The notes beneath the pieces are model-generated. The model was not told the origin of the DNA. It ran no database searches and saw only the letters and a list, made by a program, of their open reading frames with translations. Positions 1 through 64,000 of a stretch of 64,000 bases of DNA are shown piece after piece. Position 1 is the first letter of the stretch; the number at the start of each line of letters is the position of its first letter. Source of the stretch: Panagrolaimus kolymaensis (taxonomy: Eukaryota; Nematoda; Chromadorea; Rhabditida; Panagrolaimidae); the NCBI GenBank assembly GCA_028622995.1, contig JAJQJQ010000046.1:1674001-1738000 (forward strand). The letters are read 5' to 3'. The position numbers and the translations under genes were made by a program.

Positions 1-499
1 TGATGTAAATTTGTTACAAATTTTTTTGGGAATAAAGCTACAAAGAAGTTGAAAAAATAAAAAGATTGGAACCTTAAAATCAAAGAGTTGGGTATAATAA
101 TTAATGAAGATAGATTTTAAGAGAAAGAAAACTAACCCATTGATAATAATGAATTTCAAAATCTTTTCGTTTTTCCACAGCTGGAAAGTGTTCATTCTCA
201 AAGCTCAAATAATAAGTATTTTTATTTGAACCTAAAAAGCGTGATTAATGGTTAGAAAAAATAATAGGTTAATTAAACAAAAAAAACTTACAATGACTTT
301 CAATATATTTTTCCCATTTCGATTTATATTCCGCACCTAACCAACATTGAAGAGGTTGACCAACATATTGTTTCATACCAATAATCACGATAACAATGAG
401 AAATAAATAACTGGTGTAAAAATAATTTATGCGATCAACGAAATCATCATCATATTTGGGTTTAATATTCTTTTGAATTTTATCGGAACCTCTAATCAT
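1..499 (-). CDS. Innexin, N-terminal part (cut by the window edge)
   Basis: Innexins form invertebrate gap junctions and hemichannels in the plasma membrane. Three exons are visible on the minus strand: 499-292, 231-137 and 72-1, joined in phase (208 + 95 = 303 bases). The first holds the classic N-terminal signature: DDDFVDRINYFYTS, then a first membrane segment, then KQYVGQPLQCW with the first extracellular-loop cysteine, and later ESHC. The second exon ends in YYQW and the third begins VPIFLFFQLL, which together make the family's YYQW(V)P motif before membrane segment 2. All three exons stay open to the edge, and the rest lies outside the window. Introns fall after ESH (within the Cys codon) and after YYQW, unlike the other two innexins here, where the intron falls before the W. 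It is divergent from the innexin at 1101. Family assignment is firm; the subtype is unknown. Confidence 0.93.
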
Positions 500-1100
500 T
501 TTGTTGTTTTTTTAGTTGCAAATGAAAATTAAGCTTGGATCAAACTAACCAAACAAAAAAAGGGTGAATGAAAAAGATTTGGTGAAAAAAAAATTAGTTA
601 AAGAAAAAATATACAAAAATAAAGAAACAAATTAATTGTTACCGCATATTTAGGGCGAGGCTAACACTTTAACCAAATAAGTATGCCATAATGGAGCAAT
701 CAGATAACCCATAAGAAGGTAAGTGAAATCCAAAGCAAAAGGCAAGGTTCAAAAATGCTTTTGAGGGTAAATTTTCTTTCGTTTATATATGTATTTTCGC
801 CGTATCGCCGTACTTTTTTTTATCTCTCTATTTTTTGTTGTTGGTTATTTATCCCTCTTGCTATTATTATTATTATTATTATTTGTTGCACTCTAATCTT
901 TTTTGATATCTTCTTGATCGTTTGTTTTCATTAGAATTTTTTTAAAGGTTTATATTTCCATCCATAAATATCGGCTACTACTTTTTTTGCACTCCTATTA
1001 TATTTTCTTTTACTTCTCTTATTTTATTCGTCGCTTAAAAAAGTTTGTTATACCTTCGATTTTCTTATACAACAACGATATTTTAGCCTTTCATCAAATT
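500..1100. promoter_or_regulatory. Intergenic space between two divergent innexins
   Basis: About 600 bases separate the two start codons, so promoters for both genes should lie here. I see T-rich tracts and an ATT repeat (about 863-882) but no motif I can name. This is inferred from gene orientation only. Confidence 0.35.
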
Positions 1101-2880
1101 ATGTCCCTCCAAGGATTTCTTAAAACAACTATAAATTTTGATGAAGATCCTTTCGATAAACTCAACAATGTAATCACTTCATATATTTTGTTTTTCATTG
1201 GATTCTTTTTATTTGCATCGGAATATAATGGCAATCCCATGAGATGTTGGGGTAAACCTGAATGGGTTTCATCATGGCATGAATATACTGAAGATATATG
1301 CTTTATTGAAGGCACATATTATGTTGATATAAATGATAGACTTCCAAATAGCTATCATGATTTGATTACAAAATATAAGAAAGTCACTTTTTATCAGGTA
1401 AATTAACTATTCGACATTAGGGAATTAATTGATAAAAAAAAATTTAGTGGGTTCCATTTCTTTTTTGTTTGATGGGAATTCTTTTGCAATTACCCCGCTT
1501 CTTTTGGTTTTTTGTAAATTGGTCAACATGTAAGTAATTATTTCTGCTGATAACTTTTATTTTAATTTTTTGTTTGTTGTTGTAGACATGTATCTCACAG
1601 AATTTTGCGAAACTGCAGTAAAAGTTTCCCATTTCAAAACTACTTCCAAAAGTCATTTTATGAATATTTTAATTCGTCATTTTCAAGATGTTATTGATCG
1701 AAAATGGAAATTAAAATCAACCCAGAAAAAAATGAAGGATGTTAAAGGCATTATTAAACGTTCTTATTGGTCAGTTTTTTTTCTTACTTCCATAGTCTCG
1801 AAAAACTTTTTTTTCTTCGAAATTTTTTTAAACATCCAACTTTTTTCTAATTCATATTTATTTTAGTCTCTGGAATAATTATATTACTCCTCGCTCCTTA
1901 TTTATATCATATCTCATTGTTAAAATTTGGAATATTATCAATAATGTTGCAATTGTAAGTTTTTTATCCCTAGCTTCCAAAAAAAGTAAATCTATTCATT
2001 CACTCACCTTCATCATATTTTTTAGTTTTTCATTTTAACCATTCTCGTTGCGGATCAAACAAATGCTCCATTTGCATTTTCAATAATTAAAAATTTGATT
2101 TATGGAGTGGATTGGCGTGAAACGGGTTTATTTCCTCGAGTTACAATGTGTTCATTTCAAGTTCGAGAAATGGGAGAAAGTACGTTAACTAGCATTTCAC
2201 GAAAAACTGTTCAATGCACTCTTACCGCAAATATTTATATCGAAATGGCATTTATAATTATTTGGTGTTGGTTAATTATTTTATTTATCGTAAATATTTA
2301 TGGATTTTTGCAATGGATTTCTCGCTCCTTTAATCGCAAAAATGATGCATTTTTGAAGGAACTCATTTTGAATGGAGTTAATTATGTTGATTTTGAAAAA
2401 CACAACAACAACGAAAATAACAAAAATGATGATGAAAAAAATCCTCTGATTCCAAATGTAAGTTACTACTAACCTTTTTTTAAACCAAACTTTATAAAAG
2501 CTTTTTACTTTTCTATTTTCTAGAATGCTGATTTAGAAGAACTCAAAAAAATTGAAAAAGAAAATTATTTAAATTCTGCAAAAGAATCAGCCACAAAATT
2601 CGGCGAAAAAACTCGTATCTCCCAATTTCGTAAACATCTTGGACCCGATGGAATTCTAACCCTTTATATGATGTATTCCAATGCTGGCTGTTATGTTGCT
2701 TCACAAATTGCAGCAATTTGTTTTTATGATTTTATTAAAGATCCTAAACACAACGACAATACAGCCGCCAAAAACTTTTATGGTGACTTTAAAATTGAAA
2801 AGTTGGTTAATTTATTTTATCCAAAAAAAGAATGGATTTATAACAATATATATTTATTTCAGAGACATTTTGGACGATGA
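1101..2880 (+). CDS. Innexin, complete six-exon gene
   Basis: Gap-junction/hemichannel subunit with four membrane segments. Exons read in phase: 1101-1397, 1448-1529, 1586-1769, 1867-1954, 2026-2457 and 2524-2880, giving 479 aa. Family marks visible: RCWGKPEW and EDICFIEG (two Cys of extracellular loop 1); YQ|WVPF at the exon 1/2 junction; KIWNII in the third hydrophobic segment; FPRVTMCSFQVREMG with a later VQC (two Cys of loop 2); a fourth hydrophobic segment around IIIWCWLIILFIVNIYGF; and the C-terminal LGPDGILTLYMMYSNAG helix region. An Asn/Asp/Glu-rich linker (around HNNNENNKNDDE) is inserted before the last exon. The start at 1101 is chosen because it gives a usual innexin N-terminus; the open frame continues upstream to 987. 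Its introns match those of the transposon-borne innexin at 60999. Confidence 0.93.
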
Positions 2881-5186
2881 TTCAAAGAAAATCAATGGAA
2901 TCAATGGAAAAGGCTTTAGTCTTCCTCCTTATTCTCCACTATCATGCTAATAGCCACCCGACTTTTCCAAAACATTTATTTAGCTCAAATCTTTTGGATT
3001 TTTTTTCTTACTTGTTTGACTTGACGACTTTTCATTATCAAAAATTTTGTTTATTTATTCCTATCTTTGTTGATACATTTCTTATTTTTTACTTTTATTT
3101 CACCTTTTTTTTATGCGAGAAATTTAGTAATAATAAAAAATTCGACTTAAATTATTAGCATTTTTACATTTCTAGAGTTTCAACAAAAACCATGGTAAAG
3201 AAAAATTGACAAGAAAAAATTAGAGAAGAAAAAATACGAAGAATATGAGGCGTTAAAAATATTGCGTAATCAAAAAAATCGTATTAATGAATTTTAGCTA
3301 ATTTTTAAAAAATATCCGATTATTGTAACGAAAAATTAAAATAAGATAAAAAGAATTTGATCCCACAAAATTAACTTTATACTTTTAAAATTATTGGTGC
3401 AGTCAATAATTTGCTGGGGCGATACATATTTTATAATTGGTAATAACGGCTAAATGGGATGTTGGGTAAAAATTTTCAAATAATTTTTTATAAAGCAAAA
3501 CCCCAGCTATTAAGTTTCATTAAAATTCGTTAAAAAAATAGTTTTACTTATTTTATACTAAAGAGCGAACAAGCTTATGTACACGCATCGTAAAAACCAA
3601 GAAATTTTTTAAATAAAATATTCAAAAAGCAACTAAAAAACAGCATCATTTTGGACGAATATTTTCTTATTCAAGGAACATAAGAGAAAGAAGTAATCAA
3701 TAAAGCGACAAAAAACAAAAAAGCTGTTGATTTAATTTTTATTTTCATCGAACAATAGAGTTGCTTTAAATTATTTTAAAAAGCTTTTTTAAAAGACCTA
3801 TTTTTCTTCTTCTTAACAATCTTGCTTTTTAACAAATTCTGTTCTCCTCCTAGAAATTGCACCGAAAAAATAAACAAAACATGGGCTTTCTATAATTAAA
3901 TCAGAAAAAGTGATAAACGAATAACTGAATCAAATTTTTTTGTTGTGTTGCGTATTTTTGAATAAAGTTTTATCTTCAAAAAATTACTGAAATTGCAACT
4001 TTTCAGCAAAAGACTTTGATAAATTTGAGTATGCTAAAATTAATTTATTAATGTTCATTTTGAAAGAGCGATTAATTGATAAATTATTTTATCTTTCGAA
4101 AAGGTTTGTTGCATTTGTTTCACGTTTTTGACAAATTTTGTTATACATAATTTCTTCTTTAAACCGTTATTATTTTTTTATTTTCTAATTTACCAAAGTG
4201 GTTTATTAAATCAGACATGGTTTGGGTTTGCGACAAATATTAACTAAAAAAATAAATAAAACGAGAATAAAATATTCAAAATTTTTCTAAGTTTAAAACC
4301 AAATTGCTTTTTTTGTTTTTAAGCTTAAACACTCGACCGCTTTTTTTTAGTTTTTTGCTTTTAAAGCAAAAAAAAAACAAAAGTTATTTCTGCCGTGAAT
4401 GACGCAGCATATTTTTTCTTAACTGAATGTTAAACAAAAACAATAACAAAAAAAAGGCAGAGAAGGAAAAGCGACAATCAATAAAACGAGAAACGAGAAA
4501 CGAGAAAAATAGACAACTGCAAAGCTAAGCAGCGCTTTTTTCTCGTAGTTTTTTTCTAAAAACTTTTTTGAATATTTGAGCTCTAATTTTTTTCATTCAA
4601 TTTTGTGTAACAGCTTTTTAATCAATAAAGTTTAATACTTAAAAAGGTTGATATTTTCAGAAGAAATTTTTTTAGCTTCTTTCATTAATAAAAAAAACCA
4701 ATGAGAAAATTATCAGGCAAATGAGTTGGCTTGAATCGTTTATTAAAATATTATTAAAAAAGGAATTTACTGTGATGATATATTCGACGAATGTTATTTT
4801 TAAATTCATTTTTACTTCAATAAACTTCAAACCCACAAAATTTGTCGATTGCTCATTTTCAATTTTTCTGTCACGATAAATTTTTTATTAATTTTTTGTT
4901 GATAGTAATTTGCATAAATCAGGAAAAGTAATTTTTGACACAAAACTTTTTAAAGGTGTTTTTTTTTTTTGCAACATCATTCATCGATCCTATTTTGTTC
5001 CGTCATCCGATACCTCACAATCAATTTTCTTTTAAACTTTTGCTTTATTAATAATTAATTAATTTATAAATATATATTTTAAAAATTATTACATAATATT
5101 ATAATTATTTATTTTTACATGTCATACATAGTTGGCTTGCTTTGTTGTTGTACCATAAAAGCTTCATCTTTTCATTCATTTGTTTT
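2881..5186. other. Intergenic, no gene seen
   Basis: A 2.3-kb A+T-rich stretch between the innexin and the MLT-10-like gene, which ends toward it. I found no long frame with splice support. Three near-perfect copies of ACGAGAA lie at about 4484-4509. Nothing else stands out. Confidence 0.6.
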
Positions 5187-8100
5187 TTAACTCAAAAAAC
5201 TTGGAGATAAAATAACTTCAGCCAAATATAATTTTGATTCAACCAAAGGTGACAAAGCATTTGGGCTTAAAACCAACGCAAATAATGTTAGAGGAGAATA
5301 AAGAACTGGAGTTAAAACGAATGGAGATAAAATGACGGGAGTTCCAACCTAAAAAGTAATAAAGAGGATTTAAAATTATGAAGAAAGGCGGTTCATGGAA
5401 TTACTGTGGGCGAAAGGATGAATGGACTCAAAACCAATGGTGAAAGAATAAGTGGAGTGAAAACCTAGAAAAAAAATTATGATGAATAAGATTACGGCAG
5501 AGTTTGGGTAAAATCTCAAACCTGCGGAGAAAGAATAAATGGAGTCAAAACCAAAGGACTCAAAACAAATGGATTGAAAAGGCCTAAAAAATTTTTTTTA
5601 CTAATATAATTTTTCATTTAAAGTTTTTTTTGAAGATTTTATAAAACCAAAAATTTTAAGTTTACCTGGACAAAGAATAGCTGGATGTAAAACCAATGGA
5701 CTAAAAAAATTTAATATTTTTAATCACTCAAAAATAAATAAATAAAAACCTGAGAACGATTGGAACAAATAAGAATGGATTTAGAATAGCTGGAGATAAA
5801 AGACGTGGACTCAAAATTAATGGCAAGAAAAGCCATGGACCTAAAATAATTGGACCCAAAACTGCTGGACTTCCTATAACTGGAGTGAATAAAATTGGAC
5901 TTAAAATCTGAAAAAAAAGAAGAAGCAATTATTTATTAATTTATAAGTTAAGTTTTGGAATATTTTTTGCTGCGAGACTTGTCGAATAAGTTTTTCGCAG
6001 TATAAATTTTATAAATATTTAAATTTTTGTTCGAACTTCGAAGTCTTTTTGGGTTTCAACAAAAATGAGGGTTATAAAAAAAATTAACACGTGAGACTCT
6101 TGGTAATAATTTTTAGCCTTCGTTAAACAACAACTTACAATAGGTTGTGAAGCAACTTCAGGCGCAAATAAAACTTGAGCTCCAACAAAAGGTGAAAGTA
6201 AAATGGTTCTCTTTGTTCGAATAACTCTTTTTTCAGCCATTGCGTTAATATCTTTTTCAATTTGGGCATGAATTTGTTCGGGTGTTAATTTTAAAAATAT
6301 TTTTAATTTTTCTGCATCAGAATGTGGACTTCCTGGACCATAAAGAATTAGCAATTGTTCTTTACTCATTATTGCATAACCAGTTTCATTCATTTCGGTT
6401 GTTTGTTCTTTTGTGTAAGATTTAATTAAAGTTTCTGAAACTTCAATTCTTTTTGCTTCAGATTCTCCAAGAGTTTCAATGGCTTTTTCTTTCGTGAGAT
6501 ATAAAGGTTCACCATCTGCATTTCGCATTCGCTGTTCATAACTTCGTTTTGAACGAACTTGAAATTCCTCCGTAATTAAAGCATCTTCAGCTTGTTTGAG
6601 GGATTCTTGAACTCCAGAAGCTTCAAAAATTAGATCCAACCATTGTTGTTGATCCGCAGTTGTGAAACCTTTAACTAAATTTGGGAGGCTTAAATCTCGT
6701 TCAAGGCCTTTTCCATCGCCATGTAAACTTAATAAAGTTGGGGAAAGGACATCGATCTAAAAATTTTAGGTTTAATTTGGTAATGGAAAGAAAATCTTAA
6801 AGACGCAATTATTTCTTGGAATCTTAGCGCAACAAATTTAAAAAATTGATATTTATTTTAATTTTTTACTTACTGGATCATCTTCATCCGTTCCATCTCC
6901 CTCAGGTTCTCCATCCTCATTCGTAATACTAAACAATCTTGGAGACAAAACCTTTAAATTTTTTTCATCAAAATTGCTTGTATTTTTTCCTGTTGCTGCA
7001 AAAACAAGTTTAATTCCATCCCTCATAAGTCTCAAAATTTTTCGATGAGGTGAATCTTTAGTTAATTTTTGCTTTTCTGATTGCATCATACTTTTATCAT
7101 TTAACATTTTATCCATGAATTGATCAATATCCTAAAAAGTGTTTGATTTTTTTTTGAGAGATTGGAAATGGGAGACATACTCGAGGTGGCAAACCTCTGC
7201 CTTCCAAAGCTTTGAAAGCCATTTCTTCAAGTGGGCTTTGTTCCATCATTCTCATACGCTTTCTCATTTCTTTTTTCTTTATTCCTGTTTCTTTAGCTTT
7301 TCCAACTAAATTTTGCCATCTGAAAAAACAAAAAAATAGGTATTCAAATTTTCAATTAAAAATCTTTTTTAATTAGGGATTCAAGACATTTTTATTCCAA
7401 AAATATCGGGGCTCTAATGAAGGCAATTCGAGAAAAAGTTTTTTATATATTGTATAAAGCATAAAATCTATAAAACTTACGGAACTCTCGAAGTTTTATT
7501 CTTTTTATGTAAAACATCTTCCATAATAAATTTAGCAAATAAACCAATGGGAGTTAATTTTTGTTGACCGCCGCTTATGCTATAAAGCGATGAAGAAGTT
7601 TTGGGAGAGTATCGCTTTCGCCTTCTTTGTCGTTGATGGTCATCGTTGTCCACCATAAATGATCCAATTTTTTTCTTATAAAATTCTTCTTTACTTTTAC
7701 TTTTCCTATTCATAAATTCTCTTGAAGCTGATGATCGAAGGGGATAATACGATTGATGACGCTTACGATAATCCAAAACATTGGCGGTGAAAAAATGTTT
7801 TCGATATGGTTTTTTACCAATTTTTTGAGTCATCGTCGTTGAATATTTTTCCATTTGCAAACTTTTTGAATTTCCAGCAGCAGCAAATTTTTCAAATCGA
7901 TTATTAAATAATTTTGTTGGTCGATTAATTTCAGCAGAATTTATTCTTTTTGCTTTTGGAAATCGAAGGGTTGAAGGCTTTTTGGGAACAATAACTACTG
8001 TATCGTTTGTTCGGAATTTCTTTCGAATGGGTTTATTAATAATTTTTTCTCGAACTTCTGCACTATTTTTTGTGCTATCAAATTTTTCAGGAACCAATTT

Positions 8101-8645
8101 TTTAATGAAATCTTGAGAATTTTGAAAATTTTTATTCACATCTTTTCGATATTTTTTTGCTTGAATTGCGGGAAGAATGCATTCAGCATGTTTTTCAATT
8201 GTCGTTGCATCTTTTGAACATGCTTCAAGATCTTTGAGTTCTTCTTTAGTTAAATATTTGGCACTGAAAAAATTAAATTAAATTAAAGAAAATTTGTTTT
8301 AGTTTTGTGGGCCACGATTTTTTTTTGGTGGTTGGAGCCTAATTTTTTTTTCGCGAAAATAGTTTTAAAAATTTAAATATTCCATCAACAAAATTTTTAT
8401 AATTCTAAAAACCAATGAATTTTATTTAAAATAAAGGTTTATTACTTTTTGCTTGCCACAGCAGCCATGACTCCACTGATCGCTTGTTCATTCCATTTCA
8501 TAACCAAATCATCCGTGTCTTTTTCATCCAAATCAACAAAATCCACGCCTTTTTCTTTTCTCAATTTAGATTGGCTTGATTCCACAATGGAAATACAAAA
8601 AAATATGACAAATAAAATAAAGCAAATCCTCCACCTGAGTAACAT
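5187..8645 (-). CDS. MLT-10-like moulting-cycle protein
   Basis: Nematode-specific secreted family linked to cuticle moulting (Pfam Moulting_cycle; C. elegans mlt-10 relatives). Ten minus-strand exons keep phase throughout: 8645-8446, 8263-7481, 7319-7181, 7131-6874, 6756-6139, 5907-5750, 5700-5666, 5583-5522, 5464-5405 and 5348-5187, giving 824 aa. The start at 8645 gives a clear signal peptide ([20 protein letters not shown]), and TATAG ends just before AATG, which looks like a spliced-leader acceptor. The N-terminal block contains MAAVASKK, then a Cys pair (EACSKD...AEC), then a long Lys/Arg-rich middle. The C-terminus is a degenerate LSP repeat (ILSP, VIGSP, ILGP, LLSP, LHP, LSPLVL) spread over five very short exons, ending VILSPSFLS. 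The repeat plus the N-terminal block are the family hallmark. The function in moulting is known only for relatives. Confidence 0.88.
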
Positions 8646-11031
8646 TCTATAAAAATTTAAAAAATAAATACTGTATTTTTTTAAAATTTTCTTTTTCACA
8701 TCTTTCAAACTTTTTTTAAGATTTAAAATATAAATAAAAAAACAAATAAAGACGCGGAAAAAAGGACGAAAGACAAAAAAATATGTCCTTGAATTTTTTA
8801 TTATTAGTTATTTTACGTGTGCCAAAAAGGTGTTTTTATTTTTTTTATGTCGTAATTAGTTGCCTATAATTAATTTGAGGGTACTTGCTTGATTTTTGGA
8901 TGTAATTATTATTGAATACGAACGAGACTCATAAGGATCAAGAAAAAAATGGTTAACCAAAAAATACAAAAAATATAAAGGTCGATCAAAAAAATTTTTT
9001 AGAGTGATTTTAAAAAAAGGAAGATTTTTTTTACTGGGATTTTAGCTACTAAAATTGAAATGTTTTACTAAATTTTAATAGCGCTAAATTAATCTAAATT
9101 TTTGATTTTGTTTTACCAACAAAATTTTTTTTGGCAAGAATCTAAGTTTTAGCGATTTCTAAGCCACAAAGACTTGCAGTGAAAACTCAAATTACAAAAT
9201 TTTATAGTCAAACTTCTTTTATGTATCTTTTATTACTTTATAAAGGCATCATTTATGACGAGAAATTTATTGCGAAATTTAAAATAAATATATAAAACAC
9301 GAACAACATCAGCAGCAGCGGTTTATAAATGGGTAATAAAAATAATCATCAAAAAAAAAAAATTAAAAGTGCGCCATTAAAAATGAAAAGAAAAATCTTT
9401 CTTCCATGTTTTACTACAGTAAAATTTATATAGAAAATCAGTAAAGACAAAAGCGAAGTTCTTATTTCCGATGAAAGATAAAAAATTATATTGAGCCGAC
9501 GACGACTTAAAACAAATATTTTTATTCGTTCGTTGAAGAAAAGTATTTATTGTGACTTTTTTCTTTGTGTATTTATGTAGCGACGATCAAATCATATAAT
9601 CAAAACTACATGAAAAAAAACTTTTTTTAAGAACAACAACCGCAGAAGACAAGATTAACCTTCTTTTTTTTTTCTTCTTGAGTTTTACCTTTTATTTTGT
9701 CTTAAACTTTTTTTTATTTTAATTTTATAACGCTTGATTAAATCTCGAACAAATGTTTAACTCTTTTTTCTTTTTTTAAGGAACGAATAAATAAATGTGG
9801 ATAAACTTTATCGCCGACGTCTTCGGAGTCATCGTCGTAGTCGTAATCGCCAAAGGAAGTTTAGTGATGTCTGCGCAGCAAAAAATTAAAGGGTTGTAAA
9901 ACAAATGTTTTTTTAGGGCTAACATTTTTGACTTTTTTTAAGTCAATTAAGAAAAATGAAGAAATAATTGTTTTTTTTTTTGCAGAATGAAAAACATAAA
10001 AGTGTGTCTCTATAGCTTTTTAATGGGTCAAACAATGGCCCATGATAGTTAGTAAGCTTCACACATTACAGTAATCAATTTTTTGTCTTTGTTGTTGCAA
10101 GATTTTGTGCGTCAGATATAATTTTATTCTTAAAAATTTTTTTACCAAAATTTTTCAGGCATAAATTATTTTAATGAATCAATCAAACTCTGTATGTTTT
10201 TTGTTAGTTAGTTATTGCAACTTGAAGACGATTAAATTAATTTATAAAACTTTTAGTTATGGAATTTTTGTGTCATCGAGTTTGCTGCTACTTGGATTTA
10301 CTCATATATTTTTTTACTTCCGTCTTTCAAAGAAAAAAAGTTTATTTGTTTTATTACATAAAATTGACGCATTTTTTGTTTTCCTTCTTCCCTTTTTTTT
10401 TAGGGTTTTGTTCATTAACAAAAATTCATTAAATCAAGGCTAATCTTGCGACAACTTTTTATATTCAAGAAAAAAAGGGTCGTGTTGTGTTGTTCATGCA
10501 TGTATTTTCGAGAGACATCCTCATTATTCTTGTATGTAAGTACATATTCGTTTTTATGACGAGAATTGAAAAGAAAAAGTGCATATTTTTGTAAAACACA
10601 AAAAAAGAAAAATTATTTGATTTATTTGGTTTTCAAAAAGTTAAAAATACATACATTTAGTTAGTTAGTGGGACAAAAAAAATAATTACATAAACACAAA
10701 AATCACCTTTTGTGCTCTTTTATGTTTTCATGTTGCTTTTTTTATATCTTTTTCATGCGTTTAAAATTTATTAATAAAAATCTTGGAAATGTTTTGGAGG
10801 TTTGCAATTTGAACAGAACAAGTTAAAGTGTAAAAACAAAGTTTTATTTATTTATTACTTAACACATCAACAACAAATTATTATTATAACTTACCCTCTA
10901 CAGAAACCAATATTATTTGTACGAAATCAAGGATTTTCTGATTTTTCATTTTTGAGTTTTGGATTATCTTGTTTTTACATATATATATGGGAGAAGGTCG
11001 AAAACATTTTGTTTGGAGGATGGATTGATTT
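8646..11031. other. Intergenic, no gene seen
   Basis: A+T-rich DNA upstream of the MLT-10-like gene. The open frames here (for example 10174-10443) are T-rich, lack splice partners and resemble no protein I know. The promoter of the moulting gene should lie near 8650-9000, but I recognise no motif. Confidence 0.55.
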
Positions 11032-11124
11032 TTAACTCAACCAACTTGGAGAAAGAATAATTTCAGCTGCAATAAGTTTGGATTGAATAACAGGCGATAA
11101 GGCATTGGGTTTAATAACAACCAA
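11032..11124 (-). pseudogene. Orphan terminal exon of an MLT-10-like gene
   Basis: Read on the minus strand this encodes LVVIKPNALSP, then a short linker, then AAEIILSPSWLS and a stop. It matches the last 30 or so codons of the MLT-10-like gene at 5187 ([10 protein letters not shown]...[12 protein letters not shown]), including the position of the stop. No other exon of the gene is visible upstream on this strand: 11301 onward is an F-box-like gene. It therefore looks like a fragment left by duplication and decay. The similarity is direct; the history is inferred. Confidence 0.75.
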
Positions 11125-11300
11125 CCACCTTTCCTTATCAAGCATCGAGATTCCCAAGTAAATGTCACCACCAAAATAAACATGATTTTTTCTTCAACAT
11201 TTATTTTTCAAAACATAAAAGCATAAAACAATGAGACAAATAAGTAACTCAAAAAAAAAAGACAAAGAAGAAAGTAAACAAAACGTTACAACACAAAGCT

Positions 11301-12207
11301 TTAAATCATTAAATAATTAACATCAAACATTGGCTTTTCATTTAGAGGTATCCATGATTTCAATTTCGCACCCATTTCTGCTTGGAAGTTTTCTACAGCA
11401 ACTTGATCATCTATATGTAAATAGACGGTAGCTCTTGGAGCAAGTGTTTCCTGAAAACCGAGATACATACTTTTTAAGAAATGAAATTTAACAAAAACTG
11501 ACTTTTAAAAGATCAAAGAGTAAATCAGCGTTGAAAGGATTATCACATCTAAGATAAAGCGACTTGATTTTGTTTTTTCTTGGAACTAAAGCCATATTGA
11601 CAGGATTTGGTTGAATAACATAATGAACATTGGCACTAAAAAATAAGTTGGGTTATAAAATAAAAGATATGAACAAATCATACTTAATCAATTTAGCATT
11701 TGGAAGATGGAACAACAATTTTTCAAGCGAAAGAGGCTTTCCATCATCATCAGTAATTGAAGTGAGAGGTGACCACCAGACACTAACATTACCCGATTTT
11801 GTCAAAGTAATAAAATCATTCAATGGAAGTGAAGGAATGTTCAGATCAATATATTCAGCATAACATCGAGCGATTCTTGATATCATCGTTTGATTAACAA
11901 ATACCAACTTCTTAGTGACCCAAATATTGTCCAACATTGCCATACTTGTAACATCATCAAAGTAAAATAAGCGACCATCAATCTTCATATAAATTTGTCC
12001 TTCAGAGTCCATTTTCATTCCATCAACGATACAATATGGTCGCTTCTTGTAGAAATATTTGCACGTCTTATAAAGTTTGTTCAAGACTTCGCCATTTGCA
12101 TTCCAGAGAATATGTTGAGTTACAGGATACGGAAGATAGAAGTATTGACGTTGGATGTTGCTCTCATTGAACGTAATGATATTGGACGATGGAATTCTTC
12201 GAGACAT
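11301..12207 (-). CDS. F-box-like family protein, copy 1
   Basis: Three exons in phase: 12207-11684, 11635-11503 and 11450-11301 (268 aa). The N-terminal third has an F-box-like pattern: LPYPVTQHIL, then LNKLYKTCKYFYKK, comparable to the LP..I...IL and L...C..F spacing of F-boxes, which recruit substrates to SCF ubiquitin ligases through Skp1. The remainder has alternating hydrophobic residues typical of the leucine-rich or FTH-like C-terminal regions of nematode F-box proteins. ITLTKSGNVSVWW and LSLEKLLFHLPNA are shared with the other copies. The start at 12207 matches the N-terminus of the copy at 23063; the frame is open a further 30 codons upstream. This copy appears intact. The family resemblance between copies is certain; the F-box assignment is probable. 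Confidence 0.75.
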
Positions 12208-12984
12208 TTCCACTAAAAAAGGAATATTCATTAGTAAAAATTTTAAAGCAGATATACGAAGAGTATTAAAATAAAAACGCGGATCAGTAGTCAGCAAAAT
12301 GTAATAAATTTCCTCATTCTAAAAAATGGTACAAACAAACAAAAATCTTTTCATTTTTTTTTTTGATAAATGAAGTTTAGCAGAATTCTAAAAAGTGGAG
12401 GAAAGCGTATAAACGGAACATTCGTTTTAAGAATATTTGATTTTATAATTTTTAGGGAAAATTTGGTAAATATTAAAATGTTTTTGAAAATCGCTTTTAG
12501 CGTTTCTTTGTTTATTTAAAACCCAAATTTTTTTTCTTGGAATGTTATTTCCCGACTTTTTTCTTCTTCTTTCTTTATAGAAAATTAAAATCAATTGAAG
12601 TATGCTCATTTGCTATCAGTAATGTCATTTAACTTCGTTTGAACTTTTTTTTGGAGTTTCTTCCAAAACTTTTTCCTTTAAATCTTCAGAATTATTTACT
12701 ATTTAAAAAAATGTAAATATGTAATTTCAAAAAGGAGCAAAATTGCGATATTTTTGTGTGTTTCTTCAGCTGACAAAAAACACGCGATGAACTCGTCAAA
12801 AGTTTTTTTTGTTAGAAAAAAAGAAAACACCGGATTGCATAAACAAAACATCTTTCATCATTTTTTATTTTTTCTTTGACCAATAATAATGAAGAAAGTT
12901 GTTATTTTTAATATGTGCGTTGTGTTCATTTCATTTTAATCAAACTCAAATTGATCGAAGTAGTTTTATTTGTATTTTTTAAAA

Positions 12985-14073
12985 ATGGTTAAAATATTAA
13001 TATTCGATGATAATCCAATTCCTCAAAAATTTTCTTTACCTAAAACAATTTTAAATTATATTTTTATTCATGTAAATGGAAATCAAATGAAAAAATTATA
13101 TAAAACTTGTAAATATTTTTATTCAAAATTTGGGTATATTTTAATCAATGATTTAACCTTGACTTATAATTCTGGAACTTCTGTTGTTGTTGTTGATAAA
13201 TTTGTTGGTAAATCAGGAGGTGAGTTTTTTTGGAGTTCATGAAAGCAACCAAAAAAGTTGGATTTTATTTATTCGTTTGCTTTTTATAACCTTGAGTCTT
13301 AACAAAAGAAAAACTTTTTACAACATTCTTTTTAGGTTTTACATTTACATTTTCTCAAAACCATCCATTATTGGAATGCTTAACGGATATTTGGTTAACA
13401 AATAAATTATTTATTATTTCTGTTGATCGCATTTTTCTTTCTAATTTCATTCACAACAAAATTGCTTTGTGTACTTTGAAAGATTTAGAAATAAACTTTC
13501 AAAAATTAACGAAGAATGAATTTAAAATTTTAACGCATTCTAAAACTTTGGAATCAATTAATTTATTTGATGTTAAAATTATGGATGAAAAAAATAATAA
13601 TGTTGAGATGTCGCTTGTGGAAATAATGAAAATGTTAAAACATGTTAAATTTATATCGTAAGTCAAAGAAGCCTCAAACAAAAAAGTATTTATGGAGCAA
13701 TAATTTTCAGTATTTGTCCTTGCAATGTCGTCACAAATCAAACCGCTCAAAACCTTGCTAAAATAAAATTTGAAACAAAAATAGCGGGTTTGAGGTTGCT
13801 GGATTTAAACAAAGTTTTGAATGCTGAAGCTTTTTGTAAATTTTTAAAGGCATTGAAAATGACTTCCTTTTTGATTCCAAAAGTCAAATTTATTTTGTTT
13901 TTAAGGAAAATTGTGATTCCAAATCACAAATTTATATCTTTTACAATTCGCAAATTCCTGAAGGAATAAAGCAGGAATTTCAAAAAGATGTTCAAAGGAC
14001 ATTTGATTCATTGAAAACGGCTGCTGTTAATAAACCAATGATTCGATTCACGGATTCTAATTATGATTTTTAA
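12985..14073 (+). CDS. F-box-like family protein, copy 2
   Basis: Four exons in phase: 12985-13219, 13336-13657, 13711-13849 and 13906-14073, giving 287 aa. It belongs to the same family as the copy at 11301, with the order FSLPKTILNYIF, KKLYKTCKYFYSKFG, LTDIWLTNKLF, KFLK and a short terminal exon ending TDSNYDF, but it is clearly diverged. The last intron would use a GC donor (AAAG|GCATTG) with TTTTTAAG as acceptor. The alternative GT donor would leave an intron of only 27 bases. It is convergent on nothing and divergent from copy 1 across about 780 bases. No breaks seen. Confidence 0.72.
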
Positions 14074-14629
14074 ATTCCACAATGCTATATTAATTTTGGT
14101 GGCATCTTTTATTTACTTTTTAAACAAAGGCTAAAAAAATATTGGGAGGTTCATCCTTTTGCTTCACTGTGGGCTTGATGCACTCAACAAAAATAAAGCT
14201 TTATTCTCTTTAAAGATGATTGATATCGTCTATGTTTGTCATGCACTGTTTCGAAAAAAAAATAAGCCGAACAAACTCCGCGTAAAAATAAACCTTACCA
14301 CTGAAAGAAGAAATTATTGATTTGTGCGTACTTGAAACATTTTCCTCAAACAAAAATTTAGATATTGACGACTTTTTTCTTTTTTCTTTAAGAGAAATTT
14401 GTGGAGTTTTAATAAAAATGTTAATTTTTATTTAAAGTTTTGAATATTTTATTTCCATTTTTTCATTTTTAAATTAAATCAATATTTTAAAAAGCTTTGT
14501 AAAAAAATTAACAGACAACTTGTTTCTGCTATTGTCTAGCTCAAAATTGTATATATGTAAATTACATAAAGCCATATGAATGTTTAACGTTATGATAATT
14601 TAGTTACCTGAATTAATAGGTCCTGAGCG

Positions 14630-14779
14630 ATGATTAGAAACGATCCTGATCGGCCCTTCTACTCGTCACCTCTTAAACGTGAGGCAGCGCGTATAAATTA
14701 TTTATGCACGCTTCTACAGCAGGTAGATGTTGAAAATGATAGTAACTTCGATGAACCAATGGATTGTGATCCTCCGTGA
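14630..14779 (+). CDS. Small ORF, 49 aa, unknown
   Basis: An ATG-to-TGA frame encoding MIRNDPDRPFYSSPLKREAA, then a hydrophobic/Gln stretch (INYLCTLLQQ) and an acidic tail ending DEPMDCDPP. It sits in an unusually G+C-rich island (about 14615-14840) within very A+T-rich DNA, and its amino-acid mix looks protein-like rather than like the Phe/Lys/Asn chance frames around it. AATAG|GTCC just upstream could be a splice or trans-splice acceptor. I do not recognise the protein. It could be a micro-protein or one exon of a larger gene. Confidence 0.4.
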   Translation: MIRNDPDRPFYSSPLKREAARINYLCTLLQQVDVENDSNFDEPMDCDPP

Positions 14780-15030
14780 TTGGAATCCTCTGGGAAGAAC
14801 TCCCCCCTCTCTTCTTTTAACTTGCGGTGGGTATGAGCCAGGAAAATATAAAGTTTGGAAATAGGAAAACAACGTTTTCCCTTTATTTTTTCACTTGAAT
14901 TTGTTTCAAAATGGTTGTGATTTTATGTATTCGGTAACTTAATAATGTAAAAGCTTAAAACAATATTTTTTTTTCTCAAGAAGGTACTAATTTATAAGCA
15001 TTAATTTTTCGATAAAGTTAACGTTTTCTT

Positions 15031-15841
15031 TTAATTTTGAACAATAAAAGGACCAATTTTTAGTTCAGTGGATTTTAGCCTCCATTTTTGGGCTTCTTCG
15101 TTGGGTTGGTGCTCATCAGTATCATAGACACCAGCATTCAAATTGGGTTTAGTCATGGGATTGAATTCAGTGGTTTTGGATCGGTCGCTAGTTATTCGAC
15201 GAGAAAGTTGCTCGAATCGATTAGCTTCTCGATTTAAATAGACTTTTGCCATTGGTGTTTTCTTGAAACTTGATTTCCTTCTCTTCAGTTTATATTTACT
15301 CAATCGATCGAGTGGCAGCTTAGTTGCTTGAGGAATTTTCACTGGTTTTAGTTTACTGAATAAATTTTTCATGTATTTGTTTTGGCGGCGACGAAGAAAA
15401 GGAACAACGAAAGATTTTTTAAGCAATTCTGAAACACATTTTGCATGTGTGTTTATGGAATCGGCTGCTCTGGCACATCTTTCATGAATTGTAGCATCTT
15501 CTTCTGAGGCTAATGTAATCCTTAAAAAATAGATTTATGTTTGGCAAAAAATGCAACAAAAGGGTAAAGAAGAGCAAAAAAAGATCGAACTTTATAAAAA
15601 GCAAAAAACAAGCAAGCTCTCCTCAAATCCCAAAAACTTACTTTTTAGAAGCTATAGCAGCCATAAGTCCATTAAAAGTTTGGTTTTGCCATTGCCGAAA
15701 TAAATGAAACAAAGATTTTTTATTTGAATTATTGTTTTCAAAATTTATTCGAATATCCTCTTTCAAGTTTTGAGCCTTTATTTCAATGAATAAAAATAAA
15801 AAGCAACAAAATACTAAACTTCCTTCCACAACCAATTTCAT
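15031..15841 (-). CDS. Short MLT-10-like paralogue lacking the repeat domain
   Basis: Two exons in phase, 15841-15642 and 15520-15031, encode 229 aa. Exon 1 is 200 bases, exactly as in the MLT-10-like gene at 5187. It encodes a signal peptide (LVFCCFLFLFIEIKAQ) and ends NGLMAAIASKK, against [11 protein letters not shown] in the longer gene. The second exon keeps the Cys pair (ERCARA...AKC) and a basic middle section. It then stops at LKIGPFIVQN, where the longer gene continues ([10 protein letters not shown]), so the downstream conserved region and the LSP repeat are absent. It may be a shortened but expressed paralogue or a truncated copy; the remaining frame is undamaged. Confidence 0.7.
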
Positions 15842-16500
15842 TAATATCCCAAATTAAACCAATAAAAAAGTGAAAAGAATAAATCCATTTTTTAAGTAAT
15901 AAATAAAAGTTTAAAAAAATTCTCGGATCTTGTAAAAAAACTAAAACTTTCCCAAGCTTGTCATAATTTTTTTTTGCGAAATGTTAATTTATTATCCATT
16001 TTTAGCGTTGATTTTCTTTTATCTTCTTCATATCGGAAAAGTGAGTGATAATGATTAATCTTCTTCGTATATATCTCGGTGAATCCATGAAATGAAGAAA
16101 AAAACTTTGAAATGAGAGAGAAAGTTTTCGGAAAAGAGAAAAAACAAATAAAGCAACTTCTCTTCCAAGGGTTACTATTGTTAAAGAAATTACCAGGAAT
16201 CTCATTTTTATTGAACGAACGTTTTTTATTTTCAACAAACATAATTTTTTTGATTATTAAAAAATGAGAGACGACGACAAACAAGTGTGTGAAAAACAAT
16301 GAAAATTGTAAAGAAAAAAATAAAGAAAAGAAAGAAAATCATTAATCATAAAACCAGTGGAAACAAAAAAAAATCATCAGCATCAGCAGTACAAAAAATT
16401 TAAAATTTAATAAAATAATAATACAGGATAAAAAAAATTTATTTTATATCACCGGTATTAAAAATGCCGAGTTTTTTTTGTTTGTTGCATTCATAAATTA
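15842..16500. other. Intergenic, no gene seen
   Basis: Lies between the short MLT-10 paralogue and the 3' end of the FAF1-like gene. The Lys/Phe-rich frames near 16000-16300 have no splice support or recognisable motifs. Confidence 0.5.
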
Positions 16501-17777
16501 TTATTTTTCATCAATAGTAATTTGTTCACGTGGAGGCCATTTAAGTTGTTGGAAAGTTTTATTATTATCCAATGTTGCGACCTGCAAAAAAATTCATGAG
16601 TTTTATATATACTATTTTATTGAGTTAGAAAAATAAATCTAATCTAACTTACATCTTTTTTGGGAACATCTGAGGTAAATAAACGATATGTTTTCATATC
16701 ATAACCAATGGATTCACAATATGTTACTAACATTTTAACGGATTCATTCATACGAAATCTACGAATTTGTTGATCTCCAGTGGGAAATCGTAAACGAATG
16801 GTAATAATATCCTTTTCAGTTGCAGAAGGTTCAGTAGGTAATGAAGCTTTTAATTTTTCTTGAAGTTTTAAAGCTTGTTCTTCTTCTCGTTGCCGAGCGG
16901 CTTCAGCTTCACGTTCTTCTCGAACCTTTTGTTCTGCTTCTTCTTGCTTGGCTTTATCACGGGCTTTAGATTCGAGGAGTTCACTATTTTGTTGATCAAG
17001 AATTTCTTGACGTTCAAATCGAGCTCGTTCTTCCGTGGCTAAACGATTTTTAATTCCCATAAACGCATCTAAACCTTCCATAAGTTTAGTTAATACAACT
17101 TCAGGGGCATCATGACCCGTGGCTATAGCCACAGGTGAAACGGTTCCACGATCTTTAATTAATACCATAAGTACAGGAAATTTATCTCTTGATATTGTTC
17201 TTACAGCTATAGCAACTTCATTAAGATTAAGTAATTCTAACCAATCAATTAATCTTTGACGATTTTCTGGATATGTTACATCCCAACCCCATGTAATAAA
17301 TTGAGCTTTAAGTAAAGGTGAAATAGTATCAGAACACATAACTTGTTGAGCAAAAATATTTGCTGCTACTGAATTATCATTATGTATATATATTGCAAGG
17401 GGTTTACGTTCAACTACATCTCTTCCAGGTGCATCAAAAGCTTCAGTTAAAGATTCTTGTAAAGTTGATAAATAACAAAATGGATGAGTTGGACCATAAC
17501 GGGATTCAAAAACTGCAACAAAATTTTGTAATGCTTCATCAAGGGTTGAATATTCTGATGGAACTAATGGCAAACGATCATTGTTAACATTTACATCAGC
17601 AAACCCTGCTTCAGAATCCATTTCTTCTGGTTCATCATCATCATCATCAAATGCAAATTCTTCATTTTCATAATCATCTATTTGATGTTCATCGTGATCG
17701 TCGTCATGATTATTTACATGATCATTATGTTCATGGTCTTCATGGTTGGGGTCATCATGATCATTGTTGGGATCCAT
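16501..17777 (-). CDS. FAF1/UBXN-3-type UAS-UBX protein
   Basis: An adaptor of the p97/CDC-48 segregase family, which guides ubiquitinated clients to unfolding. Two exons, 17777-16653 and 16581-16501, give 401 aa. Order: a His/Asp-rich start (to about residue 35), an acidic stretch (FAFDDDDDEPEEMD), a UAS domain (about 80-240; FVAVFESRYG, AIYIHNDNSVAANIFAQQ, FITWGWDVT), a long Glu/Arg coiled coil (about 245-315) and a C-terminal UBX domain (about 320-401; IRLRFPTGDQQIRRFR, LVTYCESIGYD, finishing FQQLKWPPRE). This matches the C-terminal two thirds of FAF1. FAF1 proteins normally begin with UBA and ubiquitin-like domains. Here an in-frame TAA 18 bases before the ATG shows they are absent from this reading frame. 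An acceptor-like TTTTCAG near 17829 suggests a spliced or trans-spliced 5' UTR. Confidence 0.9.
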
Positions 17778-19097
17778 AATTGCAATAAAAGTTTAATTGT
17801 AGTAAAGCTTTTATATGAGATCAAGGGTCTGAAAATAAGTAAATTAATAAGTAAGAATATATATATTCCAACGCAAAGTTATTATTATCAGAAGAAGAAA
17901 AATAGCTCGGATAGGAATCGTAAAAAGTAAAGATGGGATTACATCGAAAAATGAGAAAGAGACTTTTTCGTGAGAAGCAATATTTAATAAAAAAGGAAGA
18001 TAGAAGTTTATTGAATTTGGGATCGGAGCTTATGAAAAAGAATATTTACTAAATATGAAAACAGACAAATTGACAGAACTAAAACTTTGTTTTGTGCTGG
18101 CTGCTATTTTGGCATGCATCCTTTCACAGATATTATTCGAAGCGTCAGGTCATCAAAATGAGGAGGATAAATAACAAACAAAAAAAAGTTTAAGAGTAAA
18201 CAAATTGTTAATCAGGGAGAATCCTTGGCTGACAGCTAAAGCGAAAAAAAATGTGTGAAATTAAATGAAAGGAAAAACTAATAGTGTTTTAATTTTTTTA
18301 TATTCTGAAGGTATTATATATTCCTCCAATGTATGTTAGCAAAAAATCAGCAGCAACAGCAAGCATGTTTTTAAAATGACCGGTGATCGCAAAAAAAAAA
18401 AAAAACTAAGCATATTTTGTAATTTTTAAAAAAAGGGTTAAAGCAAAAAGAAAAAAACGAAAGTGGAAGAATCAATAATCACTTTTTTTAGTTTTGGTGC
18501 ATTCATTTTTGGATTTCAGAAATATGTACAATAAAAAAACTTTAAGCAATTATTCAATAAATAAAAATAATAATCATAAAGGAATATCAAAAAAGCTATC
18601 AGCTGCTTTTCTAACCAATAAAAGTCAGATGAAAAAAAAAGATGACAAAAAAAAGTGTGAGGAGACGACGACAGACAAGAAAAAAAACGATTAAGAAAAA
18701 GCATATGAGTAAACTAACTTTCTAAATTCTTTTTTTAATTAACACTCTTTTTTTCCAAAAGTGATGAGATTGAAATATGCTATGGTTGTTATGTTTCAAA
18801 ATTAAACAATGTGAAAGATATTTAAAAATATTTTTTAGAAAGAACCTCATAGAAAAAAGAGATAGTCAACGAAGAGTTTAGAATTGAAGAGAATTCGAAG
18901 CAAAAAAATAAAAATAATATTCTTGGAACGAAAAAAATTTATTTTGCGCATTTTTTAATTCTTTAAATATTTATCGGTTGCTTTTTTTGCAATTCGTTAA
19001 TCCAACAAAAAAAAATTAAATTAACTCATAATTCTATTCTTAATTAATTAAGTTTTGATATTTATTTGTAACCGATAGCAAAAAAAGCGAGGAAAAT
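17778..19097. other. Divergent intergenic region
   Basis: About 1.3 kb between the start codons of the FAF1-like gene (minus) and the NFRKB-like gene (plus). It must hold both promoters. I see poly-A and poly-T tracts but no named element. The frame at 18494-18694 is Lys/Asn-rich and not convincing as a gene. Confidence 0.4.
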
Positions 19098-22000
19098 ATG
19101 GAACAAGAATGGACGGAAGATGAAGAAGAATCCATTCCAGATTCAACACCAGAAAATTTTGAAGAAATTACTTTATCCGGTGATGAACGTTAGTTTTATT
19201 TTTGGCATTTTATAGATTTTATCTTTAGCATTTTCCTTAACTAAAAATTCATATTTTCTTTAGCTGAAGACCATCTTCAACTTCCTTCGACCTCCAATAA
19301 ACAACAACCAACGCGTCGATCAACTCGAACCTCAGTTACAACAGCTGCAGCAAAGGTGAATACTTCCAATGAAGATGAACTGCCCCAAAATTCACCTGAA
19401 GTTGAATTGGATGAAGGAGGTTTGGAGGAACAAGAAGAATGGAAGCCACCAGAAAAAAATACAACATCCACCACAACAACGACGACAACAACGACAACAA
19501 AGCGTCGTCGAAAAGCTCCAATCACACGTCGAAAACGAAGTGATCATCATCGAAGAAATAGTAACAAAAGTGTTTCAGCTATTTCTGGAAATATTTCAAA
19601 TGCAGCAGCAACAACATCGACATCGACAGCTGGAGGAAGACCTCGAGGTCGACCTAGGCGAGATACCCAACAACAAAATATTGAAATATCTGAAGGTCAA
19701 TTTGATATATACGATGAAGATAAAACTCCTGAAAGAGAAGATGAACCTGAGGAGGATGGAAGTGAAGATGTTAGCTTAGAAATGAAAAATGAAATTAAAG
19801 AAGAAATTGAAGAATCACCACTTGGAGATCAAATAGCTAATGAGGAAATGGAAGTAGTAGCAAGCGATGGAGGAAGAAAAATAACTCCCAAAAATCAACA
19901 AAAAGTAAAACAAGAAACTCAAGCAGAATATATTCCTGAAGAACCTCAATCTAATCCTAAAACTCATCATCAACAACAATCTCACCCATCAATACCAAAT
20001 CCTCAAGAATCAGTAGTAGCTTATGGCTTGGAAGAATCTGAAGAAGAAGGCACAGTTGCTGTTGCTTCAGATTCTGAGCGAACTCTTTCCGTTGTTGATG
20101 AATTTGATGATCGGGGGTTTGATCTCGCTGAAGACCATGATACTACCTTTAATCTCGAAGAAATTCAGCGACCCATTGAAGAAACGGCTCAAGGTTCGGG
20201 TGCTTTTGTTATTGATACCATTCGATCATCATATAATAATAATCAAAATAATAATAATCTCGTTGTTAATCCCGCTGGACATGGTGGAATTGAAGATGAT
20301 GAAAATACTCAATATTCAGTTGAAGCTGAATTAGCTCAATATGCAAGGGAAGATGAAATAAATGCAAGACTCGATCGAGAAATGGAAGAAATAGGATTAA
20401 AAGAAGATGGAATTGGAGAATCTCAAAATGAATTTCATGAAAGTCGAGTTAATCGAAGCAATATTCATTCATTGAGATTAGAACCTAACAATGAAGATAG
20501 TCAAATGGATTTTCAACAATCACAAAATACTCAAGAAACTAATCAAACTTTCATTGAACCTAACGAAGAAGAATTTTACGATAGCCAAAGTCAATATTTT
20601 CCTGATGCACAACAAATTGTTGCTTTTTCTGTGCAAAACACACAAGAAAATGAAGGCGGTAGCAATTTTGTAATTGATTGTTATGGCCATGAAGGAAGTC
20701 AAGAAGAAATGGAAACTGATACAACAGCATTTTTCTCTACTCGAGGAGCTCCAGGTCCATCTGCAGCAGGTGGAGCAGGCGGTAATACACATAGAGGAAT
20801 TTATAATTCTACTATATCCCCAGTGGAATCTGAATCATCCACAATTGAAATAACTATGAGTCAATTATGTCATGGAAATGAAGTATTTGAAGTTCCTGAT
20901 TTAATTTTAGAAAATGTTAGTTTTGCTTTTTTGTTTTTTATTATCGGCTTTTAACTAATCACTAGCTTCTAATAACCCAATTAATTGGTGTTTTTTAGGA
21001 ATCAATATTTTATCATGTTTTATCTAAAAATACTTTTAATTCCCTTTCTGAAGAACAACAAAATCATTTAAAGGTAAACAAAATCTTTAATAGCCAATGG
21101 AAAATTTTTAAAATTGTTTTGGATATTTTTAGAAATTTCTTCCAAGAAATTGTGAAAGTGAAAAAGATGTACAAAAATGCATTACATCTGCTTTAACATA
21201 TAATCCAAAATATTATTTTGGTTCACCAATGACTCGAGCATTTAATCGAATAAGAGGTTAGTAAATTCATGGGTTTTCAATTTTCATTCATAAAATCAAA
21301 GACTTATTACAAAATAAAAAAAACTAAAATTTTTAGCTGGTTATTACAATGTTGAACGACCATTAGACCTTCAACAATTACAAGAATCTCGAAGAGTATG
21401 GTATGATCATTTCATTCGGCAATATTATATGAAATTATTAAAGCGAATGTTACTTACTCGACATGTTAGTTTCTTTCCCTCACCCAACTTCGTCGCATCC
21501 CATTACCAAACTCATAATTTTTAGGCAATTTTGGAACAAGCCGCAAACATTCCAGAAAATTGTCCAATAAAAATAAATGGTGTTAGATTTTCAAATTTAA
21601 AAAAACGGGATAATCAAGAATTAATTAAATTTCGAGCAAAAAAGCGTGCAAGAATGTTAATTAATTTTGCTGCAGAAAAATCTGCGGATGATACACCTTC
21701 AAGTGATGATAGCGATGATAAAAATGATGAAGAATTATTGCATTTACCTATCAAACATGAAATTGAAGGGGAAAGTACTTATTTTAGCCCTGAATATGCA
21801 GGTAAGTAAAGGCTAAAAAAATCTTCGAGAAATTAGCAAATAAATAAGTATTTGTGTTTCAGATTGTGATTTGGATATGTATCAACCAGCGAGAATGAAA
21901 TCCATCAAAGAATTATTAAAAGAATATACAACTTTGAGAAAAAAGAATCCTGTAAGCTGTTTTCTAAAAACGACTTTATTAACTCAATATTTCCATATTT

Positions 22001-22291
22001 CAGAATTGCCCCTCGCTTGATACCTCTGATATAACCCTTGAAGATGTTTATGAACGTTCAGGATTATCATTTCAATCAGAAAGAAATTTCGTTCAATGGC
22101 CTCAAGGTCAAATGAATAATTGCGGAGCGAATAATAAACGAAAAAGAAAACGTAAAACAAATCCAATAAATGAAGTAGTGGAAGAAGAAATAAATGAATC
22201 TCATCAATCTCCAGCTTCAATGGATCCCGATTTTGTTACCCTTGAACATTCATTGGAAGGGCTTTCACAAGCTTTAGATTATGAAGATTAA
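19098..22291 (+). CDS. NFRKB-like INO80 complex subunit with AT-hook
   Basis: NFRKB is a metazoan-specific subunit of the INO80 chromatin remodeller that binds and controls the deubiquitinase UCHL5 through its DEUBAD domain. Eight exons in phase: 19098-19188, 19264-20915, 20999-21073, 21133-21256, 21337-21464, 21525-21801, 21863-21951 and 22004-22291 (907 aa). Residues 1 to about 570 are acidic and low-complexity, with an AT-hook (GGRPRGRPRR, near residue 155). From about 575 the NFRKB signature follows: ESIFYHVLSKNTFNSL, EEQQNHLKKFLPR, YYFGSPMTRAFNRIR, then YYMKLLKRMLLTRHAILEQA, and later CPSLDTSDITLEDV. These align in order with the N-terminal part of vertebrate NFRKB. The C-terminal winged-helix region of vertebrate NFRKB is not seen; the gene stops after a basic NKRKRKRK patch. 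The long acidic AT-hook extension is unusual for the family. Confidence 0.85.
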
Positions 22292-22389
22292 ATTTTTTAA
22301 ATGTAAATAATTTTGTGTTAATTTCGATCTCCTTTTCGATATTATTTTTTTTTTGTAAGAATTTTGAAACATAAAATTTTTCTTGGATA

Positions 22390-22858
22390 TTTAGTCTCAC
22401 TGATCAAAAGTATCCATCCACTATCACACAAGGACTTATAAATTTATTATCTCTTGAAAACGAACAAAATTTGATGAATGAAGTTTGCCAAGATTCTGAA
22501 TACAATTTAGATTGGAAAAAAACGCGTCGGAAATCGATTGGCCGTTCTCGTTCAATCCAAGCAAATTTTAACTACTTTATGACTAATTTCTCAAGCTTTA
22601 GAATATGTTTTTGCATATCTAAAAAATGATTCACAAAGATGTTACTTGTTGAAATATACTTTTAAAATTGATAACAACCATATTGCAAAATTATCTGATT
22701 TTGCATTTTGCTGTCATCGGGATGAAACTTTCAAGTATCATGCTTTCCTTCTTCAAAAATATCTCCCATTCAAATGGCTTTCATTTGAAGCATTAATGAA
22801 CCAAATATTTTCTAAGAAATCTGATGCTTGGTGCATATTTGAAAGAGAATTATTTTAA
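22390..22858 (+). pseudogene. Tyrosine-kinase-domain pseudogene
   Basis: A broken kinase catalytic domain just after the NFRKB-like gene. In one frame MIHKDV is followed by TC, a TGA codon and NILL, which is the HRDxxxRN catalytic loop with the conserved Arg turned into a stop. After a one-base frame change the next frame reads NNHIAKLSDFAFC (DFG degraded to DFA), then LPFKWLSFEAL and FSKKSDAW, the activation-segment and KSDVW signatures of receptor-type tyrosine kinases. QALEYVFAYL lies upstream in the position of the helix before the catalytic loop. Stops, a frameshift and loss of DFG rule out a working kinase. The closest class is probably a nematode receptor tyrosine kinase, but I cannot assign it further. 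Confidence 0.8.
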
Positions 22859-23062
22859 GATGCATAAAAAGGTTTATCACAAACATGCAAATTATTAATT
22901 GCGAGAAACAAAGATATAAATGGTACGAATATCAAATCAACTATTTTCTATTTCAAATGCCACATTACACAAGTAAATGCAACTAATTAATAGAATTACT
23001 TTTTTACCATTTATTTTTCAAACAAAAAGAAACAACACAAAGAAATAAAGGATAACTATAAA

Positions 23063-24039
23063 TTAAGACCAGACATTAACAAACAAATTTGGTTTTTCAT
23101 TTTGCGGAATCCATGCATCGAACTTTACATTCATTTCTGCTTTGAAATTTTCTTCAGCAACTTGATCATTCAACCATAAAAAGACATAGGCTTTGGGAGC
23201 AAGTGTTTTCTGAAAATTTGTGACATAAAAAACCTGATTATGTTAAAAAGTAATAAAGACTTACTTTTAAAAGATCAAATAATAAATCAGCGTTGAATGG
23301 TTTATCACAATAAAGAATAATAAACTTGATTTTGTTTTTTCCTGGAACTGAAGCCATGTTGACAGGATTCGGATGAATATAGTTATGAACTTTTGCTCTA
23401 AAATAAAAACGGTAAAATAATAAAAAAAAAAGAAATAAATTTTACATGATACGATAAGCATTTGGAAGTTGGAACATTAATTTGTCAAGAGAGATAACTT
23501 TTCCATCTTCATCGATAATATTCGTGTTAGGTGAGCTCTAATCTTCTACTGCACCTGTTTGCGTTAAAGAAATAAGGTTCTTCATTGAAAGCGTTCGAAT
23601 AAATAGTTCAATTCGTTCAGCATCACATCGAGCGATTTTTGACATCAAAGCTTCATCATATCCCCAAAGTTCAAGGTTCTTTGTGATCCAAATTTTGTCG
23701 ATAAATTTCAAATATGCTTCAACATTATATTCAACATTTTTAACCCACAATGATGATTTTTGATTATAAAGCATTTTCATCTTATCAACAATAAAGTATG
23801 GCCGCTTTTTATAGAAATACTTGCATGTTTGATAAAGTTTCTTCAAGACTTCGCCATTTGCATTCCAGAGAATATGTTGCGTTACAGGATATGGAAGATA
23901 AAAATACTGACGTTGGATGTTATCGAAGTTAATGGTGTTGGACGATTCAGCTAAAAAAAAAAAGAAATATATAAAGAAAATGCGTTATTCTTCACTTACA
24001 AATGTTTTCGAACGATGAACTTTCAGACATATCAGACAT
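23063..24039 (-). pseudogene. F-box-like copy 3 with a single in-frame TAG
   Basis: Four exons keep perfect phase: 24039-24000, 23950-23446, 23397-23265 and 23209-23063 (275 codons). The product closely resembles the copy at 11301: identical QRQYFYLPYPVTQHIL and WNANGEVL blocks, an identical 133-base third exon length (11635-11503 there), and a terminal exon of 147 against 150 bases. One TAG at 23540-23538, near codon 150, interrupts the frame. Alignment places it opposite a Trp (TGG) of the intact copy, so a single G-to-A change would explain it. Reading resumes in the same frame right after it with all splice sites intact. Either a very young pseudogene, a truncated allele or a readthrough case. 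Confidence 0.8.
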
Positions 24040-24455
24040 TTTTTGTTGAAAAATATCTAAAAAATATGGATTGATAATAACAACAAAAAACAAAAACTCG
24101 GAATAACACAATTATGTATGAAGATACCAGTTTCACGAATAAAAGAAAGGATGATTGAATAAAATATCAAAGATGATTTAGGAAGAAACTATTCAAAACA
24201 AAAAAGTAAGTTTATTGTTTTGGAAGAGAAACAAAAAAAAAATTACATCGAAATAATGCAACACATTTGCGCGGCGTGAGCCAAAAGTGGATAAAAGTTT
24301 ATAGAAAAGGTTTTTTGGTTGGATTATCTTTACAAAAAAATGAAACAAATTTTATTCTTTACATTCATTCATTCACAAGTACATTATTTTCGTTCGTAAA
24401 AATATGAATAAAAAATTTATTAATATAAAACACGCACAAATAAATGATGGAGTTT

Positions 24456-24530
24456 TTACTTTTGAGGTTTCCATGCATCTCATTTTTTGCCTTCGTTTCA
24501 GCTTTGATAACTTCAGACTCAATGGAAGTG
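24456..24530 (-). pseudogene. Decayed F-box-like terminal exon
   Basis: On the minus strand KAETKAKNEM is followed, after a frame shift, by AWKPQK and a stop. This matches the end of the F-box-like family proteins (FKAxLKxK..TWKPQ, FKAEM..KFDAWIPQ). It is short and frameshifted, so it is treated as a remnant. Weak but consistent with the family members nearby. Confidence 0.4.
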
Positions 24531-27500
24531 AGTGATCGCGAAACAAATCCAAATTCAAAACTTCAAGTCTCAAACATTTAATGGATCCAATTTTTTAAAT
24601 AAACAAAATCAAACATTTTTTTTTAATTTATACGACCAAATTAATTCTGATTTTTTTCTTAAAGTAAGATCAGTTTTTTATTTTTACACTTTTAAACTTA
24701 TTGTTTTGAGTTTTCCTATTTCGAATTTTAATCAAGCATTTATCTAAAAAAAGTTTTTAGCCTTTTTACGTAGTCATCGTCCCTAACCAATATTTATTTA
24801 TTACCAAATTTCATATTTCCGAAGTTTTCGCTAATTACAACCTTTGCAAACAAAAAAATATTAACAAAACTTTCTATTTTTAATATTTTTTTGACGTCGA
24901 ATGTTTCTATTTTTAATTGTTCAAACATAATTTCCGTCATTTTTTTTTAAATATCTTTGTTGTTGCTGCTTTTTATGGATTCTATTTACTAAAAATAAAT
25001 AAACAAGCAAACACAGGTGAGAGAGTGTTCAAAAACTTTTTTTCTTGGAGACACGACTATAAAAAGGCAAGAAAAAAAGTCAACATCGGCTGCTTTTTTT
25101 GGGAGTCGCTAACTAATGGCGGCGGCGGTGGCAAAGAAGTCGTTGGTCCATGTTGAAAGTTTGTTAGTTAGTCAGGAGAGTCTGGAAATAAATAAATAAA
25201 TATTTTTTTTACTTCGACGTCATTGTTTTGTTTTTTTTTTTGTGTAAAAAATAGAAAAAAGAAGGAAGCTAAAAGTCTATTTTTGACATTTTTTTTCTTT
25301 TTTTGTTTCAAAATGTTTTTTGCTTTTTTGCTTTTGTTGTTACTCGAAAATTAAAATGTTGAAATTTGTTAGTCAAAAAAATAAATATGAAGCTTGAATG
25401 AAGAGAGTGACTAGGAGTCAGTGTTTCGTTGGTTTTGTTTTGCTTTTTTTGTAGCCAAGACATGCGTCATTTATTTTTTAATTATTCATTAATTTTTTTT
25501 TAATTTTATTTTATTAAAAATAGCTCTTTTGAGGATAACTAAAAATATGAGACTTTCTTGTCGTTGAGGCTTATTTCAGTATGCATTTTTTTAAGTTTTC
25601 AAAAACTCTTTTTAAAAAATAGGCATTTATGGATATATTTCTTTGGCCTCGAAAATTAAATGATTTTTTGCGTCCAGTAATTTTTATTTCCTCGACCGTG
25701 GAAATTCTAAGCCATCCATTTTCTTTCTAATTATTAAACTTTTTTTTCTTTGTATTATAGCTGAAGTCTAGAAAAAATTATAAAAATTTAGAATCATGAA
25801 TCGAAAATCGATGCTTCCCTTCTTCTTTTGTTTTGTTTATGTTTTGCTGCTAATTTATTTTTTACAAACTTAAACTTTTCCAGAGAAAAATATTTTTTTT
25901 TTGCTTTTTATTTTTTAAACTTTGAACGATAAAAAAACAAGGAAAACCAGATGGATAAGTGAGTATCCATTGAAATATATCTCTCTAGAATATATCTATT
26001 TTTAGTAACAGAAAACATAGCTGAAAAGGAAAGAAAGAAGCCATTAAAGTTGTTGCTGCTGCTTGCATCCTCCTTCCATTTTTTTTGGAATAAAAAAAAG
26101 CAGACATTCCAAAAAAAAAAAAAGAGAATGTAAGCATCAAGCAAAAAAACTCTCAAGGATAAAAATAGCCAAGGATAAAAAGTAAACCCCAAAAAAAGCT
26201 AAAAACAGAAGCAAAAAATTCTATTTTTAGAAATTTTTCTTGTTTTCTCTTTTCTTTTTTCTTTATTTAGAGAAAATTTGAAATCCATAAGAAAAATATT
26301 GTTTAAAAGGAAATAAACATGGCTTCCATTTTTCTCCGCAAAAGCTTTATTTTTTATGCCGGTTTTTTTTTTCATTCATAAAAAAGCTTTACTCTACTCA
26401 AAAGCTTTTAGAAGGTGGAGATACAAAAAAGAAAGTTAATAAATAAATGGTTTTTAAAAACCAATAAAATCTTACTAAATTTTAACAGCTTTTTTTTTAT
26501 TTTGGACAAAGGTTGATAAAGTTTACAAAAAACGGTAAAGCTTGAAATCTTCATGAAAATATCTGAGTAAAATAAAAATTTCGAATCTTTTTTCAAAAAA
26601 ATTTTCTTTCAAGGCTTGAATCTAAAAATCTTTATATTTCGTGGTGATATTTTCCGTAAATTTGATAAAAAAAGAGGGATCTTTCATTTATTAATTTTTT
26701 TCATTCTGTTTATGACACCTCCAGAATATATATATATTTTTTGCAAAAAAACTTATAAAATAATAAAATCCCAAAGCTTTAGTAATAGATTAGTTTATGT
26801 AAGTGTGAATAAATATTTTAATACTAAAATACTTCCGGTGACATTTCACTCAAGAAGAAGAAAAAAATTAATGATTCCATTCATTAATAATCTCTTCACT
26901 TTTTTGTAGTCTTCAATTTTAGTTATTAAAAACTGAAAAGTTAGCCACAAAAAAAATTAGCGGCAAAAGTCAAAATTTAATGTTTTCTTAAAAAACGTCA
27001 TCGCTTTTATTTTATGATGTCTCTATCTATCTTCGGGTGGTTCTTAAAGCTATGAGTTCTTCATTTTTTCTTCTTCTTCAATTTTTCACTTAATTTCTAG
27101 TTTTGCCTTTTTCGTCGTCTTCGACGTCTTTAAAAAAATAAGGCGAAGAGAGAAAGAAACTCAAGGACATTGGAACGCCATCAATGGAAAAAATAAAATA
27201 AAATAAAATAAAAAGCGTGCGTTGTTATGTCTCAATTTCTTTTTCTTCTTTTTTTTTCTTTTTTTTTTTGAATGAAATAAAAAAAAGCGAAGCAAAGTGG
27301 CTCGCTCGCTTTTTGCCTTCGTCAATGATGATATATATTTATTCATTGCCATTGACATTCGTGTCTTCATCTTTCGTCTTCTTTTATAGTCAGTCCTTTT
27401 AATCTTTTTTTCTTAGTCTTTTTTATTTTCTGAATGTGTCGTCTCAATTTTCTTACATGCTTATTATTGATTATAGCTTACACAATATTTAAATTTTTAG

Positions 27501-30500
27501 AGTTTTTTCGTTTGATAAAAAACTTTAAATTTATGGCAATTTTGTTAATAAATTGATAAATTTGTGGTTTAGCCGAGAAAAAAAATTGTTGCTATTAATT
27601 TCAAACTTGAAAATTTCCAGGATGCTAGCTCGTTGAAAATCCTGGACTTACTATAATTAATGAAAATATTAAATACGATCTTTTATTTTTAAACCCTTCA
27701 AATCTAGCTTTTGTATTTGCTAAAATTATCAAACATGTTTGATATCCACGATATTTTCTTTTTTATTACTTTTCCTAATTTGAAAACTTTGTGCTTTAGT
27801 TGCTTTGCTTCATTGTTCATTATTTCTTTAAAATAAATTAATCTTAGAATATCGCGTTTTGTTTTTAAAAAATTATTTCTTTTTTAATTTTTGTATCCAA
27901 AAATATATCTTTCTTTCTAGACCAGAATAGCTGCAGCAACAAAGCAGCAAGCTCGTTGAATCTTTAATTTTTATAAAGAAAAAACTTTTATTTTTTAATG
28001 CGCAGTCTTTGGCCTTTCTTTTTTTGCTTTTTTTGCCTGCAAAATTAATATCCTTCTTTTTTTGGATCTATTTTTTCTTTTCTTTTTTATTTCTTAATAA
28101 ATACATATTTGTGCGAAAGGTTGGATTATTTTATGTACATACAACTAGCTAGATTAAAAGGGCATACATATAAACTTTTGAATATTTATGTACTTACTTA
28201 GAAGATAGTGTTTAGCTTATAAAACCAACCAAAAAAGTGTTACCAGGAGCCTCGACACGAAGGCTAAATGATTTATAAATTTTCTATCCATGAAAATTAT
28301 TTTGCCTTTTATTTCATTGCTCCAAAATAATTTGAGTTTTAGATTTATAAAAAAAAATAGCGCACGATTACAAAGTTTTTTTATGATACTTTTAATTTTG
28401 GGCCAAACCAAACATTTTTGAAAAGCCACAAATTACCAAGTTTATTACCATATGTATTTATTAATTAAAAAATTGAAATAAACATTTCTTTTCTTTTTTT
28501 TTGTTTTGAAAAGGTCAAAAAAATTCTCTAGAGAATTTAGCTTTAGCCAAAAAATGTGTATGTATGTTCACATTCCTTTAAGCCAGCCTTTTGAGGATTA
28601 ATTTTAGGCATTAAAACATTCCAAATAAAAAACATATTTGGAAAAAATATTGCCTTTTTTTAAATAAATTTTTATGTATGTATCTTTTTAGCCGTTTTTG
28701 GGTTTCCAGTATTTTAGGGTTTCATAGCAAATTTTTTTATTTCGCTGCTGCAAAGACTTATAAATTTTAGCCTAAAAATTAACCTTTGTCCTTTTTGATA
28801 ATCTCTTCTTCCTCGTTATTTAGTTTTTTTCTGTCTCGAAAAAAAACATATTGGAACAAGAAAAAAATTACATTATAAAATAAATTAAATCTTTGATCAA
28901 AGAAATAAATTTTAAAAATAAGAAGGATGTCCAATGAAACTTTTTTTAATATACAAATAAATTTTTTTTATTATTGACGTCATTGAAATTGAGAGATTTG
29001 ATCTGATCGAATAATTTTTTTCTATTCTCTCTCTTCGGCAAATAACTCTTTGATCTTTTTTTTGTTGTTGCTTCTTTGCTCTCACTTTTTTTCCCTCAAT
29101 GAAATGAATAAATAAAAAAAAGTTTCATTGAGGAAAAAAAACTTAAAAATAAAAAAAAGATGTGTCGCTTTTTTTTATTTGTTCAAACACAGAAGAAAAA
29201 CTAACTTTTGGATTTTATTCATTAATTTTTGATGTCAAATCAAAAAAAAACTTTCTGGGTGGTTGTTGGAGGTTGAAATAAAAAATATCCCTAAATTTTT
29301 AATTTTTAAAATATTTAGAAAACCCTTTCATTATTATTTTTTATTGGTTTTCATTACCACACCACAGTGATAGTAACCTTAAACGGTAAAAAATTGTTAA
29401 ATTTGTGTTACTCTCATTCATTCACATTGAAAGTAACAAATATTTTTTTTGAGTGTTACTTTCATTCTTTGAAAAAGTAAAAAAAACTATCTAACTATTT
29501 TTTTTCCGCCTCTTTGATCTCTCCATATTTTTTTTCATTCATGGCGGGAATAAAAAATTTTTTTAACTACAAAAAAAAAGAAAAATACAATTCTCACCAT
29601 TCATATTCGCCTCCGCCACCGCGAATCAAAAAAAAAGAACTTTTTTTTCCTCTGTTACAAAACATACAACAAAAAATAAATTTTTTTTGTCATTCATAAA
29701 AGTTTTTTTTTTCTCTCATGGCTCAGTCAACCTAGTCTGTGTTTATTCAATTATTATGTATCTTTTCTTTTTTTCTCCCACATTTTCATGTTTTCCGCTG
29801 TTTCTGTTTTGCAAAGACACAAACACACCTCTCTCATTCACTGTTTTTTTGTTTGTTGCTGATGGTAATAAAAAGTATAACGTTTAGTAGTCATAGAATT
29901 ATTGTTGTTGCTGTTGTAGTAGTAGTTGGTTGGTTGTCTTGCAACCTCAGCAGCAGCACACGTTCGGTCTTTTTTCTCCTCCACTCTCCTCTCTTTTTTT
30001 TCTTTTTTTTTTGCTTGGAAGGAGACTCGTTTAGAAAAAAATGACACAACAACAAACAATCGATCTATCTAAAAAAATGAAACGAAAAAGAGAGACTGAA
30101 AAAAAAAATTATTTTTATGAATGAATGTTGAATGGAAAATGGAAAGAGGGGCTCAATGTATGTATGTATATATTTGCGTGTATGTGCGGTGTCTAAATAT
30201 ATGTATGTACACATATGCAAGAAAAAAAAAAGAGGAAGTCGTTTTTTTCTTCTTTCTTCTGCTTTGATAAATATGTTACGTACATACCTTTTTTGTGTAT
30301 GTTTGCCAACCAAATATGTACATTTTGAATATATATTTTTTTGTATGCGTTTCTCTTTTTTTTATTACTTTTTAAAATGGTTTTTTTCTTTATTCTTGAA
30401 TGGTCTTTTATGATAGTAATAAAATTGTGCAAATTATTTACAAGCTTTGATTACCATCTTCTTTTTTTCAGAATTATTAAAATCTTATTTTTTTCATTAC

Positions 30501-31011
30501 CAAATCTTACATAATTTTCTTGTTTTATTTTATCTTTTTTTGTTCGTGTTATTTTTTTAATTCCTTTCGATTTTCACATATATCCTAGTAATACAATTTT
30601 GTCTCAATATTGCCGAATTTATGTTACTATCATGTCACTGCTTTAAAAATTTTTTTGTTACTCCCTCCTCAAATGTCAACGCTCTGATTCATTTTTTTCT
30701 TCGTTGCTTTATTTTTGTTTCTTTTTTTGTAATAATAAATAAATTCAAAAAAATAGAAGCCATAACCTTTTATGTGTGCGTACGTAACTGATTGGTCTGG
30801 TCTTATTCTGCCCCATTTTTTTGTTTGCCATTTTGAGAAAGTGCGAGTCTAAAAATAAACTTATTTTTTATAATGTTTTAATAACTAATATATAATTTAG
30901 GGCTTTTTTTCTTACCGCTTTATTTAGTTTTTTGTTAAGGCTTGTAATTTGCGAATTTAAATGAAAGTTTTTTTGTTGAAATAATAATTAATGGTCTTAG
31001 AAAAAAAAATC

Positions 31012-31059
31012 GAGAGTAACATAAAATTAACAAACTATCGTCAAAAAATAGTTACTATC
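31012..31059. repeat. Short hairpin, GAGAGTAAC...GTTACTATC
   Basis: GAGAGTAAC at 31012-31020 faces GTTACTATC at 31051-31059 (7 of 9 pair as an inverted repeat). The same pair of words recurs at 31955-32001. Confidence 0.45.
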
Positions 31060-31954
31060 TATCCTTTTTTGCATGATGAACCAATATTTTTAGGATAAAT
31101 TTTTATGTTTTAATCCTTCCATTTTTCTTTGTTTAAATAAGTTTCCTAAAGTTTTTCTCTTTTCCACCTTCACAAAAAAAATTTTTAGGGCTATAAAAAA
31201 CCTTTTTTTGAAAATTTCTGCTTTGATTGTTTGCATTTATTCATTCCAAAAATTTTATTTTTTTATTCTCCCTCGCGCGCTTGCTTACTTACTTTGCTTT
31301 TAGGATTATTTTTTTTAAGCAAAGGGTTTGGAGAAGAAAAAAAAATAAATATATTCAAAAATAACCTTTGCATTTTTTTTCTTTTTGGAATTTAAAATAA
31401 GAATGGCAAACACACACAAAAAAATAATAATAATTTTATTTATTTTTTGCCATCAAAAAAAAAATAAGAAGAAAAAAACTTTGTTATTTTTATTCCATTT
31501 TTTTCTTGGTTCAAAAAAATTGCAATTTTTTCTTTACTATTTTTAGCCCACCCAGCCCAGCCACCTCCTGTGTAGTTTCTTGGCCATACTTGTTGTTGAT
31601 GAATTTTTTTTTATTTATTCGCTATTTTTTTTGAAAAATAAAAATAAATCAGTTTCTTCATTCATTCAAAAAAAATAAAGCAAAGCAGCAACACAACACG
31701 ATGATGATGGCTTTTTTTTTGTTTATATTTTGTCTTAAAAATAATTTTCTTGTGGTTTTTTTTAGTTTTTCTATTATTTTTTTGGTTGCCAGCTGGCTGG
31801 CTGGTTGAAGAATTGACTGGCAAACCAAAGTTGACAGAACTAAAAAAAGAAGAAAAAAGTTTTTATTTTTCCCTAACTAAATATATTTGTTTTTAAAATA
31901 CCTGAAGGAAGAAAGAAAAAAATTTTCTTGAAAGAATTCGGATCCTTTTTTCAT

Positions 31955-32001
31955 GACAGTAACAAATTTTTGCAAAATATTGTTTTATTTTAGTTACTAT
32001 C
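31955..32001. repeat. Short hairpin, GACAGTAAC...GTTACTATC
   Basis: GACAGTAAC at 31955-31963 is the inverse of GTTACTATC at 31993-32001 with one mismatch, around a 29-base loop. Confidence 0.5.
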
Positions 32002-34077
32002 TTCTTTTCAAAATTTCCCCAAATATTTAAAATCACTTTGAAATGTGTTAACCAACATTCTCAATCGTTCTAAAATACCCTTAAAAATCATACCCAAAAT
32101 AGCTAACAAAAAAAATCAAATTTTTTTAGGACACTTGATTGTTGTTTCAATTTTCAAAATTATTTTTTTATTCATCATCACACTTGCTTCTTTCTTCTTT
32201 CTCTGTCCAAAAGTGGAATAGTCCGCTTTTTTAAATATTTTTCTTAAAAAAAAGGGACTTGAATTTATTTATTTTGTTATTTTTATTATTGTAACCAAAA
32301 AAGAACGAAGAAGAACGAAGAAGAGCTTTTTTAAAAAGCATCCCAAATTTTTTAAGTACATCTCTTTCTTTATTTTATTTTATTTTTTTTAAAGCTTTTG
32401 TTTTGCTTTTTTTGATTATTTTTTTATGTCTATGTTCCAAAAATATTCTTTTCTTTGAATTTTTCTTTACAACAATCCAATTGAAAATGAAATAAAATGA
32501 ACGTGAAAAGTCTATAAAAAAATATATGTATTTCGTCGTGTGCTATTATGAAGAGCTGAATACTTTTTTTGGATATAAAAAAAATTAGAGTATCATTTTT
32601 TTGGACGAAAAAAAAGAAAACTTTCTTTCGATTGTCCCCATTATTATTATTTTATTTTGCATTTGCATTTCTGCATCTCGCGTGCTTCTTTTTTTTTACA
32701 TATATGGATTTGAGTGGCGGCGATGGTGGTGGTCATCTACCCCAACACGCTGCCTGACACTTTTTGAGTGCAGTCTCAAGCTAACCAAATTGAGCTTCGT
32801 CATTTTTTTTTCCAATTTGCATGAAAAAAAAAAGAAAAAGCTAAATTTGGTGGTGGCGAAACTATAGTAAACTAAAAAAAAGATTCCTCTCTTTTCCATC
32901 TAAAAAAAGGCAAAACAACTACGAAGCCACGAGCTAAAAAAAGAAAAATGAAAATGAAGACGACAACGACAACGAAGAAGAAGAAAAAAAAGAGAAAGAA
33001 AAACTTTGTTGTTAGTTTTATTTTTAGTTATAAAGTCATTTTGGCATATATTTTTTTTGTCGTCGTCATTTTTTTTTTCTTCTTCTATTGACTTTTTGAA
33101 AGCTTAAGTAAAACATGAAAGACGACATAAGCTGGCTGACTTTCTAAAAATGGAATGAAAAAAATGAAGAAGAAGAAGACCTCCAACTACATCGTCGGGC
33201 TAGTTCTTTACTTCTTTTTTTTTTTTGAGAAGCCTCAAGCATTGATTTAGTTTTCACAGAAATTTTTTTTTCATGTAAAAAAATTAACTTTTCTAATGCT
33301 TATTTTTTCTTCAAAGTGCCATTTTTTTGGTTTTTTCATTTAAATATTTTTTTATAGTTTGGAATATTCATTTTTTTTGCTCCTCTAAATAAAGATTCCA
33401 TTTTGGTGACAGCAATATCTGGCATCTCCATAGTTTTTTTGTTGTTGCACAGAATACGGAAGGAAAAAAAGACGTGCAAAAAAATAAATAAAGTATTGTC
33501 CAGCAGCAAAGCAACGCAACAAAAGCCATTCAGAAGCTTTTTAAAAAAACTATTGGCAATAGCGTGCGTGACTGACTTGAGTGATCGGATTCCCTGAGTG
33601 TATTTGTGTGAGAGAAAATATGCGTTATTTTTATATATACAAAAAAAGGATGATGATGTATATCTAAAAATAGAAACTTCATTTTTTTTTTTGAAATTTG
33701 AAGAGAAGATAGTTGTTACATCCTTGCATGGAAGTTAGTTAGTGGCAGTGGTCAGTTTTTTTTCTTTCTCTCTTTGATGACTAATTTATGTATCGCGTTT
33801 ATTTTTAGACATCTAAAAATTTTATTTATTTTGTTTTCATTATTTATTAGCAATAATTTTTGAGGAATGCACGAGAAAAAAATTAGAAATATGAATGAGT
33901 GTTTTTGTATATAAAAAAATACTTTTCAGTGCAAAAATTTTTGTATTCGTGGAAAAGCTTTTAGTAACTTTAAAAAAAAAAACTTTTTATTGTTGTCCGA
34001 TTAATTTAGTTTATAAATTTATTTAGATTCGCTTTATTTTTACTCAGATTTATTATTTTCTTAAAGGTCTCTCATAC

Positions 34078-34128
34078 AAAGATAGTAAGCACTTTCTTAC
34101 AAAATTACAAAATAAGCTTACTATCTTT
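34078..34128. repeat. Perfect 13-bp inverted repeat
   Basis: AAAGATAGTAAGC at 34078-34090 and its exact reverse complement at 34116-34128 enclose a 25-base A+T-rich loop. It is similar in sequence to the GATAGTAAC hairpins 2-4 kb upstream. Confidence 0.7.
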
Positions 34129-36955
34129 TAATTTTTTTTAACTCTTCACCAAACATTTTTATTTCTTCTTTTTTGTTTTGTTTATGATTTCAATTAATAA
34201 TAATTTTTTTTAAAAACACTTTAATATTTTCCGTGAAAAGAAAAAAAAATGAAAAGGAAGCACTTCGTTTTTTATTTTTATTTTTTCTTCTTTAAATTGA
34301 TTGATTCCGAAACGGAGGTGATTAATAATTATGTATTTTGTAAAATGAAAAATAACAAAACAAAAAAATAAATATGCACACACACACTTTCTTCGGTGGC
34401 AGCGGCAGCAAAAATTATTCTTTCATTTTTTCGCTTCGGCTTCTTCACTTTTTTTCTTCAGAGAATCCTTTCTTTCTTTATTTTTTTTTATGAAAGCAAA
34501 AAAGAAAGAACTAATGTTTTTAAAAAAATTTTCTTGAGAAACTCGAAAGAAAAAATTATATTTGTTTGTTAATTTCAAAAGCATTTTCATTTTTTTGTTT
34601 TAATTTTTTTAAACGTTTTTTTTTTTCGTTTTTGAAATTTTTGTTTGAAAAACAAAACAAAAAAAATTTTGACATAGTTTTTTTTCTTTTCTTTTTTGAT
34701 TTTTGAAAAGTTCATGGCCGCCACCAATCAGACTTGAAAAACAACATTTTTTTCTTTCTCGAGAATGTTTATTCTAAGTTGATATCAAAAACTTAAACTC
34801 TTTTTGAAAAAGAGATCTCTCTCTTTTTCTTGACATTTATCTTTCTTTCTTTCTTTTTTTCTTCATTGATTAGAGACGAAAAAAAGAAAAATATGGGTTA
34901 TTTTTAGTAGTTTGTTTTTGATTTATTATTTTCAAAGCTTTCTTGAGCTTTGATTTAATTTAAAAAAACTTTGATTTTTGTTTGTTAATGATTAGGCAAG
35001 GCAGGCAACAAAGAAAAGTCAAAGATTAGTCTATAGGATTTTGGGAATGTTATTTCTCAAAATAAATTTGGTTTGGATTTCGAGCATCAAAATAATGAAT
35101 TCATGTTTTTTTCTTTGTTTTCTTAATCGGAAAAATCCCAAAAATATCTTTTAAACACCTCCAAAATTTTTTCTATTAATTAATCCCAAAAAGAAGAATA
35201 AATTTATCATTTATATTTTAGAAAACTGATCTTTTTTCTTTATTATTTAAAAAAAGAAAGAAGGAAAATTCTAAAATAGTAAATAATATTTTTTGGTTAT
35301 CTCTCCTTTTGTGTTCAAATTTTTTTTCAAAGGCGAACACGAAGGATTATCTTTTTTTTATATTTTATTTTTACTTTTACTTTTACATTTTCCTTTCTTT
35401 TCTTTTTTTCCTGATAAAATAAGACCTTTCAAAAAAGTGAAAAAGTATGTATTATTTAAAAAAAAAGCTAAAGGATAAATTATTAACCTTTTGACGTACA
35501 TATATTTATTTTTTCGTTTTTCTTAAATAATACATATGTCTTATGATTTACATAATAAACATATGAAAATATGTAATGAGTATTTTTGTGTGTGTGTATT
35601 ACCGCAACAAAAAAAAATATTTACTTTTTTTTTAAATTTATATATGTATATTTGTGGTAATAACTACATTTGATGTATGTAGTCTTGAGTTTAGGCAGCA
35701 TCTCTGAAAATTTACTATTAGAAAAAAAACTATAGTATTTTTTTTAGAAAATAAATTTTCTATTCAACTTTTTTATTATAGTAAAATTTAGTGGTTTTCA
35801 TAAATTTTAAAACCGCCTTTTTTCATTTTTAAATTAATTTAAATATTTTATCCAATTTTTCAAATAAATTTATTCGAAGTGCTTTATTCTGACCAACTAA
35901 AATTAAAGGTTTTCAATTTTGTTCTCCACATAATTTTTTTGCTTAGCATTACATTCTCTGTCCATGTATGTATGTATTTACAAGCCTCATTTTTTTGGAA
36001 CGGAAGTCCCCTTTTTATGTTTCCAAATGTCGTCTCTCCTCATTTATTTTATTTATTTTTTAACTAACTAACTTACTCTGAATGTTCCTCATTTGTTTTG
36101 TTGTTCTTTGGGCTTTTTTTATTTTTTTTTATTTTACTGAATGAAAATGAAAGCCAGTAAAGTAAACCTTGAATGTGAATGAATGAATGAAAACTCAACC
36201 AACCAAAAATAACAAAAACACCCAAAACAACAAACAAGAATGAATAAAATTGAGAGAAGAAGGAAAAAAATTACGATTTTTTAACGAACCAAAAACAGCC
36301 AAAACACGCGCTCGCTTTTTTTTGAGTCAAATGTGAATTCTTCTTGTCGTCGTCGTTTGTGGATGTCTGTGTTTGGATTCCATTAAGCTTTTTTTTTCCT
36401 GGGTTTGTTTATGGCTTGAGTCTGCTGCGTTTTTTTTTTTGCCGGACATTGGTCAGGCAGTAAGTAGCTGCTTTTAACGAGCTCTTTTCCTCTTTTTTCT
36501 GATTTCGTTCCATTCCTTCAAGCATCGCTTGCTTCTTTTAAATTTTTTTTCCTTCATTTTTTCTTTCCAATTTGAAGTGAAAGGAAAAATGGAAAAAAGC
36601 TAAAAAAAATTAAAGATTCCAACTAAACAACCAACCAAAAAAGGAACCTTTGACTAAAATAAATCTCCATATTTTTTTAGTTTGGATCTTCTAAAGCTTT
36701 AGTATTTATTATTTGTTCTTTCTTGAGTGTTGTTGACTTTTTTATTTTTATGGTAATGTATGTTTCCGTCTAATAAAAAAAAAATGAAATTGTTTTTTTT
36801 TTACCAAAGTAAAGCTTGAATGAAATATTGGGCTTTCTTTATAAGAGCCTCATTCATCTATCCCAACAAAAAAATAAGTAATAAGGCAGTGGTGAGAAAA
36901 AGTATATCATTGCAAATGCAAATGCAAATGATGCTATTTTTAGATTTCTTGAATC

Positions 36956-37156
36956 TTAAAGGAACATAGCTATTTGATGCCTTTTTCAAAATTTCGTTTT
37001 ACGGGAGCTGAATTCATACTTCGCCAACCGGCAATTTGAATCTACGTGCAACTACAGTAAATGACACGTTAAATTCAAACACGCGCTTGGCATTCGCAAA
37101 ATTCAGCTCCCGTAAACGAAATTTCAAAAAGGCTGCAAATAGCTATGGCCCTTTAA
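36956..37156. mobile_element. MITE-like element, about 200 bp, long inverted repeats
   Basis: Arms of about 60 bases face each other. The left begins TTAAAGGAACATAGCTATTT and the right, read in reverse, begins TTAAAGGGCCATAGCTATTT; both continue through a shared AAATTTCGTTTACGGGAGCTGAA-like stretch with small differences. The central 80 or so bases are not repeated and carry no ORF. TTAA occurs at both outer ends, which would fit a TTAA target-site duplication of the piggyBac type, but the TTAA is also part of the inverted repeat, so this is not proven. The local G+C content is higher than in the surroundings. Confidence 0.7.
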
Positions 37157-40100
37157 AATAAAAAAAATAGCTGTTGTATAGTCAGTCGGATTTCAAGAAG
37201 CCATTCAGAAAGAAATTCTAGGTTGTGAGCAAAAAAAAGAAATAGGTTTTGAGATAATAAAAAAATTTTGGACCATTTTTGAATGAATAAAGAAAAAAGA
37301 AGTCTGTGTTTTTTTTGTTGGATATCATATTTTCGGTTTAAAAACTACATATGTGTTTTTTTTTCTTCATCATCTCTTATCTAGTTTTTTTGTAAAATCC
37401 AGTTGATCTCCGTTGCTTTTTTTAAAGTGTGTTCGTTTCTTTCATTTTTTGTTTGAAAAAGATTTTAGAAAGCAGCTTTTTTTGAAACAGTTCTTATCGC
37501 AATTTTTTTTTCATTGAAGAGAAGAGGAGAGTTTTTGACCATAAATGGCGATAATGGAAATGGTCGTGGTGGTAGCAGTGTTTATGGATTTTTGAGATCA
37601 ATTGACTCTTTTTTTAAATCTTTGAAATTGTTTTGAATATTATAAAAATACGTTTTCGTGTTTTAATTGGCTAAAAATAATCAAGATTTTGAGGGTTTCA
37701 TTAATGAAATTGATGTCATCGCTTTCACCCTTCATTCATCTCTAAAAACACTTTTTTTATTCTTCTCTCCCCCACCTCTTCTCTAACATTGTTGAAATTG
37801 AACTTTTATTGGCCTTCCAATATACAAAAAAGAAAAACCGAGAGAAATAAGCGCATTAATTAATTTACTGACGACGACTGTTCAAATATATATATTTTTA
37901 TCTATCTATCTAAAATTAACCTCTTTAAAAAATAAATAATATAAATCAAATAATATACATAAATAAATAATACCCTTTTTTCTTTTTCAAACTCGCCTCC
38001 GTTTTTTTCCTTTTTTCTGGGTCTAAAAAAATCGGAGGTAAAATGCGGCAGCTTTTTTCGCTTTTTTTTTGGGAAAGGTGAGCATTCAAAAATCGACCCA
38101 AAAAAGCAGCAAGCATATATATCTATCGTTTCAAATTATAAATAATTATAAGCATCTCACCAACCAACAACGTTAAAGAGAAGGAGGGGAGAAAAAAAAA
38201 GCAGCTGTATTGACCTAAATTTTTTTTAATGTTTTGTTTTATTTTTTTGCGCAGATGCAGCATCAACCAATAATAAGCAGGCGAACAACGACAACACAGT
38301 GCCGCTGCTACCACAGTTGCTTGGTTGCTCGCTCGACGACGACACGCGTATATGTATTTTTTTTCGATCTTCTTTTTTTTGTCTCTCTGGAAAGTTATGA
38401 TTTTTTTCCACCAAAATTTTTTTGTGTTTTTTGTTGCAAGAAAACAAGAAACATCAACATAATAAAATGTGGGCTCTTGACTTTTTTTCCTTCTTCTCAA
38501 CGTTGTGTTGTTAGGGGATAGAGAAGATGATGAACACCACGAAAGAAACAAAAAAATTCCAATGTTTTGGGATAAATAATGTTAAGACCATTTTTTATTT
38601 TTTGTAGGGTTTCTATTTCAAAGTTTTTTCTTTTCTTCTTCTTTGTTTTTGATGACTTTTTTAAGCCTTTTAATTTTTCACCAAAAAATTTTCATAAGTT
38701 TTTCGTGTTTCGTGAATTTTCGAGTCGAGTTGTTTTACTTTATTTTTGTTTCTTGATTTGAATTATAAAATATATGTATCTCTTTTCAGGACACAAATTG
38801 CCCAAACACGATAATAATTGCAAAAAATTGGATTTTTTTAAAACCAATTCCATCAATCCCATTTTTCTGTCTTCCATTATTTATGGATAATTAAACAACA
38901 GAGAACTTAACTTCTCTTATTCGTGCTTCTTTTTTTATATAAAATTGCGTTGTTAAAATTTATTCCATCATTTTTTTCCCCATTTTTTTTCTTCCATTTT
39001 TCATGCCCAATTTAATCGTCAGTCAGCTGACTTCTTTGACTGACTTACAAAATACAAAAAAAATATTATATAATTTACTCATTTTTGTTCCCTTCTATCA
39101 TTATTTTTTTCTTCTTCTTCATGGCTTCAAATTAATTTCCTTTTTCCCTTCCTTCCTTCTTAAAAAACATTAATTACAAATTAGCTAAACCCCAACATCG
39201 ATGATGGCAAGAAAAAAAAGGAAGAATTAAAGAAATTTTTGTATGAAGATTTTTGATTGCTTCTTTTTTATGTATTTAATTTTTTTTTTGCGCAGTAACT
39301 AACATTCATTTTACTGAATATTTTTTTTTCTCGCGCACATTTACATTTATATGGCACATTTGCGTAATCGAGAGAGAGAGAGAGAGGGCTTCAACCATCT
39401 TCTTCAAACAATTTCATTATTCAATCATTAGCTTCTTTTTTTTCTTCTAATAGGCTTCTGTTAATTTACTTTTTTCTTTTGGCCCAAAAAAAAAGAAAAA
39501 TTGTTTTTAATCCTATTTTATTTTTCTCATTCGCTCGTTCATTCATTCCTTCTTTTTTTTCCCCATTTCTTTCTTATTCATTATCTCGTGTTTCTTTTTT
39601 TTTTGTTTTTGGCATCATCAATGAATTTGAATTTGAATTTTATGCAATACACAGAAAAATAAAAATAAAAAAGCACCCAAGCTCAGGCTTGGTCGCTCGG
39701 GTTCATCTCTTGCTTTCTTGTTCTTTTTTTTGATTAGTTTCTTTCTTCTTTTTTTCATTCCCAAAAAAAATAAATAGTTAATTCCTTTCTTCTTCTTTAT
39801 TTTTTGTATATTCATCATTGACTTCCCCCAAAAAATTTAATAGTAAAGCTTTCCTTCCATCCATTTTTTTTTTTTCAGGGGAAGGTTGTTGTTGCTTCGT
39901 CATTTGGGAAATAAACAAAGCAATGAAAAGAAGAAAAAAATAAGGAATACAATTTTTTTCTTCATCCTGTCCTGCTTCATTGTGTTTTTTTGTTTTTGTT
40001 ATAAATGGCATCAGAAGATTTTTTTATTCTTCAAAGGTTAAGAACTCCGGGTCATGGGTTTTTAGTTTTTATGAAACAAATAAAGAAAAAAATTTTTGAG

Positions 40101-43100
40101 TCATTGTTTTTTATAGGTTTTTGAATCTTTTGTGGATTTTTGAATTATGAATAACTTTGTAGCTAAGGGATACATACATCCAAATCATCCCTTCCTTGCC
40201 ATTGTTTTTTTTAAGTGAGGGGGTTGTTGGTTTGGAAAAAACAAAAGATACTATAGAATATTTTAACCTTTTGAAAAACTCCTTTGCTTTTGAAATATGT
40301 AAAAAATGTGTGCTCTTTTTGGTTTGGAAATCAATGATGAGACTTTCGAAAAATTTTGTTATTGAATTTTTTTTTTAATTTTCTCGCATTTTTTATAGAA
40401 TTTTTTTTGAACACCTAAAATTATGAATTCGAATCCAAAGTTACATAATTAATTTTAAACTAAAAAATCTTATTTTAAAATTTTATAGTTTTTTTTTCTC
40501 GAACTCCCTCATTTTTTAAAATTTATTTTTTACTAATCTCTGCCTCAATTTATTTTTCTCGATAAGTGCAAAAGCACTTATTTCCTTTTTATTTTTTTAA
40601 AACCTCGTGTTTTTTAAAAGTCAGAAAATAATCCTAACAATTAATTAATTTATTATATTCAATATTTTAAAAAGCCTCTTTTTTCTTTGCCATAAAACAT
40701 CTGTTTTTAAGATTTTTATAAGAAGACTTAGATCTCCATCGGACATTTGTTATTTTCGTTTCTTTTATTAATATAAAAAATAAGAATAAATTTTTTGATG
40801 CTTCTTATAATCACTTTTTTCTAACTTCTTTCATTTTTGCTATTTGATAGGGTCATTTTGTACTTGAGTGATTCAGAGAGAGAGATCGCCTGCTTCTTTT
40901 TTTTTCCAGTTTTATCACGTATATTTATTTTCCCCCCAAAAAGTTAATTAAAAATACAAAAAAATAAATAACTTTTAAAGGATTAAATATATGTATGTAT
41001 CACTTTTTTGTTCTTGGTAAAACTCCAAAAAAACAAATTCATATATGTATGAATATTTAAGGGTTCACTGTCTAAAAGTCAATGTGTCATTCATTCATTA
41101 AAGCTTTTTTCTTCTCTTTTTTTCGTTGATCATCGAAGAAGTAATAAGAAATGTCATAGCACAAATTCTAGTAAAAAAGTATGCCATCGAATTTTTTTTA
41201 TATTTTCACCTGCATTTTTTTTAAAAACTTTTTTTCGTTTATTGAATTTTGAATTTTTAAATTATAAAAAATGTCAAAAATCATATGATTTAAAAAAAAA
41301 ATTTGAAACCAAAAAAACAAAATTCTTATTTGTCATTTTTTGACATTTAACGAAAGAAAAAAGGAGGCGATTACTCAGGTTTTGTAGGTGCATTTTTGAG
41401 ATAATTTTTTTATGAAAAGAAAAAAACAACTGGATTTCTTAAAATTATTAAAATTGTTATTTCTTCTCAAATAATTTATTTCTTAATGTTTTTAAATTCA
41501 TAAATCTTAAAATCTTTTGGTTTTAAAAAAAAAAAAGACAGGTGCTAAAAGAAAAATTAGATGGTTATTTTTTTTTGTTATGGTTGTTGAAGGCGTTCGT
41601 TCGTTTTGGTTGCCATAAATGGCAACAACAGTCTGATTTGTATTTTTGGAGCACAGACAATAATTTGAAGCCATATACTTAGAAAAACGTCTGTCGTCGT
41701 CGTAGATGTTTGAAAATAAAAAAGCTGAATTTAAATAATTTTTTTTTCTTTTTAAAAAAAAATTTAAAAGAAAAAAGGATTATTGTAGGTTTTAGTAATC
41801 TTATCTGAAAATTGTATGCTTGAGTTTTAATTCATAGTGATTCATAAATAAATTTGTTTTAATAAACTTTAAAGTCTAGACTTTTTCCTTCTCCAAATTA
41901 TTTTCATGAAACATTCAAAGGCTTTTTTTTTCACTTTTATGGATTCGAAACTTTGTTCTCTCAAATGCTTTAAAATTCTATGAAACTCTTCAAAAATTTA
42001 AAGATGTTCTTCCTCGAATCAGATTTATCCAGCAGAATCTTATTTTGGTCAATGAACTTTTTATCAATCCAATATTCAAGGGTTTCCATTCATTGAAGCC
42101 CCAACAACGAGAAAAAAAATATTGGCTTATTTGCAATTTCTTTAAAAGTTCATCATCACCATTTCAAAAGCTCCATTTTTGGAACACCAAAAACAATGCT
42201 TCCTCACAGCTTTATTTCTAGACTACAAAAACAATTCTTTCAATTTCATTTGCATGAATGAAAAAACTACCACGTAAATCGAACAAACAACAATACCAAC
42301 CGGCGACCTTCCATTGTTTTTTTTACATATATTTATTTTCTGCTTTCTATGGTCACAAGAAAATATAATAAAAAATGGTTGTGAAAGTTTTTTTTGTTAA
42401 CAGAAAAAAGAAATAAATAAAATAAAAGCAAACGATAGGGGGATTATTTTCTTCTTCCTCCTCCGTGTTTTTTTTTTCATTCATATTCTTTATTTCTTCA
42501 GAAAAAAAGTCTTTCTTCGATAATGCCTATTTCATTTTTTTTCAAGCACGATTGCCGCCGTCGCCGCCCTTATAGGTCTTCTTCTTATTCCTTATTTCTT
42601 CCGATTACATTCTTTATTTTTTAAAGACGACGAATGGCGAATGAAAAAACACAACAAAAAACACCAAAAAAAATTTATTTTAGAAAAAGTTCTTTGAGAA
42701 ACAACGACAAACAACAATTTTTGAACACATTTTTTTCTCTCTCTCTCAATCCAATCTATCTAAACTATTTTTTTTTCATAAATAAAAAAATTCTTGCTAA
42801 TTTTCACAAAGTTTTTTTTTCTTCTTCTCTCTTCACATATTATTTATTGCATATATTTATTTGTGAAGGGAAAATAGGAGAGATGAAAGTTGTTTTTATC
42901 TTTAGAGATAAAGATAATTGCTAATATTAAAATGAAACGCTATATGAAAAAAAAATAAATAAATATAATAATAACACATTCTTCTTTGATGTCTTCTTTT
43001 TTGCTTTTTTGAGAAGAAAAAAAAATTGCTAATAAACCCTTCTTCGATAGAAAGTGGAGAGATGAGAGATATGGATATATTAGTTTTTTTTTCTTCTTGT

Positions 43101-43449
43101 TTTTGTTGTTATTTTATCTTTTCTACGGTTTTTGGTGTTAGTTGGTTTTGGTTGTTATTTGAGAAATTGAGAAAAATACATATTTGTTTTTTCCAATATT
43201 GGCAGCAGCAAAAAATAAAATTCCAACAACAAAATTGTTTTTATCTTTATTCAAAAATTTGGCAAAGTCAAGCTTCAACCAGAGACTTCCTTCATTTATT
43301 TTTTACAACAAAAAAAACTTTTATCCTTGACTTCGAAGAAGCTGCATAAAACCTTTATTTATTTTCGTCCTCATCCAATTGATTCCATTATATTGTCCTC
43401 ATCAACACCAATCATAATTGGTCACACTAATTGAACTTCATAAAAAAAA

Positions 43450-46400
43450 ATGGCAGCTTCTTCATCAACTACAACAGCGGCGGCACCATCAAGCAGCAGC
43501 AGCAATAAAAAATGGAAAAGCTTATTTCAATTAAGCTCAAATGATCGTCGTCGAAGAAAGAATTCAACTGATGACGATGTTATTGCCAATAACGATAAAG
43601 ATGATGAACCGAATGATGAACTACAAGATGATGATTTATTTATGACCACAACTAAAAATAAATGTAATTCAAATCGACGGCCATCAGCACCAGCAATATT
43701 AGTGGATTTAAAAAACTTTTTAACCAAATCGGTTGGAAGAAAATCAAGTTCATCTTATGGTCTTTGCTCAAATTCTTCTCGTGATAATGTTAATATTTCT
43801 TCAGGTATGTGTTGTGTCTATGAATTTTGGAGGGAGAGAGCTCTTTAAATCTGTAGGAAGCTCTTTGTTAGTCTTTACATTTTGATAAGATATTTATAAG
43901 CTTTTCTTTAGCTAGTTTGATCTCATCAGCTGGTAAATTTGCCATAAGTACTAATAGTTTTACTTGTTAATAGTCAAAGAAGTATACCGATTACTTAAGC
44001 CATTTTCATACATTTCTGTTTTACTTATTACATTCATACAGAAGAACCTTAGCTAATGTCTTGCATTTTCTCATAACATTTGAATATTTTTCTCTTTTTT
44101 TTTACCATCTGACATATGCATGTCTTGGTCATCAATATTTTCCTTCCTTTCTCTCATTTATGTTTTTCTCCGTTCAAACCTAGAATTTTTTTTCTCTTCG
44201 TTCCACCTCCTCTTTTAGCATTGACCATAACAAATTTGTTCGAAAATGAGTGTGTCTGCAATAAAATGTGTTGCTTATGTTTTCCTTTCATTTTGTTCAC
44301 TCGGTAACCAATGGTTTAGACTATCTATGCGCGCGCATTTTTTTTTCTTCAGTTCCGCTTTTTTTCTTTCCTCTTCATCAGTCTTCGTCGTCTTCTGCTA
44401 TGACTGCACATTTGCATAAGTGCCATATTTCGATTTTTCTCTATCTATGTTCGACTTGAAAATGGAAAAAGGAAAAAAAAATGAAAGAAGCTAGCAAAGG
44501 AGTGTCCCTCTCTTTTTATTCTTACTTCGTCTTTGCGAGTTTTTTCATCTTCTTTTGCGTTTTGTTTTGTTTGGTCACCAAACTTTGATAATAAAAATGT
44601 GTTTGCTAAGAATATTGAAGATTTTGAATAATATGTTCAAGCATATGAAAAAAGTCTTCTTTAGGCTCGAAAATACAAATTCAGACTTTTTTGTAGTTAA
44701 AAAAAAGGCAAAAAAATGAGAGAAAATCTTTTGATTTAGAAGCTTTTACACGCTTGAAAATTACCAAAAATCTTCAAAAATTCTTAGTATTTAACTTTGT
44801 CTTTGTTATGTTTACATACTGATTTACTTATTACTAACTAATACATTTTTTTCTCCAGATCCAATCCATCTTGTAGCTCTCAAAGAGCAATCATCTCCAT
44901 CAATTGTTGAAGACAATTTGTTACCATTAGCTGAACCCCCAGCAATATTTGAAACTCGACCATCACCATTTGATCCACCATTACTTAATAAAGCTGGGAG
45001 AAAACAGTGGAAGAAAACTTTTATTGAATTTAATCCATCAATATTACCCAATGCTTTACAAAGTTCATCAGCATCAAATCCAAATTTTGTTGTAAATCGC
45101 AACGGCGATGCTAAATCATCGTCAAGCAATAACTGCCAAAAATTATTATTATCGCAGACGAAAAATTATACATCAACAGCATCATCGGTTAACCAAGAAA
45201 AGTATGTTTGTTTTTTGTTTTTTTTTATTTGAGGATTTGATGGGGAAAGAATATATATGGAAACGAAACTTTCAAACAACATGGAGACAATCCTTGAGAA
45301 GATCTGCTTTTTTATTTTGTATTTGAAGAAACAAATTTACATTGTTCCTCCCCATAGCTATTGTTGTTAGATCTCATGAAAGGAGATAAAACTAATTCGT
45401 TATTATCTTTTGTAGCAGCAGCGAAGACCTTTCCCATCACCAACCACTCTCTGACAGTTCCATCATCCCCGCGGCTGTCAAGTCGTCAAGTGCTGCGGTT
45501 GCTGTCGGTGTTCAAGAACAAACCCGGTTAGCTTTTTTCCCCTTCATTTTTTTTTAAAATTTGGTTCAAAAACCAGGAGCATGTCCATCTTCCTTTGGGA
45601 TATGATTCTATGATCCTAAAGGCTTTATTTACTTCAATGACCTCTCAAAAACTTTACTTGTCTTGTTTCTTGCTTTTTTCTAATCATTGTTTTTTTTTAC
45701 AGAAGCACAGATATCTCCTCTTCAATTCCTATAACAGCTAAACCACGTTTATATCAAAAACGTCAACGGGATATTATTCAAGACGACGATTCTGACGAAG
45801 GCGGAGGTAAGTTAAAAAAAAAATAGTTTCATTTTCTCATGCATTTTTGATTTGGAGACATTTTGCAACAAAAACAAAAAACTTTGCTTCTTTCTTTCTT
45901 TCTCATTTCTCACTTTTCATTCTTCTTCATTCTTTTTTATTTTTTTAGACGAAGATCTGTATTGTCGACGTCATACAATTGCTGACATGACCGTAGCTGC
46001 ATACGGTATGGTTATATGTGGTACAGATGATATGCATCATCGATATCGTGGAAGAATAGAAAAGGTCAAATTTGGTGTACCTATTAATGAAGCCTTCGTA
46101 CAAGATATACCGGTAAGTCTTATTTACTTTAACAAATGTGGCAACTAAATATTTTCAACTAAACATAACTTAATATACTTTTTTAGGCAACATTATTAGT
46201 TTTGTTACTCAAAGTAAATAAAGAAGGACCATTAAAGAAGGATATATGGCGAGCACCTGGTAATCATGCACAAGTTCGAAAGCTATCACATATTATGCAA
46301 CATGGTAGACTTGTAAATATTTCAAATATTAGTGTTTATACTGCTGCATCTGTTATAAAGGTTTGTCGAATATTAATGGCTTGTATGTTTAATGGATGAA

Positions 46401-49400
46401 GTATGTTTTAGAAATTTCTTTCAAAACTTCCTGGAGGCATCTTTGGCTCTGAAAATGAACAAGAATTATTTGGAATTGTTCAACAACCAGATAATGAACA
46501 ACAAAGGAACGTCTTTTGCAGGTTAGTTCTCTTTATATACTCAATTTGAAGGTCGTAATTTGCATTAATGTTAATTTTTTTTAGAGTGATATGTAGTCTT
46601 TCGGTTCCATCTCAACATCTTTTGGTGCTACTTTTTGGTACTTTTCGAATAATAAGTGATTCAGCTGATACATTTGGTACTCGAATGACTCCTGATGCAA
46701 TTGGTATATCTGTTGCTCCTTCACTTTTTCATACTTGTATGCATGATGCTCAAAGGGTTAGTACTTTTGGTCGATGCTCTAAATACCCATACGTTGTTTG
46801 TTCTGATGCTACTATGGCTTTCTCATCGTTTCTTTAACTTTGTTTTTACCAACATGTTCTAACTCTTTCACATTTTCAGGCAAAATTAGAAGATGTTATG
46901 CGTTTCAAATTAGCTTCACAAGTGATCTCAAAAATTATTCAAGGTTTTGGTTATACCAATTTATTTCCACGTGAATGTTATGAGTTTTATGCTCGTATTA
47001 CTGGTCGAACATTGAGAGTTGATGAACATTGGCATTTTACATTTCAATATCCTTCAAGTGAGTTTTATCTTTCTTTTTTTGATATTTTGTTTTTCCTTTT
47101 GTTGTGATTCTGTTTTTATCCCTTTTGTTTGCTTCGCCTTTAGTTAATACCAAGCACCGCAAAATTAGAACCTTGCACCTAAAACTTTTTTTTGTTGCTA
47201 TCCTTTATTTTATTTGAAAGCTTTGATTTTGGTTTTTTACTGCTTCTCACTCCCAAAAGATATATACCGTTAGTTAGCTTTTCTTTCTTTCCACTTTTAA
47301 CTTTTCACTTATTTTTCTTCTGCTATTAACCGCTTTAAATTCAGTCCCTAGTTTTCCACTAGCATTTACAGATACGCTTAATTCAAAACGTAATTCGGCT
47401 ACATTGTCGTCAATGATAACTAATTTTACTGTTGCTTGCGTTGCAGCTGTTCGCTCATATTCACTTGAAACATTACATGATAACCAAGGAACGATAATTC
47501 CATCAAAAGTTACAGTATCATCTGTACGACGTGGTGGCTCACTTAAAAACCCACCATTTATAGTTGGGCTTCTTAAAAAGAATCGGCTTTCAACTCCACC
47601 AAATCAAATTTATTCTATTGGTGATAAAGATGAAGATCAAGATGATGGTGATAATAAAAAGATTATTAATGATGATTCAGATTTACCACCTGATAATTCT
47701 CCTCCTCCTCCACCTATTGATGATACATGTTTTGATGAAAATACTCCTATTAGATCCTATCATCATCATAGGCATCCAAGCATTTTAAGAGCTATTGATG
47801 ATTTAGAATTAAGAGAATCTGCTAGCTGTAATTTTTAAATACGATTGTTATTACTTTCTAAAAGGGAAAGCTTGCATGAAGGTATTACATTGTAAAGTGA
47901 ACTGCCTTTCTTTGCTACCAGCTTTATAAAGCTATGGCAAATTTTTTGATAACCTTATACGCTTACCCAAACTTTCCCTTATCCATTCCAACATCCATTT
48001 TCTCTTCTGCTTATCTCTTTTGATCACCCAAAAGGTGCATTACTTATTTACATGTTGATTTATTTTTACCTAATTTTTTTTTTCTGTTTCAGTTTTTCTA
48101 CCATCACGTCGTCAATAATCAAAACTATGCTGAATGTCTTCTAATTTTCTCTTGGTCTTCTTGTCTCTTTTGAATTGTTTAAATGCTTTGATGCTTTTGA
48201 ATAACGTGAATCCTGCCATATCACTTCAAATGATAATCTCTCTTCTACCTTTTTCTCTCTATCCTGTTTACCCTATTATTTTTTTCTGCTGAAAACATAA
48301 TTTTTTCATCTCAATCATCATTATCCTCAATTATTTTTCTTTTGTAACTATTTCACCCTCTTATTTTATTGTAACCCTTATTTGAGCTTTGTTATCATTT
48401 TTGTTCTTTGTTTTTATAATGTGATTGTTTATTATATATATATATATTGTTTATTTGATGAAAATTATGTATTATCTGTCATCAGATTATTATTATACCC
48501 TTGAAAAAGGTTTTTGTGCTTACTCTATTCTTGTAGTTATTGGGTTCATCCATCATATTTTTTGTTTGATTTACTTTTGACAATTGTTTTATGGTATAAA
48601 ATTATTTTTATAATAAACATTGGTAACACCATGTCTTTTTTTGGTTTTTATTGAATGAAAGTTTGTTTGAAAACATTAATTTATGCTGCTTTTTGGTAAA
48701 CTCACAGAATGCGAATGCGGTGGTATTCTTTCCTTATCAAACTAAAGCTGCTGTTGTTGCTGCTTTGTTGCTTTTTATTAAGTTTAATTAATCATTTGAT
48801 TTTTTTGCGTGGTCGTTGTTTGGTTTTTTGGATAAGTTTTTTTTGTTTATTTAACCCCAAAACTTTAGTTAATTTTTCTTTGTAATTCTGTTAAACCTAT
48901 TATTTGGATTTGATTTAATTTATTTGGTTTGGGCTTGGATTTGAAATAATAATCTGTAGCTTCTCTTTCTCTCTCTTTTTTTTAAACTAAATTTTGTTTT
49001 ATTAAACAATAAAAAAGCATTTTGATATAGTTACAGGAACATTTTCACAACCTGCGATACATCGATCATGTGAATCCCCTACAGCTGCGGCAGCTGCAAC
49101 ACATTCAGGGGATGATTTGGATGAACCTGGTCCATCATGTTATAGTCGTCGAAGAAATACAGCTGATGTCGTCACTGCAGGCGGTGGTCCATCATCATCT
49201 ATTCCAACAACATCAAATATTGAACCATTAGAAAAGGAATTTGCTGGTCAACGATTATCTGCATCCATGGGAGAGGTAAGAATCAAGCTTTTGAGAGGGT
49301 TACGTAGTGATAAAATGAGAGAAGCCAAATTTTGCGAAGTATTGTTGAAAATTGAAAACTGCTACTTTTAGATGGCTTACCCACCTATAATTTTTTTTCC

Positions 49401-50489
49401 ATTTTAACCCACGCAAAAAATTTTTAAGGTTTTAATTCACACTGGTTATGAATCTGATGTTCCAGAAAGGCTGTTAGCATCCCAATGCTCTGAAGCATAT
49501 GAAAGCACTCGATCGCTGACATATTTGGAATGGGTTCATGAAAAGCAAACCAAACGAATGAGAACTAGGTCGGAATGGTTTCTATCACCAGTTATGCCAA
49601 ATAAAAATAATGGAGCTTCTAAATCTGTTGATTTTAAACAACATGAACAACAAAAAAGTTATGGTGGTGGAGGAAATCGGAATTTGTTAATACCAAAAGT
49701 ATGGTGGATTTAAAAAATTTAGGATTTGGGTTAATTCGATTTATTTATTTTTCAGTCGGAGGATTTGGGAATGTCATCAACAGAAGATATGCAAATTTCT
49801 CCAATACCTAAAACAACTTCTTTGCCATCATCATCAGAAGAAGAGGAAGAAGAAGCAACGCCGCGACAACCATTGCAAGAAATTCAAGAACTTACCCCAA
49901 CAACTTCTGGAGGAAAAGGTGAAATTGGAAGTGAAGCCACTACTCCATTAGCAAAGAATCAAGCGGCTATCTTTTTTTCTCAATTTCAAGGTGGACCTAT
50001 TTTACCAGCGGTTGTTGCAGTTACTCCAGCTCCCAGGGTTGTGTCAAGCAGTGGAGTGGTGAGAAGGAAATCATGGAGAACTCATTATGTACGACCCAAT
50101 AAATCTTTTGATCAAGAAAGTAGCGGAAAAAATGAGGTATGTTACAGAAGAAAGAAAAAAATAAAGGTAGTAGTAACACAGCGATGCCGAATATTGTTAA
50201 ATAATTATTTCTATCATTTTTTAAACCGAAACTTAAATTTTTTTTCTGAATCTCAATTATTTTTTAGGAGCTTGTTGAATCATCGTCCCACTCAACTCCA
50301 GCAAGACGATCAAGTACAGGAATGCCTAGTTTTGAAATTGTTGTTGAAACTACCGCCACCAAAGCCCCTGAACTTTCGGCTACTTCTGCCACCACCCGTT
50401 CATTAATTCGTAGAAAATCATCTGGTTCAAATAATGGTGGAGGAAAAGGAAAAATTCCAGTTCAATCACGTCGAAGTACACAAATTTGA
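43450..50489 (+). CDS. RhoGAP-domain protein with two alternative 3' ends
   Basis: GTPase-activating protein for Rho-family GTPases. Common exons: 43450-43804, 44859-45201, 45416-45526, 45703-45806, 45949-46112, 46187-46360, 46412-46521, 46585-46756 and 46880-47057. From there either a terminal exon 47345-47838 (stop TAA; 734 aa) or exons 49037-49275, 49429-49698, 49756-50136 and 50268-50489 (940 aa) can be joined; both acceptors fit the phase-1 donor at 47057. The GAP domain covers about residues 330-570: FGVPINEAF, DIWRAPGN with the arginine finger near residue 380, LPGGIFG, PSQHLLVLLFGTF and TPDAIGISVAPSLF. The N-terminus is Ser/Asp-rich and basic (DRRRRKNS, RRPSAP). The long tail is Ser/Thr/Glu-rich with RRKS motifs that resemble basophilic kinase sites. 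The large introns contain no other gene. I do not assign an ARHGAP orthologue. Confidence 0.87.
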
Positions 50490-52480
50490 AAAAAAAATTA
50501 ATTCATTAATTTAACTAAAAAAATTAATAATCAAAACTTTTTATTTCACTTTGCAAAAAATTATTTTCGAGGTCCTATAATATTTATTTCTGCCAAAGTT
50601 CTTCTTTATTTTTAATTAAAACCTCAAATGTTATTTCTTGTTTTTCTTTTGCTCACTTTTGCATTAATTGTTTTGGTTGGTTTAGTGTGGGTAAAATTTT
50701 GAGATGGTTGAGACGCAAAAAAAAAATTACTATCATTCGATAGTCAAATTATGATTACTTTGAAACCACCCATTTTTTATTCCAAAACTAGCCAATCAAT
50801 TTTTTTTCTTCTTATATCTCAGAGAGAGATTAAAATTTTTTTATCTTCGTCGTCGCTCATTCATTATTTTTTTTTTGTTATCTGCGTTTTATCACTTCTT
50901 CTTTTATTTTTTTTTTATTTTTTTTACTTCATCAAACTAAAAACTTCAGGTTGTGTTTTATTTTTTCAAAAGTCTTTCAAAAACCATTTTTCTTTTTATT
51001 TACACCTAAAAAACAAAAACCACCCTAAACAAACAATAATCAATTTTTTTATTACTATTTTATTTATACAAAAACGCTTCATTTTTTTTTTCATTGTTAC
51101 TTTTTTTAAATCCTAGACTGCCAAAAAAGTTTAAATAATATTTTTTTAGTTACGTAAGATATATTTTTAATATCGCTTCTTTTTTTCCGTAATAATTTGT
51201 TTTAAAAGTAATTTTTTTACTGTGCATTTTCGTCGTACGTCACATTGTGGTTGTTTTTTTTTACCAAACATTCCTAATAATAGCTTCTTTTGTTTATAAA
51301 GTTAGCTTTTTTTTTGCTTCAGTTTTCTAAAACTTTTTATTTGCCTCTTTATTTTATTTTTGCGATATTTTACTCCAAAAAAATTAAAATTTCACTTAGG
51401 CTCTTACACTTTTTTATTTGTTTTTTTTTAAATAATTTTGAGTCCATTTAATAATTGTTTTTGTTTTATTTCTTTAATCCACGTTTATTACAGTCAGTCA
51501 GTTAATTTTTCAATTCATGCAAAAAGAAAAAAAAGATATAATTTACCCTTTTTTAAATATTTTTTTATTGTAATTTCGATTCAGCTCAATAATCAGTTTC
51601 TTTCTTTCATTCTTTTTTTTTGTTTTGTAAAACGAGCATTATTGTTTTTTTTTAATTTTTTAATTTATCAATCATCAATCGTCAGTTATTCATTTGTGCA
51701 ACAACAGAATTCTCAATAAAAAAGAAATTAATTTTATGCTTGCAAAAAAATTTGAAATAGTTTGTTTATACATAAATTAGAAAAAGGTTATTATATTCCA
51801 TAAAGTTTTTTTTATTATAAATTATTATTTATTCAAAAAAATAAGTTAATGTAAATTTCGATGGAAACGGATGTGATTGGCTTTAATTATTTTGAAAGGC
51901 AGATTCGATATATGCATTTTAAACAAGAAATTGAGGGCCAAAATTTTGCAAAATGGTTAAAAAAATAAATAACTTTTGTTTATTTTGAAAAAATAAATTT
52001 CATCACAATAAGCTGACTCAAATTTTGCGAACATCGCTTTCATCAAAAAATCGATAAAGCCAAGTCACGCAACTGGAAGTATTCTTTTTTTGCGCCTTTT
52101 TTTAGTTCTTTTGCGAAGAAAAAAATAATCCAAGCCTTTTTTTTTGTTTTGCTCCAAAATTGAAGGAAGGTCAACCAACTTTTTAGCCGTCCATTCCCTA
52201 ACAAAAAATAATAATAATATGTATTACAATTTTTAATTGCTCGTCGGCCGCGGCTTTCAGTTGCTTTTTATTTTTTGCTTATATAAAAAAAGTGAATGCG
52301 TTTACATGAAAAAAAATTTTTGTTTATTCATTATTTATCGTTCTTTTACGCTTGAATTGCAACGGTTTTTTTGTTGTTAATCGATCAATATTTTTGAATC
52401 ATCAAAAAACTGTTTCCAAAAACCTTTCTTAAAATTTATTTATGTTTTATACTTTTTAGACTTTTTTATGATCCAAAATT
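50490..52480. other. Intergenic, no gene seen
   Basis: About 2 kb of T-rich DNA between the RhoGAP gene and the decarboxylase gene. The frames at 50751-51116 and 51438-51719 are Phe/Ile/Ser-rich with no splice support or motif. It likely holds the RhoGAP 3' UTR and the promoter of the next gene. Confidence 0.5.
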
Positions 52481-53822
52481 ATGGTTGAACTAATTTCAAA
52501 AGTTCGGGTGCCCATGAATATAGCATTTATAAAATATTGGGGTAAAGCTTCAGAAATTGAAATGTTGCCATTAAATGATTCAATTTCAATTAATTTAAAT
52601 AATTTATTTGCTGAAACATCTGTTGTTATTTCTGATACAATTTTGGAAGATTCTGTAAAAGTTAATGATCAAATTCATAAATGCAACGAAGGAACAAGAT
52701 TTTATAAAGTTTTTGAAGAATTTCGAAAAAATTTTGGTTAGCTTAATTGTTTTATATTTTCGATGATAACAAAGAAATTTTTAGGCAACGATAAAATCCA
52801 TATCAAAGTTGAATCCTCGACTTCCTTTCCCGTGAAAGCTGGATTGGCTTCTTCAGCCGCTGGATTCGCTGCTTTAGCATTTGCTTTGGGAAAAGCAGGA
52901 AATTTAAATGATTCACAAATTTTTCGTTTAGCAAGATTAGGTAATTTTTTAAACTTTCAATTTTTTATGCATAATTTTTTTGTTTGTTTTTATAGGTTCT
53001 GGAAGTGCTTGTCGAAGTTTATTCCCAAATTTTGTTCAATGGAATTCCTCCAAAACTTCAGAAACCGATGAATTTGTATTTCCACTTGAAATTGGAAAAG
53101 AATTAGCAAACAAATTGTTGGCTTTTGTTTTGGTGGTGAATGAACAACAAAAATCCATTGGAAGTAGTGAAGGAATGAAACGAACTAAAGAAACTAGTGA
53201 TTTACTTAAATATCGAGTATCTCATGTTGTTCCAAAACATGTTGAAGAGTAAGTTTTATAAATGATTTTTTACTGGATTAAAAAAATAATGGAAAAAATT
53301 CTAAACGAACTTATTCGGTTTCTTAGAAAAAAGAGAAATGCCAAAATATGCTAACCTTTTGTCACCGGAAAAATAAATACTTAATCCCTCAAATTTTTTA
53401 GACTCAAAACAGCTTTAAAATCTTCCAACTTTCCTTTGTTTGCTGAAATCACGATGAAAGAAAGCAATAGCCTCCATGCAGTTTGTTTGGACACATATCC
53501 ATCTTTGTCTTATTTAAATGATTTTTCACATGAAATTATTTCACAAATTCATAACTTCAATTCCAATGCTAAAGAAATTCGAGCAGCATATACATTTGAT
53601 GCAGGACCAAATGCAGTTATCATCGTTCCTGAAATTTATGCAAAAGATTTAATTCGACATTTGGTTGCTTTTCCAAAAGTCAAATTTGTTTATTCAATCG
53701 CTGATAAAGAATTAAAAGAATCATTGGTAGTCGAAAAAAATAATGAACATGGCAATGACGATGATGGAAAAGAAATAAAAGTTATTATAACTCGAGTTGG
53801 AAAAGGTCCAGAAATTTTATAA
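52481..53822 (+). CDS. mvd: Mevalonate diphosphate decarboxylase
   Basis: Catalyses ATP-dependent decarboxylation of mevalonate 5-diphosphate to isopentenyl diphosphate, the last step that makes the five-carbon isoprenoid unit. In nematodes this feeds prenylation, dolichol and ubiquinone rather than sterols. Four exons in phase: 52481-52736, 52785-52940, 52996-53248 and 53402-53822 (361 aa, slightly short for the family). Signatures: [10 protein letters not shown] (about 14-23), LPLNDSISI, the GHMP-kinase ATP loop [26 protein letters not shown] split by an intron, [22 protein letters not shown], and [11 protein letters not shown] with the catalytic-region Asp. Together these cover both domains of the enzyme, so the gene appears complete. 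No operon partner is visible; the F-box-like genes downstream are on the other strand. Confidence 0.95.
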
Positions 53823-54226
53823 AATAAAAAAATTTAGGGTATTACTTTTTATTTACGCGTTTTTGATTGTTCATGAATATTAAAATTTTAAATAAAAATA
53901 AAAATTAAACTTATTCAATTAGTTAAAGCTAATTGTGTTTAATATAGTCTTTGTTTTGTGTGTGTGTATATCAGGGAAGAGATAAGCTGAAAGAAAAAAT
54001 GATAAACCAAAACAACAAAAAAAATGAAGTCGTCGAACAAACTAAACTAACGAATTTATAGCTTTTGACTTTTTTGCTTTTATTTGGAAAAAAGTTTTAA
54101 AAATAATTTTGTTGATTGCTTCCATCGTTAACCAAATAAGTTCATCACATACAAAAAGCTTCAATATCAATCTTTATTATTTCATTCATACAAAATACAA
54201 ACAAAATAGCAAAAGTTATTATAATA

Positions 54227-54376
54227 TCAAAATACAATTTTAATGGTTGGTCTTTCGATTTGTGGTTTCCATGTATCAGGTTTTGATTTGAGTTGAGCTT
54301 TGAATTGGGTGACATCCATTTCATTATTTGCGAATCGTTTGAAATCAAGTTCGACTCGAGCTTTAGGTGCTAATGA
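54227..54376 (-). pseudogene. Extra F-box-like terminal exon downstream of copy 4
   Basis: Minus-strand SLAPKARVELDFKRF, then NEMDVTQFKAQLKSK and WKPQIERPTIKIVF with a stop. This is almost the terminal exon of the copy at 63298 (SLAPKARVELD...WKPQIERPTVKISF). It overlaps the last codons of copy 4 in a different frame, and no acceptor joins it in phase to copy 4. It looks like a leftover or alternative last exon from a tandem duplication. Confidence 0.65.
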
Positions 54377-55257
54377 TAGGCATATTTTCACCAGAATCAA
54401 TGACTTTTTGATTGTAAAATTTGTGAAACGTATCATTTTCAAAGTTGAAATCAACATGAATGGAAGCATCAGGAACAACAAAATTCTAAAGCCAAAGGTT
54501 ATAAATGGAAAGTAAGTAAAGGATTACTTTGACAAAATCAAAAAACAAGTCAACACAAATTGGACCATCGACGTTATTGAGAGATAATTCGGTTATTGTG
54601 TTTTTCCATGGAATTGAGAGCAGTTTTGTCATTGTTTGAGGAGTAATATGACAATCTAACATTCTAAAATGAGGAAAGATTTAATTAATAAAAGTCGTAA
54701 AATTATTACCGTATAATACGAGCATTAGGAACACGAGCTAAAACATCTTCTAATGGAATATTTGAATCATCATAATCAGCAACAATAGAAGATGTTGACA
54801 AATCCAAATATTCAACTATACCAGATTTAGTTAAGAGTTTGAAATCATTGAATGGCCAATTCGCATTAAAAATAGAAACTTCAGCTGCATCACATCGAAT
54901 AATTCTATCAGTAAATTCAATATCGAGATCATCAAGTTCATTGTCAATAGATACCTTCATGTTCTTTGTAACCCAAACGTTATCAATCTTCTCTAGGAAC
55001 ATTTCAAGTTCATTTACGTCGATAAAATCTATGCATCCACCATAAGCTTGATTTTCAATTCGTTGTTTTTCTTTGTTAAATTCCAAAGTATCGATGATGA
55101 GAAACGGAGCTTCTTTGTAAAAATATTTACAGCAACGATCAAGCTTTTGTTTGGTTTCAGCATCAGCAGTTTCGTTGATGAATTCGATGAGTTTCAAAGT
55201 AAATGGGAATTCTTGATGAACAAAATTTGACAAATTGAATGACAGCTTTTCAACCAT
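54363..55257 (-). CDS. F-box-like family protein, copy 4
   Basis: Three exons in phase: 55257-54710, 54663-54528 and 54485-54363 (268 aa). It has the family layout: FPFTLKLIEFI in place of LPYPV, KLDRCCKYFYKEAPFLIIDT, IDNVWVTKNMKV, FKLLTKSGIVEYLDL, VPNARIIR, then a hydrophobic exon (136 bases, the same length as in the copy at 63298) and a terminal exon starting NFVVPDASIHVDF. The stop falls at the edge of a second, frame-incompatible terminal exon (54227-54376), so the C-terminus differs from the rest of the family. Closest in sequence to the copy at the right edge. Function inferred only from the F-box-like N-terminus. Confidence 0.72.
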
Positions 55258-55600
55258 TTTCAACGAACAACTTTTTGAAGAATGAAGTTGCTTGAACTGT
55301 TTTAACTCTTTTTTTTTTGGTCAAATGAAAAGAAAATTTCAACAAAAATCTGCATATGACTTTACATTTTTTTAAATATTCTCTTTTTTTTCTACTGCTA
55401 ACAACTTTAAACGAAAAAATTTTTTGAAATTATATCTCTTTTTTTATGGAAAAAAAAAGCAAATAAAAAACAAATTCACAGAAAACCAAATAAAATAAAA
55501 GGAAAGCGGGATAAATAAAAATCAGTAACAAAATTTTCATTTTTTAACATGTTATTAGCCATCTTATTCTTCTTCTTGGCCTGCAACAGAAACACCAGTA

Positions 55601-55608
55601 AAAAATTC
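55601..55608 (+). repeat. Target-site duplication, left copy
   Basis: AAAAATTC directly abuts the left end of the Mutator-like element. The identical 8 bases follow the right end at 62678-62685. Eight to eleven bases is the normal size for this superfamily. Confidence 0.85.
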
Positions 55609-55666
55609 GGGGAGAGAACACTTGCCCGACGGTGTGAAAAAAGTGTGAAAAGTTGCCCGACCTGGC
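55609..55666 (+). repeat. Left terminal inverted repeat
   Basis: Begins GGGGAGAGAACACTTGCCCG and contains two GCCCGAC words and two GTGTGAAAA words. It pairs with 62620-62677; the single mismatch in the inner 48 bp is at 55632. The outer 10 bases are less well conserved (5 of 10). Confidence 0.92.
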
Positions 55667-55704
55667 AAAAAGTAATGAATGACAAGTGTGAAAAAATGAA
55701 AAGA

Positions 55705-55715
55705 GCGTCGGGCAA
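55705..55715 (+). repeat. Subterminal inverted copy of the TIR core
   Basis: GCGTCGGGCAA is the inverse of the TIR core TTGCCCGACG at 55622-55631 and lies 40 bases inside the left repeat. It can fold the left end into a hairpin, as described for some Phantom/Foldback-like ends. No such inner copy is obvious at the right end. Confidence 0.6.
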
Positions 55716-55887
55716 AAAAAGAAGCTCTTTAAAAGTTTCAAATTTGTGAAATTTTTTATTGATTTGTTTCAAAAATATATGCATAAATTTATTTACATTT
55801 TAAAACTATTATCGCTCGAATTTAATTACCTTGTTAACCAATTTTATTTTTTAAAAATGTTGCAATTATTTTTACATTAAAAAAAAG

Positions 55888-58800
55888 CTAAAAAGACACA
55901 ATTGGCTCAAAATGGTTCCCATTAACATAATCGACAAAAAGAGAAGGAACATTATTTACTGCTTTAACAACTTTATCTTCCGTCATTGTTAAATGGGGCG
56001 CAAAAATAAAGCCGTTGTTACTTGGGTATCTAAACCAAATATTTAGACCAATTAAATCAGATAAGCCATGGGCATCGTCGTTTCCGGCCCAAAGCTCCAG
56101 TGGTACACCTTCATTTTTGTAAAGCACTTTTAAAATTTCATCACGTTTTCGTTCAAATTCTTTCACGATTTTTGCGGAACCAATACTATGAATTGTTAAT
56201 CCATGTTTGATGATATGGTCATAAGTTCTTAATCTTATTTGCCAGTGGTGTCGTTGATTTCCAGTTAACAATACTGAAGCTGAACGAAAGAAGCAATGTC
56301 CATCACCCCTTGCTTTACCTTTTCGAAAAGTCAACGGATTGTACACATTATTCGAAGCGGTTAATAAAGGAGATTCTTCAACAAGGCTTGGATCTAATCC
56401 CAACCGCTTTAAAGATTCTATGATTTGATCTTTTGAAGGAGAATTAAAATAAACGTTAACATCATCATTTGGTATTATTCCACCTGGACGAAGTTTTTGA
56501 TTGTCCTTTTTTTGAGAATTTAACATATTCTTGCTTGCCATAACTCGAAGATTATTTATACCATCGACTTTATCCATATCTTGCTGAATTTTTGGTTGAA
56601 GTTTAACTTCATCTTCAACCACTTCCACGCTTTCATTTGCCTGAACAGAATTTAAAAGACGTTTGTTGAAGTTTGATGTTTCTGATTTAATTTTATTTTG
56701 AATTTCTGGGGCTTTAAAATTCAAAAAATCTTCTCTTCTTTGTTCACCAGTAAGCTCATCAATTAAGGCATTAGCTTCGGTAATAGCTGACCAATCAAAG
56801 GGAATGGTTTCATTTAAACTTTCGGACAAAAGTTTTTGAACTCCATTATTTTCTTCATCACCGACAATATCTGCTTCATAAGTTCTTGATGCTTGTTCAT
56901 CGAAAGTTTCATTCATCTCCAATTCGACCATTTTTTCGGCATTTTCAATAATTTTGTGTAAATCTTTTGATTTTTTAAAATCATAATCTTCATAATCCTC
57001 AAATAAATCTTCAGCATTATCAGCTTGCTGTTGAGTAGCAGTTGCTTTTGCGGATTTCATAGTCATCAAACTTTTGTTACGAACTTCATGTAATAAATAG
57101 GAAATACGGGAGCAATGCCTTGCTTGAATTTCCAATAGTTCTTCATCGCTTGCATTCTATAAAAAGTAACAAATTTTTAAATGTATTTCTCTTTTTTATT
57201 GCTTTAACTTACTCTTTCTGAAGCTTCTTCCATAGCTTCAGAATAATGATCTTCATATGAACTAATTCTAACTTGAAGTTCCGCATATTTTTTATTTTTG
57301 GGCTTTGGTTTGATTTTTCCATCCAAAAATTTCAAAATCCTCGATTCAGTTTTAGAAAACATTGTTTGTTGAATTTGTAAAAATACTTTATATTTGGGAT
57401 TTTTTGGAATAACCATTGGAAGAAAGCTGTGATATCCCTCGCATACATTGGTGTTTCTTTTATTGAGATTGAAAAAAGAGAAAGTATTTCCAGCCTTTAA
57501 TCTTGGAATCCAAGTACGGTTCATATAAGCCACTATTTGTTTCAATTCTTTTGTGGGCCAATGTTGAGGATCAACATTTACAGGAACTGGTGGAACTTTA
57601 CTCAAAACATGTTCCCAAAAAAAAATAGCATCATTTGCAGGAAGCATTGGTAAAGCTAATTTAAGACGGAACCATCTCCTGATAGAATCGAATTCAGGCT
57701 TTCCTTTTTTTCCAGCCATATAATGATCGTAAAGCCCTTTGCTTTTGATGTATCTTAAGAAAGCCTGGTCGAAATGGAAGAGGCAGCCATATACTTTATC
57801 AGCCCCATTGAGTTTTTGAAGGGCATTTAAGAGCCCATTCTCATAATCGCAATGTACACGATCAAATTCTGGTTGGATACCATATTCTGCCCATTTTTGT
57901 TTTATTACATTTATGATGGTTTCATAAGTTGCTTGATCTTTATTAACCATTGGCGCCATTAAAAGTACATTCCATTCTTCACCAAATTCTGTTTTAACAA
58001 GGCCATGAATATAAAAAGTTTGTGAGAACCCATATGGGGCTGTACTAAATGTAGCGTCACATGCTAATGTTTTTGAAGAAGCCATTATCCTAAGTGCTTG
58101 TTCAGATGCAAAAACAGCAGTGCCATTATCTTCATATTGCAACCAATCTAATCCTTGCAAAAGTTTTGAATGCTCTTGTGCAATAGTTCCTGGTATACTT
58201 GAAGGTAATAATTTACCATGTAATCTTTGCAATACCTTTTTTACATCAATATATTCTTCCAATTCATCTTGAATTTTTTCCATCACAGCTTGTTTGAAGG
58301 CCATATTATGGGCATCGATCGGTTTAACATTCCTTAATACATCCTTGCGCATTTGTGTTTTGATCTTCCTTAATTTTTGTTCATTTTGTGGAATTGGGCC
58401 TTTGCAATTGATTGAATGATTAAGTTCAACATAAAAAATTTGGTTTATCATGTGAGCTTTTGATGCATCTTTTGCTTTTCGAGGACAACGATTACAGTGA
58501 TAATGTACTTTTTTTCCACGACTTTTACTTACTGTATAAGTGAAGAATTCACCTTTAACTTCTGCAAGCACAGTGGAGTTTTTGAGTCTGATATTTTCAA
58601 TAATTTGATATGAAACTTTGAGACGGCCATCTTTATCTTTTTCGTCTGAATTGCCGATTGCGCCATTGGTGTTTTGAACATAAACATTATCATTATTTAA
58701 ATCAATATCATTATCGTCATGATATTCTGCAGCTGGAAGCTTAGGATCAATATTTTCTTTGATGGATGGTAAAAAATTTCTAATATTATTCAATAAATCT

Positions 58801-60678
58801 GGAAATAATTCTTTATTTCCTTCAAGCTCATTTAACAAGCTTCCGGCCATTTTTGCTGTTTCAATACATGAATTTTGGAATTTTATGAGTTTTTGTGCAA
58901 AAGCTTGGGCTTCTTTATTTTTGATAGCATCCGATGCCGTCGTTTTTAAAGAATTAAAAAGGCTTGGATTTTGAAATGACAGTTTTTCAGGGACTGTGGA
59001 AGAAACAGCACTTTTATCTTCATAGCTTGTATTAGTTAAAAAACTTTCATTTAAACCTTGATCCATTTCCATTGATTCTTTTTTTAAAGTTGGAAATAGT
59101 AATTTATGAGTTTCTGAAGGTTCGGGAACTGCTGAAGAATCACTAATTTGAGGAGCATTTTGGGATTCGAAGTCCATTTGAAATTCATCAACAAATTCTA
59201 ATTTCTTTTGCTTCATTTTATTTTGTTTAGCTGATAAATACTTCTGCAATACGCCACGAACAGAGCCTTTTGTTACACCATATTTATTGTTTGTAATTTC
59301 GTTAATTTCAGTAGCGCATTTTTCATAACGTTTTGATTGATTCGTTCCTTGAAACTTTGAATATTTTTCAAGAACTGGTTCCAGTAAAGGGTCTTCATGA
59401 ACAGGTAATTTATTGTAAGCTAAAGGTCTCATCCTAATAAACTCTTTTGGTGGAGCATTGATTTTTTTAGCAATATAATTAATAGGTTTTTTTTCTTTCA
59501 TTTTTTGATTATTGGGCTTTTTTATAGAAGATAATTTGCTTGCTTTGTTGTCTGCACCACCATAACACTTATATACGAATTCACTATCGTTTTTATCTAA
59601 ACAATTCTACTATTAATGAAACATTCAAATATTTTTTCTTACCATTATCATTTTTAGAAATTAATGAATCAAATTTTATTTCAGGTAATTTTGCTTGACC
59701 TTTTTGCTCTAAACATGGGGAAATTAAAATAGTCTAAAAACTAAAACATACTAGGTGTAAATTCCGGAGTTTGATATGTTTTTTTTATTTTGTCCAATTC
59801 ATTTAAATCACTTGATTCCTTGGATGAGATTATGGGAGTTTCAGAGGTTTTCTCTTGCTTTTTTTCAATAAATGGCATTTCAGATTTATTTTTGTGGTCA
59901 ATGCTATCATTCTAAAAAAAATATATTCACTAACAATTAAAAAGCTTTAATTAAAAAATCTCACCATTATTTCATTTTTGTTTTTGATTTTGGTTATTTT
60001 TCCAGCAATGATGTTGGGTACTTGCTAAAAATTAACACGATTTTGATAAAACTTAAAAATCAAAAATCAAAAAAAGCTAAATTTAAGGTTAAACCAAATA
60101 GACACATTATGTATTATTTAAATTCTCACCTTTACTTTACTCATAAATGAATCAAATAGTGAATGGGATGGTGCCGATCGAGTTCGCTGTTGAACACATT
60201 TTCGAATTCTTGACATTCTTCGTTCTTTGACATCCTCTGAATCCTCCTCTTCATTTTCAAGAATGAAGGGTTCTTTTGGTTCTTTATGATGGGTTAGCTG
60301 GATATCTTTTAAAATTTTGAAGCAATTTGGTTTCTGGATTAATGGTTGATTTGTTTGAGCGATATCATTTCCACCACTATTTCCTGTTGCATTTCTTACT
60401 TGTGCTGCATTTTGTAATAAATTTTGAGCAGCTTCCATTGGATCAATCTTTATACCCTCTTTGGTTGCTGGTGGTTGTTGAATTAAATGGGAAGAAGATT
60501 GAACACATGTATTTCGGGATGAACTTGAAGAGGAAGAAATACGAGAATTTTGAGCAGTTTGAATAGGAGGATTATTCATTTCCTTTTTTAAATTCTTAAG
60601 GCTTTCCATCATTTGGGTTGGAACTTGAGGATCCAAACCCTTTGAAGATCCATCTTTCGATTTGCCATAATTAAACAT
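55888..60678 (-). CDS. MULE transposase fused to an OTU cysteine protease
   Basis: Six minus-strand exons in phase: 60678-60130, 60024-59965, 59911-59752, 59708-59643, 59596-57213 and 57156-55888 (1,495 aa). The N-terminal 280 residues are Ser/Asn/Lys-rich. Near residues 605-675 a FLYWCH/WRKY-GCM1 zinc finger shows CNRC and HSINC ligands. The MULE DDE domain follows: CDATFST (first Asp, about 792), HCDYENGL (second Asp, about 861), GCLFHF (the C..H motif) and NVCEGYH (Glu, about 998). The last exon adds an OTU domain with GDGHCFFRS (Asp and nucleophile Cys, about 1358-1361) and a late GNHFEPI His. All catalytic residues are present. The transposase and OTU parts are joined by a 56-base intron with GTAAGT and TTATAG borders and no phase change, so one polypeptide is predicted. 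No stops or frameshifts, so the element is probably autonomous. Confidence 0.9.
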
Positions 60679-60998
60679 GGCTAAAAAATATTTAAGCCTT
60701 TAAAAAAAAGCAAATCAAAACAAATATACACGATATTTATTTTTATATTGTACTTAAAAATTTTCTAAATAAATTATTTTTCTTCAAAGAAAAACACTAA
60801 TGTACAATTTTTTGGTGTGCTTTGCGCAATGCTTTTTTTAAATGTCAAGAAACAAACAATTTGCCGTCTTTTTTGATCTTTTTATTCGGCTGTCTACTTT
60901 GATGAGAATAAAAAAAAACAGTCATTTGCTGAAAAAATTTCCATTTTATTTTTGCTTAAATTTCTTGGAAATAAAATCGATAATTTGACTGTTTTAAA
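60679..60998. promoter_or_regulatory. Shared bidirectional space inside the transposon
   Basis: Exactly 320 bases separate the transposase ATG (60678) from the innexin ATG (60999), so promoters of both genes must lie here unless 5' UTR introns exist. I see A+T-rich sequence but no recognisable elements. The close divergent layout suggests linked control; that is inference. Confidence 0.5.
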
Positions 60999-62308
60999 AT
61001 GCTCGAATGGATATTGAGGCCAACTACTGGAATTGGTTATGTTGATAGACTTCTTACTCAATTCTTAGCATTTTCTTTTATAATCTGTGGCACGTTTATG
61101 GGTTATAAAACCTATGGAAAAGGCGGTATTAACTGCTTATCTAAAGCAGATTGGGTTGATTCATGGATCGGCTATGCCCTTGATATATGCCTCGTCGAAG
61201 GTTCATATGTTGTTTCTCAAAACCATCCACTTCCACCAACATATTCAGAACTTTTGGCGTCCAAAAAGATAAAATATTATCAAGCAAGTTTAAACTTTTA
61301 TTTTAATTGTTTCCAAGTTGATTCTTTTAGTGGCATCCTATTCTTCTTATCATTTATGGCGGGTTTTTGCATCTACCTTTAATCTTTTGGGCATTTGTAA
61401 ACACTTTTGGCTGTAAGCGTAATAAGTTTTTTTGATGAAATGTATTTAATGATTTTATAGATTTTAATTGTGAAGCTTTTTGCAAAGCTACAAAGCAAGT
61501 TTTAAAAGGCCCTCACAAGGCTATTCTTTTTCAACGAAATGTAAATTCATTTGGACATAGTTTATTCGCTCCAGTGCCTGAAAGAAAAAAAAGAAATTGT
61601 TGTGTAACTATTTTCATGTAAGTTTAGATAATTATTTTCTAGTAAAAGCTTGAATTTTAGTTACCTCTTTAATTTATTGGAAAATAGTTATTTACCCGCC
61701 CTTTATTTATTTTTTAAAATTTGGAATCTTTTTAATATTGTTATTGTTGTAAGCTTTTCTTCATTTAATTCAATGGACTTAAGTGATTTTAAATTTACTT
61801 TTAGTTTTTTGCCATTAATATTTTTTTTACTGAAGATGATGAAGATATATTTGGAGTATATACAATGGTTGGATTATATTCAAATAAATCAACTGCTTTT
61901 CCATCTGTTACAACATGCTCCTTTCTTGTTCGCGAAATTGGCAACTCAGATCTTACAAGTATGAGTAAAAAATCCATCGATTGCTCATTGATTTTAAATT
62001 ATTTATATAAGAAAGTTTACATTTCTTTATGGTTTATTCTCCCAGCATTATTCATAGTAAACACGTGGCAAATTTTAACGTCACATGCAAAGTTGTTTAC
62101 CAATAAAAGAAGCTATTTAACACGGCTTTTAATATCGGGAGATGTTGTTATTAATGAAAGTAATGTAGCAGCTGTGGATGATTTCGTTAAAAGTTTCAAC
62201 TTGAATTGCCTTTTTGGTATCAAAATGTTGGAACGTACGATGGGTTATTCTTTTGCTGCAAAAACTGTTGTGCAACTTTTTAATGATTTAAATAAAGCTT
62301 GCTATTAA
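60999..62308 (+). CDS. Transposon-borne innexin, full length
   Basis: Five exons in phase: 60999-61283, 61331-61412, 61461-61617, 61661-61748 and 61805-62308 (371 aa). Innexin marks: INCLSKADW and DICLVEG (two Cys of loop 1); KYYQ|WHPILL at the exon 1/2 junction; FWAFVN; FCKATKQV in the cytoplasmic loop; KIWNLFNIVIV (third hydrophobic segment); FPSVTTCSFLVREIG with SIDC (two Cys of loop 2); a fourth hydrophobic stretch (LWFILPALFIVNTW); and a C-terminal helix region aligned with that of the innexin at 1101. Exons 2 and 4 are 82 and 88 bases, exactly as in that gene, and intron positions agree. Intron 1 has a GC donor (CAA|GCAAGT) with TTTTAG acceptor. All four loop cysteines are kept and no break is seen, so the channel could be functional. 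It lies wholly inside the terminal repeats. Confidence 0.92.
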
Positions 62309-62619
62309 TTTTTTTATTTCGCTTTTTCTTCTCTCTTAAATGATCCTTAAAATAAATATTAAAAACTTTATTATAATTCAACAGCAAAAAAATACACTAT
62401 CAACAAGCAAAAAATTCCAAACAAGGTATTGGTAAATATTATTAAGAAAAAACAAAAATATTTTTGACATAATTAGGTAAAACATTAGTCAAAAAACATC
62501 GACTAAATCAAAATGTCTAAACCATTTTATTGCTGGAAAATATGGCGAAGTTGCTTTTGGAAAGAGAAAAGAGAAAATTGCTTTTCAAACTTTCCGCCAT
62601 TGGCGTTGATGCGCCTTTA

Positions 62620-62677
62620 GCCAGGTCGGGCAACTTTTCACACTTTTTTCACAGCGTCGGGCAAGTGAGGGCTCACC
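62620..62677 (-). repeat. Right terminal inverted repeat
   Basis: Read inward on the minus strand it begins GGTGAGCCCTCACTTGCCCG and ends CCCGACCTGGC, matching the left repeat at 52 of 58 positions. Confidence 0.92.
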
Positions 62678-62685
62678 AAAAATTC
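62678..62685 (+). repeat. Target-site duplication, right copy
   Basis: AAAAATTC, identical to 55601-55608, directly follows the right end of the transposon. Confidence 0.85.
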
Positions 62686-62790
62686 ATATGAATGTTTTTT
62701 CATATCTTTACGTTATTCGGAACTGTAATCACTCGCGGTTTCAAAAAACCTTTGAAAATCAAGATAGTCAACTTTCCATCAAAAATCTTT

Positions 62791-62992
62791 TTAATTCTTT
62801 TTCATCCATTTTATTAAAAATTTATCCTTCCAATCAACATATTTTTCTTTAGCCGTGGCACATTCGAAATGATTGGGAAGGTTTACAAAGGATTGAAGTT
62901 GTTTGGGAGTCATATCCACTTTCATCTCATCACTATTATCTTTGTGTTGAGTAACATTTTTAAGAATGGAACATGCTTCAATAACCAGGAAT
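62791..62992 (-). pseudogene. Coding-like fragment beside the transposon
   Basis: A minus-strand open stretch of about 66 codons reads FLVIEACSILKNVTQ, SDEMKVDMTPKQLQSF and VNLPNHFECATAKEKYVDWK before a stop. The DEM...DMTPKQLQSF part vaguely recalls the NEMD...FKAQL part of the F-box-like terminal exons. No start codon or splice partner is visible. Probably the remnant of a gene next to the insertion site; identity not established. Confidence 0.35.
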
Positions 62993-63297
62993 CAACTTGG
63001 ATGGTAAATTAGGGATTGATTTTTGTGCGAAGAATGAGTTGATTCGAGGCAGCGATGGAGAAAATAGCAGCCATTTCATTAAAATAATAATCATTGATGA
63101 ACCAAAAAAAGGATGGAAGAAGTAATCGAAGAACCTATAAACTTATGAAATTTTAGGTTGATTTTTGCCAGATCATTATCATATCCTTTATCAATGAAAG
63201 TAAAGGATGCTCTTTAAGGATAACAACTTTAAATAAAATCTTTATTTCATTCATTCAAATTACAATTACAAATAAAGAAGCAAAAGACTAAGAACTT

Positions 63298-64000
63298 TCA
63301 AAATGAGATTTTCACAGTTGGTCTTTCGATTTGTGGTTTCCAAGTATCAAGTTTTGCTTTGAGATCAGCTTTGAATTTTGGAAGATCCATTTCGTTATCC
63401 CTGAATTCAGTTAAATCAAGTTCGACTCGAGCTTTAGGTGCCAGTGACTTCTAAAAAGAATATTGTAACTTATTAGTTACTTCAAAAAGTAAAAAAACAT
63501 ACAGTAAGAACATCAAAAAATATATCAGCGAGAATTGCATCCTCATAGAATCGAATAAAAAGTAGTTGGATTTTGTTACTTTGTGGAAGTATGATAGGTT
63601 CACTTGAATTTACAGGATTGATTCCACGAACTTGAACACTAAGAAAAGAAACTTTTAATATATATAAGGTGAATATAAAAACATACCGAATGGTTTCAGC
63701 ATTTGGAAGATAAAACAGTAATTCTTTAAGAGAAATAATTTCGCCATCCTCGCTTTTGGTAATGGTAATTTGTGCATCCAATTCTTTTACCATGCCATAT
63801 TTTGTTAACCATTTAAATTGCTCCATTGAAAGAAGATAAAAACCAAGAGAAATTTTCTTTGCTTCATTTCTAGTTAGAAAAACAAGAGAACGTCCAAGAT
63901 AAGTGAGTGAATTTAGAATCCAAAGTGGTTTGCATAGTTTCTTACTATATTCCATAACATTTTCAAACACCATCTTTTTATTATCATAAGAAATTGTGAA
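63298..64000 (-). CDS. F-box-like family protein, copy 5 (cut by the window edge)
   Basis: Three exons visible: the 5' one from the edge to 63687, then 63638-63503 (136 bases) and 63450-63298 (153 bases), all in phase. Shared family blocks: SMEQFKWLTKYGMVKELD, ISLKELLFYLPNAETIR, then IILPQSNKIQLLFIRF and a terminal exon KSLAPKARVELD...WKPQIERPTVKISF. The F-box-like N-terminus would lie beyond the right edge. It is the nearest relative of copy 4 at 54363; the transposon now lies between them. Confidence 0.7.

Follow-up and report, generated by a model that had tools for sequence, protein, structure and literature searches.

Cut-and-paste transposons are not expected to carry genes other than those for their own mobility, and the host genes that they capture are normally fragments. 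Extra genes are known in Mutator-like elements (MULEs), of which MuDR carries mudrB and VANDAL carries VANC; to our knowledge, none of mudrB, VANC and the protease of KI-MULE is a channel or membrane gene. The target-site duplications (TSDs) of MULEs measure 8–11 bp. According to the available part of PMC8277862, KI-MULE carries a protease, the median cargo length is 224 bp in Pack-TIRs and 305 bp in Pack-MULEs, a survey of 100 animal reference genomes contained no Pack-MULE, and Ssk-FB4 in Drosophila, called a Pack-MULE in fly populations, was the first potentially functional coding Pack-TIR. An earlier note on this DNA stated that Mutator cargo is usually fragmentary. Phantom and other animal MULE groups have TSDs of 8–10 bp (excerpt of PMC6446971), and Tm1 of root-knot nematodes is MULE-type with a 9-bp TSD (excerpt of PMC3169594); neither excerpt mentions an OTU domain or an innexin in them. 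Innexins are carried by viruses: expression of ichnovirus vinnexins alters host physiology (excerpt of PMC8402728), and majaniviruses, endogenous nimaviruses of shrimp, carry innexins, some of their eukaryote-like genes having introns (excerpt of PMC10871703). A transposon carrying an innexin was not found in the open-access papers searched.

The window analyzed here (64,000 nt of Panagrolaimus kolymaensis) contains a ∼7-kb transposon at 55,609–62,677 that resembles plant Pack-MULEs and animal Pack-TIRs in holding host-derived sequence within MULE-type ends and in having multiplied with distinct TSDs. As described in the excerpts cited above, however, those elements are non-autonomous and mostly hold small pieces, whereas here a transposase accompanies a complete, constrained, four-intron gene. 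The Pack-MULE label was therefore ruled out: the cargo innexin is complete rather than a host gene fragment, and only a single copy, L024, has a form without transposase. Like MuDR, VANDAL and KI-MULE, the element has a second gene within MULE-type ends that may serve it. Like the Phantom groups and Tm1, it is an animal or nematode MULE-type element with a TSD in the 8–10-bp range, but has both an OTU-like domain and an innexin. A relative from Panagrolaimus davidi (A0A914QHC9), named OTU domain-containing and known here from its protein alone, has a similar transposase core. As with the vinnexins, an innexin resides in mobile or viral DNA and, as in majaniviruses, it is inherited in a mobile lineage, but the carrier is a 7-kb transposon rather than a wasp-delivered virus or a large DNA virus. 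Features are listed below; exon models for both genes were predicted from sequence, without transcripts.

1,101–2,457, plus strand: host innexin H1, modelled over its first five exons, outside the element (comparison gene)
55,601–55,608: left 8-bp TSD, AAAAATTC, present as a single copy at empty sites on contigs C4 and C43
55,609–55,666, plus strand: left terminal inverted repeat, 52/58 matching the right repeat
55,888–57,156, minus strand: transposase exon 6, with the GDGHC and NGNH motifs of an OTU-like cysteine-protease domain
57,213–59,596, minus strand: transposase exon 5, which encodes a zinc-finger-like part as well as the DDE catalytic core (CDATF, CDYE, GCLFHF, CEGYHS)
59,643–59,708, minus strand: transposase exon 4
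59,752–59,911, minus strand: transposase exon 3
59,965–60,024, minus strand: transposase exon 2
60,130–60,678, minus strand: transposase exon 1, with the start codon at 60,678 and 73% amino-acid identity to the C13 locus
60,679–60,998: 320-bp spacer between the divergent start codons, presumed two-way promoter
60,999–61,283, plus strand: innexin exon 1, followed by a GC splice donor
61,331–61,412, plus strand: innexin exon 2, 82 bp, an exon length also found in H1
61,461–61,617, plus strand: innexin exon 3
61,661–61,748, plus strand: innexin exon 4, 88 bp, an exon length also found in H1
61,805–62,308, plus strand: innexin exon 5, stop at 62,306–62,308
62,620–62,677, minus strand: right terminal inverted repeat
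62,678–62,685: right 8-bp TSD, AAAAATTC

The inverted repeats reported in the earlier note were recomputed with the same result (52/58 between 55,609–55,666 and the reverse complement of 62,620–62,677; the arms also align as 65 nt at 88%), and the 8-bp duplication that it placed outside them was found on both sides. Sixteen places in the genome carry a 100% match to the 112-bp left end. In the assembly we counted at least 16 copies, distributed over 15 sites; they are 99.2–100% identical, and each has both ends and the innexin. TSDs of the length typical of MULEs (8 bp) are exact in 14 of the 16 copies, corresponding to 13 of the 15 sites; one site has a near-exact duplication and one (L010) has none. 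With 16 copies, 14 of them flanked by exact 8-bp duplications that are expected by chance at only ∼6e-5 per site, the element cannot be attributed to chance. At the window site, two empty counterparts (C4 and C43) each have one copy of the target, with synteny extending more than 1.2 kb per side. Uninterrupted counterparts were found at four of seven further sites; at the remaining three of the eight sites tested (L010, L014 and L023) no clear empty site was found. Mobility as a unit is deduced from the 15 sites and their empty counterparts.

The earlier note had proposed that copies with the same gene order and different TSDs would prove cargo status, which is what the 15 sites provide, and that an innexin predating the insertion would count against it; all empty sites examined lack the innexin. 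It had also named innexin-less copies as contrary evidence: none of the 16 copies lacks the gene, and a sister transposon that does (see below) is such evidence only in a weaker form. The innexin is real cargo of the transposon. Since the copies are 99.2–100% alike, the burst was recent. A 10-bp indel at 60,979, within the spacer, distinguishes two subfamilies, and the innexin protein is identical in 14 of 16 copies.

The transposase-OTU gene, which runs from 60,678 to 55,888 on the minus strand, has six exons and encodes 1,495 amino acids without an internal stop, as expected from the earlier description of an undamaged transposase; the frame is open in 13 of 16 copies. We take the four exon 5 motifs to be DDE catalytic motifs, and the two exon 6 motifs are presumably those of an OTU-like cysteine protease. 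Motifs similar to the four in exon 5 are present in the C98 and C13 relatives. The P. davidi protein (UniRef A0A914QHC9) matches at E 2.2e-69, with 33% identity in the transposase core. Motifs, TSD length and the P. davidi relative support the assignment to the Mutator-like group made in the earlier note. The match to Pfam MULE, however, lies below the curated cut-off (E 0.064, single exons run), as does that of the P. davidi protein itself (E 0.0009). OTU matches were weak (Pfam OTU, E 0.055, below cut-off; PDB 4bou, OTUD3, E 0.0096), and an AlphaFold model of the transposase core was of low confidence (pLDDT 47).

The five innexin exons, on the plus strand, encode 371 amino acids. Pfam Innexin (PF00876) matches over its full length (E 2.2e-35, profile positions 3–332 of 333), and Innexin-6 in the PDB matches at E 2.5e-7. 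Two cysteines per extracellular loop (C46, C64, C242 and C264) are invariant across the cargo, C13 and H1 innexins, as is the YQW of YYQW at residues 93–96 (TM2); we take these cysteines and YYQW to be innexin hallmarks. The earlier note credited the gene with every family hallmark. In a Kyte-Doolittle scan only three regions, read as TM2, TM3 and TM4, passed the threshold, TM1 being weaker. Splice donors are GC at intron 1 and GT at the other three. All four introns have the same positions and phases as in H1, so the gene was captured as genomic DNA, and a retrocopy was ruled out. Host innexins lie in the same window, 58–60 kb from the element, and an AATAAA occurs at 62,351, past the innexin stop. 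Outside the element, two DNA searches (21/21 and 20/20 candidates scored) placed the innexin only at the C13/C11/C15 locus and, as a piece of 0.5 kb, on C8. In a protein collection, the innexin query gave 841 candidates, of which none reached E 0.001, and a three-innexin alignment gave 1,766 candidates and no match; these negatives say little, because the collection returned no known innexin either. Six exact peptide patterns, which would detect close relatives only, did not find an innexin in viral contigs.

Two relatives bear on the origin of the element. The sister transposon C98 matches 3.1 kb of the transposase gene at 90% identity and has ends that are 83% alike, but has other ORFs in place of the innexin. 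A second divergent transposase-innexin pair is found on three contigs (C13, C11 and C15), taken as alleles. Its innexin is open and identical to the cargo innexin at 260 of 370 residues (70%), the transposase frames examined are open, and the adjoining transposase-OTU gene has the OTU motifs GDGSC and DDH; terminal inverted repeats were looked for at this locus and none was recognisable. In one of the three alleles similarity ends partway through the last exon. Because C98 shares the transposase part yet lacks the innexin, the element looks mosaic, the catalytic-core/OTU half resembling the innexin-less sister and the N-terminal/innexin half resembling the C13 locus.

We consider it very likely that this is an autonomous Mutator-like transposon with a transposase-OTU gene and a complete innexin, the latter presumably a working second gene. 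Two divergent genes lie between the inverted repeats; one encodes the transposase, which has an OTU-like domain at its C terminus, the other the intron-bearing innexin, and the two would be driven together from the common spacer. In cells where transposition is profitable, most plausibly those of the germ line or early embryo, the innexin probably builds channels or becomes part of them, and it could alter coupling or hemichannel activity there, by analogy with viral innexins in infected insects. With less assurance, but on balance, we favor the view that the innexin has long belonged to the transposon lineage as a second gene, kept by selection for the help that it gives the element as a membrane channel acting between cells. 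Its presence is not a fresh accident, since the second locus holds the same pair, diverged under constraint.

An innexin caught by chance, unused by the element and intact only through a recent burst, is improbable, even though MULEs are known to take up host sequence (excerpt of PMC6446971), the copies are nearly identical, and the innexins of the two subfamilies differ by only one silent change at a third codon position. In simulations of neutral drift, 215 of 1000 genes stayed open at 0.02 substitutions per site, so the open frame would often survive a brief neutral period; at 0.1 only 2 of 1000 did, and at 0.155 none of 1000. The cargo innexin is fully open at 33% identity to H1, and its common ancestry with the C13 pair lies at dS 0.67 (dN 0.18, ratio 0.27), with differences by codon position of 72/47/124 (p 5e-9). 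One innexin branch, were it neutral, could hold only about 0.13–0.18 of that dS. Simple recent capture of a passenger was disfavored by the dN/dS values and the simulations; the cargo innexin has apparently been under purifying selection since its split from the C13 pair, as judged from codon comparisons, and its history may include a short neutral stretch. The constraint is similar to that on the main transposase exon (dN/dS 0.27 against C98 over 764 codons). Transposase exon 1 is under weaker constraint relative to C13 (dN/dS 0.55) and has a lower dS than the innexin (0.26 versus 0.67), so the two diverged unevenly. Note that, because the innexin comparison was between a mobile element and one immobile locus, part of the constraint could reflect the C13 locus or an earlier home.

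Another reading is unlikely, although less so than the passenger: selection on the host kept the innexin at a locus that does not move, such as C13, from which it recombined onto the element, and the constraint measured would then be the host's and not the transposon's. The lack of recognisable repeats at a locus with open frames on three contigs, the mosaic structure and the nearness of transposase exon 1 to C13 all fit this. At C13, however, the innexin adjoins a transposase-OTU gene with its motifs, and the pair is thus already a transposon-type unit; the allele that loses similarity in the last exon speaks against strict host need; and a dS of 0.67 means that the mobile innexin was not copied recently from the gene now at C13. 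It may have been transferred from another, unseen relative. That a host innexin came to lie within the repeats by coincidence or misassembly has a negligible probability: host innexins do occur in the window, but chance neighborhood and misassembly were ruled out by the recurrence of one gene order at 15 sites, most of which have their own TSD, by the empty counterparts and by the two DNA searches.

If the innexin works for the element as its second gene, then transposons, like viruses, are able to act on communication between cells. The element would join ichnoviruses and majaniviruses as a third kind of mobile DNA that independently keeps an innexin, and cell coupling would be a recurrent target of selfish elements. 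In this animal, a complete four-intron channel gene has spread with an open transposase gene in a recent burst, and the idea is testable because there are many near-identical copies with empty counterparts. Among the 16 copies, L022 has many single-base insertions, and in L024 a deletion has removed 2,968 bp from the transposase gene, the innexin protein still being identical.

The element at 55,609-62,677 is bounded by inverted repeats that match at 52 of 58 positions, with AAAAATTC on either flank, as the earlier note had described for its terminal repeats and 8-bp target duplication. The transposase and five-exon innexin that it placed between them were likewise recovered. The transposase is modelled on the minus strand between 60,678 and 55,888; its six exons join at clean splice sites into a frame of 1,495 amino acids without an internal stop. 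The innexin starts 320 bp from the transposase start on the opposite strand, and its five exons encode 371 amino acids that match the Pfam Innexin profile (E 2.2e-35, positions 3-332 of 333) and Innexin-6 in PDB (E 2.5e-7). AATAAA is present 3′ of both genes.

The Mutator-like assignment made in the same note is supported, though with weak family scores. The transposase contains CDATF, CDYE, GCLFHF and CEGYHS, which we take to be the DDE core of a MULE, and GDGHC and NGNH, presumably an OTU protease domain. The sole match to the transposase core among 2,375 candidates was a Panagrolaimus davidi protein annotated as “OTU domain-containing” (E 2.2e-69, 33% identity), for which Pfam MULE gave E 0.0009, below cut-off. 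The motifs and this relative favor the assignment; against it, single-exon queries of the transposase gave Pfam values that were weak and below cut-off (MULE E 0.064, OTU E 0.055). The match of the OTU region to OTUD3 in PDB was also weak (E 0.0096). Nothing on Panagrolaimus together with Mutator was found in the open-access literature.

A DNA search of the 265.8-Mb assembly with the left 112 bp of the element returned 16 places at 100% identity, with the right end ∼7.06 kb from the left end in each, except for one at 4.1 kb. Because search counts are lower bounds, the element is present in at least 16 copies. All 16 were fetched, and their identity to the window copy is 99.2-100%. Because L009 and L020 have common flanks, they count as a single site represented on two contigs, so that the copies occupy 15 sites. 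An exact match between the 8-bp flanks was found for 14 copies, corresponding to 13 sites; in copy L022 the flanks are offset within a run of A, and in copy L010 no target duplication was seen. Copies L012 and L023 have the identical duplicated word within differing flanks. The claim that a transposon carries a whole innexin was borne out, as the gene is present in all 16 copies; the protein is identical in 14, with a single change in L023 and a one-base shift in L022. The element is mobile as a unit and present in many copies.

An open transposase is found in 13 of the 16 copies; the exceptions are L021 (a stop), L022 (disrupted) and L024 (a deletion). L022 (host assembly G000:C2:10127597-10136701) has 36 inserted bases beyond a 10-bp subfamily indel, 35 of them within the left 4.5 kb, and no deleted base; these insertions perhaps resemble raw-read error in a poor assembly consensus rather than decay. 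L024 (host assembly G000:C1:4223664-4229764) lacks 56,997-59,964, a loss of 2,968 bp from the transposase gene, and keeps its ends, target duplication and intact innexin. It is a natural non-autonomous innexin carrier. A lone end, 92% alike to the left end of the element, was also seen at L025 (G000:C205:25540-25645; also C8:4178501); no partner end or transposase was found in the stretch read, and a full copy lies 18.7 kb away.

The joined flanks of the window site match C4:1,523,123-1,523,403 (90%) and C43:142,266-142,546 (89%) unbroken across the target. Each counterpart has a single AAAAATTC, and similarity of 82-87% extends for more than 1.2 kb per side. Seven further sites were checked in one query by hit coordinates alone, with 40 of 229 candidates scored, so that 8 of 15 sites were covered, window site included. 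Uninterrupted counterparts were found at four of the seven:

L017: empty counterparts on C15 and C39 (99%)
L024: empty counterparts on C6 and C32 (99% and 97%)
L012: empty counterparts on C45, its own contig, at another position (92%), and on C43 (90%)
L015: empty counterparts on C48 (87%) and on C50 (94%, over a shorter stretch)

The C45 counterpart of L012, being on the same contig, is a paralogue. L014 sits in a repeated family and is uninformative, and for L010 and L023 no empty counterpart was found among the 40 scored of 229 candidates, misses that carry little weight. The assembly is described as triploid (PMC10374039), and two empty counterparts at most sites having them are consistent with three haplotypes. 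The unit lies at many sites, most of them flanked by target duplications and several matched by an empty counterpart, and the near-identity of the copies shows that the burst is recent.

Host innexin H1 (window 1,101-2,457) has four introns that agree with those of the cargo innexin in position and in phase (0, 1, 2, 0), and therefore the latter was captured as genomic DNA. Exons 2 and 4 are 82 and 88 bp in both genes, and the proteins are 33% identical (110/335). H1 serves as a comparison gene; we do not claim it as the donor. Two divergent host innexin genes lie at this end of the window:

1-540, minus strand: host innexin, read from the sequence letters (tblastn match weak, E 0.018)
1101-2950, plus strand: host innexin with the intron layout of the cargo gene

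A review describes the capture of full-length genes by Helitrons as exceptionally rare, as it is for Pack-MULEs (PMC6431247). Ichnoviruses (PMC8402728) and majaniviruses (PMC10871703) are known to have innexins, in their case in viral DNA, whereas here the innexin is in a transposon; no report of the latter was found among the papers listed in searches of the open-access literature on innexins or vinnexins and transposable elements. Both genes would be expressed from the common 320-bp spacer, a putative promoter, and the innexin would probably form or modify channels in cells where transposition matters.

Beyond the 16 copies, the innexin half used as a DNA query returned a 0.5-kb piece on C8 (97%) and one locus on C13, C11 and C15 (75%); a search with the C13 innexin gene returned no additional loci in the assembly. 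The C13 innexin is open (372 amino acids), has five exons and a GC donor as in the cargo gene, and is divergent to a transposase bearing OTU motifs. This pair lies at L041 (G000:C13:678600-688599), C11:675214 and C15:3161128, and we treat the three contigs as allelic. Over 2,522 bp, C11 and C13 are 99.9% identical. The C15 allele is 96% identical, with an insertion in intron 4 and similarity ending partway into exon 5; over 286 codons its innexin has 18 synonymous and 20 nonsynonymous changes relative to that of C13.

The cargo and C13 innexins are identical at 260 of 370 residues, with dN 0.18, dS 0.67 and a ratio of 0.27; differences per codon position are 72/47/124 (p 5e-9). One innexin branch, if neutral, could account for only ∼0.13-0.18 of dS 0.67, and under simulated neutral drift 0 of 1000 genes were open at 0.155 substitutions per site (215 of 1000 at 0.02). 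Both innexin lineages would thus, by a rough clock, have been constrained for most of the time since parting. No TIRs were found at the C13 locus when looked for. The locus could be a domesticated pair, part of the measured constraint then being the host's, and transposase and cargo may have been co-domesticated there. For the cargo gene, the substitution patterns indicate that the innexin has been maintained over a long time. In the transposase, dN/dS is 0.27 over 764 codons for the main exon against its relative on C98; for exon 1 against C13 it is 0.55 with dS 0.26, so that exon 1 is less constrained and its silent-site divergence is below that of the adjoining innexin.

The C98 relative is a sister element of 7.76 kb (L026/L030, G000:C98:51928-59691) with its own target duplication, CAAATTTC, and TIRs ∼94% alike. 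The two elements are 90% identical at the DNA level over 3.1 kb of the transposase gene, and the OTU exon of the C98 element contains a stop. No innexin match was found in it; other open frames occupy that place, including one of 223 amino acids, without a Pfam match above cut-off. This arrangement points to an exchangeable innexin slot. C13 has in common with the present element the N-terminal transposase exon (73% amino acid identity) and the innexin, the transposase core being 31% alike. Since C98 shares the core part and C13 the N-terminal exon and innexin, the element looks like a recombinant of a C98-like and a C13-like lineage. DNA searches located the mobile-type core in all 16 copies (partial in L024), in C98 and in two short pieces on C31, and the C13-type core in C13, C11 and C15, with a further piece on C26 and some short, weak matches.

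Three short elements of 2.2-2.6 kb, on C32 (L027), C27 (L028) and C18 (L029), have ends that are 83% alike, show no match to the transposase, and are likely non-autonomous relatives. Their 8-bp flanks show no match in L029, runs of A alone in L027 and a match in L028. At the C13 locus, ORF reading predicts that the pair lies ∼150 bp from a VPS4-like gene and adjoins a kinase gene.
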